A DNA stretch of 64,000 nucleotides. Source: Planctomycetaceae bacterium (GTDB lineage Bacteria > Planctomycetota > Planctomycetia > Planctomycetales > Planctomycetaceae). Positions 1 through 64,000 of the stretch are shown here, piece by piece; within the stretch, counting starts at the first letter, position 1; every line of letters begins with the position of its first letter. The translations under genes and the position numbers were made by a program. The stretch is from positions 1 to 64,000 of the forward strand of contig JAKFUG010000005.1 in NCBI GenBank assembly GCA_021732785.1, in the 5' to 3' direction. The notes beneath the pieces were generated by a model that did no database searches, had not been told where the DNA came from, and saw only the letters and a list, made by a program, of their open reading frames with translations.

Positions 1-143
1 AGCGTCTCGTTGTGAACCTGTACACTGCCAAACGCATGTGGGCCGCGCTGGGCATGGCGCTGGATCGTCATGAGAAGACGTTCGGGCCGATTGAGATCGA
101 CGTCAACAAGCGGGTGACGCAACGCCCCGCACAGCCCAAATAA
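1..143 (+). CDS. DUF3467 family protein, C-terminal fragment
   Basis: The reading frame is open from base 3 and ends at TAA 141-143, so only the last 46 residues are present; the start lies before the window. The visible part contains AKRMWAALGMALDRHE followed by FGPIEIDV, which matches the C-terminal half of DUF3467, a small domain found in many bacteria whose role is not established. A strong hairpin with a T run follows 35 bases after the stop, so this gene ends its transcription unit. The assignment rests on motif resemblance only. Confidence 0.7.
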   Translation, partial: RLVVNLYTAKRMWAALGMALDRHEKTFGPIEIDVNKRVTQRPAQPK

Positions 144-177
144 TTCGCGAGTTTGCCAAGCTTCACCGCAACTCATC

Positions 178-220
178 AACGCTCTCCACGCCATTGATTT
201 GGTGTGGAGAGCGTTTTTTT
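178..220 (+). terminator. Rho-independent terminator
   Basis: A 15-base arm (178-192) pairs with 201-215 with one G-T type mismatch, around an 8-base loop, and runs directly into a T tract (about 216-220). It lies 35 bases after the DUF3467 stop codon. It is the clearest intrinsic terminator in the window. Confidence 0.85.
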
Positions 221-583
221 CTTTCGTAGTTTCGCAGTTTTCTCGCGTGTTTCTCCTTATCTGCCCGCTCGTCGACTAAGTCATCGTGTCTGCCTTTGGC
301 GTTCGGCACGGCGGTTGCTTTTCGGAGACTCGTTCGCAAGGTCGCAGCGCTGCTCCCTTGCAGGACGATGATTCGCGCCCGCCGAATTTCCTGCCCCAAA
401 ACTGCTATTTCGTCTCCCCGTTTGGTGTCTATCAACACGTGAAACTCGCGCGATTTCTCGGCGAATCCGAATTCGCCAGAGTCGGTGTGCGCGTCGGCCC
501 AAGGGCGCGTCCGCTTCTGTATTTGATGTGGTCTCTTTTACCGGCAGCGCCATGGCGGCGCTTGCGGTGATTTCTTGTCTTTT
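221..583. other. Intergenic stretch without a supported gene
   Basis: Between the terminator and the DUF1559 ribosome-binding site no frame gives a recognisable protein on either strand. It probably holds the promoter of the DUF1559 gene, but I see no convincing promoter boxes. Confidence 0.4.
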
Positions 584-588
584 GAGGA
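584..588 (+). promoter_or_regulatory. Ribosome-binding site deciding the DUF1559 start
   Basis: GAGGA lies 8 bases before ATG 597. The frame stays open 23 codons further upstream to 528, but those codons would put an untypical extension before the prepilin leader, so 597 is preferred. Confidence 0.65.
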
Positions 589-596
589 TCTTGCGA

Positions 597-1580
597 ATGT
601 TCCGTTGTCGACGTTCCGCGGTTGCCGCGCGCGGGTTCACTCTCATCGAACTGCTGGTCGTGATCGCCATCATCGCGATCCTGATTGCCTTGCTGCTGCC
701 AGCCGTTCAACAGGCGCGTGAAGCCGCCCGGCGGACGCAGTGCAAGAACAACTTCAAGCAAATGGGGCTGGCACTGCACAACTATCACGACACCTTCAGC
801 GTGTTTCCCTCCGCCACGGGGAACATTGGCCAGGTTTTCACGGCCGCGACGGATCAGGTGAAGAACCACACGGGCTTCCTGATGTTGTTGCCCTACATTG
901 ACCAGGCACCGCTTTACAATCAGTTCAACTTCAATTTGGCGACGGGGATTCGCAATACCGGCGCGGGGACGGTCATCGGCGGAACGACGGCCGCCACAAA
1001 TCCCAACCTCAGTTTGAGCACGATCATCATCCCCGCGTTCCTCTGTCCTTCAGATAACGGAAGTCGGATTTATCCGAACGCCGATGCCACTTACGGTTGC
1101 GGCGTCGCGAATTCCGCCCGGTCGACCATCGGCTTCAGCGTTCAGGTGAATAACGGGGGCGGTCTGTGGTCCAACGAAGCCATTAGTACGCGGGCCTTGT
1201 TCGGACTCAATTCGGCGTCCAGTATCCGGGACATTTCCGATGGCAGCAGCAACACCGTGGCCATGGTGGAAACCACGCTCGAAGTGGACGACGGCCGTTG
1301 CCAATCCTGGGCCTGTTCGTCACACGTGGGACAGGGCGTGACCATGTATACGTCGCGGGGCATCAACAACTTTCGCTGCTGCTCATGGCGCACCCCGCCC
1401 AATGCCCAGTTTCAGCCGGGCCGTAACGGCGAGTTCAGCGAACCGGGGAGCCTGCACACCGGCGGCATTCATGTGTTGATGGGCGACGGTACGGTGCGCT
1501 TCATCAGCGAAAACATCGATGCCACGACGCGCATCAACCTCGCCAAGATTTCGGACAATACGACGATCGGTGAATTCTGA
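597..1580 (+). CDS. DUF1559 domain prepilin-like protein
   Basis: 327 residues. The N-terminus is a type IV prepilin leader: a short basic stretch, then [20 protein letters not shown], with the expected prepilin peptidase cut after Gly13 and Glu at position 5 of the mature protein. This passes into [12 protein letters not shown] and the DUF1559 body. Near the C-terminus [12 protein letters not shown] is the H-X9-DG motif of this family. DUF1559 proteins occur in dozens of copies per planctomycete genome and are thought to be secreted pseudopilin-like surface proteins; their function is unknown. The next gene, a small lipoprotein, follows 113 bases later on the same strand, a pairing that is common for this family. 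A hairpin lies between them. Confidence 0.93.
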
Positions 1581-1609
1581 TCGCCTGCGGCAACCCTCCG
1601 TTTCGAATC

Positions 1610-1636
1610 CGTCCCGGTGGGTTCACTGCCGGGACG
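1610..1636 (+). terminator. Hairpin after the DUF1559 gene
   Basis: An 8-base stem, CGTCCCGG with CCGGGACG, around an 11-base loop lies 30 bases after the stop. There is no T tract, so it may be an attenuator or mRNA-stabilising hairpin instead of a full terminator. Confidence 0.4.
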
Positions 1637-1693
1637 TGATTCGAGGTGTTCACACAGCACAAACCGATTCCATTACGAGAGAAACAGGAACAC

Positions 1694-2167
1694 ATGAAGT
1701 CGAAGCACAATTCCATCCCAGTCCGGAAATACGGGCTGGCATTGGCCCTGATGGGGTTCGTCTGCGGGTGTGGCGGATCGAACAAAATGATTCCCGCGAA
1801 ACTGGCGGCCGTGGCTGGTCGCGTCATTCTGGATGGCAAGCCGTTGTCGGGATGCAGCGTGAGCTTCATCCCCCGCGAGCAAACCAAGGGGCAAGGGGGC
1901 TTTGCGGTCACCGACGCCGAAGGTTGCTTCAGCGCCAAGCATTGGTCGAATGTCGCCGGGATCGAACCGGGGACGTATACCGTCACCTTCTCCAAGATCG
2001 CTCAACCGGATGGTTCGCCCATCCCGGAAGGCAAGAATGCCGCGGATGTGGATGCCAGGGAAATGCTGCCGCGAAAACTGACGGACCCCAATCTCCCCAA
2101 AGGAGTCAACGTAGTGACCGTCCTCGAAAGTGGCGCCGACCTCGATTTCAAGCTGAAATCGAAATAA
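1694..2167 (+). CDS. Small secreted lipoprotein, carboxypeptidase-regulatory-like fold
   Basis: 157 residues. The N-terminus has a basic stretch and a hydrophobic core ending in FVCGCGGS, a lipobox-like signal, so it is likely a lipid-anchored exported protein. The body, AGRVILDGKPLSGCSVSF followed by GTYTVTF near residue 90, has the pattern of the small beta-sandwich (carboxypeptidase regulatory-like) domains that planctomycetes encode directly after DUF1559 genes. The start at 1694 puts the basic n-region first; the frame is open to 1646 but that extension lacks signal-peptide character. The function is unknown; the context suggests a partner of the pseudopilin-like protein. Confidence 0.8.
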   Translation: MKSKHNSIPVRKYGLALALMGFVCGCGGSNKMIPAKLAAVAGRVILDGKPLSGCSVSFIPREQTKGQGGFAVTDAEGCFSAKHWSNVAGIEPGTYTVTFSKIAQPDGSPIPEGKNAADVDAREMLPRKLTDPNLPKGVNVVTVLESGADLDFKLKSK

Positions 2168-2185
2168 CAATGGAACCCTATGACG

Positions 2186-2207
2186 CCCAGGGATTCCGAT
2201 CCCTGGG
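2186..2207. terminator. Bidirectional hairpin between convergent genes
   Basis: A perfect 9-base stem CCCAGGGAT/ATCCCTGGG with loop TCCG lies between two convergent stop codons (2167 and 2222), and a T-rich stretch follows on the plus strand. A related string starting CCCAGGGATTC occurs at 41,175, so it may also belong to a repeat family. Confidence 0.55.
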
Positions 2208-2221
2208 TCTCTTCGTTTCCA

Positions 2222-5200
2222 CTACTTCAACGTCTCCAGAAAATCCAGCAACTCCCCCAACTCTGCGCGCGTCATCCGTTGATGCAATCCCTGCGGCATC
2301 ACGGACACATTGGACGGCGTCCGTTCTTCGATCTCCTTCCGCGGGATCTTCGTCACGTTCCCCTGAATGTCGCCGAGTTCCACATCGCCGCCGCCGTTTT
2401 CGGTGACGATGATCCCGCTGTGTGTCTTGCCATCGACCGTGGAAATCGTCCACGTCAAAAACTGCGGCGAGATTTCTTTCGACGGTTCGAGAATCGAGCC
2501 GAGCAGTTTCTCGCGGTTCATCGTCCGGGCGATGACCGACAAATCCGGCCCAACGTTCCCGCCGCGGCCGTTGACCGTGTGGCATTTGAAGCACAGCGGG
2601 CCTTGGTGGTGGTAGAAGACGCGGCGACCATTGTCGGGGGAAGGTTGAGAGTTGAGGGTGGAGAGTTGAGAGTCGGAAGAAGACAAAGACGATTTGCCTT
2701 CGATGGCGAGATCGCACGCTTCCACCAGTTCCCGATCGTCGCTTGCCGCTTTGCGGATCCCCACGATCACATCCCCAATCTTCGACCCCGGCGTTGCCCG
2801 CCCTCGTAGCGCGCGAATGGCTTCGAGTTGACACTGTGCCGCATCCGTGGACGGGGCACGAAACCGCAAGCGGCCATTCACCGCGTCCAGTAGCAATTGT
2901 TCGACGTTCGCGGGCAACGGTTGATCGTGCGGCGTCGCGCACAGCCCGGCGATCGCGTCACACCGCAACGCCACATCGGCGTCGGGATTGGCGGCGATCT
3001 CCAGCAGCAGCGGCAGTGCTTCCGGTCGCGGGGACTGCTGCAACGTCCGCACCGCTTCGGTCTTCAGCCCGGCGTCCTCGGACTTCGCGAACCGCATCAG
3101 CAAGTCGGCGGACAACTCTTTGGTCGCCGCGGGAATCATCCGCAACGCCGTCGCCCGCAACGACGCCGGCCGCTGGTCATCCGTCACAATCTTCAACATC
3201 TGCTGTGTCGGCGGCGTCTTCTCAAACTCCGCGGGTGGCACGCCATCGAGAAGGGAGAGCGTCGCAAGACACGGCATCAATAAGTCAGGAGACAGCTTTT
3301 GGTCATTGAGCATCGTTTCAATTTGTGGGCGTAACTCAGTCAATTTCTCTTCACCAACCCATTGCACCGCAGCGCGGCGCAGCGGCTGTGAAGTGTGATA
3401 CAAACCCATCAAAGCAAGCTTTTCCGATTTTGGGAATTTGCGTCGCGCTGCGAGAAAATAAGCGATGTTATGGCGTGGTGTTCCCGCCCAAAAACGACAT
3501 TGTGCGTCCGAATCGGTCATCACAAAGTCAAACTTACCTTCATCCGTCAGGAATTCTCGCTCAAAGTCAGACTCATCGTAATCGCTCTCGGCGATTGCAG
3601 TGATCACACGACTGGCGATGAAAGGATCGTAAGCGCTCAGTGCAGCATTCCATAGAATTGACCATGCACCCTCGCGAGGTAGTTCTGCCGGATTGAGATA
3701 GTCCCGTAACGAAGTGAATTGACGATCCATTCCTTCCTCTATGATCGACTGAAAGATTTCGCCTAAGTCCGGATTTGCATCTTTCGGGCGCTGGCGAATC
3801 TGATCTGCAAAGAGGTATTGGTATGCCCAGAGCAACTCGACGCGGCGGCGTGAAGGTTCCATTCGACTATCGATCACATAGAGTAAAGAATAGATATCGG
3901 GTACCGCACGCACGAATGCTTGTGCCGCGATTCGACGAATCGGGAGATGCGGGTCGGATGTCAAATGGAGGAGCTTCCATGCCGGTGTTTTTTTATCAAA
4001 AGTGATTTCGTTGAAATCACTGTCCGAGAACCGATGGTGCAACGAATCATGAGCTGACAACCGCCAAATACGGCCTCTGCGGTGAAGTTTGTAGTCGCGG
4101 AGCACCCAGTCGCTGAAGTAGATGCTGCCGTCCGGGGCGAGGGCGAGGCCGACGGGGCGGAAGTTTTCGGTCCCTTGGACGATCGGTTTCGGCTTCGAGA
4201 CGAATGACGCCCCTTTCGGTTCCAGCACGAACTGGTCGATGCGGTGGTCGCCCCAGGTGCCGACGAGGAGCGTGCCGAGATAGTCCGCGGGGAAGCCGTC
4301 CGATTCGTAACAGAGAATGCCCGACGGGGCTTCGCCGGTGCCGGAGACCATCGGCAGCGTGCCGGGGATTTCGCCGTTCCACGCGGTGAAGGGGTGCGTG
4401 CCGCGGCGGCCGTTGCGGAAGCGGTAGCCGTAGTCGCCGCCGGGAATGATGTGCAGCAAGCGGCACGGCGGCCGGCTGTCGGGATCGTTGTCCACCGTGA
4501 AGAGGCGGCCGAAGGCGTCGAAGCAACTCGCGTGCGGATTCCAAAACCCGGTCGCCCACTTCTCCAGCTTCGAGCCATCCGGCCGACAACGATACATGTT
4601 CCCCCCTTCGCCGCCGCCGGAGAGCGTGACACCGTCGCTGCCGATGATTTTGTAATCCGCCCCGAGGTTTTCGCCGAAGCCGAAGTACATCCACCCGAGG
4701 GCATCAAACGCCAACCCCGCGAGCCCGTTGTGCGGATAATTGCCCGCGGTTTCGAGATGCACGAGTTGGATGCGTTCATCGGCGACGAGATCGTTGTTGG
4801 TATCACGCAGCCGCACGATCTCGCCGCGAGTGGCGACGAAGACGGGCTGAGAGCTAAGGGCTAAGGGCTGAGGGACAGACGGGGGGAGAGTCTTTTCTTC
4901 TTTCTGTCCCTTAGCCCTTAGCCCTAAACCCTCAGCCACCTCCAGCCATACCGGCTGCACCGCCACGCTCATCGCGAACTTAAAGCCGTCCGCAAAGACC
5001 GTCGTCTTGTCCGCTTTGCCATCGCCATCGGTGTCCTGCAGCACCAGCAATCGGTCCGACGGATGCCCCTGGTAACCGTCCGGCGGGAAGTGTGTGTTGC
5101 TTTCGAGCACCCACACACGGCCGAGGTGATCGACATCAATCCCCGTGGGCGTCACCAGCATCGGGTGCTCCGCAAACAGTTCCAGCTTCAACCGCTCATC

Positions 5201-5302
5201 CAATACCCGCGGCATCGCACCGAGGGAGGCGTCCTGTGCAAAGACGGGGGAAGCAATCAGCGCGAGGAGACCAGCGAGACGGATCATGTTGAAACAAGAC
5301 AT
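2222..5302 (-). CDS. PVC-type dehydrogenase with HEAT region and C-terminal cytochrome c domain
   Basis: 1026 residues. A signal peptide (MSCFNMIRLAGLLALIASPV) indicates export. The order of domains is: a beta-propeller of the planctomycete putative membrane-bound dehydrogenase type (about residues 30-420, with calcium-loop-like DTDGDGKADK), a helical HEAT-like region (about 430-870), and a heme-binding domain with CFKCH near residue 902 followed by GGNVGPDLS. The family is expected to oxidise an unidentified substrate, perhaps sugars, in the periplasm. The start at 5302 has GGAG about 12 bases upstream; a TTG at 5335 is possible. Two stretches foreign to the family are translated in frame: residues about 121-152 from a palindromic repeat, and about 876-887 from a single repeat arm. 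Both fall in plausible surface loops. Confidence 0.9.
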   Translation of the reverse strand: MSCFNMIRLAGLLALIASPVFAQDASLGAMPRVLDERLKLELFAEHPMLVTPTGIDVDHLGRVWVLESNTHFPPDGYQGHPSDRLLVLQDTDGDGKADKTTVFADGFKFAMSVAVQPVWLEVAEGLGLRAKGQKEEKTLPPSVPQPLALSSQPVFVATRGEIVRLRDTNNDLVADERIQLVHLETAGNYPHNGLAGLAFDALGWMYFGFGENLGADYKIIGSDGVTLSGGGEGGNMYRCRPDGSKLEKWATGFWNPHASCFDAFGRLFTVDNDPDSRPPCRLLHIIPGGDYGYRFRNGRRGTHPFTAWNGEIPGTLPMVSGTGEAPSGILCYESDGFPADYLGTLLVGTWGDHRIDQFVLEPKGASFVSKPKPIVQGTENFRPVGLALAPDGSIYFSDWVLRDYKLHRRGRIWRLSAHDSLHHRFSDSDFNEITFDKKTPAWKLLHLTSDPHLPIRRIAAQAFVRAVPDIYSLLYVIDSRMEPSRRRVELLWAYQYLFADQIRQRPKDANPDLGEIFQSIIEEGMDRQFTSLRDYLNPAELPREGAWSILWNAALSAYDPFIASRVITAIAESDYDESDFEREFLTDEGKFDFVMTDSDAQCRFWAGTPRHNIAYFLAARRKFPKSEKLALMGLYHTSQPLRRAAVQWVGEEKLTELRPQIETMLNDQKLSPDLLMPCLATLSLLDGVPPAEFEKTPPTQQMLKIVTDDQRPASLRATALRMIPAATKELSADLLMRFAKSEDAGLKTEAVRTLQQSPRPEALPLLLEIAANPDADVALRCDAIAGLCATPHDQPLPANVEQLLLDAVNGRLRFRAPSTDAAQCQLEAIRALRGRATPGSKIGDVIVGIRKAASDDRELVEACDLAIEGKSSLSSSDSQLSTLNSQPSPDNGRRVFYHHQGPLCFKCHTVNGRGGNVGPDLSVIARTMNREKLLGSILEPSKEISPQFLTWTISTVDGKTHSGIIVTENGGGDVELGDIQGNVTKIPRKEIEERTPSNVSVMPQGLHQRMTRAELGELLDFLETLK
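2640..2675. repeat. Single repeat arm translated inside the PVC cytochrome gene
   Basis: The sequence is built from GTTGAGAG, GTTGAGGG and GAGAGTTGAGAG units and encodes a Ser/Leu/Asn-rich linker just before the heme domain. The same units form the arms of the palindrome at 55,748-55,834. No complementary second arm is present here. Confidence 0.65.
4845..4938. repeat. Palindromic repeat translated inside the PVC cytochrome gene
   Basis: The left arm 4845-4880 and right arm 4903-4938 are near-complementary, and each is made of 7-base units of the type GCTAAGG or GCTGAGG. The loop is about 22 bases. It stays open in the gene's frame and adds about 31 residues between the first propeller repeats. 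Confidence 0.8.
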
Positions 5303-5386
5303 GGAGCGAATCTCCGGAGATGGCAATTGTCGCAAGGGTGATGGTCGACTATCGTATCAGGAGACGATGCGAGAAGGGATCATGCC

Positions 5387-5932
5387 ATGTTCACAACACC
5401 GCTGCTGACGGTCGAGGAATATCTTCGCTGCGCGCCGCAGGATTGTGTCTCTGAACTGGTGCGAGGCCGGATTGAGACATCGCCGTATCCGTTCTCGGTT
5501 CACGGATATTGGTGTGCGGAGATGGCTGGTGTCCTTGGTGCCTTCGTGGATGCGCATCGACTCGGCCGGGTTGTCACGAATTCCGGATTGCAGACGGAAC
5601 ATGATCCTGACACGCTGCGCGGGATTGATGCCGCGTTCTACAGCTACCAGCGTGTCCCTCCGGGGCCACCGCCGGATGTTTACTGGCCCGCTCCCGAATT
5701 GATCGTCGAAGTTCGAGAACCTCGCGAGGCGTGGTCGCGGCTCGATCAGAAGATTGCTGAGTATCTTGACGCCGGCGTACGGGTGGTCGCCGTCATTGAC
5801 CCCGAACCGCAGACAATCCATGTCTACAATGGCGACACACCCGGCGAAGTGCTGCGCGGCGAGCAGTTGCTGACGTTTCCCGATGTGCTGCCGGGGTTCT
5901 CGATGGTTGTGGCCGACTTCTTTGGTCAATGA
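5387..5932 (+). CDS. Uma2 family endonuclease-like protein (DUF820)
   Basis: 181 residues. The pattern LTVEEYLRCAPQD at the start, ELVRGRI about residue 25, then PAPELIVEVREP and RLDQKIAEYLDAGVRVVAVIDPE near residues 103-145 is that of Uma2/DUF820, a restriction-endonuclease-like fold. The acidic residues and the E-V-R position correspond to the PD-(D/E)XK core, although the usual lysine is Arg here. Members are numerous in planctomycetes and cyanobacteria and have no agreed function. It is divergent from the PVC gene with 84 bases between starts. A giant palindrome begins 20 bases after the stop. Confidence 0.85.
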   Translation: MFTTPLLTVEEYLRCAPQDCVSELVRGRIETSPYPFSVHGYWCAEMAGVLGAFVDAHRLGRVVTNSGLQTEHDPDTLRGIDAAFYSYQRVPPGPPPDVYWPAPELIVEVREPREAWSRLDQKIAEYLDAGVRVVAVIDPEPQTIHVYNGDTPGEVLRGEQLLTFPDVLPGFSMVVADFFGQ

Positions 5933-5953
5933 ATTCAGACCGAAGACAGGTTA

Positions 5954-6277
5954 GCCGCGAAAAGGCGCAAGAGGACGCAAAAAGAATTCAAAGAGGTTTT
6001 GCCACAAGAGGCACGAAAGCCACAAAAGGAGAGGGGATTCAAAGCAAATTCAGAGAGGAACCACGGAATACACGGAGGACACGGAACAGGGAGGGAAGGA
6101 AAAAAAGAGGAAGGTTCAGACGGCATTCATCCCTCTCCGACTTCCGTCTCTCTTATTCCGTGTGGTCCGTGTCTTCCGTGGTTCTCGTCCTCATTCCTTT
6201 GTGTCCTCTGTGCCTCTTGTGGCAAAATTTCTTCTCTTGGCTTTCTTCTTTTGCGTCCTCTTGCGCCTTTTCGCGGC
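5954..6277. repeat. Triple-nested palindrome (class A, copy 1)
   Basis: Three inverted pairs lie inside each other: outer 5954-5986 with 6246-6277, middle 5996-6032 with 6196-6227, inner 6056-6090 with 6154-6186. Each arm is a degenerate tandem of roughly 9-base purine-rich units (such as CACGGAATA, CACGGAGGA, CACGGAACA). It fills the whole interval between the Uma2 stop and the regulator's stop codon. The outer arm recurs at 7,451 and the middle arm at 7,510 and 11,644. Confidence 0.9.
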
Positions 6278-6280
6278 GAA

Positions 6281-7417
6281 TCATTTCTTCTCCCGCCGAA
6301 ACTGTGACGGCGTGATTCCGAAGCTGCGTTTGAATGCGACGGTCAGATATTCCGGGTGATTGAACCCCACGCGCGGGGCGATTTCGGCAATGGAGAGGTC
6401 GGTTTCGCGCAGCAGTTGTTGCACGCGCTGCAGACGGACGCGGACGATTTCTTCGTGTGGAGTGCGGCCGACGAGTTTGCGGAACTTGGTTTCAAACACG
6501 CGGCGCGATACCGGCAGCGCTCGTAACACATCGCTCACGTCGATACCGTCCCGTGCTCGCTCACGGATGATCCGTAACGCCGCGGCGACGTCGCTGTCTT
6601 CGATCGCGAGGATGTCCGTCGAATGCCGTGTCTCGACACCGAGCGGAGGCAACAGATGAGCTTGCGCCGGGACCGGATGACCGGCGAGCATGCGGTCGAG
6701 CAACTCCGCGGCAAGGTAACCCGTGCGATTGGCGTCGGGGACGACACTCGACAACGGCGGCGTGCAGAGATTGCATAGCAGCGGATCGTTATCGACGCCG
6801 AGGACCGCCACCTGCTCCGGCACCGCGAGGTCCAACTCCCGGCAGGCATCAAGGACTTGTTGTGCTTTGATGTCGTAGCACGCAAACAACCCGACGGGTT
6901 TTTCCAATTGTCCCAACCAGCGTTTCAATGCCTCGGGCGTTGATTTTTTTGGCGGCTGAAAGACATGGCAATTGACGCCAACACGCTCGCACTCCGTGAC
7001 AAAGGCTTCCTGTCGATACCGCGACCAGTTGAATTGTCCCTCACCGACGAACGCCAGCCGCCGGAAACCGCGCTCAACGAGATGTTCCACCGCAAGCCGG
7101 GCGATCGCGGCGTCATCGGTTTCGACCCACGGCACAGTCGACAACGGCCGGGCGGCACTCACATCGACGACGGGCAACCGTTTCCGCGCCACGGCTCGCG
7201 CGATCTCCGCCGTTTCAATCCGCGCGATGATGCCATCCCCCTGCCAGCGGGCCAACCACTCCGGCGGCGATTCCCCCCGGCGTTGTTCGGGCAGCCAGAT
7301 CGACCATGGATCGTGTGCGCGGACATAGCTGATGATCCCTTCCAGCAGCCCGCGGGCATAGCTGTTGGAAGTCTCAATCAACAACGCCACCGCCGGCCGC
7401 CGCGACTGTGTGGTCAC
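6281..7417 (-). CDS. XylR-like AraC family transcriptional regulator
   Basis: 378 residues. The N-terminal two thirds (about 8-270) resemble a LacI-type periplasmic-binding fold: RPAVALLIETSNSYARGLLE at the start, then GFRRLAFVG and VAVLGVDNDPLLC, the signature of the XylR sensor domain. The C-terminal 100 residues are an AraC DNA-binding domain with two helix-turn-helix motifs (LPVSRRVFETKFRKLVGRTP and SIAEIAPRVGFNHPEYLTVA). Regulators of this type bind a sugar and control sugar catabolism. It is transcribed away from the Gfo/Idh/MocA oxidoreductase, its likely target. The gene is bracketed by copies of the same nested palindrome (class A), one touching its stop codon and one 30 bases before its start. 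Confidence 0.92.
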   Translation of the reverse strand: MTTQSRRPAVALLIETSNSYARGLLEGIISYVRAHDPWSIWLPEQRRGESPPEWLARWQGDGIIARIETAEIARAVARKRLPVVDVSAARPLSTVPWVETDDAAIARLAVEHLVERGFRRLAFVGEGQFNWSRYRQEAFVTECERVGVNCHVFQPPKKSTPEALKRWLGQLEKPVGLFACYDIKAQQVLDACRELDLAVPEQVAVLGVDNDPLLCNLCTPPLSSVVPDANRTGYLAAELLDRMLAGHPVPAQAHLLPPLGVETRHSTDILAIEDSDVAAALRIIRERARDGIDVSDVLRALPVSRRVFETKFRKLVGRTPHEEIVRVRLQRVQQLLRETDLSIAEIAPRVGFNHPEYLTVAFKRSFGITPSQFRREKK

Positions 7418-7450
7418 TTCGCCTCCAGTTCAAAAAGATGAAGAGGGTTA

Positions 7451-7656
7451 GCCGCGAAAAGGCGCAAGAGGACGCAAAAGGAAGACCGTGGACGAAAGGC
7501 GTTTTCGCCACAAAAAGCACAGAAGACACAAAATCAAGAGAGAGAAGTGCGAGGCCTTTGTTCTTCTCCCCTTTTGTGTCCTTTGTGCCTCTTGTGGCAA
7601 AATCTCCCCCTCTTCTCATCTTCCCTTTGCGTCCTCTTGCGCCTTTTCGCGGCTAA
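7451..7656. repeat. Double-nested palindrome (class A, copy 2)
   Basis: The outer arms (7451-7482 with 7624-7654) are almost identical to the outer arms of the copy at 5954. The inner arms (about 7508-7535 with 7573-7602) are close to its middle arms. The third, innermost pair of copy 1 is missing. It lies just upstream of the regulator start, so it also occupies its leader or promoter region. Confidence 0.9.
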
Positions 7657-7836
7657 AATCTTCGCATTTGAATTCATCACCGCCGATCGAAAAAACTCCA
7701 GCACCTTGTGGCGATCGAGCTTGCAGTCGAGTTCATTGCGATTCCGATGGTAAAAAAACTCCGATATCAAACGCAAATCCTCATGGTACCTTTTCCGCGG
7801 CGAGATAGGATGCGAGAATCCAGAAACATTGGTTGC
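7657..7836. other. Regulatory interval of the divergent regulator/oxidoreductase pair
   Basis: This is the part of the 502-base divergent interval not made of repeats. It is AT-richer than its surroundings and contains no supported gene. Promoters for one or both genes probably lie here, but I cannot define boxes. Confidence 0.35.
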
Positions 7837-7898
7837 GATCGTCGGTGGTTGGTCGGCAGATTTAATCTTTGCCTATCACCGACCACCCACCACCGATC
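7837..7898. repeat. Palindrome of GGTGG/GGTCGG units
   Basis: The left arm 7837-7857 (GATCGTCGGTGGTTGGTCGG) pairs with the right arm 7878-7898, which ends CACCACCGATC. The arms consist of short degenerate tandem units, the architecture of the other long palindromes in the window. It ends 22 bases before the oxidoreductase start. Confidence 0.75.
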
Positions 7899-7919
7899 AC
7901 CTCTCACTAGGACAACATC

Positions 7920-9035
7920 ATGACGAGCGCAAAAGCACGGGTGGCGATGGTCGGGTTGGGCTTCGGGGCGGAGTTCATCCCCATTTATCAACGGCATCCG
8001 CAAGCCGAAGTTTATGCCATCTGTCAGCGCAACGAGGAACATCTCCACACCATCGGCGACCGCTTCGGCATCGCCAAACGGTACACGCAGTACGACGACG
8101 TGCTCGCCGATCCGCAGGTCGATTTCGTCCATATCAACTCGCCGATTCCCGATCATGCGTGGATGTCGCTGCGGGCGCTCGAAGCGGGCAAGCACGTGAT
8201 GTGTACGGTGCCGATGGCGACCACCATCGAAGAGTGCGAGCAGATCTGCAACGCCGTCGCGAAGACGGGCAAGAAGTACATGATGGCGGAAACCGTCGTC
8301 TACTCCCGCGAGTTCCTGTTCATCAAGGATCTCTACCTGAAAGGCGAACTCGGCACGATTCAGCACCTCGCGGCGTCGCACCCGCAGGACATGGACGGCT
8401 GGCCGAGCTACTGGGAAAAGATGATCCCCATGCACTACGCCACACACGTCGTCAGTCCGTGTCTCGGTCTCATGAACAGCGTCGCCGAGTATGTGAGCTG
8501 CTTCGGTTCCGGCAAGGTGCGGGACGACATCGCCCAGAAGTCGGGCAACAAGTACGCCGTGGAAAGCTGCCACATCAAAATCAAGGACAGCGACGTCACC
8601 GCGCACATCTGGCGGTTCCTCTACGATGTCGCCCGGCAGTACCGCGAGAGCTTTGATGTCTACGGCACGAAAAAGAGCTTCGAGTGGACGCTCGTCGAAA
8701 ACGAGCCGCATGTGATCCACACCGCGAAGAAGCCGGAGCACGAGATTCCATCGAAGATCGAAGTCCCAGACTTCGCCCATCTGCTTCCCGAGCCGATCCG
8801 CATGTTTACGAAGACGATTCAGGACGCCGATCACCTGTCGTTCATCCAGGGGGGCGGCCACGGCGGCTCGCACCCGCACCTCGTCCACGAGTTCATCACC
8901 GCCCTCACCCAGAACCGCGACCCTTGGCCGAACGCCGTGCAATCCGCCAACTGGACGTGCGTAGGCATCTGCGCCCACCAATCCGCGGAACAGGGCGGCG
9001 CGATCGTCAAGCTGCCGGAGTTTACGTTGAAGTAA
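7920..9035 (+). CDS. Gfo/Idh/MocA family oxidoreductase
   Basis: 371 residues. The N-terminal Rossmann domain begins VAMVGLGFGAEF, which carries the NAD(P)-binding glycine pattern, and continues with DFVHINSPIPDH and EAGKHVMCTVPMA; the usual EKP motif of the family reads CTVP here. The C-terminal half (about 130-350) is the alpha/beta substrate-binding domain. There is no signal peptide, so it is probably cytoplasmic. Enzymes of this family oxidise sugars, inositols or sugar derivatives. The divergent XylR-like regulator supports a role in sugar use. The start at 7920 is the first ATG before the Rossmann fold. Confidence 0.92.
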   Translation: MTSAKARVAMVGLGFGAEFIPIYQRHPQAEVYAICQRNEEHLHTIGDRFGIAKRYTQYDDVLADPQVDFVHINSPIPDHAWMSLRALEAGKHVMCTVPMATTIEECEQICNAVAKTGKKYMMAETVVYSREFLFIKDLYLKGELGTIQHLAASHPQDMDGWPSYWEKMIPMHYATHVVSPCLGLMNSVAEYVSCFGSGKVRDDIAQKSGNKYAVESCHIKIKDSDVTAHIWRFLYDVARQYRESFDVYGTKKSFEWTLVENEPHVIHTAKKPEHEIPSKIEVPDFAHLLPEPIRMFTKTIQDADHLSFIQGGGHGGSHPHLVHEFITALTQNRDPWPNAVQSANWTCVGICAHQSAEQGGAIVKLPEFTLK

Positions 9036-9062
9036 GGGCGCTACGAGTACGGATGGCTTATC

Positions 9063-9419
9063 ATGCGGCGTCGCTACAAGATCGGACTCTCGTTGCTAGC
9101 TTGCGTCCTCGTGGTTTGCCTTGCTTGGTTCGCGGAGAAGAAATCGAGGCATTGGCGTGTTCCGGTATATCACGTCAGCGTGCCTGCAGAATTCGACGTC
9201 GACGACGCCGTCGGAGGTGGCAAAGGAAGCGAAACCTTCCATTTTTCTCCACGAAAGATGTACTTGAGCAGTCATCGCGACGGGTGGGAAAAAGCCAAAC
9301 GGGACTGGATTCGTGGTTATGCCTTGGGGAATTTGCTGGTACAACTCCCCGGAGTCGCGAATCAAGCCAGGTATGATGGTTGGCAGCAGTTTCACCGGGA
9401 GAAGAACATATTATGGTGA
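9063..9419 (+). CDS. Small membrane-anchored protein of unknown function
   Basis: 118 residues. A basic start (MRRRYK) is followed by one hydrophobic segment (about residues 7-24), then a soluble region with no motif I recognise. It is probably anchored in the inner membrane with the body outside the cytoplasm. It starts 28 bases after the oxidoreductase and may be cotranscribed. The coding assignment rests on length, the plausible signal anchor and the genomic position. Confidence 0.55.
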   Translation: MRRRYKIGLSLLACVLVVCLAWFAEKKSRHWRVPVYHVSVPAEFDVDDAVGGGKGSETFHFSPRKMYLSSHRDGWEKAKRDWIRGYALGNLLVQLPGVANQARYDGWQQFHREKNILW

Positions 9420-9454
9420 TGAATCTGACAGCGAAAAGGGATTGCGACGTGGTC

Positions 9455-9691
9455 ATGCCAGTCATCGTGAAATACGCGAACGGCGTCTTCACGCCCGAGA
9501 ATCCGGTCTCGCTTCCCGAAGAGTCGCGGTTTCTTTTGGTGCCATTGCCAGAAGAAAGCGATGCCAAGGAAACCCGCCATCCTGTTGGCTCCAAGGAAGC
9601 TCAACAGGCGTTTATCGATTTCTGCCGTACAAAGCCGTTCAACACCGGCGTTCCGGTCACGAAGCGGGACGAACTGTATGAACGCTTTTGA
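9455..9691 (+). CDS. DUF104 (AF2212-like) antitoxin
   Basis: 78 residues. The N-terminus MPVIVKYANGVFTPENPVSL is typical of DUF104 antitoxins, small beta-rich proteins paired with PIN toxins. The frame is open to 9380, and ATG codons at 9413 and 9419 are possible starts; 9413 has GGGAGA upstream. 9455 is chosen because the family normally begins at this strand. The C-terminal part (about 45-78) is charged and probably wraps the toxin. It overlaps the next gene by 14 bases, as is usual for toxin-antitoxin pairs. Confidence 0.8.
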   Translation: MPVIVKYANGVFTPENPVSLPEESRFLLVPLPEESDAKETRHPVGSKEAQQAFIDFCRTKPFNTGVPVTKRDELYERF

Positions 9692-10103
9692 TACCAACAT
9701 CCTGCTCTACGCAATCGATGATATTGAGCCGCCCAAACAAGTCATCGCCGTGAACTTGCTGGCACAACTTCAGGCGGACGAGACGCCACCGATTCTGCTA
9801 TGGCAGGTGCTGTGCGAGTATCTCGGCGGACTTCGACGACGCGAAAATGAAGGTCGTCTCACTCCGGCTGAAGTGCAGTTTGCGTTGGAGTCCGTTCTGG
9901 CGACTTATCCCCTTGCGGTTCCGACCGATTCCGTCATTGTCATTTCAAACCGACTATTTGATCGCTACAGCCTCTCACATTGGGACAGCCTGCTGCTCGC
10001 CGCGTGTATCAACGCTGGTGTCACAACGCTCTACAGCGAAGACATGGCGCACGGTATGACCTACGGTACAGTGACCGTCATCAACCCGTTCAAAACCACC
10101 TGA
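9678..10103 (+). CDS. PIN domain ribonuclease toxin
   Basis: 141 residues. FDTNILLYAID at the start carries the first conserved acid, SEYL-like LCEYLGGL near residue 45 the second, and HWDSLLLAAC about residue 110 the third and fourth, the metal-binding set of PIN domains. These proteins cleave RNA and are kept inactive by the antitoxin, here the overlapping DUF104 gene. The start ATG 9678 lies inside the antitoxin's end. It is a VapC-like toxin in function; I do not assign a number. Confidence 0.9.
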   Translation: MNAFDTNILLYAIDDIEPPKQVIAVNLLAQLQADETPPILLWQVLCEYLGGLRRRENEGRLTPAEVQFALESVLATYPLAVPTDSVIVISNRLFDRYSLSHWDSLLLAACINAGVTTLYSEDMAHGMTYGTVTVINPFKTT

Positions 10104-10125
10104 CTTGATTCAAGCGATCCTCAAC

Positions 10126-10353
10126 ATGGACTATTCGCAAATCATCACCGTCGAACCCGGCAAGCGCGGGGGGAAGCCGTGTATTCGCGGACTGCGGATG
10201 ACAGTGACGGATGTGCTGGAATACCTCGCGTCGGGAATGACTGCGGAGGAAATCGTCGCGGAATTTCCGAATCTGACGGTCAATGACATTCATGCGTGTC
10301 TTTCCTTCGCGGCGGATCGTGAACGCCGTTTGACGGTCGTGAGTCGGCCATGA
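10126..10353 (+). CDS. DUF433 antitoxin
   Basis: 75 residues. ITVEPGKRGGKPCIRGLRMT and VLEYLASGMTAEEIVAEFP are the two halves of DUF433, a small winged-helix-like domain that acts as antitoxin and repressor. It follows the PIN gene by 22 bases and overlaps the next gene by 4 bases. The preferred start is ATG 10126. Confidence 0.9.
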   Translation: MDYSQIITVEPGKRGGKPCIRGLRMTVTDVLEYLASGMTAEEIVAEFPNLTVNDIHACLSFAADRERRLTVVSRP

Positions 10354-10673
10354 TGTTTCTGTTGGATCACAATTTGCCGCCGAGTTTGAAGCGGACATTC
10401 CCCGGTTCACTGCATGTTACCGATGTCGGTTTGGAGTCCGCGGACGATGAGGTGGTGTGGGAATATGCTCGGGACAATGATTTCACCTTAATGACGAAGG
10501 ACAGTGATTTTCAGCATCTGTCCGCTCGATTCGGTCCGCCGCCCAAAGTGATCTGGCTGCGGGTTGGGAATGTCCGTACTGCCGATTTGCTGACGTTCAT
10601 CAATTCGTTTGACGACGAAATCCGCGAATTTGCGGCAGACCCTGTCGTTGGTCTCCTTGTGTTGAGCCGCTGA
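10350..10673 (+). CDS. DUF5615 PIN-like toxin
   Basis: 107 residues. FLLDHNLPPSL at the N-terminus, VWEYARDNDFTLMTKDSDF near residue 40 and GPPPKVIWLRVGN near 62 match DUF5615, a PIN-like nuclease family that pairs with DUF433. The ATGA overlap with the antitoxin points to translational coupling. This is the second toxin-antitoxin pair in tandem on the same strand. Confidence 0.9.
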   Translation: MMFLLDHNLPPSLKRTFPGSLHVTDVGLESADDEVVWEYARDNDFTLMTKDSDFQHLSARFGPPPKVIWLRVGNVRTADLLTFINSFDDEIREFAADPVVGLLVLSR

Positions 10674-10697
10674 ACCCTTCATCGATCGAGAGCTTCC

Positions 10698-11585
10698 ATG
10701 GGTCGCTGGATATTCCTCAGCCTGTTGGCTGGTCTGCTTGCCTGGCAATCTGTATTCGCGCAGGAAGCGCCCCGTCGGCCGCGCGGGTTTGGTGGGCCGA
10801 TTGTGCTCGCTGCCGATGATGTTCCCGCGTTTGCGGAGCCGCCGAAAGGCTTCGATGAGCATCGCGACGGCATCCCGCACGGCAAGCTGGAGATGATCGA
10901 GTACGACTCGAAGACCGTCGGCACGACGCGGAAGATGAACCTCTACACGCCGCCGGGGTATTCGACGGAGAAGAAGTATCCGGTGCTGTATCTGCTGCAC
11001 GGCATCGGTGGTGACGAAACCGAATGGGAGCGATATGCCCATCCGGAAATCCTGCTCGACAACTTGATCGCCGACGGCAAAGCCGTGCCGATGATCATCG
11101 TCATGCCCAATGGGCGGGCGCAGAAGAACGATCGTTCCGACGGGAACATCTTCGCGGCGGCTCCGGCGTTTGCCGTGTTTGAACGCGATCTGCTGGATGA
11201 TGTCATCCCGACAATCGAATCCCGATACAGCACATTCCAGGATCGTGAGCACCGGGCTTTGGCGGGACTGTCGATGGGTGGCGGTCAATCGCTGAACTTC
11301 GGACTGGCGCACCTCGACACCTTCGCCTGGGTCGGGGGTTTCTCATCCGCACCGAACACGAAGAAGCCGGATGAGTTGGTTCCTGATCCCGACGCCGCCA
11401 GGAAACTGAAGCTGTTGTGGTTATCCTGTGGCAACAAGGACGGATTGATCCGCATCAGTCAGGGTTTGCACGCTTACCTCAACGAAAAAGAGCTGCCGCA
11501 TGTTTGGCATGTCGCCACCCATGGACACGATCCCCCGGAGTGGAAGCAGGCGCTGTACCACTTCGTGCAAAAAGTCTTTCAGTGA
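10698..11585 (+). CDS. Secreted esterase of the alpha/beta hydrolase fold (esterase D/feruloyl esterase type)
   Basis: 295 residues. There is a signal peptide of about 21 residues (MGRWIFLSLLAGLLAWQSVF). The hydrolase core contains YPVLYLLHGIGGDE (oxyanion region) near residue 93, the nucleophile elbow GLSMGGG near residue 192, and HGHDPPEW near residue 275, which supplies the catalytic His. An acid is expected near SCGNKD. The pattern matches PF00756 putative esterases, which in planctomycetes often act on feruloyl or acetyl esters of plant polysaccharides. GAGAG lies 6-10 bases before the start. The gene is followed by a class A palindrome. Confidence 0.9.
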   Translation: MGRWIFLSLLAGLLAWQSVFAQEAPRRPRGFGGPIVLAADDVPAFAEPPKGFDEHRDGIPHGKLEMIEYDSKTVGTTRKMNLYTPPGYSTEKKYPVLYLLHGIGGDETEWERYAHPEILLDNLIADGKAVPMIIVMPNGRAQKNDRSDGNIFAAAPAFAVFERDLLDDVIPTIESRYSTFQDREHRALAGLSMGGGQSLNFGLAHLDTFAWVGGFSSAPNTKKPDELVPDPDAARKLKLLWLSCGNKDGLIRISQGLHAYLNEKELPHVWHVATHGHDPPEWKQALYHFVQKVFQ

Positions 11586-11639
11586 AACCTGCAATTAGCC
11601 GCAACATTCGTCCTCAAATACAAAGACCTGGAGAAAGAA

Positions 11640-11736
11640 GAGTTTTGCCACGAAGAAGCACAAAAGACACAAAAAGGAGTCTGAATTTCATTGTTCACTT
11701 TTGTGCCCTTTGTGCTTTTTCGTGGCTCAACTCCGG
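11640..11736. repeat. Class A palindrome, copy 3
   Basis: One inverted pair, about 11644-11676 with 11698-11727. The arms are close to the middle arms of the copy at 5954 (CCACGAAGAAGCACAAAAG). It lies in the 206-base gap between the esterase and the ThuA/PVC gene. The outer and inner shells seen in copy 1 are absent. Confidence 0.85.
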
Positions 11737-11791
11737 AATTTAAAGCGTTCAGCATCGAACATCCCGCGTCATCCACCGACGAGACTCCACC

Positions 11792-14700
11792 ATGCGTTTC
11801 CTCACCTCGCTCGCCCTGTTATCACTGCTGACATCATGGACCTTCGCTGCGGACGCCCCGCCGTTGAAGATTCTCTTTCTCGGTGACAACGGGCATCACC
11901 GGCCGCTGGAGCGATTCACGCAATTGGAAGCGGCGTTGCGGCCGCGTGGGGTCGCGCTGAAATACACGGATGACGTTAACGTGGCGCTGACGGCGGAGAC
12001 GCTGAATCAGTTCGATGGGCTGATGCTTTTCGCGAACATCGATGTGTTGACCGCGGAAGGCGAAAAGGCGCTGCTCGATTACGTCGCGTCCGGCAAAGGG
12101 TTCATTCCGCTGCATTGCGCCTCGTACTGCTTCCGCAACTCGAAGCCGTTTGTGGAACTTGTCGGGGCGCAATTCAAAGCCCACGGCGGCGAAGTCTTCC
12201 GTGTGGAAACGGCACTGCCCGAGCATCCCATCATGAAGGGCTACGGCGGGTTCGCGAGCTGGGATGAAACGTACATCCACACGATGCACAACGAAAAGGA
12301 CCGCACGGTTCTCGAATACCGCGCGCAGGGCGGACAGGAAAAAGGCCGCGACAAGGAACCGTGGACGTGGGTCCGCACGCATGGCAAAGGCCGCGTGTTC
12401 TATACCGCGTGGGGACACGATCAGCGCACCTTCGGCAACCCCGGCTTCCACAGTCTCGTTGAGCGCGGCACCCGCTGGGCGTGCGGTCAAGACCCGCAGA
12501 CCGTCCCGGCGTTTGTCGATGCCGAGAGCTTCACGCCGTTGCCGATGACGCCCATCGCAAAGGACCTGAAACCATTCGAGTACGAAGAAGTCGGTCCGAA
12601 GATTCCCAACTATCGCCCCGGCAACCAGTGGGGTATTCAGGGCGAAGCTTATTCAAAGATGCAGAAGCCGATTCCCGCCGCGGAGTCGATGCAGCACTAC
12701 TCGGTGCCGCGGGGCTTTCATCTGGAACTGTTCGCCGCCGAGCCCGATTTCGTCGGCAAGCCGATCGCGATGAACTGGGACGAACGGGGCCGGTTGTGGG
12801 TCTGTGAGACCACCGACTATCCGAACGAATTGCAGCCGCGCGGACAGGGTCGCGACCGCATCCGCATCTGTGAAGACACCGACGGCGATGGCCGGGCTGA
12901 CAAGTTCACTGTCTTTGCTGAGCAGTTGAGCATCCCCACCGCGATCGTTTTCCATCGCGGCGGTGTGATCGTGCAGGACGGGACCGAAACGCTGTACCTC
13001 AAGGACACCAACGGCGACGACAAAGCCGATGTCCGCGAAGTTCTTATCAACGGCTGGGCCCTCGGCGATACGCACGGCGGCGTGAGCAATTTCCAGTACG
13101 GTCTCGACAATCACATCTGGGGGATGCAGGGGTACAACAACTCCGAACCGGCGTACGGCGAAGGGTTGCAGAAGAAGTCGGAATCGTTTCGGCAGGGGTT
13201 CTTTCGGTTCAGAGTCGAGAGTCCAGAGTCGAGAGTCCAGAGCCAGAAAAACGGCTTGCCGGTGGTTGATAATGTGGAGTTTATCCGTTCGTCGAACAAT
13301 AACACGTGGGGCTTCGGGATGAGCGAGGACGGGCTGATCTTCGGCTCGACCGCGAACCACAATCCGAGCATGTTTATGCCGATAGCGAACCGGTACTACG
13401 AGCGCGTCCGCGGGTGGTCCGCCGAGCAACTCGGGACCATCGCCGATACGCATCTTTTCAAGGCGATCACCGATAAAGTCCGTCAGGTCGACCAGTTCGG
13501 CGGCTACACGGCCGGCGCAGGCCATGCGCTCTACACCGCCAGGACTTATCCTCCGCAGTTCTGGAACAAGACGGCGTTTGTGTGCGAACCAACCGGCCAC
13601 CTCGTCGGCACTTTCACGTTGACCCGCGATGGAGCCGGCTACACCAGCACGAGCCCGATGAACCTCGTCGCTTCCGATGATGAATGGGCGTCGCCGATCA
13701 TGGCCGAGGTCGGTCCCGACGGCAACGTGTGGGTGCTCGACTGGTACAACTACATCATCCAGCACAACCCTGTCCCCGCGGGCTTCAAGAACGGCAAGGG
13801 GAATGCCTACGAATCGGACCTGCGTGACAAGAAGCACGGTCGCATCTACCGCGTGGTGTATGGAGTCGAGAGTCCAGAGTCGAGAGTCAAGAGCCAAAAG
13901 GAAGAGCAGGCACCGTTGTCGATAGATCGGCCGGAAGAATTGGTCGCGGCGCTGAAACGGCCGAATCTGCTTTGGCGACGACATGCCCAACGGCTGCTCG
14001 TGGAACGCGGCCAGACCGATGTCGTGCCGGCGCTGTTGAAGTTGGTCGCCGATCCCTCCGTCGATGAAATCGGCTTGAACGCCGGGGCAATTCATGCGCT
14101 GTGGACGCTGGATGGTTTGGGCGTGATCAACAAGGGTCGAAACGACGTCGTGCAAGTGGTGACCGCTGCGCTGAAACATCCGTCTGCCGGTGTTCGCCGA
14201 AACGCGATCCAAGTCCTGCCGTCGATGCAGGTCGTCAATGTGCCCATTTTCGATGCGTCGCACGTGGCGCTCGGACATTCCGGCGTATTGAACGACCCGG
14301 ATGCGCAAGTTCGACTGGCGGCCATCCTGGCTTTGGCCGACCTCCCCCCGACGGACTCTTCGGCACTGATCACGGCTGGCCTGTCGACAGACAGCAAAGG
14401 CCCAATGTCTGATCGATGGATGGCCGATGCGGTCATCGCGGCCGCGGCCAATCATGGCGTGAAGTATCTCGAAGCTTTGTCCCCACGCTTCGCGCCGGAG
14501 GGCATCTCCCTGTTGAAGAATCAGCCGGACAACAATCCGGTGTTTGGTGTCATTCGGCGTGTCGCCGAGCACATTGCCCGAGGGAAACCGAAGGCCGAAG
14601 AAATGGACCGCGTTCTCGCCGCGGTCACGGCCGAGCCACGGTTGCTTGCTGCGACTCTGGACGGGCTGTCCGCGGGTTGGCCGAAAGATCATCAGGTGGC

Positions 14701-16294
14701 CATCTCCGCGAATTCAGAGAAATTCGTCATCGACGCGTTTCAAATGGCACCCAACGGAGTGAAAGGCCAGCTCGCCAAATTGTCGTCCTCGTGGGGAACC
14801 AAGGCGCTGGAAAAATTTGCCGCTGAGATCGCCGAGTCCTTGATCAAGACCGCACAAGACAAGGATTGGCCCGACGCCGCGCGCGTTGATGCGGTGAAAC
14901 AGCTCATCAGCTTTCAGACGCTCTCCGATGATTCCGTCACGAGCGTTCTCGCGCTCATTACACCGAAGACCTCTTCCGAACTCGCAGCGCAATTTATCGC
15001 CGCGCTTTCGGCCAGCCAGGCCCCGACGCTGGGGCCGCAACTCGTCGAGCAAGCCCCGGCGTTCAGTCCCACGGTGCGAACCGGCGCGTTGCGGCTGTTG
15101 CTGGCTCGTCCCGCAACCACCACGGTGTTCCTGAAGGCCGTGGAAGACGGCAAGCTGCAACTCGCCGAGTTGTCGCTCGATCAGAAGCAGGCATTGTCGA
15201 GTCATCCCGACCGGACGATTCGCGACCGGGCCAAAAAGCTGCTCAGCATGTCGGGCGGGCTGCCGAATGCTGACCGCGAGAAGGTCGTGAAGGAGTTGCA
15301 TTACCTCACCGAAGTGAAGGGCGATGTCGCCGCGGGGAAGGAAGTCTTCAAGAAGCAGTGTGCGAAGTGTCACATGCACTCGGGGGAAGGGACGCGCATC
15401 GGCCCGGACCTCACCGGCATGGCGGTCCATCCGAAGCACGAACTCTTGACGCACATTCTCGATCCCAGCCGCAGTGTGGAAGGCAATTTCCGTGTCTACA
15501 CCGTGGCCCTGGAAGACGGCCGTGTGATGTCCGGGATGCTCGCCGGGGAAAGCAAAACGGCGATCGAAATCATCGATACCGAAGCCAAGCGGCATGCGAT
15601 CCCACGCGAAGACATCGAGCAACTCGTTGGCTCCACGAAATCGCTCATGCCCGAAGGTTTCGAGAAACAGGTGAAGCCGGAAGAGATTGCGAATCTGCTG
15701 GAGTTCCTCACGGCCCGCGGAAAATTCGTGCCGCTGGATCTCGCCAAGGTGGCGAACACCGTCACCACGAAGGGAATGTTCTTTACTCCCGAAGGCGATG
15801 CCGAACGATTGATTTTCAGCGACTGGTCCACGAAGACGTTTGAAGGCATTCCGTTCTATCTCGTCGATCCCCAGGGAGACCGCATTCCCAATGCGGTGAT
15901 GTTGTACGGGACCAACGGCGTGCAACCGCCAACGAAGCCGAAGTCGGTGACGCTCCCAGTCCGGATGCCTGTGAAGGCGCTGCACTTCCTCGGCGGCATC
16001 AGCGGTTGGGGATTTCCGGCGAGTGAAAAAGGAACGCCGACCATGACCGTGCGGCTGAAATATGCCGATGGGCAGACGGAGGACCACGTCCTCCGCAACG
16101 GCGTCGTCTTCGCCGATTACATCCGCGTGGTCGATGTGCCGGAATCGAAGCTGGCATTCCGTGTTCGGGGACAGCAAGTGCGGTATTTCGCGGTGATCCC
16201 GGAGCGGGCGGAATCGATCGATGCTGTCGAACTCATCAAAGGGAACGATGTCACGTCGCCGGTGACGATGGCGATTACCGCGGAATCGCGCTGA
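11792..16294 (+). CDS. ThuA domain - PVC dehydrogenase - HEAT - cytochrome c fusion protein
   Basis: 1500 residues with a signal peptide (MRFLTSLALLSLLTSWTF). About residues 25-230 form a ThuA-like (class I amidotransferase fold) domain, with ILFLGDNGHHRP and FIPLHCASYCF. A beta-propeller of the PVC membrane-bound dehydrogenase type follows (about 300-690, with GYTAGAGHALYT and CEPTGHLVG), then HEAT-like helices (about 715-1150), a c-type heme site CAKCH near residue 1189, and a C-terminal beta domain (about 1300-1500). It is an exported, probably periplasmic, oxidoreductase whose substrate is unknown. Two near-identical repeat arms are translated at residues about 472-486 and 690-703, each encoding VESPESRV followed by QSQK or KSQK. 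Confidence 0.92.
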   Translation: MRFLTSLALLSLLTSWTFAADAPPLKILFLGDNGHHRPLERFTQLEAALRPRGVALKYTDDVNVALTAETLNQFDGLMLFANIDVLTAEGEKALLDYVASGKGFIPLHCASYCFRNSKPFVELVGAQFKAHGGEVFRVETALPEHPIMKGYGGFASWDETYIHTMHNEKDRTVLEYRAQGGQEKGRDKEPWTWVRTHGKGRVFYTAWGHDQRTFGNPGFHSLVERGTRWACGQDPQTVPAFVDAESFTPLPMTPIAKDLKPFEYEEVGPKIPNYRPGNQWGIQGEAYSKMQKPIPAAESMQHYSVPRGFHLELFAAEPDFVGKPIAMNWDERGRLWVCETTDYPNELQPRGQGRDRIRICEDTDGDGRADKFTVFAEQLSIPTAIVFHRGGVIVQDGTETLYLKDTNGDDKADVREVLINGWALGDTHGGVSNFQYGLDNHIWGMQGYNNSEPAYGEGLQKKSESFRQGFFRFRVESPESRVQSQKNGLPVVDNVEFIRSSNNNTWGFGMSEDGLIFGSTANHNPSMFMPIANRYYERVRGWSAEQLGTIADTHLFKAITDKVRQVDQFGGYTAGAGHALYTARTYPPQFWNKTAFVCEPTGHLVGTFTLTRDGAGYTSTSPMNLVASDDEWASPIMAEVGPDGNVWVLDWYNYIIQHNPVPAGFKNGKGNAYESDLRDKKHGRIYRVVYGVESPESRVKSQKEEQAPLSIDRPEELVAALKRPNLLWRRHAQRLLVERGQTDVVPALLKLVADPSVDEIGLNAGAIHALWTLDGLGVINKGRNDVVQVVTAALKHPSAGVRRNAIQVLPSMQVVNVPIFDASHVALGHSGVLNDPDAQVRLAAILALADLPPTDSSALITAGLSTDSKGPMSDRWMADAVIAAAANHGVKYLEALSPRFAPEGISLLKNQPDNNPVFGVIRRVAEHIARGKPKAEEMDRVLAAVTAEPRLLAATLDGLSAGWPKDHQVAISANSEKFVIDAFQMAPNGVKGQLAKLSSSWGTKALEKFAAEIAESLIKTAQDKDWPDAARVDAVKQLISFQTLSDDSVTSVLALITPKTSSELAAQFIAALSASQAPTLGPQLVEQAPAFSPTVRTGALRLLLARPATTTVFLKAVEDGKLQLAELSLDQKQALSSHPDRTIRDRAKKLLSMSGGLPNADREKVVKELHYLTEVKGDVAAGKEVFKKQCAKCHMHSGEGTRIGPDLTGMAVHPKHELLTHILDPSRSVEGNFRVYTVALEDGRVMSGMLAGESKTAIEIIDTEAKRHAIPREDIEQLVGSTKSLMPEGFEKQVKPEEIANLLEFLTARGKFVPLDLAKVANTVTTKGMFFTPEGDAERLIFSDWSTKTFEGIPFYLVDPQGDRIPNAVMLYGTNGVQPPTKPKSVTLPVRMPVKALHFLGGISGWGFPASEKGTPTMTVRLKYADGQTEDHVLRNGVVFADYIRVVDVPESKLAFRVRGQQVRYFAVIPERAESIDAVELIKGNDVTSPVTMAITAESR
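13208..13250. repeat. Translated repeat arm (GAGTCGAGAGTCCA units), copy 1
   Basis: Two tandem 14-base units GAGTCGAGAGTCCA lie inside the ThuA/PVC gene and are read in frame. A near-identical copy lies at 13,862 in the same reading phase. No inverted partner arm is adjacent. Confidence 0.75.
13862..13898. repeat. Translated repeat arm (GAGTCGAGAGTCCA units), copy 2
   Basis: The same 14-base unit as at 13,208, one and a half copies, in the same phase, giving the peptide VESPESRVKSQK. It is placed at the junction between the propeller and the HEAT region. Confidence 0.75.
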
Positions 16295-16297
16295 CCG

Positions 16298-17572
16298 TTA
16301 TGCCAAAAGCTCGCGCACGACGTGGCAACCGTCGTGTGCGAGCGGCAGCGGTTGGCCGTGGTTATCGTATTCGGTCTTGGACGTATCGATACCGAGGCAC
16401 GCGAACCAGGTATGGAACATGTGGCCGATGTCGAATGATTCGCCGTCGACGAACGTGCCGAGGTCGTTCGTTTTGCCGATGATCGCACCGCGCTTCAAAC
16501 CGCACCCGGCGAGGGCCAGGGACCACGCTTCCGGGAAATGATCGCGGCCGATGTGGCCGTTAATGCGGGGCGTGCGGCCGAACTCGGACATCGCGATGAC
16601 CAGCACGCGATCGAGCATCCCACGCTCGTGCAGGTCGATGATCATCGCCGCAAAAGCTTGATCGAACCGCGGCATCAAACTGCGATGACCGTGAAAATTG
16701 TCGCCGTGCGTATCCCAACCGTAGGACGTCACTTTCACAAACCGCACACCGGCTTCGAGCATCTTCCGCGCTTGCAGCATATGCCGGCCGAACTCGTGAG
16801 TGCCGTAGCGCTCGATGTCTTTCGGATCGAGCTTCGTGGTATCGAACAGATCCTGCCGACGGATGAGCGACTGGGCCATCACGTAGACAAATTCCTGCGC
16901 TTCGCTGTTCTCCTTGCGATGCCGTTGCGTGTACTGTTTCTGCGCGAAGGACCGCAGCCGATTCCGCGCGGCGTCCTGGTCTTCGGTGATGGAATCGGGC
17001 CGGACGATGTTTTCCGGCGGCTTGCCGTCACCAAAGGCCAGCGCCCCGAACTGCGGGCCGAGAAAGCCCGCGTCCTGATAATGGAACCCGCCATTTCCCG
17101 GTTTGATCGACACATACGGCGGCAGCCCGCTCTTTCCGGGACCGAGCAGTTTCGCCACCGCGGAACCGAAGAACGGATACGTCACACCGCGGTTTTTCGG
17201 GTCGCCGCGCTGAATGCGTGGCACTCCCGCCGAGTGCGAATTGTCCTGCGTAGACATGTTCCGTACGACCGCCAGATGCTGCGCGATCTTCGCCGACTGT
17301 GGCAACAACTCGCTGAAATGGACGCCCGGTAGCGACGTGGGAATCGCGCGAAACGGCCCACCGAACTGCGTGTTCGGCTTCGGGTCCCAGCTTTCGTACT
17401 GGCTCATGCCGCCGTCGATCCAGACGAACAGTACCTGCTTGTCCTGCTGTTCCAGTTCCTTCGCGACGGCAGGACTGATCAACCCGCCGAGCGCGAGCGC
17501 TCCCCCGACGCCGCCGAGCCAATCGCGCCGCGACAGGCGATGTTCCCACGGTTTGCAGAGAGGATGGGACAT
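16298..17572 (-). CDS. DUF1501 domain-containing exported protein
   Basis: 424 residues. A Tat-type leader (HRLSRRDWLGGVGGALALGG) predicts export in folded form. The body is DUF1501, related to sulfatase/alkaline-phosphatase-fold proteins: VLFVWIDGGMSQYESWDPKP near residue 50, VRNMSTQDNSHSAG near 105, WDTHGDNF near 285, and MSEFGRTPRINGHIGRDH near 330. In planctomycetes it is usually encoded next to a DUF1549/DUF1553 protein, as here, though three small genes intervene. The ATG at 17572 is preferred over the adjoining GTG. The stop is 3 bases from that of the convergent ThuA/PVC gene, and the last codons contain a 14-base inverted repeat (16309-16343). Confidence 0.93.
   Translation of the reverse strand: MSHPLCKPWEHRLSRRDWLGGVGGALALGGLISPAVAKELEQQDKQVLFVWIDGGMSQYESWDPKPNTQFGGPFRAIPTSLPGVHFSELLPQSAKIAQHLAVVRNMSTQDNSHSAGVPRIQRGDPKNRGVTYPFFGSAVAKLLGPGKSGLPPYVSIKPGNGGFHYQDAGFLGPQFGALAFGDGKPPENIVRPDSITEDQDAARNRLRSFAQKQYTQRHRKENSEAQEFVYVMAQSLIRRQDLFDTTKLDPKDIERYGTHEFGRHMLQARKMLEAGVRFVKVTSYGWDTHGDNFHGHRSLMPRFDQAFAAMIIDLHERGMLDRVLVIAMSEFGRTPRINGHIGRDHFPEAWSLALAGCGLKRGAIIGKTNDLGTFVDGESFDIGHMFHTWFACLGIDTSKTEYDNHGQPLPLAHDGCHVVRELLA
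16309..16343. terminator. Inverted repeat at convergent gene ends
   Basis: A 14-base stem with one mismatch (GCTCGCGCACGACG with CGTCGTGTGCGAGC) around a 7-base loop lies in the last codons of the DUF1501 gene and just after the opposing stop codon. It has no T tract. It may act as a shared terminator or be a REP-like unit. Confidence 0.4.
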
Positions 17573-17575
17573 CAC

Positions 17576-17824
17576 TCAGGCTCCCCCGGTGGGAATGCGC
17601 CGCTGGTACACTCGCCCCGCGCGTTCGAGTTCATCGACGTCGCCCCGTTCGGCACAGCGCCGCAGGTGTTCGAGTTTCCGCACGGTTTCCGGACGGAAAG
17701 TGGGTTCATACGGCGCGTCGGGTGGATACACGACTTCGACTTCCACGGCCACCGCGAGATCACCGCCCGTAACCCATTCGATGGATTTTTCGATGCGATA
17801 GTCTGTCGATGATTGAGCACTCAT
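17576..17824 (-). CDS. Small protein paired with a DUF4258 gene (possible antitoxin)
   Basis: 82 residues with no family I recognise. It has an acidic first half (GGDLAVAVEVEVVYPP) and a helical charged second half (VRKLEHLRRCAERGDVDELE). It overlaps the upstream DUF4258 gene by 4 bases (ATGA) and stops 3 bases before the DUF1501 start, so all three may be translated from one message. The position and size fit an antitoxin to the DUF4258 protein, but this is inference from context. Confidence 0.6.
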   Translation of the reverse strand: MSAQSSTDYRIEKSIEWVTGGDLAVAVEVEVVYPPDAPYEPTFRPETVRKLEHLRRCAERGDVDELERAGRVYQRRIPTGGA

Positions 17825-18105
17825 AAATCATCACCGAAAAAATGAACCGTGACCAACAAGGCGTCTTTGGTCTGGTGCAACCATGCCAAGACATTCACTT
17901 CGGTTCCATCGGGAAGTTTTTGCACAACGACAATTGACGGATTGGGCTCGTCATCAGATCGAACTTCGAGCAGTTCTCCGTCATCCAAGCTCGCTTCCAA
18001 TTGCCAATATTCTATTCGTCGTTCAGCCAGGCGTCGGGCCGCATGGCGTGAGACTAACGATCTTCCGTTTGCGACAGCATCACGAATTTCATTAAAGAGG
18101 TCCAT
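17821..18105 (-). CDS. DUF4258 domain protein, possible toxin
   Basis: 94 residues. SRHAARRLAERRIEYWQLE followed by DGELLEV, the segment NVLAWLHQTKDALLVTVHF and the overall size are those of DUF4258, a small fold related to RelE/BrnT-like toxins. It is coupled to the following 82-residue gene through an ATGA overlap. The pair is placed between the DUF1549/1553 and DUF1501 genes of what is otherwise a standard planctomycete operon. Confidence 0.75.
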   Translation of the reverse strand: MDLFNEIRDAVANGRSLVSRHAARRLAERRIEYWQLEASLDDGELLEVRSDDEPNPSIVVVQKLPDGTEVNVLAWLHQTKDALLVTVHFFGDDL

Positions 18106-18132
18106 CTCCGCTTCATCCGAATGTCGTTTCGC

Positions 18133-18702
18133 CTATTTCGAAAACGCTTCGCGCGTAGTCACCCACACCAATCCCTGCTTCTGACTGGGAACGACGACAA
18201 CGTTGATTTCGATTTCCAGCGAGGGATCCTTGTCGCGGAACCAGACATTTGCGGAGCTTTGCAGCGCGGACATGGCCACTGTCGGCGATCCCTGATTGCG
18301 GAAGCCCAGCTTCTCGAAGCCGCTGCCGAGATGGTTGAGCAGCACGGTTGCGGCCATCGTCTCCGACGAACCTTGGCGGCCTTCGGCCAACGCTTCCGGC
18401 TCCAGCGCAATGAACTGCTGAAACCGCATTCGTGTCTGCCAGTCCTGCTGTTGCTTCAAGTGCTCCGTCGACTGTTGAAAGGACTTCCCCACGAATATTT
18501 CGCTCGGGTTGGCATTGTGGTTCGACAGGCGAAATCCCGCGGGCAACTCTCCAAACTGCGCGGCCAGACTGGTGTAGACCCCTTCGCGACGTTCAATGAA
18601 TTGCTTGAGAGAAGGTATCGTCTTGCGACCGAGCAGGGGAGCCGCAATCACGCTACCGCAGAGGAAGAGAATCAGTGTCGACCAGATCAAGACGCGTTGC
18701 AT
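18133..18702 (-). CDS. Exported protein of unknown function
   Basis: 189 residues. A signal peptide (MQRVLIWSTLILFLCGSVIA) is followed by a mostly helical domain with no recognised motif. It begins 25 bases after the DUF1549/1553 stop on the same strand, so it is likely part of that operon. Its end lies 27 bases before the DUF4258 gene. It could be a periplasmic accessory of the DUF1549/DUF1501 proteins, but nothing in the sequence proves it. Confidence 0.65.
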   Translation of the reverse strand: MQRVLIWSTLILFLCGSVIAAPLLGRKTIPSLKQFIERREGVYTSLAAQFGELPAGFRLSNHNANPSEIFVGKSFQQSTEHLKQQQDWQTRMRFQQFIALEPEALAEGRQGSSETMAATVLLNHLGSGFEKLGFRNQGSPTVAMSALQSSANVWFRDKDPSLEIEINVVVVPSQKQGLVWVTTREAFSK

Positions 18703-18727
18703 GATGAAGTCCTTTTCCAGAAGTTTC

Positions 18728-20293
18728 TCAATAATTCAAGCCGAATTCCGTCGTGTTCATCAGCGCCCAGATGACATCACCCAGCGCGCGCGAACGGTTG
18801 TCGGCTTCGTTGACGAACGCGGTCATCGAGGTCGTTTCCTCGGCGGTGGGAGAACGGCTTAACACCGTCTGATAGATCGTTTCAATCGCCTTGGGCAAGT
18901 CCGTTTCCGCTTGCAGGCGTTCCACCAGCGTGGTGTCTTTGGGTTGCAGCCAGCTTAACACGGTCGCGTCGTGGGAGAGGAACAACGCCGCTTTCACGGA
19001 CGGAGCGAAATCGCCTTCGGGTTCACGCGGGGGGTTGGCATACGCAGCGAGAAATTTCTTGCGCGCCTCGGCGGACAGATCGCCCGTATGACCGGTGGCC
19101 CGCCACGTCGATTCCGCGAGTTGCTCGGCGGATAACGGCTTTTCGAGTGCAACCACATACCGATCCGGCGGCGGTTCACCCCTTCCGTCGGGCAGCACGC
19201 TGGACCGTTGATACGTCCGCGTTTGCGCCAACTCGCGCAGCAACCATTTCCTGTCGAACTGATGCGCAACGAACTCCGTCGCCAGGAGATCCAGCACCTC
19301 CGGATGTGACGGCGGATTCTTCGCGTGCTGGAAGTCCAACGGATGAATCAGCCCGCGGCCCATCAGCAGGCACCACGCGCGATTGACCGCGTTTCGTACA
19401 AAGTACGGGTTCTCCGCCGTTGGCAACCGCGCAGCCAGTTCCGTCAGCGGGCTGAACTTCGGCTGCCCGAGAAAGTTTTTCGCCCGGTCCGGCGGCGTCG
19501 CGAATTCTTCCCCTTTGGTGAAGACCGCGATCTCCACCTCCGGCCCAAACGGCAACCGCGGGCCCGTCTGCTTGGCTTCCTTCACGAAGACCGACATGAA
19601 CTCCGTTTTCTTATCGACGAGTTTTTCCCCCACCGCGGGGAACTTCACGTCCTGGCGGATGAACGTGTGCTGTAGGAACGTGTGCAAACCCTGGAAGTCG
19701 ACCTGCTTGTAATCGTCGACGAAAAGATGATCGTGACACTGCGCACATTGCAGATCGACGCCGAGAAACAACCGGCCGACATCGCGCGTCAACGCCGGTA
19801 AATCGACCGGTTGCTGACCGTAGTTTTCGAGCCGCTTCGTGAGAAAGAATGCCGCCCCGCGCTTCGGCTCGTCTTCGCTGCCCGGTTGCAGCATCGTCCG
19901 CACGAACTCATTCCACGGCGTGTTCGCGGTGACGGAGGTTTCGAGAAACTTCGTCCATTCGTCATGCTCGCCGAGACGTTCCATCAGTTGGACATGCAGC
20001 ACATCCCGCATCCGGCGGATGTATTCCGGACTCGCCAGCAGGCGGTCGATCAACTGCAACCGCTTGCCGGCGCTGTTGTCCGCCTGGAACGCTAGCAGTT
20101 CGTCCCGCGTCGGAATCCGCCCGGCGAAATCGAGAAACACGCGCCGACAGAATGCGGCATCATCACACACTACGGCAACGGGTTGTCCTGCCGCGGCTTC
20201 GATCAACCCGTCAATTCGCGCGGGGAGCGTTTCCGCCCGGAGGTTGTCAGCCCCCATTCCGCACATCAGCACAACGCAGCACCATCCGCGCAT
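18728..20293 (-). CDS. DUF1549/DUF1553 domain exported protein
   Basis: 521 residues, beginning with a signal peptide (MRGWCCVVLMCGMGADNL). About residues 30-215 are DUF1549 (CRRVFLDFAGRIPTRDELLA, then FLGVDLQCAQCHDH, a CXXCH that could bind heme c). About 285-510 are DUF1553 (PYFVRNAVNRAWCLLMGRGL, then HPEVLDLLATEFV). The family is abundant in planctomycetes and is exported; a redox function with the DUF1501 partner has been supposed but not shown. It is the first gene of the minus-strand operon ending with DUF1501. At 521 residues it is shorter than the versions that carry an extra cytochrome domain. Confidence 0.92.
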   Translation of the reverse strand: MRGWCCVVLMCGMGADNLRAETLPARIDGLIEAAAGQPVAVVCDDAAFCRRVFLDFAGRIPTRDELLAFQADNSAGKRLQLIDRLLASPEYIRRMRDVLHVQLMERLGEHDEWTKFLETSVTANTPWNEFVRTMLQPGSEDEPKRGAAFFLTKRLENYGQQPVDLPALTRDVGRLFLGVDLQCAQCHDHLFVDDYKQVDFQGLHTFLQHTFIRQDVKFPAVGEKLVDKKTEFMSVFVKEAKQTGPRLPFGPEVEIAVFTKGEEFATPPDRAKNFLGQPKFSPLTELAARLPTAENPYFVRNAVNRAWCLLMGRGLIHPLDFQHAKNPPSHPEVLDLLATEFVAHQFDRKWLLRELAQTRTYQRSSVLPDGRGEPPPDRYVVALEKPLSAEQLAESTWRATGHTGDLSAEARKKFLAAYANPPREPEGDFAPSVKAALFLSHDATVLSWLQPKDTTLVERLQAETDLPKAIETIYQTVLSRSPTAEETTSMTAFVNEADNRSRALGDVIWALMNTTEFGLNY

Positions 20294-20443
20294 CGTCGGC
20301 CCTTTGAAGAGCGTTCAAGCTATCCCGACAGCGTATCGGACGCATCAACCGTCGTCCATGCGGACTTCGCGGTGCGGAAACCTCGGTAGTGGTACAAATT
20401 GAGGATTGAGGGCGCGGACCACGATTCTGCGCGAGGAGCACGG

Positions 20444-20716
20444 TTATTCGTCGGTGTAAAAAAGAAACCAATACCAACGCAGTAACTCCTTAAATGCTGG
20501 ACTGCAATCGGCGATAACAAGAATCGGATAGTAGATAATTGTGACGAGCGCGTTCGTGGTCCAATCATTCGTTCCAGCCGCGAATGCCAGCATGGGACCG
20601 GTGCTGAGCATGTAAATGGTCAGTAGTGCGATCAAAGCCAGCACCCACCACCGCCGCTTCCACGTCCACGGCGCGAACCAGGCGATGCGTTTTGGCAGAG
20701 GCGAGGGTGGGTCCAT
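20444..20716 (-). CDS. Small two-helix membrane protein, paralogue 2
   Basis: 90 residues. It begins MDPPSPLPKRIAWFAPWTWK and has two hydrophobic segments (about 23-46 and 56-70). It shares its first 22 residues almost completely with the next upstream gene (20740-21009), so the two arose by tandem duplication. The function is unknown. The repeated PWTWKRR motif could be a membrane-interface anchor. Confidence 0.65.
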   Translation of the reverse strand: MDPPSPLPKRIAWFAPWTWKRRWWVLALIALLTIYMLSTGPMLAFAAGTNDWTTNALVTIIYYPILVIADCSPAFKELLRWYWFLFYTDE

Positions 20717-20739
20717 CGTTGGAATCTACTAAGGACCGA

Positions 20740-21009
20740 TTAGAGGCAGCCGGGAGCAAGCCACCAGAGATACTCGGACAGCACTCTGGTGAGCACCGGG
20801 TGCAACGTGGCGCACCAGAAGACCGGGGCGTACACAATCAGGACGAACTGGTCGGGCAGCCAATTGTGCTGCGCCAACGCCCACGCCGGCGCGACACTCA
20901 GCGGATATCCCACGCTCAGAAGTGCCAGCATCACGAGTTGATTGCGTCGTTTCCATGTCCACGGCGCGAACCGGGTGATACGTTTCGGTAAGGGCGGCGC
21001 TTGGTCCAT
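20740..21009 (-). CDS. Small two-helix membrane protein, paralogue 1
   Basis: 89 residues, starting MDQAPPLPKRITRFAPWTWK, with hydrophobic segments at about 25-45 and 52-70. It is a tandem paralogue of the gene 23 bases downstream. The conserved N-terminus and diverged membrane part suggest that the soluble tail is under selection. The coding assignment is supported by the paralogy itself. Confidence 0.65.
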   Translation of the reverse strand: MDQAPPLPKRITRFAPWTWKRRNQLVMLALLSVGYPLSVAPAWALAQHNWLPDQFVLIVYAPVFWCATLHPVLTRVLSEYLWWLAPGCL

Positions 21010-21043
21010 TTGCTCACGCTCAATGACTCACAGCCATGAATGA

Positions 21044-21373
21044 TCAACTGCGCGACGATGAAGACGGCGTCAGTTCGACATCCAAGACCATCAGCAGGTG
21101 ATCGATTTCCGCGGTATCGAGCAACCCTTCCCCGCGCAGGAACAACGCTAAGCGTTCGCGATCAACATGAGCTTCGCTAACAAGCGTGGTCAGCGTCTTT
21201 CCGGACTGATGAACGCAGCGCCGGAGAAATCCACTAAAATTTTCTTCGGCAGCGGCTGCTTCCGTCTTCGCCAGTTGTGCGTTGATGGACTGCGGATCAA
21301 CGGCCGCCAGCGACTTTTCCCACCGGGCTTTCACGTCGGGAGGCATCGGACCGCGGGATTCGATGCTGCTCAT
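21044..21373 (-). CDS. Partner of a BrnT/DUF4258-like gene, possible antitoxin
   Basis: 109 residues. After a helical first half, residues about 50-95 (GFLRRCVHQSGKTLTTLVSE, then DRERLALFLRGEGLL) have the spacing of a small helix-turn-helix domain of the Cro/XRE type. It overlaps the upstream gene by 4 bases (ATGA). A DNA-binding antitoxin that represses its own operon is the most likely reading, but I recognise no exact family. Confidence 0.6.
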   Translation of the reverse strand: MSSIESRGPMPPDVKARWEKSLAAVDPQSINAQLAKTEAAAAEENFSGFLRRCVHQSGKTLTTLVSEAHVDRERLALFLRGEGLLDTAEIDHLLMVLDVELTPSSSSRS

Positions 21374-21615
21374 TCGTTTCCTTTCGTCGGCTCATACGCC
21401 GTCACCGGAATGACGCTGACCTCGTCCAATTGATCGAAAATACAGATCAGGAACCGCCCCGTCGACGTCACCCCACGCACCATGTCGGAACCCGAATCGC
21501 TGGTTTCGATCCACTTTGCCGCGATCACAACCTCCTCAAACTCCTCAGGAGCGACTCCGTGCTCGGCAAGGTGCTCGATATTTTCAGTGTACCAGAAGAA
21601 ATCAAACCACGGCAT
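21370..21615 (-). CDS. BrnT/DUF4258-like small protein, possible toxin
   Basis: 81 residues. FWYTENIEHLAEHGVAPEEF resembles the start of BrnT and DUF4258 proteins (a W/F followed by N..H...HGV..EE.E), and RFLICIFDQL then VSVIPVTAYEPT resembles the core strands of that fold. With the overlapping downstream gene it forms a two-gene toxin-antitoxin-like unit. The family assignment is moderate because the similarity is short. Confidence 0.6.
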   Translation of the reverse strand: MPWFDFFWYTENIEHLAEHGVAPEEFEEVVIAAKWIETSDSGSDMVRGVTSTGRFLICIFDQLDEVSVIPVTAYEPTKGNE

Positions 21616-21820
21616 CGGATTCTCCGATTCAACCAGATCGAACTTCCGAAATGATACCGTCTGCTGCCCCGCGCCAATGTTCGTGTTGACACGCTTTTTC
21701 CACCCCTGATATAACCCGCCGCCTTTTGGTTTGACGGGCAGGGTGGCTCGCCGCGCGCTCAGGGTGTGCGAACACCGTCAATTCCGCGTCGACCGGGGGC
21801 ATTACAGGGGGCGGAAGCGC

Positions 21821-23767
21821 ATGTGCGGAATCGTTGGGGCGTTGTCGTTTTCGGACCAGTCCTTCAAGGTCACCGAGCCGTATCTCACGCGGATGCGGGA
21901 CACGATGGAACACCGCGGTCCCGATGGCGGCGCCAACTGGATTTCCCCGGACGGCCGCATTGGCCTCGGGCATCGCCGTCTGTCGATCATCGATCTGACG
22001 AACGTCGCCAACCAACCGATGTGCAATGAAGACGGCACGTTGTGGGTGGCCTTCAACGGCGAAATCTACAACCACGCCGACATCCGCAAGGAACTCGTCG
22101 CCCGCGGCGGTCACCAATGGAAGACCGACCATTCCGACACCGAAGTCATCCTGCATGCCTTCGAGGAATGGGGGATCGAGTGCCTGCACAAATTCCGCGG
22201 GATGTTCGCCATCGCCCTGTGGGACACGAAGAAAAAAGAATTGTTCCTAGTCCGCGACCGGATTGGGGTCAAACCGCTGTACTACAGCCGGCATCATGGC
22301 CGCATCACGTTTGCTTCGGAAATCAAGGCGTTGCTCGCCGATCCGCAACAGCAGCGGGCGGTCAATGAAGAAGGTCTTTTCCATTACCTGACGCTGCTCA
22401 CCACGCCTGCTCCGCAGACGATGTTCGCGGGGATCGAAAAGCTGCCGCCGGGCACGTGGATGAAGATCGACAGCAAGGGCCACACGACCACGCAGCGGTA
22501 TTGGGACGTGTGGGATCACACGCAACCTCTCACCAACGCCAGCGAAGAAGAAGTCGCGGAACGAATTCTCGCCGAACTGCGGACCGCCGTGCAGTTGCGA
22601 AAAGTCAGCGATGTCCCCGTCGGCGTGTTTCTGTCCGGGGGAATCGATTCGAGCACGAATGCCGCGTTGTTCTCCGAAGGCGAGAACCAGCAGGTCAAGA
22701 CATTCACCATCGGTTACAAGGGTGAATACGGCTCGTACCAGAACGAATTGCACTATGCCCGTCAGATGGCTGAGCGCGTGGGGGCCGATCATCACGAACT
22801 GCTGTTGAGCATGGACGACCTGCTCGACTTCCTGCCGCGGATGATTCAGTTGCAGGACGAACCGATCGGCGACCCCGTCTGCGTGCCGGTGTATTACGTT
22901 TCGAAGCTGGCTCGCGACAACGGCGTCATCGTCTGCCAGGTGGGCGAAGGGGCCGATGAACTCTTCTGGGGCTATCCCACGTGGAAACTCAAACTGAATC
23001 TGACGAAGTGGAACGATCTCCCCGTCCCCAACTTCGCGAAGAAAGCATTACTCGGCGCAATGAGCATGTTCGGCCAGCAGGCATCGCATCCGTATGAAGC
23101 CCTGCGGCGGGCCACGCTCAATCAACCGATCTTCTGGGGCGGCGTCGACGCCTTCACTCAGGGCCAGAAGATGAAACTTCTCAGCCCGCGGATGCGCGAA
23201 AAGTTCGCTGGTTCCACCTCGTGGGATGCTCTCAAGCCGATCTGGCAACGCTTTCAGGACAACGCCTGGGAAAAGTCGCATCTCAATTGGATGTCGTACG
23301 TCGATCTCAACGTGCGGCTGCCGGAACTGCTGCTGATGCGCGTCGACAAGATGAGCATGGGCGTCAGCCTCGAAGGCCGCGTGCCGTTCCTCGATCACAA
23401 GTTCGTCGAACTGGCGATGAGCATCCCCGCCGCGATGAAAACCAAAAATGGCACCCTCAAGCACATTCTGAAGAAGTCTGTCCGCGGGCTCATTCCCGAT
23501 GAACTCATCGACCGCAAGAAGCAGGGCTTCGGCGTCCCCGTGCATGAATGGGTCATGGATAAGCTCGGCGACACGATGCGGCAGTCGCTCGACAATTTCT
23601 GCCAGCAGACCGACTTCTTCGACCGCGACGAAGCCATGAGCCTGCTTGAGCGCGGCCGCGGTCCGCAAAGCTGGTACCTGCTCAACGTCGCCTTGTGGTG
23701 GGAAGAATTCATCGCCCAAGCGGATAATGCCATCACGGCTGCGGCACCGATGCGGAAAGCTGCGTAG
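21821..23767 (+). CDS. asnB: Asparagine synthase (glutamine-hydrolysing)
   Basis: 648 residues. The start MCGIVGALSF gives Cys2 as the glutaminase nucleophile after removal of Met1, which fixes ATG 21821 although the frame is open to 21731. Glutaminase domain: residues 2 to about 200 (MRDTMEHRGPDGG, FNGEIYNH). Synthetase domain: about 230-610 with the ATP loop FLSGGIDSSTNAALF. It transfers ammonia from glutamine to aspartate or, in polysaccharide loci, to an uncertain carboxylate. It is the first gene of an exopolysaccharide cluster; amidotransferases of this type commonly accompany exosortase or EPS loci, so a role in modifying the polymer or a peptide is possible. Confidence 0.92.
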   Translation: MCGIVGALSFSDQSFKVTEPYLTRMRDTMEHRGPDGGANWISPDGRIGLGHRRLSIIDLTNVANQPMCNEDGTLWVAFNGEIYNHADIRKELVARGGHQWKTDHSDTEVILHAFEEWGIECLHKFRGMFAIALWDTKKKELFLVRDRIGVKPLYYSRHHGRITFASEIKALLADPQQQRAVNEEGLFHYLTLLTTPAPQTMFAGIEKLPPGTWMKIDSKGHTTTQRYWDVWDHTQPLTNASEEEVAERILAELRTAVQLRKVSDVPVGVFLSGGIDSSTNAALFSEGENQQVKTFTIGYKGEYGSYQNELHYARQMAERVGADHHELLLSMDDLLDFLPRMIQLQDEPIGDPVCVPVYYVSKLARDNGVIVCQVGEGADELFWGYPTWKLKLNLTKWNDLPVPNFAKKALLGAMSMFGQQASHPYEALRRATLNQPIFWGGVDAFTQGQKMKLLSPRMREKFAGSTSWDALKPIWQRFQDNAWEKSHLNWMSYVDLNVRLPELLLMRVDKMSMGVSLEGRVPFLDHKFVELAMSIPAAMKTKNGTLKHILKKSVRGLIPDELIDRKKQGFGVPVHEWVMDKLGDTMRQSLDNFCQQTDFFDRDEAMSLLERGRGPQSWYLLNVALWWEEFIAQADNAITAAAPMRKAA

Positions 23768-23769
23768 AA

Positions 23770-23917
23770 GGAAATCCGAAGCACGAAATTCGAAATCCGA
23801 AGGAAGCACCAAATCCAAAATCCCAAACGGGATTGATCAGTGTGTGATTTTGGGAATGTTTTCTTCTTTTCGATTTAGGATTTCTTTCGGATTTCGAGTT
23901 TCGGATTTCGAATTTCA
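23770..23917. repeat. Palindrome of ATCCGAA/TTCGAAA units (class C)
   Basis: The outer arm 23770-23802 pairs with 23884-23917, and an inner arm around 23809-23829 pairs imperfectly with the stretch following 23845. The arms are degenerate repeats of GAAATCCGAA and GAAATTCGAA. It fills the gap between asnB and the acyltransferase gene and so lies in their shared message. Confidence 0.8.
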
Positions 23918-23941
23918 TCGGTCGACACCAAGGACTATCTC

Positions 23942-24637
23942 GTGACACGCAAGCTGGCTGCTCGGCTGATGGCGTGGCTCAACCTCCCCAAGCGACTGGC
24001 GGGTCGGGCGTATCGCGCGTTGGTGGTCCGTCAGTTCGCGTCGGCTGGGAAAAATTTCGCGTTTGATGTCTGGACCGACAGCCTGCCCACGCCCGAGTTG
24101 ACGCACGTCGGCAACGATGTCTTCTTCAACCGCGGCGTCCATCTCTCCGGCCACGTCCACATTCACGACAACGTGATGCTCGGCCCGCACGTGTCGATCC
24201 TCGCGGGCAACCACCTCTTTGGCCTGAAGGGGAAGACCGTTCGCCATGCCCGCATGACGCCGGAAAACCCCGAGCGAAACGACATCACGGTCATCGAAGC
24301 CGATGCGTGGATCGGCGCGAACAGCACGGTCCTCGGCGGTGTGACCGTCGGTCCCGGAGCGGTCGTCGGTGCGGCATCTGTTGTGACGAAAGATATCCCG
24401 CCCTACACCGTCGCCGTGGGTAATCCCTGCCGACCGATCCGCCGCATTTTCGATGACAGCACGCTCATCGAACATTTACGCGAGATTGGCTATGACGAAA
24501 CATCCGCTCATGCGCTGTTGCGACAAAGGCAACACGCCCTCGCCGGACAGGCACTCAATGTCATCGACCACACCGCGGAACTCGACCGGGAGACGTACTA
24601 CTACCGCGGTGAATTGCAACGACCAAAGGTTGCGTAG
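23942..24637 (+). CDS. Hexapeptide-repeat O-acyltransferase
   Basis: 231 residues with a GTG start at 23942. The middle (about 60-165) has the left-handed beta-helix pattern of isoleucine-patch acyltransferases: THVGNDVFFNRGVHLSGHVH, then VIEADAWIGANSTVLGGVTV and GPGAVVGAASVVTKDIPPYT, the ending typical of WbbJ/maltose-acetyltransferase-like enzymes. It should transfer an acetyl or similar group onto a sugar of the polymer. It sits between asnB and the lyase in the polysaccharide cluster; the flanking gaps are filled by palindromic repeats. Confidence 0.9.
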   Translation: MTRKLAARLMAWLNLPKRLAGRAYRALVVRQFASAGKNFAFDVWTDSLPTPELTHVGNDVFFNRGVHLSGHVHIHDNVMLGPHVSILAGNHLFGLKGKTVRHARMTPENPERNDITVIEADAWIGANSTVLGGVTVGPGAVVGAASVVTKDIPPYTVAVGNPCRPIRRIFDDSTLIEHLREIGYDETSAHALLRQRQHALAGQALNVIDHTAELDRETYYYRGELQRPKVA

Positions 24638-24782
24638 TTGGAAGCTCCAAATTCCAAACACCAAGTTCCAAACAAGGGCCAAATTCCAAATTCCAAACGA
24701 AGAGGTTGCCTGCGACACGCATTTTTTTCGTTTGGAGTTTGTTCATTGGAATTTGTTTGGAACTTGGATTTTGGAATTTCAT
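24637..24782. repeat. Palindrome of TTCCAAA units (class D)
   Basis: Left arm about 24637-24701, right arm about 24731-24782. Each arm is a run of degenerate TCCAAATTCCAAA and TTCCAAACACCAAG units. It begins at the acyltransferase stop codon and ends 27 bases before the next start. The architecture matches class C, but the unit sequence differs. Confidence 0.8.
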
Positions 24783-24809
24783 CTTCCCTGAGAGCATTGA
24801 CTCACTAAC

Positions 24810-27008
24810 ATGATTCCATCCACGCTCATGAATCTGGTCCGCCGCGGTTTTCGGAAACCGCCGCATGTGGTGGCGCGGCGAGTCGTGATGGAATTGCATC
24901 GCTCGTGGGAACGTGTGTCTGGCGGTCGACATAGCCAGATTAATGCGACTGCGTTGCTTCGAGGTACTCGTGCGTCTTCGGTAAACGATCTCTGGTCGAA
25001 ACTGCAATCGCGACCTTCGCTGACGTGGCTCGCATCGCCAACTGACCGCACGGCAATTAATGAACATTGCCCCGGCGATATCGACACCATTCTGCAAGCC
25101 GCGGAGCACGCGGTGGCTCATCGCGTTGATTTACTTGGCTCTGGACCGGTGTCACTCGGCGAACAAATTGACTGGCATCGTGACTACAAGACCGGGCACG
25201 TGTGGCCGGCAACTTTGGCCCACGATCTCGATTACGCCAATCTCGATCAACCTAGTGATGTGAAGTTCGCGTGGGATGTCTCACGGCTGCATTGGTTGCT
25301 GCCTGCGGCGCAGGCATACCAACTCACGCACGATGAATGCTATGCCATCGGGGCGCGGGCCGTGCTTGAACAGTGGATCGCAGCGAATCCGTGCGGGTTC
25401 GGTGTTAACTGGGCCTGCACGATGGAAGCCGCGTTGCGGATCTTCTCGTGGACGTATTTGTTCCATGCGTTTTCAAAGAGCGATGCCTGGCGTGACGAAG
25501 CCTTCCGTGCAGCATTCCTCGGCATGCTGTACGCCCACGGGCAATTCACCGAGCGTTACATCGAATACAGCGATGTGAACGGCAACCATTGCACCGCCGA
25601 TGCCGCGGCGTTGGTCGTCGCGGGATTGTTCTTCGACGACGGAACTGCACCGCAACGCTGGTTGCAATTCGGCTGGAAAACGCTGTGCGATGAACTGCCG
25701 AAGCAAATCTTCGCGGACGGCGTCGACTTCGAGGCGTCGGTTCCCTATCACCGCCTGGTGCTGGAACTGTTCCTGTTGCCCGCGGTTTATCGGCAGCGCT
25801 GCGGACTCGATGTCCCCGTGGATTATCGGGACCGCCTCCACGCGATGGCACGCTTCACCCAAGCGTATTCGCGACCCGATGGCAGCATCCCGTTCTGGGG
25901 TGACGCGGACGATGCCCGTGCGTTGCCGCTGGGAACGCAGGCACTGAACGATCATCGGTATTTGCTGCATCTGGTTGGCGCAACGCTGAACGATGCAGAA
26001 CTCGCAACGACGGCGTCTGGGTCGTTGAGTGAACTCTTCTGGTTGTGCGGACCGGATCGCACGAGCCACAGTAGCCCTGTCGTTCCGCGACAGGAAAGCC
26101 AATTCAGCACCGTTTCCCGTGATTTCTTATCCGCGCATGGCGAAACATCCGGCTTTCCTGTCGCGGAGCGACAGGGCTACGAAACAAACTCCGTCGCATT
26201 TCGTGATGGCGGATTCTTCGTCATGCGTAACGAGGACGATCACGTTTTCATCGACTGCGGGCCGGTGGGACTCGCCGGTCGCGGGGGGCATGGCCATAAC
26301 GATTGCCTTTCGTTCGACGCCATGCTCGCGGGAACGCACTGGATCTCCGATTGCGGGGCCTATGTCTACACGGCTTCTGCGAAAGACCGGCATCAGTTTC
26401 GGTCCACATCGTCCCATAACACACCCATCGTGCATGGTGAGGAATTGAACCGGTTCGTGAGTCGCACCGATTTGTGGCATCTGAAGAACGACGCAAAACC
26501 GGAACTTCGCCAGTGGGTGACCGGCCGCGATTACGACATCTTCGTCGGTTCGCACACCGGTTACGATCGCCTTATCGAACCGGTCCGACCGGTCCGAACG
26601 ATTGTGTTGGATCGTACCCGTCACGCGCTGTGGCTTCGCGATGATTTCGAGACCACGGCTCGGCGGGTCGACATCTGCACGCCGCTGCATCTGGCCCTCG
26701 GCGTCACGGTTGAAGAAACGACAGGCTCGTCGGTTGTTCTGCGGTCTGCGGATGAAGCCTCGACGATGGAACTGCATTGGGCCGCTAACGGTTGGCAACT
26801 CGAAGTCGGTGCGGGGCGCATTTCGCCCAGTTATGGGGTCGCGCACCCCTGCGTCCGTCTGATCTGGACGAATCGAGGCGGGGCAGCGACTCCGTTCACG
26901 TTGGGGCTAATTCCTCAGATCGCCGTCAATCACAACCTGCGGTTTACTCGCTGGTCGCGCGACATCGAAGCCGTACTGCATCCGTCCCCGTTGGCGAGGG
27001 CTGCGTGA
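24810..27008 (+). CDS. Heparinase II/III family polysaccharide lyase-like protein
   Basis: 732 residues, no signal peptide. The N-terminal all-alpha part (about 100-370) includes DVKFAWDVSRLHWLLPAA, IEYSDVNGNHCTADAAAL and IPFWGDADDARALP. The C-terminal beta-sandwich (about 460-720) includes FIDCGPVGLAGRGGHGHNDC and STSSHNTPIVHGEE, the conserved HGHND and SSHNT motifs of heparinase II/III. Such proteins in EPS clusters trim or degrade the polymer being exported. Residues about 420-457 come from an in-frame palindromic REP-like pair. ATG 24828 is an alternative start. The stop overlaps the next start by 1 base. Confidence 0.9.
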   Translation: MIPSTLMNLVRRGFRKPPHVVARRVVMELHRSWERVSGGRHSQINATALLRGTRASSVNDLWSKLQSRPSLTWLASPTDRTAINEHCPGDIDTILQAAEHAVAHRVDLLGSGPVSLGEQIDWHRDYKTGHVWPATLAHDLDYANLDQPSDVKFAWDVSRLHWLLPAAQAYQLTHDECYAIGARAVLEQWIAANPCGFGVNWACTMEAALRIFSWTYLFHAFSKSDAWRDEAFRAAFLGMLYAHGQFTERYIEYSDVNGNHCTADAAALVVAGLFFDDGTAPQRWLQFGWKTLCDELPKQIFADGVDFEASVPYHRLVLELFLLPAVYRQRCGLDVPVDYRDRLHAMARFTQAYSRPDGSIPFWGDADDARALPLGTQALNDHRYLLHLVGATLNDAELATTASGSLSELFWLCGPDRTSHSSPVVPRQESQFSTVSRDFLSAHGETSGFPVAERQGYETNSVAFRDGGFFVMRNEDDHVFIDCGPVGLAGRGGHGHNDCLSFDAMLAGTHWISDCGAYVYTASAKDRHQFRSTSSHNTPIVHGEELNRFVSRTDLWHLKNDAKPELRQWVTGRDYDIFVGSHTGYDRLIEPVRPVRTIVLDRTRHALWLRDDFETTARRVDICTPLHLALGVTVEETTGSSVVLRSADEASTMELHWAANGWQLEVGAGRISPSYGVAHPCVRLIWTNRGGAATPFTLGLIPQIAVNHNLRFTRWSRDIEAVLHPSPLARAA
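26071..26180. repeat. GTAG/CTAC REP-like inverted pair inside a coding region (class F)
   Basis: The unit 26071-26100 begins GTAGCCCTGTCG and is itself a hairpin (CTGTCG/CGACAG). Its inverted copy at 26151-26180 ends CGACAGGGCTAC. The spacer is 50 bases. The whole pair is read in frame in the heparinase-like gene. The 5' GTAG foot followed by an imperfect hairpin is the layout of REP elements in a BIME. Confidence 0.88.
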
Positions 27009-28273
27009 TGCACTTCAATGCGCTTCTCACCGCGGTCACACGCATGGTCTCGGCGTTCCTCTTCCTCGGAGCGACCGTTTACCTCGCGCGATTGCTTGGA
27101 CCGGAAGGGCAGGGACAATATGCCTTCGCGATGACTCTGGCGGCGACAATCACGCAGTTCGCGAACCTCGGTTTGCACGCGGGGAACACTTATCTCATCG
27201 CACAAGATCGCGACCGCTTGCCAGCGCTCCTCGCAAACAGCGTGTGGATTTCGCTCGGGCTCGGCGGCCTCGCGGGAAGTCTCGTGTTCGCCGTTGGTCA
27301 AGCGTTGGGTTGGGTTGAAGGCTCACCACTGTGGCTCGCGGGGCTGGGTGGTGCGCTCGTCGCGGCACGGTTGTTCTTCTCCCTTGGTGGCAGCTTGCTG
27401 GCGGGTTTGGGGCGCGTGCGGGCACTCAACTTGGCGGAACTGCTCAACTATGGTTTGACCGTGGTGCTGCTCGTCATCGTCGGTTCGCTCGGGGGTGATA
27501 TTCCCGCGTTGTTGACCGCGACACTCGCCGGTTGGGCGATTGCCTCCGGAGTGATGTTCGCCCTCCTGGTCACGACGAAAGGGATTTCTCTGCGGCCCGA
27601 TCGCGCCGTGTTTCTCGTCGGTTGGCGATATGCCGCGAAAGCGTACGCGATGTCGCTGTTGGGCTTCCTCGTGCTGCGAACCAGCGTGTTTCTGATCGAT
27701 TCGTATCACGGCGACGCGGAAGTCGGACAGTATTCCGTCGCCGCACAATTGTTCGATTTTCTGAATCTACTGCCGGCGTCATTGGCCCTCGTGCTGCTGC
27801 CGCGATTGGTACAAGATGCCGGGTCGCGGTGGATCACAACCCTGAAGTCCGTCGGCATCATTGGTGGCGTGATGGTCGTCGCGTGTATTGGTGCCGCCGT
27901 GTGTGCCGGCCCCGCGTTGCAATGGCTCTTCGGGAATCGTTACGCCGCCGCAGGACCGATTCTGTTGGCGATGATTCCCGCGGCGTTCTTCTGCAGCCTG
28001 ACGACGGTCGTCTCGCAGTATCTCGCCGCCGCGGGTTATCCGAAAGGGCTGTTCGCCGTATGGGGTACGGCATGGATTGCCACGGTCGGATTGGGTTCCG
28101 TACTGATCCCGTCGTACGGCGGCTTCGGCGCCGCGATGACGTTGTCGATCGTGTATGCCGGCGCGTTTTGCGGTTCGCTCGGACTGGCCCGGCTCACCGA
28201 GCAACGCCGTTTATCGTTGATCCCACCATGCGTGGCGCTTCCACCGTCGAGTGGGGTGCGTCATGCCGCATGA
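27008..28273 (+). CDS. Polysaccharide flippase (MATE/Wzx-like membrane protein)
   Basis: 421 residues with about 12 hydrophobic segments. The start FNALLTAVTRMVSAFLFLGA followed by YLARLLGPEGQGQYAFAMTL is typical of Wzx/RfbX polysaccharide biosynthesis proteins. It should flip lipid-linked oligosaccharide to the outer face of the inner membrane. The start ATG 27008 overlaps the preceding TGA (TGATG), indicating translational coupling. The frame is open upstream only inside the previous gene. Confidence 0.9.
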   Translation: MHFNALLTAVTRMVSAFLFLGATVYLARLLGPEGQGQYAFAMTLAATITQFANLGLHAGNTYLIAQDRDRLPALLANSVWISLGLGGLAGSLVFAVGQALGWVEGSPLWLAGLGGALVAARLFFSLGGSLLAGLGRVRALNLAELLNYGLTVVLLVIVGSLGGDIPALLTATLAGWAIASGVMFALLVTTKGISLRPDRAVFLVGWRYAAKAYAMSLLGFLVLRTSVFLIDSYHGDAEVGQYSVAAQLFDFLNLLPASLALVLLPRLVQDAGSRWITTLKSVGIIGGVMVVACIGAAVCAGPALQWLFGNRYAAAGPILLAMIPAAFFCSLTTVVSQYLAAAGYPKGLFAVWGTAWIATVGLGSVLIPSYGGFGAAMTLSIVYAGAFCGSLGLARLTEQRRLSLIPPCVALPPSSGVRHAA

Positions 28274-28290
28274 ATCATTTGTGACATCCG

Positions 28291-28380
28291 GTGTGCCACT
28301 GGCTCGGCCAGTGTCTTCATCGAATTATGAGTGACCTTAAAAACGGAAATACAAAGACACTGGCCGAGCCAGTGGCACAC
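28291..28380. repeat. REP-like inverted pair, class E copy 1
   Basis: The unit 28291-28316 (GTGTGCCACTGGCTCGGCCA then GTGTCT) contains the hairpin CACTGGC/GCCAGTG. Its exact inverted copy lies at 28355-28380. The spacer is 38 bases. It lies between the flippase and glycosyltransferase genes. Other copies: 39,613 and 56,168. Confidence 0.9.
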
Positions 28381-28440
28381 CGAACAACATGAAATCGGGC
28401 TGAAAGCTCGTCAGAAAACACTTTCGGAAAGGATTCCCAC

Positions 28441-30117
28441 ATGGACTACGCTCTCATCGGTTACCCGCTGTCCGACCGGTACCGCGACAAGCTCGAAGCC
28501 ACCGCGGGGACGGCCCCACAGTATCTCAGCCTGCCGGAATTGCGGCGGTTGTCGATTCCCATGCTCTTTAAAACCATCACCGGCCTCAATGCCAATCGCC
28601 TGTTCATTGCGATGGAAAGCCCCGGCAGTCGACCGTTGTTGCCGGTATTTTATTGCCTCGCGGGGATGAGCCGGGCCCGCAGCATTCACGTCGTCCATCC
28701 CGACCTGCGGATGGAAACGGTCTCCCGATTCAAGACCGTGAAATCGTTGTTCGCCGTGCTGGGGGCTTCCGCTGGCGGTCGCGCGAGTCTGTGGCGTTGT
28801 CGCAGTGAATTGAACTCGCTGTTGAAGCAGCCACGGATCGAATTGCCGCCGCCGTCCGGTCCGGGCCGGGTGCTGTATCTCAAGTCGAATTTGTGGATGG
28901 GCGTGAAGGCTGGCGGTTCCGTCGGTCATGTCGCCGGTGTCGCGAATGCGTTGATTCAGGCGGGCTATCCGATCGAATTCGCGGGGGCCGAAGCACCGTT
29001 GCTTGTGGAGAACGCCAGCGTCAACGTCGTTCCTCCGGCGGAAAACTATGGTTATCCGTTTGAAGTGAATCTGTACCGTTATCAGGAGAAGTTCACCCGC
29101 GCCGCAACGAAGCTCGCAACGGCCAGCAAACCCTTCGCTTTCATCTATCAACGGATGTCCGTGAGCAACTACAGCGGCGTGCAAATTTCCCGAAAACACA
29201 AGCTGCCGCTCGTACTTGAATACAACGGCTCGGAAGTCTGGGCCGCCGAAAACTGGGGCAAGAAAGCCAACTTTCACGAAACCGCAGTGAAGGCTGAGGA
29301 TGTGTGTCTCAAGCATGCGCATCTCGTGGTAACCGTTTCGGATGTGCTTCGCGATGAACTCATCGACCGCGGCGTGCCGAAAGAACGGGTGCTCTCTTAC
29401 CCGAACTGCATCGACCCAAAGACGTATGATCCGGCGTTGTTTACCGCCGAGCGCATCGCCACCGTGCGGAAGAAGTTCAACATTCCCAAAGACGGTGCCG
29501 TGGCTGGTTTCGTCGGCACGTTCGGACAATGGCATGGCGTGGATATCCTCGCGCAAGCGATCCGTCGCCTGGCTCTCGAACAATCCGAATGGTTGCAGAA
29601 AAACCGCGTTCACTTCCTCATCGTCGGCGATGGCTTGCTGATGCCGAAGGTTCGAGAAACGTTGTCCGATCCGCGCTGTGCCCCGTTCTTCACGCTGACG
29701 GGACTTGTCCCGCAAGCCGAGACGCCGTTGTACATGGCGGCAACGGATATCCTGTTGTCGCCGCACGTCAACAATGCCGATGGCAGCCGCTTCTTCGGAT
29801 CGCCGACGAAGTTGTTCGAGTACATGGCTCTCGAAAAGCCGATCGTCGCGAGCGATCTGGAGCAAATCGGCGAAGTGCTCCGCGGCGGTTTGCAGACCAG
29901 CGCATTACCAACGAGTGAACCGTCTGGTCCACGCTCTGAATTAGCAGTGCTATGTACGCCCAGCGACGTGGCGGACCTGTGCCGCGGGATCGAATTCCTC
30001 GTGGAACATCCGGGCTGGCGGAAAGAACTCGGCCGCGCGGCCCGCAAGGAAGCCCTCGCAAAATACACCTGGGATCGCAACGTGAGTGAGGTCCTGGATC
30101 GCTTGTCGAGAGTGTAA
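28441..30117 (+). CDS. Glycosyltransferase, family 4-like
   Basis: 558 residues. The C-terminal half (about 340-550) has the GT-B nucleotide-sugar domain: GAVAGFVGTFGQWHGVDILA, FLIVGDGLLMPKVRE, and the SPTKLFEYMALEKPIVASDL motif carrying the conserved Glu. The N-terminal acceptor domain is long and weakly conserved, and I see no transmembrane segment. The enzyme should add a sugar to the lipid-linked repeat unit. Residues about 484-500 (TSALPTSEPSGPRSEL) look like extra sequence inside the conserved C-terminal region and may be another repeat remnant. It is encoded between the flippase and polymerase-like genes. Confidence 0.9.
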   Translation: MDYALIGYPLSDRYRDKLEATAGTAPQYLSLPELRRLSIPMLFKTITGLNANRLFIAMESPGSRPLLPVFYCLAGMSRARSIHVVHPDLRMETVSRFKTVKSLFAVLGASAGGRASLWRCRSELNSLLKQPRIELPPPSGPGRVLYLKSNLWMGVKAGGSVGHVAGVANALIQAGYPIEFAGAEAPLLVENASVNVVPPAENYGYPFEVNLYRYQEKFTRAATKLATASKPFAFIYQRMSVSNYSGVQISRKHKLPLVLEYNGSEVWAAENWGKKANFHETAVKAEDVCLKHAHLVVTVSDVLRDELIDRGVPKERVLSYPNCIDPKTYDPALFTAERIATVRKKFNIPKDGAVAGFVGTFGQWHGVDILAQAIRRLALEQSEWLQKNRVHFLIVGDGLLMPKVRETLSDPRCAPFFTLTGLVPQAETPLYMAATDILLSPHVNNADGSRFFGSPTKLFEYMALEKPIVASDLEQIGEVLRGGLQTSALPTSEPSGPRSELAVLCTPSDVADLCRGIEFLVEHPGWRKELGRAARKEALAKYTWDRNVSEVLDRLSRV

Positions 30118-30179
30118 TTGACGATCGTCTGCGCCTTGCGAAATCCCAACCATCGCATCGTTCGAAAGAGTCCTTCTGC

Positions 30180-31586
30180 ATGACCAGTTTTCTGGAACAC
30201 GTCGGTACATTTTCGCTCGTGGGGTTTGCCGCCCTGTCGCTGCTGATGTGGTACTTCGTGTGGAAATGGGCCGATCCTTCGGTGCGCTTGCCGCTGATCT
30301 TCTACTGCGGTTTTTATTCCGTCACGACCTTGATTGGAGCGACACTGATTGGACTGTCGGATGGCAAGTGCCTGGAACCGCTCGCATGGGGTTTGGATTT
30401 TCAAGTCTTGCGCGATGTGAACAACGTTCGGTACTGGTGCCTGTTGTTCATGCCGATGATTGTCCCGCCGGCACTGGTCATCGGTCTGGCACGCTCGCGC
30501 ATCATCGAAAGCGCCGTCCGGAATGCCGCCGGTCGACTCAACGCTTCACCGAGTCAACTGGGATTCCTCACGATCTACTGCCTCTGGGCGGGCTACTGTC
30601 TGGGAAAGCTCTATATTACCGGGCAGATTGGTACAATTTTCAAGTGGCATAGTCACCGCGGCGATTATGTCTCGATGATTCTTCAACGGACTGAAATGGC
30701 CGGGATGCTCGGCAGCGTGTTCTTCGGGCTGATTTATATTACCCTCCCGATGCTTTCGTTTTATTCGCTCTATTGCAGCGTCAAAGAACCCGGGTTTGCC
30801 TGGAAAGCGATTTTCTGTTTCAGCGCTTTCACGACGGCCATCATCAGCTTGTCGTTGATGCAAAAGGGGCCCGTGTTGTTGTTTTTCGTCTTCATTGGGA
30901 TTGGATTGGTCGAGCTCAAAGTGATTCACCCGCGCTCGCTGGCGATTTTCGGCTTGGGGCTCGTCTTCTTACTGACATTCTTGCAGCGTTTCATGGCAGA
31001 GAATTGGAGCTACGAGCAAACCTTTAATCTCATTGTGTTTCGCATGGCTCATAGTTATCCGTACTATCTTAACATTTATCCGGACATGCTTCCATTCTTC
31101 GGATTGGATCTGGGATTGCACTTGATCGGCATGGGCGAAATCGCCAGCGATAATAATGTTGTATTCGACTATATGTATCCCGCGTGCGACTGGGTACAAG
31201 GTGCAGCGCCAGGCCCGGCGCATGTGCGGGCCTACGGACAAGGGGGCTTGCCATTCGCGATGGTGACTCTGATGCTGATTGGGCTGGGCATCAAAATGGC
31301 AGGGGTCTTGCGGCGCTACATTGCCGGGCCGTTGAGCTTTTCGCTGTACATGGCATCGCTGGTCTGTTTGTATTTTTTGACGCAAACGTCCGCGCGGGAA
31401 GCGGTGCTGTCGTGTTACGGGATTTGCTGGGCGATGCCGGGAATCGTCCCGTTGTGGCTCCTTTCCAAGCCCGCTCGCCGCGCGGCAATCCGAACGCCTG
31501 CCCGGACGGCTTTACCGGCATCGCCCAAACGGCAAGTGATGACGTTGCGGGCCGCGATGAACCCACCGCGAAAAACGCCGGCGTAA
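30180..31586 (+). CDS. Polytopic membrane protein, probable polysaccharide polymerase
   Basis: 468 residues with roughly 10-11 hydrophobic segments and a periplasmic-looking loop after about residue 290. It ends in a basic tail. The size, topology and place as the last large gene of the cluster suit an O-antigen/EPS polymerase (Wzy-like), a group that shows little sequence conservation. I see no strict family motif, so the call is from topology and context. It follows the glycosyltransferase by 62 bases. Confidence 0.7.
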   Translation: MTSFLEHVGTFSLVGFAALSLLMWYFVWKWADPSVRLPLIFYCGFYSVTTLIGATLIGLSDGKCLEPLAWGLDFQVLRDVNNVRYWCLLFMPMIVPPALVIGLARSRIIESAVRNAAGRLNASPSQLGFLTIYCLWAGYCLGKLYITGQIGTIFKWHSHRGDYVSMILQRTEMAGMLGSVFFGLIYITLPMLSFYSLYCSVKEPGFAWKAIFCFSAFTTAIISLSLMQKGPVLLFFVFIGIGLVELKVIHPRSLAIFGLGLVFLLTFLQRFMAENWSYEQTFNLIVFRMAHSYPYYLNIYPDMLPFFGLDLGLHLIGMGEIASDNNVVFDYMYPACDWVQGAAPGPAHVRAYGQGGLPFAMVTLMLIGLGIKMAGVLRRYIAGPLSFSLYMASLVCLYFLTQTSAREAVLSCYGICWAMPGIVPLWLLSKPARRAAIRTPARTALPASPKRQVMTLRAAMNPPRKTPA

Positions 31587-31708
31587 GCCGTACGCATGCG
31601 TCCTTGGCCGCGATCCGCATCACGATTATGCTGTCGGACTGGCGTGCAAACATTGCAACCGCAGCGACCCGCAGTTCGGTCGTTGCCGTGAAGGTTGGGA
31701 TCGGATTC

Positions 31709-31813
31709 ATGGCCCGGTGGCCCGACAATTCCCGCGCGAATTTAATCGGCTTTCTGCTGATTTTTGTGCTTTTGCCGGTGCTCTGCTGGCTCGCGAGCTG
31801 GTATTTGCGATAG
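31709..31813 (+). CDS. Possible 34-residue membrane peptide
   Basis: An ATG at 31709 opens a short frame encoding MARWPDNSRAN and then a single hydrophobic helix of about 20 residues ending SWYLR. GGGATCGG lies about 5-12 bases upstream. It occupies the otherwise gene-free interval 31587-31943 between the polymerase-like gene and purH. No homologue is known to me, so it is a candidate only. Confidence 0.3.
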   Translation: MARWPDNSRANLIGFLLIFVLLPVLCWLASWYLR

Positions 31814-31943
31814 CCGTCGCGGGGAATCGCTCGCCGTTTGACCCATGCTGATGTGCAGGATAGCATCACGTCTTGTGCTGACATGGCCCGCCGTGGCGAT
31901 GATTGGCGGAAGACTCCTCTCCGTGCTGAAATATTGAACCACC

Positions 31944-33509
31944 ATGTCCCGCCGCCGTGCATTGTTAAGTGTCAGCGATAAGCAAGGTTTAGCCCCGTTT
32001 GCGACACGTCTGATTGCGCTGGGATTTGAACTTGTCTCTACGGGGGGAACGCGGACGGCACTGCAGGACGCCGGTTTGGCGGTCACCGATGTCGCCGAAT
32101 ACACCGGCTTTCCCGAGATGATGGGCGGTCGCCTCAAAACACTTCACCCCAAGGTTCATGGCGGCCTGCTCGGACGTCCCAGCGATGCCGCCGCGATGGA
32201 ACAACACGGGATCCTCCCGTTTGAGTTAGTCGTGGTGAATCTCTATCCGTTTGCGGAAACCATTGCCAAGCCCGGTGTCACCACGGCGGAAGCGATCGAA
32301 CAGATTGATATCGGCGGACCCAGCATGGTCCGGTCGGCCGCGAAAAATCACAGTTTCGTCGGCATTGTGACCAATCCGAATCAATACGGCACGGTCCTCT
32401 CCGAACTGGAAAAGGGACCGCTGTCGAACGAACTCCGTCGCAAACTTGCCGGCGCGGCATTTGAATTGACCGCACAATACGACCGGATGATCGCCGATTA
32501 CTTCGCCGGTCAGGAAACGACCGGCGAAGTGAGCGATCCTCAGTTTCCGTCCGCGTTGTCTCTGCGGTTTGAACTCCGATCCAAGCTGCGATACGGCGAA
32601 AACCCGCATCAACGGGCCGCATTCTATGTCGAAACGAATCCTCCGGACGCCTCGCTCGCCGCGGCGGAAATCCTGCATGGCAAAGAACTGTCGTACAACA
32701 ATCTGCTCGATCTCGATGCCGCGATGCAAATCGTCCGGGAATATCAGCAACCCGCGGCCGTGGTGATCAAGCACAACAATCCCTGCGGCTGCGCGACCGC
32801 CACGGACTTGGCTACGGCCTACGTTAACGCCGATGCCGGTGACCCGGTGAGCGCGTTTGGTTCGGTTCTCGGATTTAACCGTCCGGTGGATGCAGCCACC
32901 GCCGAGCAGTTATGTGCTCCGGGACGGTTCATCGAAGCGATCATCGCGCCGGATTACACTCCGCAGGCATTCGATGCGCTGACGACAGTTCCCAAATGGA
33001 AAGCGAATGTGCGACTGCTGAAATGCCCGGCGATGATCGGGTTGCGGCCGCTGACACTGGAATATCGCCGGATCACCGGCGGGCTGCTCGTGCAGGATCG
33101 CGATGAATTGGCCGATGCTCGCGCGGACTGGAAAGTCGTGACCACGCGGCATCCCGCCGCCGGCGAATATGCCGACCTGGAATTCGCCTGGGCTGTCTGC
33201 AAATATGTGAAATCGAACGCGGTGTTGTTTGCGAAGCACGGCATGGTTGTGGGGGTGGGTGCCGGGCAGATGAGCCGACTCGACTCGGCTTACATCGCCG
33301 CTCATAAGGCGGGGGATCGCGCACGGGGCGGGGTTTGTGCATCCGACGCCTTCTTTCCGTTCCGCGACGGTATCGATCAGATTTCGCTGGCCGGGATCAA
33401 AGCGGTCATTCAGCCGGGGGGATCGAAACGCGACGACGAGGTCATCGCGGCCTGCAATGAGCTCGGCATCGCCATGATTTTTACCGGCCGGCGTCACTTC
33501 CGCCATTAA
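31944..33509 (+). CDS. purH: Bifunctional AICAR transformylase/IMP cyclohydrolase
   Basis: 521 residues, the usual length for PurH. IMP cyclohydrolase domain: about residues 4-195 (RRALLSVSDKQGLAPFATRL, STGGTRTAL, GFPEMMGGRLKTLHPKVHGG, then NLYPFAETI). AICAR transformylase domain: about 205-521 with LRYGENPHQRAAFY, AAVVIKHNNPCGCA (the catalytic Lys-His region) and DAFFPFRDGID. It carries out the last two steps of purine synthesis, giving IMP in the cytoplasm. The C-terminus FTGRRHFRH is typical. It appears monocistronic. Confidence 0.97.
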   Translation: MSRRRALLSVSDKQGLAPFATRLIALGFELVSTGGTRTALQDAGLAVTDVAEYTGFPEMMGGRLKTLHPKVHGGLLGRPSDAAAMEQHGILPFELVVVNLYPFAETIAKPGVTTAEAIEQIDIGGPSMVRSAAKNHSFVGIVTNPNQYGTVLSELEKGPLSNELRRKLAGAAFELTAQYDRMIADYFAGQETTGEVSDPQFPSALSLRFELRSKLRYGENPHQRAAFYVETNPPDASLAAAEILHGKELSYNNLLDLDAAMQIVREYQQPAAVVIKHNNPCGCATATDLATAYVNADAGDPVSAFGSVLGFNRPVDAATAEQLCAPGRFIEAIIAPDYTPQAFDALTTVPKWKANVRLLKCPAMIGLRPLTLEYRRITGGLLVQDRDELADARADWKVVTTRHPAAGEYADLEFAWAVCKYVKSNAVLFAKHGMVVGVGAGQMSRLDSAYIAAHKAGDRARGGVCASDAFFPFRDGIDQISLAGIKAVIQPGGSKRDDEVIAACNELGIAMIFTGRRHFRH

Positions 33510-33810
33510 ACGCGGCCATCTCTGCGAATTCCGATTGATCAGACGGGCCGGGTTTTGACGGCGGCACGGACAAATTGTTAAACTTGTTTGGTGGACTCCA
33601 TTCAAGCGGGGATCGTGGGCAATCGCCCGTTCGGAATCGATTCCGTCCATTCGCAGATTGCGCATCGCGACATTGAGCGAAGTTCAGAAGAAATCCCGAG
33701 CCGGATTCGCGCTGCGAATGGTATCATTGCCGGAATGAGGCGTGATCGAGGGTGTTCATCCGACGGCCTTTCGAGACGTTCGTGAGTTTTTGTTGGACAT
33801 GATTGAGTAG
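33510..33810. other. Intergenic stretch before the kinase gene
   Basis: No frame here gives a recognisable protein and no hairpin with a T run follows purH. The promoter of the kinase gene should lie here. I see no repeat of the classes found elsewhere. Confidence 0.4.
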
Positions 33811-33816
33811 CGGAGG
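33811..33816 (+). promoter_or_regulatory. Strong ribosome-binding site before a GTG start
   Basis: CGGAGG lies 6 bases before GTG 33823. It fixes the start of the large kinase at a non-ATG codon. Confidence 0.75.
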
Positions 33817-33822
33817 CCGATC

Positions 33823-36800
33823 GTGACATCCCAACCCGCTCCCAAGTCCAGCCGCCCTGTTGACCTCGACGATGAACCGGTCGACGCACACGCCGCCGCC
33901 GATCCGAAAAAAATCGGCAAGTACGACATTCTCCGGAAGCTCGGCCAGGGGGGCATGGGGGCCGTTTATCTGGCCCGTGATGCCGCCCTGCGCCGGGAAG
34001 TCGCGCTAAAGGTGCTGCCGAAGGATAAAGCAGAAAACCCGATTCTCGTCCGTCGTTTTCAAGCCGAAGCGCAAGCGGCCGCTAAACTCCGCCACGATAA
34101 CATCGTCGCCGTGCATGACAGTGACACCGCCGATGGCTTTTGCTACATCGCGATGGAGTTTGTGGACGGCAAAGACCTGCACGAAATGGTGTCGCGTCGC
34201 GGCCCCATTCCCGTGCGACGGTCGATCGAAATCATCAAACAGGTCGCGATGGCGCTGCAGCATGCTTATGAGCACCAGATCGTCCATCGCGACATCAAGC
34301 CTTCCAACTTACTGATCCGTCGCGATGGTGTGGTGAAGCTGACCGATCTGGGGCTGGCACGCTCCGTCGACGATTCCATTGAAACCGGTATCACCCGCGC
34401 CGGGACAACCGTCGGCACCGTCGATTACATGGCCCCCGAGCAGGGCCGCAGCAGTAAAGCCGCCGATATCCGCAGCGATCTCTATTCGCTGGGCTGTACG
34501 TGGTACTACATGCTCACCGGGCAACCCCCGTTTCCGGACGGCAGCCTCACCAACAAGCTGCAGGCGCATGCGATCAAACCGCCGCCCGATCCGCGCACGC
34601 TGAACCAGAATGTTTCCGATGGAATGGTGGCAGTCATTCACCAACTCATGGCGAAGAAGCCGGAGTCCCGGTATCAGACACCCAAAGAACTCCTGGACGA
34701 TTTGCAGACTGCGGCCCTGACCCGGAACGCCATCGCGCGCGAAATTTTTGACGAACCGGAGGAAGAAGCACCGACGCGGGGGCGGACCGGCAAGAAAGCG
34801 GTCTTGCCCGACAATGAGCTACCGGTCGATGCCCCCTCGCGACCCCGCAGTGCCGCCAAAAAGTCTCGCGTCGAAGAAGAATACGAAGAGTCTGCCCCCG
34901 CGGCTTCGAAGCCGCGGTCGTCCAGCAAGAACGATGACGTCGACATCTATACCGAATTGACAGACGACGTTCCCGTCCGTCGCACTCGTACGCCGGCAAG
35001 TACGGACGGCGATCATGAAGAGCCGACCGAAGTCGGCGGAAACACTTCCAGCCCGGGGAAAGCACCGCGGCCGCGGGAAGCGGGGGCGATGCCTCCGCCG
35101 TCACGCCGCACGCAACCGGAGGAGGCTGCGGAGGAACCTGCTGGTGTCAATCTAGAAGGCTTGAAGGTGATCGCTGTGGTGGCGGGCATTGTGCTCGTCG
35201 TTGGCGGTCTGGGTTGGCTCATTTCCAGTTACAGCGGACAACTGCTCGGTTTTTCCCCGCCGCCGGTGCGTCCTCTTCCTAATGCGCTGGCAAATGGGGC
35301 CGGTGGAAAACCCGGAGTCGAGGTGGCACCCGTCGGTGATGCCGCGGCGGGGAACAACGCTCCCGTCATGGATGGCAGCACACCCGTGGCGCAGATTTAC
35401 GGGTCGGGAACCACTCTGGGGCCCGATGGCAACCCGCTGCCGGTTCAACCGGGAACGGGTTCCGTGGGAGGCGTCGCGGACGGGAGCAGTCCCCCCGGCC
35501 AGCAGACGGCGGTCGGACCGGGCGGTCAATTTCTCCCCGGCGCGGTGACGCTGGAGCCGGAGAAGATCCCGCAATGGTCAGTAGCCCCGGCGGTGCAACA
35601 ACGAACCACGTTAACCGTCGGATCGGGTTCGACATCGGGTTCGCACTTTAATGCGCTCAGCGAAGCCCTCAGCCGCGTGAGTCCCGAGGGTGCGCTCGTT
35701 CAACTCACCGGAGAAGGGCCGTACATTCTTTCCACGCCGGTCCACCTGCGCACAAAACGGCTCGTCATCACCGCGGCACCGAACGCAAAACCGGTGATCG
35801 TGTTCGGCAACGCCGGGGAAGGACCGCCCGGCAGCTTGCGCGTCACCGGTGGAAATCTCGAACTCAGCGGCATCCACATTTCAATCGACCGCCAGGCGTT
35901 GAAAGGCACGGAGCCCGTCAAGGCCATTTCTGTTGTGGAAGGGGCGCTGACCGTTCGCGATTGCAGTGCGACCGTGTCCGGAACCAGCGCGGCTCCACTG
36001 TCGCTGTTGTCTCTGGAAGGAAGTGCCCCGGGAGGAGCCCGTCTGCTGATTGACGGGACGTTTATCCGCGGTCGACCCACTGCCGCGATTGATATTCGCT
36101 GCAACGTGCTCGACGCCGTGATTCGCGACTCGGTCATCGCCTGCGATGCCGGGATCGCTTTCCGGCTGGCGGCGGCTTCGGCGGATAACCAGACGGGAAA
36201 AAACCTGGCCCGCGCGATTCGCAGCCTTCATTCCACCTGGTGCAGCACACAGACCGTGTTCGATATCAGCGGCGACGGGGAACGCGAATCACCGTTGATG
36301 ACGCAGTTTGTGCTGACGGAATCGGTCTGCTCGGCGGGCAGTGATCAGGGACCGCGTGTGATGTTGTCCGCCGACGGATGGCTGCAAGACCCGCTTCGCC
36401 AATCGATTGTCTGGACGTCCAAATCCTCGGCTTACCTCGGCTTCGACAACCTGCTCGATCTGGGCTCCAAGTCCGCCTTCCGAGCCCGCACGGCCGATGA
36501 CTGGCGATTGTTCTGGCAACAGAAAGTCGATGCGGAGCAATTCCATGCCGACGTGTGGCCGGCGGGCGTGGCGAAGATGTCGGCGGTTTCCGCCGCTCAA
36601 TTCGACCGCGATCAATTGCCCGGCGGGGTTTTGAAAGTGGCCACGGCGGGCGAAACCATCGGCACGTCCACCACTAAGATGATCGTCCCGCAGTCGACGC
36701 ATCCGTCCCGACTCACCGCACTCAGCACGCGCCGACCGCTCCCCAACGAGGCCGTTCAGTCGACTCCCGCCGCAAAGACTCGCCGGGTCGACATGAAGAA

Positions 36801-37962
36801 GGAAGACCTGGGTATCATCCTCTCCCGCGCCGATTGGGCCAACGGCACGGTCTTTGAAGCCGTCGGCTTCGGCAACTGTCTGATGTCGCCGGTGCAGATC
36901 AGCGGTCGCCAGTTGCGCATCGTCTTCCAGCAGGCCGAGGGAGCCCCGTTGAAAATTCTCCCCAAGGATTCGGGAAAAGATGTCGAAGCCCTGATTCGTA
37001 TCGAAAAAGGTTCGATCGAGATTGAAGACCTGCGCTATCAACCGCCGGAACCGCGGTCGACCTTGCCCGCCTGGCTCCTCTCCGCGGTGGACTCGTACGT
37101 GATCTTCCGCGGGTGCGAGGTCGTTGGTCCGGATAAACTCACGGCCCCTTACCAGGGTGTCGTGAAGTTTTCCGCCGCGACCACTGCGCCCTCGCAGCCC
37201 CCCACCTTGTCGATCGTGCAATGCCTGATGCAGTCGCCGGGGACGATGTTCCGTGTGGAAGGGGGCGCAGCGGCGTTGTTCGTCAGAAACAGCGTCCTCG
37301 CCTCACGCGGAACATTACTCGATGTGCGACCGAAGGGGGTTCAGAATTCGTTGCCTGTCTCGATCGACATCGCGCAGTCATCGCTGTCGTCAACGGAAAC
37401 CGTGTTTCACCAATTGGTGACGCCGTTGCCCAATCCACCGGCGCAGAACGGCGTGCAGTACTTCGTGGAAAACTGCGTTTTCGGTCCGCCATTCTCTCTT
37501 CGCGCGGGTGACGCCAGTTCGCCGACGCTCATGACACTGTCGGGTTCCGTACGCGAACAGCAACAACTCGTCTGGTGGGGACAAGCCAACGGCGTCTCGC
37601 GCGAACTGCGTCCGTTGCTCAAAACCGTCAATCCCGATGCGCCCCCGGTGACGGATGCCGCGGCCTGGTCGGCACTCTGGGGAGACGGGCACGATCTGCA
37701 ATTGCTGGCGGTGGCCGATGGCATCATCCCTTTGGAGCCACTGCCCACGCGCCGCGAGAACCTGAAAGCCTCGTCGTATACGCTCCATCCGGCATGCAAA
37801 GCCATTACATGGGCAGAAGGGCGACCCATTGGTGCCGATGTGAAACTTCTCAGCGATGTCGGCCCGCGAAAGTCCACCCCGGAACCGGCCACGGCCAATA
37901 CGAAGAAGGCCACGCCCCCCGCCACGACAAAACCCGGCGTCTCCAAAACCGGCGGTTTCTAG
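33823..37962 (+). CDS. Transmembrane Ser/Thr protein kinase with beta-helix-like outer region
   Basis: 1379 residues, GTG start with a strong ribosome-binding site. Kinase domain: about 30-300, with G-loop GQGGMG (41-46), catalytic Lys in VALKVLPK (63), HRDIKPSN from residue 155, and DLG in place of DFG (common in planctomycete kinases). A disordered, charged linker (about 310-440) and one transmembrane helix (about 447-467) follow. The outer 900 residues contain short beta-strand repeats such as VIRDSVIACDAGIAF and VFRGCEV-like strings, the pattern of a right-handed parallel beta-helix. It may sense an extracellular or periplasmic ligand and phosphorylate cytoplasmic targets. The next gene follows 13 bases later. 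Confidence 0.9.
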   Translation: MTSQPAPKSSRPVDLDDEPVDAHAAADPKKIGKYDILRKLGQGGMGAVYLARDAALRREVALKVLPKDKAENPILVRRFQAEAQAAAKLRHDNIVAVHDSDTADGFCYIAMEFVDGKDLHEMVSRRGPIPVRRSIEIIKQVAMALQHAYEHQIVHRDIKPSNLLIRRDGVVKLTDLGLARSVDDSIETGITRAGTTVGTVDYMAPEQGRSSKAADIRSDLYSLGCTWYYMLTGQPPFPDGSLTNKLQAHAIKPPPDPRTLNQNVSDGMVAVIHQLMAKKPESRYQTPKELLDDLQTAALTRNAIAREIFDEPEEEAPTRGRTGKKAVLPDNELPVDAPSRPRSAAKKSRVEEEYEESAPAASKPRSSSKNDDVDIYTELTDDVPVRRTRTPASTDGDHEEPTEVGGNTSSPGKAPRPREAGAMPPPSRRTQPEEAAEEPAGVNLEGLKVIAVVAGIVLVVGGLGWLISSYSGQLLGFSPPPVRPLPNALANGAGGKPGVEVAPVGDAAAGNNAPVMDGSTPVAQIYGSGTTLGPDGNPLPVQPGTGSVGGVADGSSPPGQQTAVGPGGQFLPGAVTLEPEKIPQWSVAPAVQQRTTLTVGSGSTSGSHFNALSEALSRVSPEGALVQLTGEGPYILSTPVHLRTKRLVITAAPNAKPVIVFGNAGEGPPGSLRVTGGNLELSGIHISIDRQALKGTEPVKAISVVEGALTVRDCSATVSGTSAAPLSLLSLEGSAPGGARLLIDGTFIRGRPTAAIDIRCNVLDAVIRDSVIACDAGIAFRLAAASADNQTGKNLARAIRSLHSTWCSTQTVFDISGDGERESPLMTQFVLTESVCSAGSDQGPRVMLSADGWLQDPLRQSIVWTSKSSAYLGFDNLLDLGSKSAFRARTADDWRLFWQQKVDAEQFHADVWPAGVAKMSAVSAAQFDRDQLPGGVLKVATAGETIGTSTTKMIVPQSTHPSRLTALSTRRPLPNEAVQSTPAAKTRRVDMKKEDLGIILSRADWANGTVFEAVGFGNCLMSPVQISGRQLRIVFQQAEGAPLKILPKDSGKDVEALIRIEKGSIEIEDLRYQPPEPRSTLPAWLLSAVDSYVIFRGCEVVGPDKLTAPYQGVVKFSAATTAPSQPPTLSIVQCLMQSPGTMFRVEGGAAALFVRNSVLASRGTLLDVRPKGVQNSLPVSIDIAQSSLSSTETVFHQLVTPLPNPPAQNGVQYFVENCVFGPPFSLRAGDASSPTLMTLSGSVREQQQLVWWGQANGVSRELRPLLKTVNPDAPPVTDAAAWSALWGDGHDLQLLAVADGIIPLEPLPTRRENLKASSYTLHPACKAITWAEGRPIGADVKLLSDVGPRKSTPEPATANTKKATPPATTKPGVSKTGGF

Positions 37963-37975
37963 CGCCCCGCGGCTG

Positions 37976-38479
37976 ATGAATGCTGGGATTGGCATGGAGG
38001 AGACGGCGTATCATGAAGCCGGACATGCGTTGATGGCGGAAGCCGTCGGGGCGCGCGTGCGACAGGTCACGATCGAACCCGAAGCCGATGACGAACAACC
38101 GCGACACGGTGAAATCGAAGTCGCCTGGAAGCGGAGTCGCTGGACCGAGCGCGAGTATCATGAAAAGGCGATTCAGGTCGCGCTCGGCGGACCCATCGCC
38201 GAGATGCTCTACACCGGCGATCCGTATCACCCCGGTTTCGTCACCGCTTGGTCCGGCGATTGGCGTACCGCAATTGAACTGGCCGCGCCGTTGTTCCCGG
38301 ACATGCCGAAACGCATCGAATACCTCGAACTGGTGACACGGCGTTTATACCACTGGCTCAACGCCGAACCACAATGGTCTGCCGTCGCCGCTCTGGCGGA
38401 TGAGTTGCTCGCTCAGGAAACCCTTGAAGGCCCCGCCGTACGCGAAGTGCTGTCCGCATGGGGGATCATTCAAAAGTAG
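37976..38479 (+). CDS. Stand-alone FtsH peptidase (M41)-like protein
   Basis: 167 residues. YHEAGHALMAEAVGA at residues 12-26 is the HEXXH zinc site as it appears in the M41 peptidase domain of FtsH, followed by IQVALGGPIAEMLY, the region that helps form the active site. There is no ATPase domain and no membrane segment, so it is a free protease-like domain or a regulatory remnant. ATG 37994 is an alternative start. It follows the kinase gene by 13 bases, suggesting cotranscription. Its stop codon TAG is formed by the GTAG foot of a REP-like repeat. Confidence 0.75.
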   Translation: MNAGIGMEETAYHEAGHALMAEAVGARVRQVTIEPEADDEQPRHGEIEVAWKRSRWTEREYHEKAIQVALGGPIAEMLYTGDPYHPGFVTAWSGDWRTAIELAAPLFPDMPKRIEYLELVTRRLYHWLNAEPQWSAVAALADELLAQETLEGPAVREVLSAWGIIQK

Positions 38480-38604
38480 CCATCACGCTCCGCGTGATGA
38501 GCGGATGGTAAGTCAACTTTTGAATTGGCAGCGATCTGAACTGAACGTCGAAGCGAGGGGACGTTTTGAAGCGCGCCGCTCATCACGCGGAGCGTGATGG
38601 CTAC
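38476..38604. repeat. GTAG/CTAC REP-like inverted pair (class G)
   Basis: The unit 38476-38503 begins GTAGCCATCACGCTCCGCGT and forms the hairpin ATCACGC/GCGTGAT. Its inverted copy 38576-38604 ends GCGTGATGGCTAC. The bases outside the pair also mirror each other (CAAAAGTAG and CTACTTTG). The TAG within GTAG is the stop codon of the M41-like gene on the plus strand and of thiL on the minus strand. Confidence 0.92.
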
Positions 38605-39536
38605 TTTGAAGAGGCTGTCCACTCGTGAGTCCAACCCCACGGCGGGAGCGTGGCCGTGTTGCCGTCGGTTCCGCGAAGCAGCACGGTGCGATCCGCGGTG
38701 ATGTGACCGATGCGCGTCAGCGATGTCGTCATATCCCATACGGCGGCTAACCGCGAAGCTTCTTCCGATGACACCGCGAGAATCAACTCAAAGTCCTCAC
38801 CATCCCCGAGCGCATGTCGCAGCGCGGGCACATCGTCGGCCATCGCATGAGCATCGGGGTGAATCGGAATCGCACTGGCATCAATGATTGCGCCAACATG
38901 GCTTTCTTCGAGCAGGTGATGCAGATCGGCCGCAAGACCGTCGCTCACGTCGATCATCGCGTGCGGCGTGATCAATTCCAGTAACCGCCGGGCTTCACTC
39001 AATCGCGGTGTGAAATGGAGATGCCGACCGCGGATACTGCCGCCAAATGAGCCGGTCACCAGGATCACATCGCCCGGTTTCGCACCAGACCGCAGGATTG
39101 CCGCAGAACCCAGCGGTTCGCCGATGACCGTGATGTTGATGACGAACGGCCCGTCCCAACTGTTGGTGTCGCCTCCGGCGATCGTGACGTCATACTCGGC
39201 GGCGAGCGTTTCCAATCCGGCGTACACGTCGCGGGCAAACGCCTCACCACGCGATTGAGGAAATGCTACCGACACAAACGCGGCCGTCGGTTTTGCCCCC
39301 ATCGCGGCGATGTCGCTGAGATTCACCGCCAGCGCTTTGCGGCCCATTTCCCACGCCGACGTTTGCGGATAAAGAAAGTCGACCCCTTCCATCAGCATGT
39401 CGGTGGTGACGACTTCCCCGGCCGCACACGTGGAACGAATGACCGCGGCGTCATCGCCAATCCCCACCATCACCGGCGGCTTCACACCCGCCCGGCGGCG
39501 AATGTCGGCAATGAAATCGAACTCGGCACGGCCCAT
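38601..39536 (-). CDS. thiL: Thiamine-monophosphate kinase
   Basis: 311 residues. GIGDDAAVIR near residue 22, VTTDMLMEGVDF near 45, WEMGRKALAVNLSDIAAMGA near 65, and ISVSDGLAADL-like DVSDGLAADLHHLLEE near 205 are the metal- and ATP-binding motifs of ThiL. The enzyme phosphorylates thiamine monophosphate to thiamine pyrophosphate in the cytoplasm. The start at 39536 (MGRAEFDFIADI) matches the family; the frame is open 36 codons further upstream. Its stop TAG is part of the REP-like element shared with the convergent M41-like gene. Confidence 0.95.
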   Translation of the reverse strand: MGRAEFDFIADIRRRAGVKPPVMVGIGDDAAVIRSTCAAGEVVTTDMLMEGVDFLYPQTSAWEMGRKALAVNLSDIAAMGAKPTAAFVSVAFPQSRGEAFARDVYAGLETLAAEYDVTIAGGDTNSWDGPFVINITVIGEPLGSAAILRSGAKPGDVILVTGSFGGSIRGRHLHFTPRLSEARRLLELITPHAMIDVSDGLAADLHHLLEESHVGAIIDASAIPIHPDAHAMADDVPALRHALGDGEDFELILAVSSEEASRLAAVWDMTTSLTRIGHITADRTVLLRGTDGNTATLPPWGWTHEWTASSK

Positions 39537-39612
39537 ACGATTCCGTCTTAGCCCCCGGTCAATGCAACACTTTGCATGGGAGTATGCAAGTTCAATCTCA
39601 ACATAGCTTTCC

Positions 39613-39690
39613 TGTGTGCCACTGGCTCTGCCAGTGCGATTCATTGCAAGGACTTACGAAGAGAAGACACTGGCGGAGCCAGTGGCACAC
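39613..39690. repeat. REP-like inverted pair, class E copy 2
   Basis: The left unit 39613-39636 (TGTGTGCCACTGGCTCTGCC then AGTG) and right unit 39668-39690 (ending AGTGGCACAC) are inverted copies. The hairpin core is CACTGGC/GCCAGTG. It lies between thiL and the DUF1552 gene. Confidence 0.88.
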
Positions 39691-39761
39691 TTCAATCAAC
39701 TCCTAACATCCTATTGTTTAAGACTTTAATTGCCGCCATGCAATACGTTGATTGACGGGGA

Positions 39762-41105
39762 CTAAGACAATGACGTTAACGCGGTCAGATTGCCGGTCGC
39801 ATCGCTGAATTTGTCGACCGGGACACCCACCGCGCGAACTAGCGTTGTGAGCACATTCGCGAGTGGTGGCGGATTGGCATCGTACGCGAGATGTTGCCCG
39901 TGCTTCAGGCCGAGTTTCGCGCCCCCGGCGACCAATGTCGGTAGATTCTTCGGCGAATGTTCGCCCCCCGCGCCGGAGTTCATGCCGGAGCCGAACAGAA
40001 TCGCGGTGTGATCGAGCATCGTGCCGTCGCCTTCCTTCGTGTTCTTCAAAAACGTGAGCAGACGGCCGAGGCGTTCGAGGTGGAAGCGATCAATCTGCGC
40101 GAGCTTTTTCAGCATTCCTTCATCGCCGCCGTGGTGCGACAGTTCGTGGTGATTTTCACCACCACCACCGTAACCGCCTGCTTCGCGTGACCACTCGAAG
40201 GCAATGACCCGCGTGGTGTCGGTGAGCATCGCGAGGTAGGAAACTTCCAACATGACATCAAGCCACATCGGACGATCGTGGGCATTGCCGGGCTGGCTGC
40301 CGAGTTGCAGGTCTTTCTCGTCCACTTTCGGTTTCGGAATGTCGACCCACGACTCCATCCGGCCGACACGCTGCTCGGTCTCACGGACGGAATTCAGATA
40401 TTCATCGACCTTGCGGCGATCGTTCTGACCGAGTTTCTTTTGTAACGAATCGGCTTCGCTGCGCACGCTGTCGAGAATCGACTTGCGTTCGGCGTATCGT
40501 CGCAATGTCGCTTGACGGTCGGACGCACTTTCGGGAACGAACAGCCGCTCGAACAAACGTCGCGGCGAGTTTTCCGCGGGGAGTGGTGTCCCGCGGCCAT
40601 CGAAGGAAAGCGTGTGACTGTGCCCCGCCGCGCCGGTGCCCGATTGATCGGACAATTGCAGCGACGCGAACCGCGTCTGCTTGCCATGCACTTCGGCAAC
40701 GAGCTGATCGGCGGAAACTGTGTTCGTGTAATCGGCTCCGGGGACGGCTTTCAGATCGGCTCCCGTGAGCCAGGTGTCCGCGCCGCTGTGGCCCCCTTGC
40801 GAATGCGGATGCCCCAATCCCGAGAGGACCGTGAAGTCGCTGCGGTGCGGTTTCAGCACTTCGAGTGTGGGTGACAGCGTGTAATCCGGCCCGCTGTCTT
40901 TCGGGACCCATTCGAGAATGTTGACGCCGTTCGGAATGTAGCAGCACAACAAGCGCGGATGGACGCCGGTCGATTTTTCAAGCGGCTGAAACTGCGACGG
41001 GGCCGTCCAGCCGCGCGGCACCATCGCCTCCAATAAGGGAAGCGAAATCGCCGCCCCGAGGCCGCGCAGCACATGCCGCCGTGATAACCGATTGAGCGCA
41101 TCCAT
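39762..41105 (-). CDS. DUF1552 domain-containing exported protein
   Basis: 447 residues. A Tat-like leader (SRRHVLRGLGAAISLPLLEA) suggests export after folding. The body matches DUF1552: LLCCYIPNGVNILEWVPK near residue 53, SGLGHPHSQGGHSGADTWLT near 95, REAGGYGGGGENHHELSHHG near 315, and LFGSGMNSGAGGEHSPKNLP near 372. DUF1552 is related to DUF1501 and usually occurs with PSD/DUF1592-type cytochrome proteins, but none is adjacent here. The function is unknown. Confidence 0.93.
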   Translation of the reverse strand: MDALNRLSRRHVLRGLGAAISLPLLEAMVPRGWTAPSQFQPLEKSTGVHPRLLCCYIPNGVNILEWVPKDSGPDYTLSPTLEVLKPHRSDFTVLSGLGHPHSQGGHSGADTWLTGADLKAVPGADYTNTVSADQLVAEVHGKQTRFASLQLSDQSGTGAAGHSHTLSFDGRGTPLPAENSPRRLFERLFVPESASDRQATLRRYAERKSILDSVRSEADSLQKKLGQNDRRKVDEYLNSVRETEQRVGRMESWVDIPKPKVDEKDLQLGSQPGNAHDRPMWLDVMLEVSYLAMLTDTTRVIAFEWSREAGGYGGGGENHHELSHHGGDEGMLKKLAQIDRFHLERLGRLLTFLKNTKEGDGTMLDHTAILFGSGMNSGAGGEHSPKNLPTLVAGGAKLGLKHGQHLAYDANPPPLANVLTTLVRAVGVPVDKFSDATGNLTALTSLS

Positions 41106-41239
41106 CGTTTGTCTCCCGCAGGAATTGTTCCACGATTCTAATCGTGAACACCGCGGGAACGCACTCCCGGAAGCCCAGGGATTCTGATTCGGTCTCTGGG
41201 GTGCATCCGGTGACTGGTGGTCGCGGAAAGGTTGGTCTT

Positions 41240-41461
41240 CAGCCCCAAAGGGGGGCGCGATTCGATAGCCCAGGGTGGAGCGTCCTCGCGGAGCCCTGGG
41301 TCAACGGATCAAAAGACATTACCAAGCCCCAACGGGGCGCGACGGTGTTGGCCGGAAAGAGTCACGCCCCCGTGGGGCTGCGGGTGCCTTGCGATCACGA
41401 ACCCAGCCCTGCGGAAGACCTTCGGGCTGGGCTATCGAATGTCACCCCGGTGGGGCTCCGG
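41240..41461. repeat. Composite of six hairpins arranged as one inverted repeat (class L)
   Basis: The units in order are: AGCCCCAAAGGGGGGC (41241), TAGCCCAGGG/GCCCTGGGT (41266-41301), AGCCCCAACGGGGCGC (41325); then their inverted counterparts GCCCCCGTGGGGCT (41365), ACCCAGCCCTGCGG/GGGCTGGGCTAT (41401-41434), CACCCCGGTGGGGCT (41442). The second half is the reverse complement of the first in order and roughly in sequence, including ATTCGATAGCCCAG. It fills most of the interval between the DUF1552 gene and the ATPase gene. Confidence 0.8.
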
Positions 41462-41529
41462 AGTTCGGAATTGCTCACGGATGTTCCCTACCAAATACCA
41501 AATGCGCCCTTCTGATCCCTGAGAAGAGA

Positions 41530-42342
41530 TCACGCGGCGAGTTGCAACTCTTCGGCCACCGCGTCGATTTGTTCGACGGCGATCTGTTCGAGTTGATCCG
41601 CAAAGCCCACGAGGAGCGCGAAATCACACAAGCGGTTAATCCGCCGCGGCAATCCGCCGGTGCAATGATGAATCCGTTCGATCGCCTCGTCATCAAAAAT
41701 GGGCGATTGCGCACCGGCTTGCTGCAATCGATGCCGCACGTAACCGGCGGTTTCTTCGAGATCGAACGGTTGCAGCGCACAGGTGAAAGCGAGCCGGTCA
41801 TGCAGCGCTGAACAACGGGCGATCTGTCCCACGAGCTCGGGTTGGCCGCACAGGATGAGCGTGAATGCCGCGCTGTCGCCATGACGGTAATTCAACAGCA
41901 AATGCAGCGTTTGCAGCACCTGCCGATCTTCGATGGTCTGGGCATCGTCGATCACAATGACCGGGTGCCGTCCGTCCGCTTGCAGCATCGTGAGCTGCTG
42001 TTCCCAACGGTCGATCACTTCATCGAACGTTTTCGCCCGACCGGGATGATCATCGCCGAGTTTCCGCGCGAGATAGCCAATCAACTCCGCCGGGCTGAAT
42101 TGCGGCACGATGACCGACACGACCGGCCCCGCGGGTAGCGCGAGATCGCTCAGGTAGGAATCGAGCAGGAACGATTTGCCAACTCCCGCGTCGCCAATGA
42201 GCAGCGCGGCCGACTGGCGTTGCTCGACGAGATAACGCAGTTTCAGTTTTGCCGCGCGATGGCTATGGGCCGGGAAGTAACCTTCGCCGGGTTGCGAAGC
42301 GCGAAACGCCGGCCGTGACATGCGCCAGTAATCTTCGTACAT
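41530..42342 (-). CDS. ExeA-like AAA ATPase
   Basis: 270 residues. GDAGVGKSFLLDSYL (Walker A, near residue 50), VIVIDDAQ (Walker B, near 130) and LILCGQPEL (sensor 1, near 160) define an AAA_22/ExeA-type ATPase; GGLPRRINRLCDFALL near 229 is its lid region. The start MYEDYWRMSRPAF is typical of the GspA/ExeA group. These ATPases help build secretion systems or cell-wall-spanning complexes. The preceding gene, ending 12 bases upstream, encodes a single-helix membrane protein, matching the ExeA/ExeB layout, although this copy has no peptidoglycan-binding domain. Confidence 0.85.
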   Translation of the reverse strand: MYEDYWRMSRPAFRASQPGEGYFPAHSHRAAKLKLRYLVEQRQSAALLIGDAGVGKSFLLDSYLSDLALPAGPVVSVIVPQFSPAELIGYLARKLGDDHPGRAKTFDEVIDRWEQQLTMLQADGRHPVIVIDDAQTIEDRQVLQTLHLLLNYRHGDSAAFTLILCGQPELVGQIARCSALHDRLAFTCALQPFDLEETAGYVRHRLQQAGAQSPIFDDEAIERIHHCTGGLPRRINRLCDFALLVGFADQLEQIAVEQIDAVAEELQLAA

Positions 42343-42354
42343 GTCGACGAGTCT

Positions 42355-42882
42355 CTATTGGGGAATCAGCAGGGGCCCGACCGCTTGCCGGGCGGGTGAC
42401 GGAATGGCGGGCAGAAAATCCATCGGCGGGGCGAGGATGTCGTCGGTCTCAATCGTTCCGGCCAACCAGACCGGACCGGCATTGACCGATCGCGATGGGC
42501 CCTCAAATGTGGCGGTCATAATTCCGCGACCCGTTTCCGGGCTGTTGTCGAACATCGACGCGAGATCATCGATATCCGTGTGGTGCTCCGCATGAGTCGC
42601 CACGGCACGCGTCGGCGGCAGACGAATCTCTGTGACAGCGTCGGTTTCGAATTCACCCAGGTCGCCGAGGGCCGCGATTTCGTCGTCGCTATCGTTGATC
42701 AGGGAAGGTTCTGAAGAACTCCCCATTCCCAGCATGATCGACGCGCAGACGGCGGCGACCACTCCCAACGACGCATACCGATGACTGCCCATCCACTTCA
42801 GCGCCGGCGTCAGCCGTTCTTTCGCGGACGTCAAGAACGACGGTTTGCTGCGGTGCGATCGTGATGAGGATGACGAGCCCAT
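42355..42882 (-). CDS. Single-pass membrane protein next to the ExeA-like ATPase
   Basis: 175 residues. A basic, serine-rich N-terminus, one hydrophobic segment (about residues 37-53, YASLGVVAAVCASIMLG) and an acidic, probably disordered periplasmic part. No family is recognised. AAGGAG at 42888-42893 is 5 bases before ATG 42882, which decides against the TTG at 42927. It is cotranscribed with the ATPase gene and may be its membrane partner. Confidence 0.75.
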   Translation of the reverse strand: MGSSSSSRSHRSKPSFLTSAKERLTPALKWMGSHRYASLGVVAAVCASIMLGMGSSSEPSLINDSDDEIAALGDLGEFETDAVTEIRLPPTRAVATHAEHHTDIDDLASMFDNSPETGRGIMTATFEGPSRSVNAGPVWLAGTIETDDILAPPMDFLPAIPSPARQAVGPLLIPQ

Positions 42883-42887
42883 GCCTG

Positions 42888-42893
42888 CTCCTT
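42888..42893 (-). promoter_or_regulatory. Ribosome-binding site deciding the start at 42882
   Basis: AAGGAG on the minus strand, 5 bases before the ATG. The longer frame to 42927 would start with TTG and include this site in the coding region. Confidence 0.7.
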
Positions 42894-43250
42894 GCGTATC
42901 GCGCAATGCGGCCTCTATGGACCTCAATCATCGTTGATCGGAGGTTGTCTCGGCACGACTTGAGGGCTTTAACGATTTGATCGATTGAAACGATTGGGCT
43001 GATTACGAAAGCCCCTCAGCGGCTTGATGGAACTTGAATGGCAATCGCGATCCGTGGGATGGAATCCGGGAAAATTTTTGGGGAAATCGCGAATTCGGCA
43101 GTTTTTTCCGAAATTGCTCTTTGCGGCATCGGCGGTCGTTCGCTAAAAGACCCCCGCTTCACGCAGGACATCCACGTCGCACATCGATCGGCCTCTCCCT
43201 CCGGTCGCGGCTCCCGTCCTCTACACCCATCTCGGATTCCATTCGACTCG
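42894..43250. other. Divergent intergenic stretch
   Basis: An interval of about 360 bases between the divergent ATPase pair and the small lipoprotein gene. It is AT-richer near 42,960-43,010. No supported gene or palindrome of the window's repeat classes is seen. Promoters for both directions should lie here. Confidence 0.35.
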
Positions 43251-43263
43251 AAGGACTCGTCTC

Positions 43264-43602
43264 ATGGTCAAGCGTTTTGCGTTGCTGATCGCCAGCGCGG
43301 CGCTGGTGTCGTCCAGCGTTGGTTGCTGTCTCACCGGTGGTTGCGGTTACCGCGGGTACGGTGGCGGCGGTTGCCCACCCTGTGGGGCCAACTATTCGTC
43401 CGGCGCGGTGTCGTCGCCGTGCGGTCCGGGCGGCTGCCAGCCATCCTATTACCAGCCGGGCGGACAGGCGTACTACCAGGGTGCCTCGCAAACGGCATTC
43501 GCCGGTGATCAAACCATGATGACGGCATCGCCGATCATTCCCGGTGCGGTTTACCCCACTCAGACGGCGGCCTTCCCGGTCCAATCCGTGCCGGTTTACT
43601 AA
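43264..43602 (+). CDS. Small Cys/Gly/Tyr-rich lipoprotein-like protein
   Basis: 112 residues. The signal sequence ends in SSSVGCC, a possible lipobox with Cys21 as the lipidated residue. The mature part is rich in Gly, Cys, Pro and Tyr (GGGCPPCG, GPGGCQPSYY), low in charge and without a known domain. Proteins of this composition are frequent in planctomycete envelopes. AAGGA at 43251-43255 lies 8 bases before the start. Disulfide cross-linking in the envelope is conceivable, but not shown. Confidence 0.75.
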   Translation: MVKRFALLIASAALVSSSVGCCLTGGCGYRGYGGGGCPPCGANYSSGAVSSPCGPGGCQPSYYQPGGQAYYQGASQTAFAGDQTMMTASPIIPGAVYPTQTAAFPVQSVPVY

Positions 43603-43677
43603 GCGTTTCCGCAGAGATCAGTCCGAGACGGGCCCAGGACCGGGCCGATGTCGGCTCGGTCACGACGAGATTGAAGT

Positions 43678-43707
43678 CAGCCGGGTTCTGCGGGGAACCC
43701 GGCTGAC
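43678..43707 (+). terminator. GC-rich hairpin after the lipoprotein gene
   Basis: TCAGCCGGGTT pairs with AACCCGGCTGA around an 8-base loop, 75 bases after the stop. There is no T tract. It may be a terminator or a REP-like unit. Confidence 0.5.
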
Positions 43708-43750
43708 GCCGCGCGCAGAAGGGCGATTTGTTCGCGTTGCCGTCTGCGGT

Positions 43751-43877
43751 GGAAATGCAGTGCAAAGTGAGAAGTGAAAAATGCAAAGTGCAAAATGAAG
43801 GAAAGAGCCGTGGTGCCGACGACCCTCTTTCACTTTGCACTTTTCATTTTGCATTGGCCATTTTGCACTGCATTTCC
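43751..43877. repeat. Palindrome of TGCAAAG/TGAGAAG units (class J)
   Basis: The left arm 43751-43806 is a run of 7-base units (TGCAAAG, TGAGAAG, TGAAAAA, TGCAAAG, TGCAAAA). The right arm 43825-43877 is its near complement. It lies between the lipoprotein hairpin and def, and may overlap the promoter region of def. Confidence 0.85.
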
Positions 43878-43990
43878 ACTTCGGAAAGTCGCCACGCCAT
43901 CACGACCTGGCCGCTCCATTTCCCATACACCCACCGTTGCCTATACTTTGTGGACGAAATTCTTCCGCAGAAAAAGGCTCCGCATCGGCG

Positions 43991-44569
43991 ATGGAAATTG
44001 TTCTCTACCCGCACCCGGCACTTCGCTGGAAGTCCCGGCCGATTACGGAAATTGACGCGAACCTGCGGAAAACCGTCGCCGAGATGTTCGAGTTGATGTA
44101 CGCCGCCAAAGGGATCGGCCTCGCGGCGAATCAGGTGGCGTTGCCCTACCGGTTGTTCGTCCTGAATCTCACGGGCGATCCCGCAGAAAAGGAAGAAGAA
44201 ATTGTCTTCCTCAACCCGGAAATCCTGAAGCGGAAAGGGACCACCGAAGGCGAAGAAGGTTGCCTGAGCTTTCCCGGTCTCTACAAAGATGTGAAGCGGG
44301 CCGCGGAAGTGACCGTCGAGGCATTCGATCTTACCGGCAATGGTTTCGAGTATTCGCTGGACGAACTCGCCGCCCGCGCGGTCCAGCATGAATACGATCA
44401 CATTGAAGGCATCCTCTTCATTGACCGAATTACCGAGACCCTGAAGCGGGAATGCCAGCCGGTGCTCGAAGACTTCGAGGCGCAATACCGTCGACGTCAA
44501 ACCGAAGGCAAACTGCCGTCCGATGACGCGCTGAAGCAAGAGCTCGCGCGCCTCGCCGCGGGCTCCTGA
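43991..44569 (+). CDS. def: Peptide deformylase
   Basis: 192 residues. The three PDF motifs are present: GIGLAANQV near residue 40, EGCLSFPG near 89 (with the metal-binding Cys) and QHEYDHIEG near 133 (HEXXH type). It removes the formyl group from nascent N-terminal methionine at the ribosome. The start MEIVLYPHPALR fits the family; the frame is open upstream through the repeat but without homology. It is followed by fmt, the classical neighbour. The stop codon TGA lies at the tip of a palindromic repeat that separates def and fmt. Confidence 0.96.
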   Translation: MEIVLYPHPALRWKSRPITEIDANLRKTVAEMFELMYAAKGIGLAANQVALPYRLFVLNLTGDPAEKEEEIVFLNPEILKRKGTTEGEEGCLSFPGLYKDVKRAAEVTVEAFDLTGNGFEYSLDELAARAVQHEYDHIEGILFIDRITETLKRECQPVLEDFEAQYRRRQTEGKLPSDDALKQELARLAAGS

Positions 44570-44631
44570 GCGGCACGGCGCTAGCCGCCGGTGAATTGCA
44601 ACCAAACCGGCGGCTAGCGCCGTGCCGCTCA
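44567..44631. repeat. REP-like palindrome between def and fmt (class H)
   Basis: The left arm 44567-44592 (TGAGCGGCACGGCGCTAGCC then GCCGGT) is a perfect complement of 44606-44631, around a 13-base loop. The first three bases are the def stop codon. The element fills almost the entire def-fmt gap. Confidence 0.9.
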
Positions 44632-44651
44632 GAATGACGAAGAAACCTTTC

Positions 44652-45602
44652 ATGACGCCTTTGCGAATCGTCTTTCTCGGCACCGGCAAACTCGCGGAAC
44701 CGGTCTTCGCAGCGCTGTGCCAATCGCATCACACCGTCTGCGGATTAGTGACCCAACCTGATCGCACCGGCCCCGGCAGCAAGAAACATCTCAACCCTCT
44801 GAAAGAAGCCGCCATCGCCCGCGGGATGCCGGTGCTGCAACCGGAGCGCATTCGTAATCCCGAGGCGGTTGCCGAACTTCAAGCCTTGCAGCCCGAGTTG
44901 TTCGTTGTCGCCGCGTATGGACAGATTCTGTCCCGAGCGATTCTCGAGATGCCGCGGCTCGGCACCATCAACGTGCATGCGTCCTTGTTGCCAAAATATC
45001 GCGGGGCCACGCCGATTCATGCCGCGGTATTGAATGGCGACACAGATGCCGGCGTGACCATCATTCAACTCGTGCCACAGTTGGATGCCGGTCCCATGCT
45101 GGGCGCGGTCCGCACCCCCATCGGTTCGCAGGAAACGACGGGAGAACTCGAAGCCCGCCTCGCGGCACTTTCGGTTCCGTTGACGTTGGACGTGATTGCA
45201 CAACTCGCGGTGGGGACGGCACACCCCGTCGAGCAAGATCACGCGGCGGCCACGCATGTCGGCAAGTTGACGAAAGCCGACGGCCGCATCGATTGGTCGA
45301 AATCCGCAATTCAAGTCGAGCGCCACCTCCGCGGCATGCAACCGTGGCCGGGTCCATTCACCACCTTGATTCTCGATGGCAAGCCGCCGTTGCGAATGCA
45401 GGTGCTCGCGGGAACGGTTGTCGACACCACCAGTGCCGCAGCGCCGGGGACGGTCGTGGCCGTCGATGCCAGTACGATGACGGTGCAGTGCGGCGAAGGA
45501 GCGTTGCGCATCGAACGCGTTCACCCGGAAGCGAAGCGACCCATGCCCACGGTGGAGTTTCTGCGCGGGCGGGCCGTCTCCATCGGTGATCGGTTTGAAT
45601 AG
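44652..45602 (+). CDS. fmt: Methionyl-tRNA formyltransferase
   Basis: 316 residues. LRIVFLGTGKLAEPVFAAL at the start, LFVVAAYGQILSRAILEMP near residue 87, INVHASLLPKYRGATPIHAA near 107 (the SLLP formyl-transfer motif) and GVTIIQLVPQLDAGPML near 135 define the N-terminal transferase domain. The C-terminal OB-fold (about 215-310) binds tRNA. It formylates Met-tRNAfMet with 10-formyl-tetrahydrofolate. ATG 44634 is an alternative start, with the first ATG inside the edge of the repeat. It forms an operon-like pair with def. Confidence 0.96.
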   Translation: MTPLRIVFLGTGKLAEPVFAALCQSHHTVCGLVTQPDRTGPGSKKHLNPLKEAAIARGMPVLQPERIRNPEAVAELQALQPELFVVAAYGQILSRAILEMPRLGTINVHASLLPKYRGATPIHAAVLNGDTDAGVTIIQLVPQLDAGPMLGAVRTPIGSQETTGELEARLAALSVPLTLDVIAQLAVGTAHPVEQDHAAATHVGKLTKADGRIDWSKSAIQVERHLRGMQPWPGPFTTLILDGKPPLRMQVLAGTVVDTTSAAAPGTVVAVDASTMTVQCGEGALRIERVHPEAKRPMPTVEFLRGRAVSIGDRFE

Positions 45603-45615
45603 TCGATGCACCGCT

Positions 45616-46296
45616 TCACTCGGACAGGCGACGGTGAACATAGAGCTTGTTGCTGTCGAGCGAGCGCAGCTTCATTTCTTTCTCGTCGATGCTTTCGATC
45701 CGCTGCTCGGACGTTTCGCCGAAGAGTTTCGCGGCGGCGAGTGCCGACGGTGGTTCACCCCTCGTCATTTTCAGTTTGAGAATGTCACCGTCCTGCTTCC
45801 AGTCGATGAAAAACTTCAGCCTGGAACCATAAATCGCCTGACCGATGGCATCGAGTTCGATGGTCATGGTCGCGGTCCCATCGTCGCGAAAGTGGAAGAC
45901 CCGCTTGCCATAGAAGTCGTCGCGCCAGGAACCGATGATCGTGGGTTTCTCGTGCGGATCGATGGTTTCCGGCTGAAGGTCTTCGCCCTTCAACATTTCC
46001 AGCGACTTCTCTTTGGTCTCGGGGGAGTCTGGTGGCCCCGACACGAGCGTCGACACGGTGTGCATGTCATCGACTGATGCCGCCGTGAGAGTGGCCCGCG
46101 ATTGCCACGGACGCCAAATCAACAATGTCAGTACACAGGCCGTAACGCCGAAGGCTAATGCGGAGTGACGATGGGTGACAATGCGACGAAGCGGTGACAC
46201 GGTCGACCTCAAGAAAGATTGCGGTATCAGACCGGCCATCGTCCCCCATGCCTCGGGGCGGGTCAACCGGAATCCCTCGGTTGCGATCAAACTCAT
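45616..46296 (-). CDS. Membrane-anchored protein of unknown function
   Basis: 226 residues. One hydrophobic segment at about 47-60 (SALAFGVTACVLTLLIW) follows a basic stretch, so the remainder (about 70-226) is probably outside the cytoplasm. It contains PTIIGSWRDDFYGKRVFHF and DGTATMTIELD, strand patterns like those of small lipocalin-like domains that planctomycetes use in exported proteins. ATG 46236, preceded by a GGGGAC-like site, is an alternative start and gives a more usual signal anchor. It converges with fmt, with 13 bases between the stops. Confidence 0.6.
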   Translation of the reverse strand: MSLIATEGFRLTRPEAWGTMAGLIPQSFLRSTVSPLRRIVTHRHSALAFGVTACVLTLLIWRPWQSRATLTAASVDDMHTVSTLVSGPPDSPETKEKSLEMLKGEDLQPETIDPHEKPTIIGSWRDDFYGKRVFHFRDDGTATMTIELDAIGQAIYGSRLKFFIDWKQDGDILKLKMTRGEPPSALAAAKLFGETSEQRIESIDEKEMKLRSLDSNKLYVHRRLSE

Positions 46297-46367
46297 CAAT
46301 CTTCGTTGATTATTGGCCCCGATCCGGCTTCAATCGTCCTGACACTCGTTCTTCAGGATTTTCTGCT

Positions 46368-48419
46368 ATGCGTAGCCGTGACTTCTGCCAAGAGTTGATT
46401 TGCCGACAATCGGTGATCGCGCTGGTGACACTCAGCATCGTGACGCTTGCCGCAGGGATGGCCTTCGCGCAAGCCCTTGGAATGCCGGATCAGTCAAGCC
46501 CCGGCGATTCGACCATTCAGCACTTCCTGCGGGAAGAGTCGCTGCGGCTGGATGCGCAATCGAACACGGATTATGCGTCGCTCGCCGAATGGGAGAAGAA
46601 CCGGCCCCGGTATCGGGACGAGTTTTTGTATATGCTCGGCTTGTCACCGCTGCCGGAAAAAACGCCGCTGCATGCGACGGTGACCGGGACGGTCAACGGC
46701 GAGGGTTACGTCGTTGAGAACCTGCATTATCAAAGCCGACCGCGGTTGTACGTCACCGCGAACCTCTATCGCCCCGCAGTCATTCCCGCCGGTGAAAAAC
46801 TCCCGGCGGTGTTGTATGTCTGCGGACACTCCTCGCGCGGACGCAACGGCGGCAAGACGGCGTTTCAATCGCACGGCATCTGGCTCGCCAAGCACGGCTA
46901 CATCTGTCTGATCGTCGACACGTTGCAACTCGGCGAAATCGCGGGCATCCATCACGGCACCTACAACCGCGAACGCTGGAGCTGGCACTCGCGCGGCTAC
47001 ACTTCCGCTGGGGTGGAATGCTGGAACGGCGTCCGTGGGATCGATTATTTGATCTCGCGTGCCGATGTCGATCCCGAACGCCTGGCGGTGACCGGCATCA
47101 GCGGCGGCGGGGCAGCAACGTTCTGGATCGCCGCGGCGGATGAACGGATCAAAGTCGCGATCCCCGTCAGCGGCATGGCCGATCTCGAAGCCTACGTCGG
47201 CAACCGGGTCATCAACGGTCATTGCGACTGCATGTTCCTCTACAACACGTTCCAGTGGCCGTGGACGCGGATCGCCGGATTGATTGCCCCGCGGCCGATG
47301 TTGTTCATGAACAGCGATCAGGACGCCATCTTCCCGATGGATGCCAACGGCCGGATCACCAACCGCCTGGAACGCTGCTACAGCCTGTTCGGTGCCAGCG
47401 ACCGGTTCGACACCGTGGTCAGCGTCGGCGGTCACGATTACCGCGAGGACTTACGCCGCGCGCGCTATCAGTTCCTCAACATCCATCTCAAAGGCGACGG
47501 CCGCCCCGTCACCGACAGCGAACACGATTTAGTCACCGGCACGAACGCGAACCCGGTGCATCCCATCGAACCCGAAAAACTGCGTGTGTTTCCGACCGAC
47601 GCGGATTTGCCGAAGGACGAACTCAATTCCACGATTGACGAACACTTCGTGCCGCTGGCGAAGAATGTCCCGCCGACGAATCGTGAGGAGTACGACCCGG
47701 AACGCAAACGGTTGCTCACCGAGTTGAAGCGCGTCGCGTTCCGCCCGCTGCCGGACGTCATTCCCGCCGCCAAATTGCTGGAACGCGGCATCCCACAAGC
47801 GTCGCGGCCGACGAGTGTTCTGTCGACCGTTGACGGCACCACCGTGACAGTGGCGTATGGTCCGTCTGTGGAGAAAGTCCTGCCTCAGCGGGCAGTGCTC
47901 GTGGTGACCAATCAGACGGTCGCCGAGATTCCGGATTCGCTGTCGAAGCTCCTTACTCCGCAGGATATTTTGTATCTGGTGCAGCCGCGCGGGGTTGGTT
48001 CTGCGGCGTGGACTCGCAAAAATCCGCCCAATTATGTGGAACGATCTCATGCGCTGCTGGGACGAACGGTGGATGGTGATCGTGTGTTCGATATCGCTGC
48101 CACAGCCAAGTGGCTGAGGTCACAAAAGTCCGACCGTCCGGTCTGGGTCGCCGGGCAAGGGAACGAAGCCATCCTCGCCGCCTACGCCGCACTGTGGGAA
48201 CCGGAGATTGCGGGTGTGATCGCCGTTGCCCCACCCGCGTCGCATCTTGAAAACACGGCTCCGCAATTCCTCAACATTCTGCGCGTGGCCGATGTGCCGA
48301 CGATGTTCGGTCTGCTCGCCGAAAAATCATTGGTGCTCCGCAAAGCCCCTGCGGAGGTGCAGACCACCACGGAAGCCTGGTTCAAAGCCGCGGGGACGGC
48401 CGAGCGGTTGTCGCGCTAG
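46368..48419 (+). CDS. Exported two-lobed alpha/beta hydrolase (acetyl-xylan-esterase-like)
   Basis: 683 residues with a signal peptide after a basic start (VIALVTLSIVTLAAGMAFA). The first hydrolase lobe, about 60-420, has LPAVLYVCGHSSRGRNGGK (oxyanion region), the nucleophile elbow GISGGGAATFW, a catalytic acid in NSDQDAIFPM and VGGHDYRED with the likely His. A second lobe (about 480-683) has WVAGQGNEAILAAYAALW but lacks a GXSXG elbow, so it is probably structural. Such proteins occur widely in planctomycetes and are thought to deacylate polysaccharides. ATG 46368 is preferred over upstream in-frame codons, which run into the promoter region. Confidence 0.85.
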   Translation: MRSRDFCQELICRQSVIALVTLSIVTLAAGMAFAQALGMPDQSSPGDSTIQHFLREESLRLDAQSNTDYASLAEWEKNRPRYRDEFLYMLGLSPLPEKTPLHATVTGTVNGEGYVVENLHYQSRPRLYVTANLYRPAVIPAGEKLPAVLYVCGHSSRGRNGGKTAFQSHGIWLAKHGYICLIVDTLQLGEIAGIHHGTYNRERWSWHSRGYTSAGVECWNGVRGIDYLISRADVDPERLAVTGISGGGAATFWIAAADERIKVAIPVSGMADLEAYVGNRVINGHCDCMFLYNTFQWPWTRIAGLIAPRPMLFMNSDQDAIFPMDANGRITNRLERCYSLFGASDRFDTVVSVGGHDYREDLRRARYQFLNIHLKGDGRPVTDSEHDLVTGTNANPVHPIEPEKLRVFPTDADLPKDELNSTIDEHFVPLAKNVPPTNREEYDPERKRLLTELKRVAFRPLPDVIPAAKLLERGIPQASRPTSVLSTVDGTTVTVAYGPSVEKVLPQRAVLVVTNQTVAEIPDSLSKLLTPQDILYLVQPRGVGSAAWTRKNPPNYVERSHALLGRTVDGDRVFDIAATAKWLRSQKSDRPVWVAGQGNEAILAAYAALWEPEIAGVIAVAPPASHLENTAPQFLNILRVADVPTMFGLLAEKSLVLRKAPAEVQTTTEAWFKAAGTAERLSR

Positions 48420-48420
48420 T

Positions 48421-49233
48421 TCACTCGGAAGCGAGCAGATTCTTGAACCACGCCGGATCGGGAATGCCGACGATCACCAGATTCGTCAGACCACAACCAT
48501 CCGAACCACCTTCGATGACGATCTGATGCACATCATCTTTGTGGACCGTCGCGGCGGCGAGGCTCTCATTGGCGTATTTGACCGTGGTCTTGCTGCTGCT
48601 CACCGCGAGTGAGACCGGAATCTTGCCGGCTACCGCATCGGCGGGGACCACCTTCCACTCACTCGCTCCACCGGGCACGTCAATATAGAGGCCATTGGGG
48701 ACCGCGCCCCCGGTATCGCCGGTTCGCATGCGGGACCCATTCGTCGATGAAATTCCGCAACCGCGCATCGACTTGACCACCATCACCGCTGAGGCCGTGA
48801 AGCTGCGGAATTCGGCGTTGTGCTTCAACGATTCCGCAGCTTCGATGACGACCCCCTGCGGGACAATTTGAATCTTCGGGTTGCTCTCGAAGTCCGCAAA
48901 CTGCGGTTTCTTTGAGAAATCGTAGGTCAACGTCAGCTCGCTGGTCTTCGGATTGAAAGCCGCTTTGCCGCCAAACTTCTTTTTCAGGACGGCGGGTTTC
49001 ACTTCAAAGTCGATCTTCGTCGGCTTCGGTTCGGCGTCGCCGAGCAGCGCTTCCAGCTCGCGAATCGCCTTGCCGATGCGGGCCTGATCCAGGGCTCCTG
49101 CGGCGGCATCCCGCTCCACTTCGAGGAGTTCAATCGCTTTCGCAATCGCCTTTTCGGCCACGGTCTGGTCCGCAGCAAACGTTCCACTCACCAGCAATGC
49201 AGGGACCGCCAGCAAGACGAAGAACCGCAACAT
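48421..49233 (-). CDS. Exported protein of unknown function
   Basis: 270 residues. The signal peptide MLRFFVLLAVPALLVSGTFA is followed by a helical stretch (about 24-60, AEKAIAKAIELLEVERDAAA) and then a beta-rich domain (about 75-270) with pairs of cysteines (RGCGIS, DGCGLT). GGAG lies 6-9 bases before ATG 49233, and the open frame upstream to 49413 lacks a signal. The stop lies 2 bases from that of the convergent hydrolase. The function is not recognised; it may bind carbohydrate, judging only from the beta-rich body. Confidence 0.7.
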   Translation of the reverse strand: MLRFFVLLAVPALLVSGTFAADQTVAEKAIAKAIELLEVERDAAAGALDQARIGKAIRELEALLGDAEPKPTKIDFEVKPAVLKKKFGGKAAFNPKTSELTLTYDFSKKPQFADFESNPKIQIVPQGVVIEAAESLKHNAEFRSFTASAVMVVKSMRGCGISSTNGSRMRTGDTGGAVPNGLYIDVPGGASEWKVVPADAVAGKIPVSLAVSSSKTTVKYANESLAAATVHKDDVHQIVIEGGSDGCGLTNLVIVGIPDPAWFKNLLASE

Positions 49234-49583
49234 GGCGCTCTCCACAGCGAAGGGGACGGAGGAATTTTGACAGCATAGTTGACGATTCACGCGAGTTCCA
49301 TAGACATCATGCCTACGCCGGAAATGGCCGCACGTCCCGCTCATCCGTGCCTTGACGGTTCGCCCTGCATTTTCTCCCGAAAGGCCAACGGCCCGACGGT
49401 GAAAAAACGGCAAGCCTTTTGCATGGCAGTGACATCGGGCGAAGGACGATGCCCTTTCTGCGAGGGTTGTGTTCGATCAAGGCACGGTTGTCAGCGGCGC
49501 TTTTTCGCGGAAATTGACCAATTTGACGCGAGTCTGGGAGCGACTGCAGCGTCTTCAGGTGATCCCTTTCGCCGGACAACCCG
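49234..49583. other. Divergent interval without a supported gene
   Basis: 350 bases between divergent exported-protein genes. Frames through it do not resemble proteins. It should hold both promoters. I see no long palindrome. Confidence 0.4.
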
Positions 49584-50312
49584 ATGCGATCCCTGCCGAT
49601 TTGGCTTGCAGTTCTGCTCAGTTTTTCCGCATTCGATCGGCGTGTGCTGGCTGCCGAGGAGCCGCCACGTCCGCGAAAGGCGCGCGTGCTCTTCATCGTT
49701 CGTGAAGCTTGTCCGCCGTGCGAAGAAGAATTGCAGCGGTTGCGCAAACCGGGTGGCGTTTTCGAGGCGATGAAATCGGTCGGCTGGAAAATTGGGGCGA
49801 CACCCGACTCGCACGTGCAGATCGTCCCTCGCGAAGCCCTGCCCGAATTTGTCGAGTCGCTCAAGCTCACCGACTTTCCCGCGGTGGCGGGCATTGAGGG
49901 CGATGAAGTCGTGCGGTACTTCAAGACGGGTTGCACCACGCCGCTGGACGCATGGACCTTCGGCTGGCTCATCTCCGGCAAGAACGAACGGCCTACCGCG
50001 GAAGTGCCCGAACCGGTCCGTGTCGCCGCGACGGGAAGTTACCGTCTGCGGGGGAATCACTGGTCCGTCGATGGTGATTGGAATCCAAGCAAGCCGACGG
50101 TCCTCACCCATTTGCGGGGACCGTATCACTCCACGAGTGCCGGGGCTTATGGCGCAATCGAGAACTGGTCGCTGGAAGAATTGCGCTCGCTCCATGACGA
50201 CCTGCACGAACGCGAAGGGGGTCTCGCCAGCGGCGTGGGTTATGCCGGCGGAGCGACCGCGGCACGCAACTCTGCGAAGCCCGCGTACATGATTCCGAAA
50301 GCCCTGCGTTGA
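49584..50312 (+). CDS. Exported thioredoxin-fold protein
   Basis: 242 residues. A signal peptide ends near AAEEPP (residue 24). ARVLFIVREACPPCEEELQR near residue 34 has the CXXC motif CPPC at the end of a predicted beta strand, and LTDFPAVAGIEGDEVVRY near 95 resembles the cis-Pro loop of thioredoxins. The C-terminal third (about 150-242, GNHWSVDGDWNPSKPTVLTH) is found attached to similar planctomycete proteins. A periplasmic disulfide or redox role is likely; the exact partner is unknown. Confidence 0.7.
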   Translation: MRSLPIWLAVLLSFSAFDRRVLAAEEPPRPRKARVLFIVREACPPCEEELQRLRKPGGVFEAMKSVGWKIGATPDSHVQIVPREALPEFVESLKLTDFPAVAGIEGDEVVRYFKTGCTTPLDAWTFGWLISGKNERPTAEVPEPVRVAATGSYRLRGNHWSVDGDWNPSKPTVLTHLRGPYHSTSAGAYGAIENWSLEELRSLHDDLHEREGGLASGVGYAGGATAARNSAKPAYMIPKALR

Positions 50313-50412
50313 GGACAACGACGTGTTCGATCGGAAGTCTCAATTGAGAGGACAACCGATCTCGCAGTAGTAGCCGAAGGGATTCCAAGCCCGGTCGACG
50401 CGCTACCCATGA

Positions 50413-50482
50413 CTCCGGTCCAAACCGGAGACGCCGACGCAGTGGCAGAACTTCCTTGACTTTGGAAGTCGTGCCACCGCGT
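50413..50482. repeat. Two adjacent hairpins between convergent genes
   Basis: CTCCGGT/ACCGGAG (50413-50430) is followed by a longer imperfect hairpin (50437-50455 with 50464-50482, 16 of 19 positions paired). It lies between the convergent thioredoxin-like and EF-hand genes. It could serve as a bidirectional terminator or be another REP-like pair. Confidence 0.55.
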
Positions 50483-50526
50483 CTGACATCACATCGGTTG
50501 ACTTACGCGGGCTGCCAATCCGCTTA

Positions 50527-51510
50527 TTATCCGTTCAATCCCGGCAATTTGACCCACAGATCGATCGTCCCTTCGTTATCGGTCAAACTTTGATTGTTGT
50601 CGTTCAATTCGACGACGATTTCCCGATCGGGATCGAGCGACATTTCCAGGGGATTCTCGCGGGATTGAGACGAGACAACGGTCGTCCGTGCAACATTCGG
50701 TTGCCAGAGTACGAGGCTGAATTTTGGCAGTCCCTGAAAGCGCATCAGCGGCCGGCGGCCGTCGACATAGTCGCGGATGCGGCAGTCGGAGATTCCTTGC
50801 GGGTCGCGAATCACGAGTTCACGAGTCGGCGAGGGGCGCCACTGGACTTGCGCTGCGACGGCAATTTCATCGGCCGACAAAAAGCCATTGCCGTCACTAT
50901 CGAGCAAGCGATAATTGTTGACGCGTTGTTGCAAGTTGATGGCGTAGTGGAGCCAATCGCCGTCAATTGTCGGGGCAATGGCCTGCAAGCCTGTCAGGCT
51001 GGCCTTGCGCATCTTGGAATCGTCTTCATCGACGTGGACTGTGACAGGGCAAGTGAGGCACTTTTGGGCGGTCCAGCTAATTGGTCCGACAGGGATTCCC
51101 CAGTCAGGAACAGAGCACCCGGAACTCGACTGGTAAATGGCGACGGCGGAAATGTAGTTCACACGATCGGCAAAATTGGGACCAAAGAAGCCGTCGATTT
51201 TCGGCGAGGAGGTTTGATCGAAATACCACGCGGAATTGGCCACGCGATCGGACTGGCAGAGTTTGCCATTCGTCTGAATTTCTTCGGAGAGCGCCTGCCC
51301 GGTCTTGTTGCTGCGCGTCTCCGAGTTCCACACGTAAATGGCGCTGATGGTGCATGAATCTTCACTGTAGGTTCCATGCACGTCGCAGAGATAGTTTTCA
51401 TCCGCCGAACTTCCTGTAGGGGGATCGCGGTAATTGACTTTCCCGTTTCCACTGGCTGCGGGAATATCCATCGTGAAAGTGGGAACATCAAGTATTCGTT
51501 CATCTGTCAT
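50527..51510 (-). CDS. EF-hand-containing protein of unknown function
   Basis: 327 residues, no signal peptide. LDSDGNGFLSADEIAVAAQV near residue 202 is a full EF-hand calcium loop (D-x-D-x-N-G-x-L-x-x-x-E). The rest is beta-rich with several cysteines and a proline-rich start; QWRPSPTRELVIRDP follows the EF-hand. It overlaps the stop of the upstream kinase gene by 4 bases (ATGA), so its translation is coupled to the kinase. A role as the kinase's calcium-responsive partner or substrate is an inference from that coupling. Confidence 0.75.
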   Translation of the reverse strand: MTDERILDVPTFTMDIPAASGNGKVNYRDPPTGSSADENYLCDVHGTYSEDSCTISAIYVWNSETRSNKTGQALSEEIQTNGKLCQSDRVANSAWYFDQTSSPKIDGFFGPNFADRVNYISAVAIYQSSSGCSVPDWGIPVGPISWTAQKCLTCPVTVHVDEDDSKMRKASLTGLQAIAPTIDGDWLHYAINLQQRVNNYRLLDSDGNGFLSADEIAVAAQVQWRPSPTRELVIRDPQGISDCRIRDYVDGRRPLMRFQGLPKFSLVLWQPNVARTTVVSSQSRENPLEMSLDPDREIVVELNDNNQSLTDNEGTIDLWVKLPGLNG

Positions 51511-53438
51511 GGTACATTGCCTTTCAAGACTGTGAAGTTGGCGTTTCGATACAGCGTACTTCCGAGTTGATTCAAGACCCCAAGGGGGCCATCCGGACGA
51601 TGCGGAGGCTTGATCCCCCGCATTTGATCCTGATCTTCATTCCAGAGTTTCCTGATGGCATTCAAAGCCTGACCGTTCCACTGGGCATCGCGCAAACCCA
51701 TCGGGCCGATTCGAACCGACAGGTGACCACCCTGCGCGGCCAAAGGAGGAACGGCCTCGGAAGCGATATCGCGTTGAGACACCAGGCCCACTTCGCCATT
51801 GTTCAATCGCATCCAGGTGAGATCGCTGACCACGATTAAGTTTATGGCGACATCTCCATGCCGGGGCAGAAACGTCTTGTAGAAAATGGCATAACAATGC
51901 CACTCGCGGTCATTCTCCGGATCGGCACGATAGCCCCAGAACAAGCCCGAGCTCCCGATGCGCGCATTTTTGTAGATGTCGACTTCGAGTTTGAAATCGC
52001 TTGCAACGGCGTCCCCCAGCTCGATGAGCGTCATCTGCTCCGAAGTGATGTTGAGCTTGGCTTCTTCGAGGGAATGGTCCACGCTCGCCGACTCACCGGG
52101 AATGGGCCATGCAAGTTTTCGCGAGGGTCTCGCAAATAAAGGGTATTGGCGAAACGGTACCGCCTGGGCCATCGTCCAATCGGCTCTGGCGGGCAGCACG
52201 GGAACAATCGGGGACTTCGACTTTTCGGCAGGGCCGTTCTCGACGCGTATGCTCCCGGGGAGTGCCACAGCCAGCAAACTCACCACACCCACCACTCCCG
52301 TAACGATGACGGCCGCTCCAATGCGACTCCTCCATCGCGCTGCTGGTTCCGGAACTGCGGGCAGCGGAGGGGCCGTCAGCACCGCCGCGGAATCGGTGCG
52401 GCTGGTGTTCAACCAATGCCGCAACTCTTCGGCAACATCTTTGGCCGTCGCCCATCGATCGGAGGTCGCTTTTCGGAGACACTTCAGGCAAATCTGTTCC
52501 AACTCAACGGGAATTTCTTCGGAAATCTGCCGCAGCGGCTTGGGATCCCGCGAGAGGATCTGCTCGGCAATTTGCCGGTGATTCCCCAGGAACGGGCGAC
52601 GTCCCGAAAGCAGTTGGTAAAGAATCGCGCCCAGGCTCCAGATATCGGAGCGCCCGTCCAGAAGATGACTTTCGCCACGGACCTGTTCGGGGCTCATGTA
52701 AGGCAACGTGCCGGCGACTTCGCCCGAGTGATCCAACTGAAGTGCTTCCGGTAGTGCCAGTCCGAAGTCCACAATCCGCGGATGTCCGTCGGCACCGAAC
52801 AGAATGTTCGACGGCTTGAGGTCGCGATGAATCAACGCCTGCAAGTGGGCAAAATGAACGGCAGCGGCAATTTCGGCCACGAGCTCAGCGGCCCGTCGGG
52901 GAGCCATTTTTCCTGGTCGCCTGACGATCAGATCCATCGAACCACCAGAGCACAGTTCCATCGCAATGAAGCAGACCTCCGGTGTCAGCCAACCGACATC
53001 GTAAATACGGACGATTCCAGGATGTTCTAACTTGGCACAGATGCGGGCTTCTGCCAAAAACTGAGACAACGGCTGGTTCGCACTGAAGCGGTCTTTCCGG
53101 GGAATCTTCAACGCAATCTCTCGACCCAATTGCGAATCAAACGCCCGATAGACGTGGCCAAATCCCCCTTCGCCCAAGAATTGTGTGAGGAGATAACGCC
53201 CCATTTGGCGCGGCAACTGATCGGGAGTCGGCAGGATGTCAAGGACCGTCGGTTTGGAATCCGACGCCGGAACAGCTTGTGCCGAAGAGGAACCTGGCCC
53301 GGCGACTCTTGTTTCCGCAGAGCACGACTCTGTCGAGTGAGACTGGATTAGAACGCCGCATCCGGGACAGTTGATTGTTTCGGCCGACAGATTATCAATC
53401 GTACACTCTACCGCGCAGTGGGGGCAATGCAGCAGCAT
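51507..53438 (-). CDS. Ser/Thr protein kinase with N-terminal zinc-ribbon-like motif
   Basis: 643 residues. The first 30 residues carry two CXXC pairs (CPHC at 5-8, CPGC at 24-27), a zinc-ribbon-like element. The kinase domain (about 78-345) has LGEGGFGHVYRAFD, VALK-type EIALKIPRK, HRDLKPSN, and DFGLALPEA. A transmembrane helix lies about 377-398 (VIVTGVVGVVSLLAVALPG). The outer part (about 410-643) resembles a laminin-G/concanavalin-like beta-sandwich (SGLFWGYRADPENDREWHCY). ATG 53438, with GGAG upstream, is preferred over TTG 53465. It probably signals across the inner membrane. It is coupled by an ATGA overlap to the EF-hand gene. Confidence 0.9.
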   Translation of the reverse strand: MLLHCPHCAVECTIDNLSAETINCPGCGVLIQSHSTESCSAETRVAGPGSSSAQAVPASDSKPTVLDILPTPDQLPRQMGRYLLTQFLGEGGFGHVYRAFDSQLGREIALKIPRKDRFSANQPLSQFLAEARICAKLEHPGIVRIYDVGWLTPEVCFIAMELCSGGSMDLIVRRPGKMAPRRAAELVAEIAAAVHFAHLQALIHRDLKPSNILFGADGHPRIVDFGLALPEALQLDHSGEVAGTLPYMSPEQVRGESHLLDGRSDIWSLGAILYQLLSGRRPFLGNHRQIAEQILSRDPKPLRQISEEIPVELEQICLKCLRKATSDRWATAKDVAEELRHWLNTSRTDSAAVLTAPPLPAVPEPAARWRSRIGAAVIVTGVVGVVSLLAVALPGSIRVENGPAEKSKSPIVPVLPARADWTMAQAVPFRQYPLFARPSRKLAWPIPGESASVDHSLEEAKLNITSEQMTLIELGDAVASDFKLEVDIYKNARIGSSGLFWGYRADPENDREWHCYAIFYKTFLPRHGDVAINLIVVSDLTWMRLNNGEVGLVSQRDIASEAVPPLAAQGGHLSVRIGPMGLRDAQWNGQALNAIRKLWNEDQDQMRGIKPPHRPDGPLGVLNQLGSTLYRNANFTVLKGNVP

Positions 53439-53577
53439 TCCATCGGCTCCGCAGGGGCTGGGCAATGAACGCCGAAATTGCCCCCGAAAGGATTTGCTGT
53501 TACTGACAGTAGCCTATCGAGAGTGACGATACAAGCGTACCGATTTTCGCGCACGCGCGGCGGCGACGGTACCGAAG

Positions 53578-54357
53578 TCAGGTCACTTCACACCAGCATT
53601 GACTGGGGGAACTCGCCGCCACGCGGTGAACCAGCACGGACACCAGAACAATGGGAAGGATGAACATCGCGGCGATTCCCAACAGAAGAAGCGTTACGAC
53701 GAGCGACTCATTCTGTGGTGCCGCTCCTCCCCCAATCGTAACCGCAGCCAAGACCACCGAAAACAAAATCAGGACGGGAAATCCGACCCCGGCGGCAATA
53801 ACGAAGACGGCGCGATTCAGGGATCTCGGATTCCATTCGATCTGCTGAAGCCGAGTGAAATCGCGATCACATTGTTCGACGAGATTCGGTGACAGCCAGA
53901 TCTTCTGATGGTGTCGCAGCGCGCGGATTAAAGCCATGCAGCATAAAACGCCATTCCAGACCAGCGCGAGCCCCATCACCGCCAAGGTCCACATTATCCG
54001 TGCTTCGGGGATGTCGAGCCAGCCATTCTCCTCCAACACAAGACATCCGATCACCGTGGCAAACGCCGCCGCTGCCGCTTGCCAACCCGCCCATGCGATG
54101 TAAAACGTCAGCACCGTCAACGCCCGTCGTCGTTCGGGGTCACGATCAAACAACCACCAGCCGACATTCCAGCATTTCCTCCCGGACATCAGCAACGGCA
54201 ACACGGCCCCCATGGCCGGATGCCGCGTCCACAGGAACAGCAGTGCGGAAACCGCTCCCAAAATAAACACATCGCGCGCACGCAACCGCGGCGACCAGCG
54301 CCGGTGGTCGTTGTCGTCAACGAATTCGTGTGCGGGTTCGCTCATCGTTTCGCTCAT
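53578..54357 (-). CDS. Polytopic membrane protein of unknown function
   Basis: 259 residues with about five to six hydrophobic segments (the first FILGAVSALLFLW near residue 32, the last LVVTLLLLGIAAMFILPIVL near 220). The cytoplasmic start is acidic. I see no motif that identifies a family. GTG 54360 and ATG 54345 are alternative starts. It lies 139 bases before the kinase gene on the same strand and might be cotranscribed. Confidence 0.7.
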   Translation of the reverse strand: MSETMSEPAHEFVDDNDHRRWSPRLRARDVFILGAVSALLFLWTRHPAMGAVLPLLMSGRKCWNVGWWLFDRDPERRRALTVLTFYIAWAGWQAAAAAFATVIGCLVLEENGWLDIPEARIMWTLAVMGLALVWNGVLCCMALIRALRHHQKIWLSPNLVEQCDRDFTRLQQIEWNPRSLNRAVFVIAAGVGFPVLILFSVVLAAVTIGGGAAPQNESLVVTLLLLGIAAMFILPIVLVSVLVHRVAASSPSQCWCEVT

Positions 54358-54577
54358 CACACGGGAATAGAGTGTGTATGATACCCGCCACCAGCCCTCA
54401 GCGCCTGCGATGACCGTGAGTCAGTTCCTCGACGCGACTCTAACACGATAGCCATTTGCCCTCACTTCGCTTGCCGTTGTTCGGAAGTCGCTGATGCGTT
54501 ACAGTTTCGGCTCCCGCGGCGGCGCTGGTTTGTCGCTGCGATGATGCCGCCAACACCGCTAGCAGAAGCCTTCCCGC

Positions 54578-55747
54578 ATGTACAACGTCACCCTCATTCC
54601 CGGCGATGGCGTCGGGCCGGAATTGACCGAAGCCACGAAGAAATGCCTCGAAGCCACGGGCGTGAAGTTCTCGTGGGATGTGCAGGAATGCGGCATCGAA
54701 GTCATCGAGAAAGTCGGCAAGGTTCCCGATTCCGTCCTCGCCTCGGTGCGCAAGAACAAGGTCGCGCTGAAGGCCCCCATCACCACGCCCATCGGCAAGG
54801 GGTTCCGCAGCGTCAACGTCTACCTGCGACAGGAACTTGGCCTCTTCGCCTGTTTGCGGCCCTGCAAGACGTACAAGGGCGTGCGGACATACTTCTCTGA
54901 ATCCAACGTCGACCTCGTCGTGGTTCGCGAGAACACCGAAGATTTGTACGCCGGCGTCGAGTTCCAGGCCGGTCTTCCTGCAACCACGGAACTGATCGAC
55001 TTCATCAACAGCAAGACCACCGGCAAGAAGATCGGCACCGGCAAGTCCACGACCGGCGTGAGCATCAAGCCAATGTCGTATGAAGGGACCCGCAACATTG
55101 CGAAGTTCGCGTTTGATTTCGCCGTGAAGGCCGGCCGCAAGTCGGTGACCTCGGTGTGCAAGGCGAACATCATGAAGTTCACCGACGGTCTGTGGTACGA
55201 CGAAACCCGCGCGGTCGCCACGGCCTTCGGGGCCAAGTACGAATGGCCGGAACTGTCGGTCCCCGCGGACAAGGAACTCGAAGGCAAGGTGCCGAGTTCG
55301 CCGAACGTCGTCTACATGGAACGACTGATCGACAACATGTGCATGCAGCTTGTGCAGAAGCCCGAGTTGTACGATGTGATCCTGCTGCCGAATCTGTACG
55401 GCGATATCCTCAGCGATCTGTGTGCCGGTCTCGTCGGTGGTCTCGGTGTCGCTCCGGGGGCCAACTACGGTCCGGACGCCGCGATCTTTGAAGCCACGCA
55501 CGGCAGCGCACCGAAGTACAAAGGTCTGAATAAGGTCAACCCGACGGCGTTGATTCTGTCGGGCAAGCTGATGCTGGAACACCTCGGCGAACACAAAGCC
55601 GCCGAGAAACTCGAAGCCGCCGTCGCCGCGGTGATCGAAGAAGGCAAGGACGTGACGTACGACCTGAAAGACAACCGCAACGATCCGACCGCCGTCGGCA
55701 CAATGCAGATGGCCGAAGCAATCTGCAAGAAGATGGCGACGATGTAA
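54578..55747 (+). CDS. NAD-dependent isocitrate/isopropylmalate dehydrogenase family enzyme
   Basis: 389 residues. [19 protein letters not shown] at the start, [19 protein letters not shown] near residue 110, [15 protein letters not shown] near 190, [20 protein letters not shown] near 268 (metal-binding acids) and [11 protein letters not shown] near 308 define the family. The [10 protein letters not shown] version of the substrate loop is that of NAD-type isocitrate dehydrogenases, not of LeuB, which has RELTGG. It should oxidatively decarboxylate isocitrate to 2-oxoglutarate. The gene stands alone, followed by a palindrome and lpxK. Homoisocitrate or tartrate dehydrogenase are less likely alternatives. 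Confidence 0.9.
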
Positions 55748-55834
55748 GAGGAGTTGAGAGTTAATAGTGAAGAGTTGAGAGAAAGACCTCTTGATTATTC
55801 ATCTCTCAACTCTTAACTTTTCACTCTCAACCTC
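55748..55834. repeat. Palindrome of GAGTTGAGAG units (class K)
   Basis: The left arm 55748-55782 (GAGGAGTTGAGAGTTAATAG and onward) pairs with 55802-55834. The arms consist of degenerate GAGTTGAGAG units like the single arm translated at 2,640. It begins at the dehydrogenase stop codon and ends 14 bases before the lpxK start. Confidence 0.88.
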
Positions 55835-55847
55835 CTGGCTGCCGCTC

Positions 55848-57083
55848 ATGGACGAGCAATTCGCGATCGATGTCCTATCCGGCCGCCGCCGCGGGATGAT
55901 ACCCACGGCGTTGCGGGCCGTGTGCCGTGCCGCATCGTGGGGTTACGCCGCCGCGATGACCGTGCGGAACGCCGGTTACGATTATGGCTGGTTGAAAACG
56001 CATCGCATCGACTGCCCGGTGATCAGCATCGGCAACATCACCACCGGCGGCACCGGCAAAACGCCACTCGTCGCATGGTTCGCCCAGCGATTGCAGCACG
56101 CGGGATATCGTCCGGGCATTCTGAGCCGCGGATACCGCAGTCTTCACTCAGCAACTTCGCCCTCTCCGTGTGCCACTGGCTCTGCCAGTGTCTTTCCGAT
56201 GGTGCAGAGCGATTGCCCAGACAAACAGAAGACACTGGCAGAGCCAGTGGCACACAACGGGGCGAACGACGAAGCGCTGGTGCTGGAACGGTTGTGTCCC
56301 GGTGTGCCGCAGGTGGCGATGCGCGACCGTGTTGCCGGTGCGGACATCGCGATCCAACAGCGTGGCTGTGATGCGCTGGTGCTCGATGACGGCTTCCAGC
56401 ACCGACGGCTCGCGCGCGACCTGGATGTCGTGCTCATCGACGCGCTGCAACCGTGGGGATATGGGCATCTGCTGCCGCGCGGGTTGTTGCGCGAACCGTT
56501 GTCGGCGTTGAAACGGGCGGACGTGGTGATCATCACGCGGGCCGATCAGATCGCACCCGACATGCTGCACGAACTGCGAACACACATCGCGCGTGTCCGT
56601 GGCGTCGACGAACACATCGCCGTGCGGTTTGCACCGAAACGGTTGATCAACGCGCTGGGTGACACGCAGCACCCCGGCTGCTTCTTCGCAGCCGGGGTGC
56701 TTTCTTCCAACAGCGCGGCGACGGAAATCGAGCATCCCGGCTGCCAGGAAGCCGGGATGCGTGCGTTCTGCGGCATCGGCAACCCGGATGGTTTCCGCCG
56801 CACACTGCTTGATCTCGGCATTACCGGTGAACTAAAGACGTTTCCCGATCATCACCACTACACGCGGGCCGATCTCGATGCGATTGGCGAGTGGGGAGCC
56901 ACACGATCCGTCACCGAGTTCGCGACAACGCTGAAGGATCTCGTGAAGATTCCGACGGATCACCCACTCGCATCGCACATCTGGGCGGTGGAGATTGTGC
57001 CGGAGTTTGTCGCGGGGGAGCAGATTCTGCTTGAACGGCTCTACAGGTTTGTGCCAAGATTAATGCCATCTGTGGCTGCGTGA
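55848..57083 (+). CDS. lpxK: Tetraacyldisaccharide 4'-kinase
   Basis: 411 residues, longer than usual LpxK (about 325-350). The N-terminal membrane-binding helix is followed by ISIGNITTGGTGKTPLVAW (Walker A type P-loop) near residue 63, DALVLDDGFQHRRLARDLDV near 180, and FCGIGNPDGFRRTLLDLGI near 305, then HHYTRADLDAIG. It phosphorylates the lipid A precursor. The excess length is explained by two translated repeats: residues about 107-136 from a class E pair and about 274-304 from a second hairpin pair. ATG 55848 starts just after the upstream palindrome. Confidence 0.93.
   Translation: MDEQFAIDVLSGRRRGMIPTALRAVCRAASWGYAAAMTVRNAGYDYGWLKTHRIDCPVISIGNITTGGTGKTPLVAWFAQRLQHAGYRPGILSRGYRSLHSATSPSPCATGSASVFPMVQSDCPDKQKTLAEPVAHNGANDEALVLERLCPGVPQVAMRDRVAGADIAIQQRGCDALVLDDGFQHRRLARDLDVVLIDALQPWGYGHLLPRGLLREPLSALKRADVVIITRADQIAPDMLHELRTHIARVRGVDEHIAVRFAPKRLINALGDTQHPGCFFAAGVLSSNSAATEIEHPGCQEAGMRAFCGIGNPDGFRRTLLDLGITGELKTFPDHHHYTRADLDAIGEWGATRSVTEFATTLKDLVKIPTDHPLASHIWAVEIVPEFVAGEQILLERLYRFVPRLMPSVAA
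56168..56255. repeat. REP-like inverted pair inside lpxK, class E copy 3
   Basis: The left unit 56168-56193 (GTGTGCCACTGGCTCTGCCA then GTGTCT) and its exact inverted copy 56230-56255 are translated in frame after GILSRGYRSLH. The 36-base spacer differs from the other two copies. Confidence 0.92.
56669..56760. repeat. Second inverted hairpin pair inside lpxK (class I)
   Basis: The hairpin 56669-56700 (GCACCCCGGCTGC with GCAGCCGGGGTGC) and an inverted, diverged hairpin 56732-56760 (GCATCCCGGCTGCC with GCCGGGATGC) are both read in frame. They encode HPGCFFAAGV and HPGCQEAGM, immediately before the conserved FCGIGNP motif. Confidence 0.85.
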
Positions 57084-57116
57084 GCGGCCACCTCATCTCT
57101 GTGATGTAATGTCGCC

Positions 57117-57524
57117 ATGCCTCTCTCGAATCGAGCCACTAACGCGATCGTCATCGCGTTCTTGCTGTCGATGGTAGTCCTCTCTGCGGGATTATTCGCG
57201 GGACTGCGCTGTTATTGCTATGTCGGATTTGAGCCCGTGGCCTTTGAGGAATCGGCCTGGAAAGCCGCGGATCGAGAACGCCGCGGTCACATGGCCAATG
57301 ATGTGTACGACCAACGGCTCATCATGGGCAAGACTGCGGATGAAGTCCGCGCGATTCTGGGTGATCCCGATGACGATCAACATTTTGACCGACAGCACCG
57401 CTTTCGATACCACTTGGGCCATCGCGGGCGGAATCCGAATTGTCCAGTGCCACTCACGGAGTATTCGTTGCTGGTGTCGTTTGATGCGCGCGAGATCGTT
57501 CGCGACGTCAGCATCGCCGATTGA
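57117..57524 (+). CDS. Membrane-anchored small protein, BamE/SmpA-like pattern
   Basis: 135 residues. One hydrophobic segment (about 11-31, IVIAFLLSMVVLSAGLFAGL) anchors it. The outer part has DQRLIMGKTADEVRAILGDP near residue 65 and LLVSFDAREIVRDVSI at the end, the spacing seen in BamE/OmlA-type domains (a G-x-x-x-x-V-x-x-x-L-G-x-P motif then two strands). It follows lpxK by 33 bases and may be cotranscribed. The family link is suggestive only. Confidence 0.65.
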   Translation: MPLSNRATNAIVIAFLLSMVVLSAGLFAGLRCYCYVGFEPVAFEESAWKAADRERRGHMANDVYDQRLIMGKTADEVRAILGDPDDDQHFDRQHRFRYHLGHRGRNPNCPVPLTEYSLLVSFDAREIVRDVSIAD

Positions 57525-57571
57525 ATAAGAATTGGGCGCTGAGGGATCCGCAAAGCGGCAAGCAAAAGAGG

Positions 57572-58708
57572 TCACATTGCGCGGCGGATGCGGCGGCCAT
57601 TCGTGAAACTGTCGAGGACGAGGTTGCCGAGGTCGTTGGCGTTGCAGTACGCCGCCATGCCGCCGGTCACCTGGGCCATCCGTTCGACGAAGTTCACGAG
57701 GTCCAGATAGAAGTAATCCTCGATCAGCGCGAAGCTGGAGATGTGAATCCCTTCGTTCGCGCACCGCTTCGCTTCGGCCAGAGTGATGTTCGCCGTCTGT
57801 TCACATGGCGGGTAGATCAGCATCACATCGCGGCCTTCAATGTGGGCTGTGGGTTCGCCGTCGGTGATGCACAGAATCTGTCGGTTCTGCGCGGGATGTC
57901 GCCGCAACACTCGCCGGGCGAATTGCAGCCCGGCGTGGATGTTCGTGAAGTGCTGCGGCACGAAGTCGGGTGGCGAGTCGAGATTGATCCGCAACCGCAC
58001 GCGCGGGTCATAAATGCTCACGGGCTTGGGCGCAGAGTTGAGCAACTCGCGCTCGGTCAATGGTGACGCATACGTGTAGAACCCGATCACCTGCAGGAAG
58101 TCGCTCGGATACTTTGATCGCACCAGCGCCTGCAGCGCCATCGCCACGCGCTTGGCAGAGCCGTACTTGCCGTAGCGGGTCATGCTGCCGGACATGTCGA
58201 TGAGGACCACCGTTGAGCACGCGGTCTGGTACTCGGTTTCGTGGACGACGAGATCATCCGCCGTGATGCGCACCGGAGTGCCGCCGCCCTGTCGGACCAA
58301 GGCGTTCTTCAGCGTTTCCTGCAGGTTGAGATTCGAGACGGGATCGCCGTACTGATACGGTCGCGATTCTTCATGCACGGTCTGACCCGGCCCGCGGTGA
58401 TCGGTGTCGTGGCGGCCAAGCACATCCTTGCGACGGATATCGAACAGCGCTTCAAGGGCCTTGTTCTCGACCCGCCGCATGCCGCGCGGGGTGACGATGT
58501 ACTTGCCTTCGCCGTCCTTTTCGACCAGGCCTTGCTTGAGGAGTTGGTCGAGGACATCGGGGTGCTCCTCTTCCCATTCTTTCAGCGAGTCCAGGACTTC
58601 ATCGCCGTATTGCATCAGGTAATCGCTGAGTTGATCGAAGAGCTTGTCCGCCGATTGAGGCGTAAACTCCTGTGATCCATCCCAGCGGGAATATTCGTAG
58701 GCGGCCAT
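57572..58708 (-). CDS. VWA domain-containing protein
   Basis: 378 residues. The N-terminal part (about 1-150) is helical and ends in a winged-helix-like stretch (LLKQGLVEKDGEGKYIVTPR, then GMRRVENKAL). The von Willebrand A domain (about 165-378) has the MIDAS motif DMSGSM near residue 187 with further metal residues in CITDGEPTAHI. There is no signal peptide, so it is cytoplasmic. Such proteins usually work with a MoxR-type AAA ATPase, but none lies next to it. The start MAAYEYSRWDGSQ at 58708 is preferred over the longer frame to 58837, which lacks family-like residues. Confidence 0.88.
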   Translation of the reverse strand: MAAYEYSRWDGSQEFTPQSADKLFDQLSDYLMQYGDEVLDSLKEWEEEHPDVLDQLLKQGLVEKDGEGKYIVTPRGMRRVENKALEALFDIRRKDVLGRHDTDHRGPGQTVHEESRPYQYGDPVSNLNLQETLKNALVRQGGGTPVRITADDLVVHETEYQTACSTVVLIDMSGSMTRYGKYGSAKRVAMALQALVRSKYPSDFLQVIGFYTYASPLTERELLNSAPKPVSIYDPRVRLRINLDSPPDFVPQHFTNIHAGLQFARRVLRRHPAQNRQILCITDGEPTAHIEGRDVMLIYPPCEQTANITLAEAKRCANEGIHISSFALIEDYFYLDLVNFVERMAQVTGGMAAYCNANDLGNLVLDSFTNGRRIRRAM

Positions 58709-58993
58709 CGGCAAGACTCTCCCGGCGAAATGTCGCGTCCTGCATTGTAGGCGAACGAGCTCCGTTGCCCATAGGCTGCTGAAACCGTCACGGACGGGAA
58801 TCGCGCCGCCGAACGGGTCATCACGCCTCTCTTTCACGGCGACGGCCAGTTCGATTCCGGTCGCGGGAACGGAAATCGGGTGGACTGACTGCGAGCGATT
58901 TACCGCGACCCCGTTAGCGAGTAGAATCCGTACTGCTCGGGTCGCATGACCAAACGCGGATCTCGGTCCGTCCGTTTAATCATCGCAAGACAG

Positions 58994-60558
<1,565 letters not shown>

Positions 60559-60559
<1 letters not shown>

Positions 60560-60900
60560 TACCTGGCCCTCCGACGCTGTTCGACTTGGCGGATGTTCTC
60601 CCATTGCTCACCTGCGGGACAGCCAGCCTCCATCCAGGCCAGCAGTTCCCCGCGGCGATACCGCTTGATGCGCCCCGCGAGGCGAACCGGTTTGGGCACC
60701 ATTCCTTCCGCCTCGAGCCTGCGCCAGGTTCGCAGAGAGACATCACACAATTGCGCCGCGGCTTCGGCAGTGATCAGTGCCCCAAAATTGTCAGGGGCCG
60801 CTGAAGTGGCCACCAAGAGAGAGCCATTCCCCGGTGGACGCCCGGCGTAATGGTCGCACTTGATAGCATCTGGCGATAGAACCGCAGAGTTATTCGACAT
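60559..60900 (-). CDS. Helix-turn-helix protein, excisionase/AlpA-like
   Basis: 113 residues. ITAEAAAQLCDVSLRTWRRL near residue 43, followed by EAEGMVPKPVRLAGRIKRYR and RGELLAWMEAG, is the MerR/AlpA-like (HTH_17) DNA-binding fold used by excisionases. The start is ATG 60900. The stop overlaps the integrase start (TAATG), so both are translated from one message. It probably directs excision or controls the integrase. Confidence 0.88.
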
Positions 60901-60992
60901 AGCAACGATCTCCGGCAGCGATGACGCTGCTCACCTGAGTGACGGAGATCTGTTGCCAGCCGGAGAGAGGGAACCTTCCGGAGCGTGACTCA

Positions 60993-61013
60993 CGTACGTG
61001 ATGACAACGTACG
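60993..61013. promoter_or_regulatory. Possible operator in the divergent regulator interval
   Basis: CGTACGT and ACGTACG form an inverted repeat of 7-base arms spaced by 7 bases, centred between the excisionase-like gene and the XRE-type gene. The spacing suits a dimeric repressor; the Cro-like protein encoded next door is the natural candidate. Confidence 0.4.
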
Positions 61014-61159
61014 AGCAGGAGTTCGTTGACCGACCGACATTGGCTGCGCCGCTTTATTGATTCGAGCCTTAACATCCGGTCGACCAGCGGACTCCGCTGA
61101 CCAGGTGGATTGACCACTGCCATATTCTAGACTACTCTCTCCGCGTAGATCAACTGTCC

Positions 61160-61166
61160 GGGAGGA
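61160..61166 (+). promoter_or_regulatory. Strong ribosome-binding site before a GTG start
   Basis: GGGAGGA is 7 bases before GTG 61174 and fixes that start. Confidence 0.75.
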
Positions 61167-61173
61167 TTTTTCG

Positions 61174-61449
61174 GTGATTCAGTTTCGGGTTCGTGATCTG
61201 CTCGCCGCGAAGGAACGCCAAGATGGACGTCGGATTCCCCTGCGCGAAGTCGCCGAAGTGACGGGAATTTCCCCTCAGGTGCTGTCCAGTCTGACTTCGC
61301 CCGATCGCGACGTCGTCACCAATACTGCCTTTGTCGACGCCCTGTGCCGCTATTTTCACTGTACCCCGAACGAGCTAATGATCCTGGCGACATCCCCGGA
61401 AGGCACTTCCTGTCATGTGGACACGCTCTATCCGAATCGCCGCCGCTGA
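61174..61449 (+). CDS. XRE/Cro-type transcriptional regulator
   Basis: 91 residues with a GTG start. GRRIPLREVAEVTGISPQVL and SSLTSPDRDVVTNTAFVDAL form a HTH_26 (Cro/C1-type) fold, followed by CRYFHCTPNELM, the typical last helix. It lies divergent from the excisionase-integrase pair, the position of the repressor that keeps integrative elements silent. The inverted repeat at 60993-61013 is a plausible binding site. Confidence 0.88.
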   Translation: MIQFRVRDLLAAKERQDGRRIPLREVAEVTGISPQVLSSLTSPDRDVVTNTAFVDALCRYFHCTPNELMILATSPEGTSCHVDTLYPNRRR

Positions 61450-61495
61450 GCAACCTTTTCGCAACTTCACGTGCCATGCGGTCTTGCCACCGGGT

Positions 61496-61921
61496 TCAAG
61501 TTTCTTCTAGGGATTCGCAGAATCCTCGGAGAGTGGACAGAAACGTCTCACCCGCCTGCAGCAGATTCCGGGCAGCGGCCAGCAACTCCCGCGGGGATCG
61601 CTGCGGGGAGACATCCGTCAATGGTTCTGACAGGCCGGGGAAACGGAATCCTGGCTGGACGCGATAGGCCTTGGCCTGCTCATCGTACTGCCAAGGAACT
61701 CCCGCCATGGATAGAGTCTGCAAATCACGGTACACCGTCCGCCGCGAGCATTCGAGTTCGCGCGCCAGCGCATCGGCATCCCAGCGTCCCGGCCCCAGGA
61801 TCAGCCGGAGAATGCGCAGCAACCGGCTCATTCGTTCGCACTGACGCGCCCGGCGTTCGGCATCGGTTCTTTTCCTCTCCGTGCCCACGCTGCTGTCCAA
61901 CTCCCGCGGCCCGTCACCCAA
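61496..61921 (-). CDS. HTH regulator of the YafY/WYL type, lacking the WYL domain
   Basis: 141 residues if it begins at TTG 61921. GTG 61888 and ATG 61831 are alternatives; the start is not certain. Residues about 30-95 (RLLRILRLILGPGRWDADAL, then ARELECSRRTVYRDLQTLSM) are the HTH_11 domain that begins WYL-type regulators, and YRVQPGFRFP follows as usual. The protein then ends after 40 more residues without the WYL ligand-binding domain, so it is either a naturally short regulator or a truncated gene. It converges with the XRE gene. Confidence 0.75.
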   Translation of the reverse strand: MGDGPRELDSSVGTERKRTDAERRARQCERMSRLLRILRLILGPGRWDADALARELECSRRTVYRDLQTLSMAGVPWQYDEQAKAYRVQPGFRFPGLSEPLTDVSPQRSPRELLAAARNLLQAGETFLSTLRGFCESLEET

Positions 61922-62021
61922 GCCGGGATCGTCGCAGATCGTTGAGCCACTACTGGGTCAGTCAGAATCCGATCTGTGACAGGTAGCTGGCATTTCGTGT
62001 CAGGTGGTAATTCCGTCGGCA

Positions 62022-62046
62022 AATCCTTGGCCTTGTAAGGATTTTT
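62022..62046. terminator. Weak hairpin with T run
   Basis: AATCCTT/AAGGATT around an 8-base loop, then TTT. The stem is short and AT-rich. No plus-strand gene ends close before it, so its use is unclear. Confidence 0.3.
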
Positions 62047-62219
62047 GCTACCGATGGGGCCGCCAACTTTGCGGCACGGCTGACAATTCCGAGAAATCTG
62101 TCAGCATGGCGAAGACAGAATGACCAGCAGTTGGCACAGCGAAATGTTGTGCTGTCCGATCCGGCCAGGAACCGAAGCGGCGAATCGTCCGCAATCCGGC
62201 CGGAATCGGAGTTTCGTCA

Positions 62220-62958
62220 ATGCCGGATACCAACTTTCGCATATGGATGAATCGCCTGCACGCTGATCTCGGCGCACGTCCGGAATGGCCGCTGCTGTTG
62301 AGCTGGATGTTGGAGTCGAAGCTCCAGGACGAACAGCAGATCGAACGCCCCCTATACCGGAGCACGGATCCTGATTGATCGCACGGAACATCATCGCGAG
62401 GCAACCGTGCCGGAGAAACGTGCCGTTTACGGGTTATGTCGATGTTGTTGGCAGGAGTCTCACGGGTGCTTGCAGCTTGGCGAAGCATCCATCTGGCTGT
62501 TGGGTTATGAAATACCGAATCAACTCAGCGAAAGGAAACGCTGCGCTGATTTGCTGGGGATAACGGATCAGGGTGGCCTCGTGGTCTTTGAAGCCAAACT
62601 CGGCGAGAACGGCACCCATCCGCCGATTTCCGCAGTGCTCGAAGGGTTGGATTACCTTTCCTGTATGACCTCCCTTGGCACGTTCGCCCGATTGACGTTG
62701 GAATTCCAGGAATTGAAATCCAAGCTGCCTGTCCCTTCGGGCTTTGAGACAGTGACGCTCAATCCGGCCGCCACACCGATGGTCATTATTCTCGCCGACT
62801 CCGCCTATTTCGCGTTCCACGATCGTTCGGAACGAAGTACTGGCTGGCGCGATTTCGTGCGCTGCGACCCGATCATGAATTCCGTCAACATTCGCTTCGC
62901 AATCGCAGAACGCGATGCCGAGGGCATCTTCCGGCGCGATGTCACCTGGCTGACATAA
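62220..62958 (+). pseudogene. PD-(D/E)XK-like nuclease gene, possibly frameshifted
   Basis: Two overlapping frames seem to belong together. From ATG 62220 a 52-codon frame reads MPDTNFRIWMNRLHADLG and ends at TGA 62376-62378. The +1 frame then continues from about 62302 through RILIDRTEHHREATVPEKRA to TAA at 62956-62958. The second part holds CADLLGITDQGGLVVFEAKL, the D...E-x-K pattern on two strands of the PD-(D/E)XK nuclease fold. If intact without the first part, the gene would start at GTG 62407, preceded by GAGG 5-8 bases upstream, and encode 183 residues. It is therefore either a short nuclease-like protein or a gene broken by one frameshift near 62340-62375. It lies in the integrative element, where such nucleases are often defence or anti-defence genes. 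Confidence 0.5.
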
Positions 62959-62975
62959 AGCCAAGAAACTGCGGT

Positions 62976-64000
62976 TCAATTCACATCCAAGGTCTCGCCG
63001 TCCTTCAGAACTCGGACATTGCTCGCTATCGCCTGAAACCGATCCGGCTCGAATGTATGAATCGGGATAACCAGTTTGGCGTTGATTTGCTGAATCAGGT
63101 CGGCGATGTCTCCCGCATGGATATGACCGCTCGTATGGACTTTGATCAGGTCGCCGCCGACGTTTTCCAGAGCCGTGGTCACCGCCTGCGAGTCAGGGCG
63201 TTCGAGGTAGCCTTCCCAACGAGAATAGAGACATCGGGAGTGTTCCGGCAAGCTTCCGCCGAAGTCACTGTCCAACATGCTGGGGCGGAACAGCATCACG
63301 TACCGGGACGGATTGGATCGGATTTCCTCCATCCCAATCCTGGCCGGGGACATTAAAACAAAATGGTTTTCGAGTTGTTTTCTCCGGTAACTTTCCTCGA
63401 AGTATTTTGGGAAGAAAACTTTCACCCACTCGGTGGACTCCGGCCTCGGGATTGGAGTTTCTGACGCGATCAGGTGCATCACGAACGCGGTGTAGGCGTC
63501 AGCGACGAACACCCGTCCGGCCTTCTTGGTCGCCCTGAGAAACCCGACCAGCCGGTCGACGTGCTGTGGCGAGAATGAAGCCAGCACCAGTCCCGGTGCC
63601 GATTGAATGGACACGACGATCTGCTTTTCGAGGTCGTACTCGTTCGGCCCTCGGTGGTCAGGATGCCCGATGTGTGTTCCTTCCATCAGGAGTAGGTCGA
63701 TGTTCCGCGGCTTGACCGCGTCGACCAAGGCCCGGTGCATGCCCGGTTTCCGGCCATGAAGTCTAAGATCGCCGGAGTAAAGAACCGTCTTGCCCGCGGC
63801 TTCGATCAGGAACGCCTGACCGCCGTAGATCGAATGGTCGACGGAGTACGGGGTGATCGTGAACTCACCAATCTGAACCGGTTGCCCTGAGGTCAGGTCC
63901 CGCTGCCGTTCTCTCGGCAGAGCCGGCTGGCCAGCGAACCTGGCTCCGGCCAGCATCATCTTGCTCGTCCCGACACTGGCGTAGATCGGGATGTCGGGGT
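62976..64000 (-). CDS. Metallo-beta-lactamase fold hydrolase, RNase J/beta-CASP-like, N-terminus outside the window
   Basis: At least 341 residues; the frame is open to the window edge, so the start lies beyond 64,000 (an ATG at 63959 is internal, since IPIYASVGTS upstream continues the fold). The visible part has SVDHSIYGGQAFLIEAAGKT, VLYSGDLRLHGRK with metal-binding Asp and His, EGTHIG near mid-protein, and VHTSGHIHAGD with the late His of beta-CASP-type enzymes, then KLVIPIHTFEPDRF. Enzymes of this type are RNA nucleases such as RNase J. The first metal motif (HXHXDH) should lie in the missing part. It may be an accessory nuclease of the integrative element. Confidence 0.75.
   Translation of the reverse strand, partial: PDIPIYASVGTSKMMLAGARFAGQPALPRERQRDLTSGQPVQIGEFTITPYSVDHSIYGGQAFLIEAAGKTVLYSGDLRLHGRKPGMHRALVDAVKPRNIDLLLMEGTHIGHPDHRGPNEYDLEKQIVVSIQSAPGLVLASFSPQHVDRLVGFLRATKKAGRVFVADAYTAFVMHLIASETPIPRPESTEWVKVFFPKYFEESYRRKQLENHFVLMSPARIGMEEIRSNPSRYVMLFRPSMLDSDFGGSLPEHSRCLYSRWEGYLERPDSQAVTTALENVGGDLIKVHTSGHIHAGDIADLIQQINAKLVIPIHTFEPDRFQAIASNVRVLKDGETLDVN

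Follow-up and report, generated by a model that had tools for sequence, protein, structure and literature searches.

A GTAG-type REP doublet supplies the stop codons of two convergent genes in a Planctomycetaceae genome

A pair of inverted palindromic repeats lying between two convergent genes supplies the TAG stop codon of both, one from each of its outward-facing GTAG feet. The pair was found in a Planctomycetaceae genome (GenBank assembly GCA_021732785.1, here G000; 6.69 Mb in 96 contigs), in the first 64,000 nucleotides of contig JAKFUG010000005.1, the whole of which is referred to as the window. Judged against an orthologous locus that lacks the element, both native stops appear to have been replaced, giving the two proteins new last residues at no loss of length. 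Insertion of a REP doublet into the 3' ends of both genes, together with survival of such insertions where the reading frame closes, very probably explains the double stop.

The element and the two genes it closes

The element (Table 1) is an inverted repeat at 38473-38607 with arms of 32 nt (38473-38504 and 38576-38607) that are 100% complementary and 71 nt apart. Each arm contains the 24-mer GTAGCCATCACGCTCCGCGTGATG with its foot facing outwards, and each unit consists of an 8-bp stem, a 3-nt loop and a GTAG foot (at 38476 and 38604). The preliminary description had assigned the TAG of the M41-like gene to the left foot, GTAG at 38476-38479 on the forward strand, and that of thiL to the right foot, read as CTAC at 38601-38604. 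The open reading frames do end there, at 38479 and 38601, respectively. Its observation that AAG TAG is mirrored at the two gene ends was also borne out by the sequence, the codon before both stops being AAG (Lys).

Table 1. Coordinates of the element, its parts and the flanking genes in the window
Feature	Position	Strand	Basis or remark
Feet-out REP pair (REPIN-like), AAAGTAG at both ends	38473..38607	.	32-bp inverted repeat, absent in G002
Left REP unit, GTAGCCATCACGCTCCGCGTGATG	38476..38499	+	among 76 genome units
Right REP unit, 24-mer GTAGCCATCACGCTCCGCGTGATG	38581..38604	-	repeat search
Interior of REP pair, 71 nt	38505..38575	.	
TAG stop of M41-like gene, from left foot	38477..38479	+	G002 orthologue one codon shorter
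TAG stop of thiL, from right foot	38601..38603	-	G002 orthologue: TGA, other residues
M41-like metallopeptidase-domain gene	37856..38479	+	PF01434
thiL, thiamine-phosphate kinase	38601..39644	-	TIGR01379

The forward ORF matched Peptidase_M41 with a value of 2.8e-08. Relatives mostly matched the M41-like query, which was started at 37940, from about residue 12-20, and the true start of the gene is probably at 37976 or 37994. The convergent ORF scored 271.9 bits against the thiL model (cut-off 184.15) with the best stretch from ORF residue 41, and its true start is probably near 39536. A thiL gene was present in all 59 genomes searched, G000 included. A further palindrome family (GTGTGCCACTGGC...CCAGTG) forms inverted pairs in the window at 39614-39690, 28289-28382 and 56168-56255, the first of these overlapping the start of the thiL ORF, and a perfect 27-bp inverted repeat of a different kind, with 13 nt between its arms, lies at 44566-44632.

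As RNA, the whole element is predicted to form one hairpin (-80.4 kcal/mol, z -10.44), and a stem starts 1-2 nt past each TAG. The element could have been retained for this reason, as a cap whose hairpin tunes or ends expression of the convergent genes by ribosome stalling or bidirectional termination; REPs of Escherichia coli no more than 15 nt from a stop are reported to stall ribosomes (cited in PMC12306157). Speaking against this, a terminator scan returned one terminator-like site, on one strand, where shuffled sequences gave a mean of 0.5, a search of 37500-39800 against Rfam gave no match at gathering score and no known structured RNA, and the corresponding site in a relative is empty although both genes are present. 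A translational or transcriptional role of the predicted fold is possible and an intrinsic terminator would be weak at best, while retention of the element as a gene-end cap seems rather unlikely.

The locus without the element and other gene ends

The closest relative at the locus, a genome of the same genus (G002, 64% complete) whose locus aligns as record JAKFWC010000023.1 does, carries both genes in convergent orientation without the element. The alignment anchors are 9 bp apart in it, and DNA identity is about 81%. There, the M41 and thiL coding regions overlap tail to tail by 11 nt. The M41 protein ends in ...LSDLGIIP (TAG) in G002 and in ...LSAWGIIQK (TAG) in G000, a gain of one residue, and ThiL ends in ...WGWTHEWAPPTE (TGA) in G002 and in ...WGWTHEWTASSK (TAG) in G000, with no change in length and with the last residues EWAPPTE and EWTASSK, respectively. 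Since both ends differ from those in G002, the element appears to have rewritten both C-termini, which agrees with the earlier proposal that it defines them. The G002 genome contains no unit of the palindrome, and the state of its locus was taken to be the older one because the repeat is missing from it. The empty site is that of a single genome, and at about 80% identity neither exact junctions nor target-site duplications are readable, so that the junctions and the polarity of the change are not proven.

Similar comparisons could be made at other copies of the repeat. Six feet of the family in G000 supply a TAG, and all six orthologous ends in G002 have another stop codon or another position, namely TGA in four, TAA in one and CCGTAG in the M41 gene. 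Apart from the two genes described above, these are L056+, L061+ and L079-, where the relative has TGA and the G000 protein is 5, 0 and 3 residues longer, respectively, and L051-, where the relative has TAA and two residues were gained. At four further ends, the AAA that precedes the foot completes a stop codon at the native position. This is TAA at L056- (TGA in the relative) and L069+ (TAA in the relative), and TGA at L076- and L060+ (TGA in both relatives, that of L060+ being G001). The stop position was also kept at L051+, where the TAG is not derived from the foot and the relative has TGA. L066- (around 4109-4130) has a GTCG foot, and the gene continues for six codons until it meets a TGA within the stem, ending six residues beyond its G002 counterpart.

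None of the 12 gene ends compared, the M41 and thiL ends included, was shorter than that of the relative. The preliminary description had considered that the insertion might have trimmed both genes, in which case the native C-termini would be expected to extend further in orthologues. With tail lengths measured from the end of the local alignment, 24 of the 25 M41 orthologues examined had a shorter tail and one an equal tail, a count that left out L111-L119 (the nine weakest) and L153 (the same as locus L091). Among 29 ThiL orthologues, drawn from 29 of the 58 other genomes, 27 tails were shorter, one was equal and one was longer. In both comparisons, some named and unnamed loci may stem from one and the same genome. 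The G000 tails are therefore at least as long as those in 25/25 and 28/29 orthologues, respectively. The two tails are not conserved, and no trimming was seen. With nothing found in its favour, shortening of both genes is hardly credible and was rejected.

Stop codons at element ends across the repeat family

The 24-mer was found 76 times in G000 (allowing up to 3 mismatches), dispersed over many contigs, while a reversed control pattern was not found at all, so that its status as a repeat is not due to chance. The copies were sampled as 43 stretches, two of which are cut by contig ends. They occur in two arrangements, feet-out (14 pairs) and feet-in with a 3-4-nt spacer. The stretch 38562-38604, which takes in the end of the interior and the right unit, matches many other copies, and sequence similar to the interior of the pair was found outside feet-in copies. 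Eight of the 59 genomes searched, G000 included, contain any unit of the 24-mer, and the nearest named relatives at the locus are Planctomycetaceae, Planctomycetota and Schlesneria metagenome-assembled genomes. A sister palindrome is present in 103 units (up to 3 mismatches, whole genome) in a further genome, G012, where a sample of 40 stretches, two of them cut by contig ends, contained 31 feet-out pairs. A second GTAG family (GTAGCCCTGTCG...), with 125 units in G000, was sampled at 30 loci, L016 and the window, counting duplicate contexts once.

Several other configurations were observed. In the feet-in copies (L047, L050, L052 and others) the palindrome is inside-out and one foot is usually GTGG. 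One of these (L050, within L256, G000:C2:249367-249595) is nested in the loop of a second-family feet-out pair, both feet of which supply a TAG, making one more strict double capture. At L087 (around 3940-3960), by eye, a gene stop TAA falls on what appears to be a truncated foot of older date (TAAAGTCGCCATCACC), and a newer element follows immediately. Different inverted palindrome pairs were also seen by eye in G002 (L159, L171 and L175) at three sites, on the same gene ends that carry the 24-mer repeat in G000.

Outside the feet-in arrangement, the foot is immediately preceded by the triplet AAA in 25 of 29 cases in G000 and in 50 of 73 in G012. The base before this triplet is C in 17/29 and T in 7/29 in G000 (C or T, 24/29), and in G012 it is C in 47/73 and C or T in 64/73. 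The element end is thus mostly (C/T)|AAAGTAG. As the AAA is conserved at the element end, the mirrored lysine codon is element sequence and not a feature shared by the two genes. The suggestion that AAGTAG is a preferred target was rejected, as the AAA is part of the element itself and no AAGTAG is present at the sites compared in relatives.

The position of each stop was recorded as the offset of its last base from the G of the foot. Genes were taken from a home-made codon-score caller, the picks of which shift slightly with the settings (10 or 9 foot-TAG stops in the second family), and the element copies are not independent. L054 (an unpaired palindrome inside a gene, its foot being GTCG) and L073 (a 3-mismatch unit in a called gene) were omitted from the G000 offsets, and their sources were included in the pile-up and strict tests and in the frame recount. 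A codirectional stop was found within -40 to +6 at 20 of the 30 feet-out or single feet in G000. Six of the 30 were at +3 (the foot TAG), two at -2 and three at -3. The 73 feet of the 40 G012 stretches had 14 stops at +3, nine at -2, three at 0 and one each at -1 and -3, and the 47 second-family feet had 9-10 at +3 and three at -3. When G000 and G012 were combined, 39 of the 62 stops within -40 to +6 were located on the seven heptamer positions out of 47 (uniform-null P 9e-18). None of 52 feet-in feet had a codirectional stop nearby, a contrast to the 20/30 that is partly built in because feet-in feet sit behind a partner unit; with distances taken from the outside of the pair, the closest codirectional stop among 29 gaps was at 37 nt.

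A strict frame test required at least 50 open codons and a codon score above 8, thresholds that cause some ends to be missed, including that of thiL (38601-39644). In this test 28 coding frames reached an element end and 26 ended inside it, the exceptions being L066- and L054+, both with GTCG feet. The tabulation of feet whose TAG serves as a stop codon, proposed in the preliminary description, was obtained from a frame recount, in which the foot TAG closes a gene at 6/33 feet in this family, 14/73 in G012 and 9/47 in the second family. Over the three sets, 29 genes are closed in this way versus six that read the foot out of frame, four at an intact GTAG (L181-, L260+, which is open at the stretch end, L263+ and L276+) and two at a variant foot (L054+, GTCG; L206-, GTAA). 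L054 lies inside a 1017-aa ORF and is an exception to the location at 3' ends. L276+ is the second-family pair at 26071-26180 in the window, inside an ORF at 24810-27008 (+, 732 aa) whose frame avoids the TAG. Blind insertion would place one third of feet in frame, and the observed 29/35 has a naive P of 2e-9, or 1e-10 for intact feet only (29/33), with the feet treated as independent in both cases.

These figures bear on whether the element simply landed behind pre-existing stops, with both TAGs being coincidental. Such landings do occur, as at L049+ and L079+, where the foot lies 16 and 26 nt away from the stop, respectively, and both genomes have the native TGA, and the M41 gene of G002 also ends in TAG, one codon earlier. 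Chance landing had been expected to leave the same final residues in orthologues that lack the element. This is not so for the G002 orthologues, the last residues of both genes diverging past the junction, and the AAGTAG is element sequence. Given the pile-up of stops (P 9e-18) and the frame bias (29 vs 6), both beyond chance, this explanation is very improbable and was rejected.

The preferred explanation begins with a non-autonomous REP doublet (REPIN type, GTAG superfamily) belonging to a family spread by a RAYT/TnpA-REP enzyme (Y1 HUH). The doublet would have inserted where the 3' ends of the M41-like gene and thiL abut. With ends that read, from the outside inwards, (C or T)|AAAGTAG, a gene entering in one of three frames would be closed at once by AAG-TAG, and the AAA would yield TAA after T and TGA after TG. 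Insertions at gene ends would persist if the element end closes the frame within a few codons, as both ends do here. We infer that the G002 state is the older one, that the element was mobilized by a RAYT and that the pattern is mainly due to survival under purifying selection. Strict double capture was found in one of 14 feet-out pairs in G000 and one of 31 in G012, where 0.45 and 0.98 are expected if the feet are independent. The counts match the expectation for two independent captures in both genomes, and the idea that double capture is a special event was rejected.

The transposase may also be aimed at gene ends, favouring either stop codons or sequence in which purine-A comes after a pyrimidine (T|AA, T|GA or C|A). 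An offset of -2 was seen twice in G000 and nine times in G012, versus 0.24 and 0.38 expected from the zone 4-40 nt downstream, and -3 was seen three times in G000 versus 0.24. Of the five such G000 ends, four could be compared with a relative (L056-, L069+, L076- and L060+) and all four keep the native stop residue, and the predominance of C or T before the end triplet in both genomes points the same way. As the excess over downstream-zone density at -2 (both genomes) and -3 (G000) would not be expected from survival alone, an insertion preference at stop codons is possible as an added factor. However, -3 shows no excess in G012 (1 vs 0.38, P 0.3), feet-in copies keep away from stops, no codirectional stop lies within -40 to +6 at 10 of the 30 feet-out or single feet, and the short length of convergent gaps may by itself lower the density of the downstream zone. 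Aiming at gene ends is therefore conceivable but somewhat doubtful as the explanation. Of the earlier idea of an insertion preference, the AAGTAG target did not stand, and the weaker form, a preference for stop codons or a pyrimidine-A step, is possible. A stronger version is distinctly improbable. In it, the conserved end (C/T)|AAAGTAG would be an adaptation, a stop cartridge that tolerates different frames, and the enzyme would prefer stop codons, so that the elements would be specialised for landing in gene ends, even overlapping ones, and would rewrite both C-termini with the proteins continuing to work.

Relation to known repeat systems

A possible link to a mobilizing enzyme comes from other loci. 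In one genome (G016, L231), a RAYT (Y1_Tnp) gene has pairs of the G000 palindrome on both sides, as in the REPtrons of RAYT/TnpA-REP genes described in PMC2817692 and PMC8266576. A RAYT 57% identical to it is found in G000 (L016), flanked by the second GTAG family, and the stop codon of this gene is itself a second-family foot TAG. The difference from those descriptions is that no RAYT flanked by the palindrome was found in G000 among the eight of nine Y1_Tnp matches checked (1.5 kb on each side). In G012, which is 79% complete and has the 103 units of the sister palindrome, no Y1_Tnp match was found. One TnpA-REP cleaves CA sites, with GTAG assisting in their choice (PMC8266576), and the C|A at the element end fits, by analogy, the cleavage described there for that enzyme.

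The doublet resembles REPINs (Bertels and Rainey 2011, PMC3116915) as described there in being an inverted REP doublet with an interior spacer and a predicted hairpin, and the two inverted REPs recur as one unit (14 pairs in G000 and 31 in G012). It differs in that it is known here from sequence and an empty orthologous site, and in that the palindrome also occurs feet-in, with its 3-4-nt spacer, away from stops. Members of the IS200/IS605 group have their own transposase gene, for which the element at 38473-38607, with 135 bp, is too short. A 2015 study by Liang et al. is reported to concern REPs of E. coli that lie no more than 15 nt from a stop codon. The stop-proximal REPs of E. coli, as cited in PMC12306157, likewise have a hairpin directly behind the stop codon, and differ from the G000 case, where the repeat itself makes the stop codon.

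The locus provides a worked example, with an empty site, of a mobile repeat replacing the stops of two genes at once with neither shortened. With the 29 vs 6 pattern, mere tolerance of such repeats at gene ends and targeting to those ends become alternatives that can be tested. The case is also a warning that, in such genomes, a number of proteins have last residues derived from a repeat.

In the literature searched, nothing was judged closer than the GTAG REP superfamily (Di Nocera et al. 2013, PMC3733652), which is not a claim of absence elsewhere in print. That paper describes GTAG repeats in the PVC superphylum, states that the GTAG termini of REPs often supply a TAG stop to flanking ORFs and reports that, in two species, REPs lying between convergent ORFs are mostly no more than 20 bp from both 3' ends. 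The shared features are a GTAG foot, a short palindrome, many copies and inverted pairs near convergent 3' ends. The repeat in G000 is a GTAG-tagged palindrome within the size range of the class (about 20-40 bp), in dispersed high copy, mostly non-genic and near 3' ends; its likeness to the 24 GTAG families of that paper is one of description. The section of that paper on stops gives neither an empty-site comparison nor frame statistics, both of which are given here. The double-stop element exemplifies behaviour already described there for the GTAG REP class, and what is added to that section is the comparison with an empty site, the frame bias, the part played by the AAA triplet, a case of read-through at a GTCG foot and hints of insertion exactly at stop codons.
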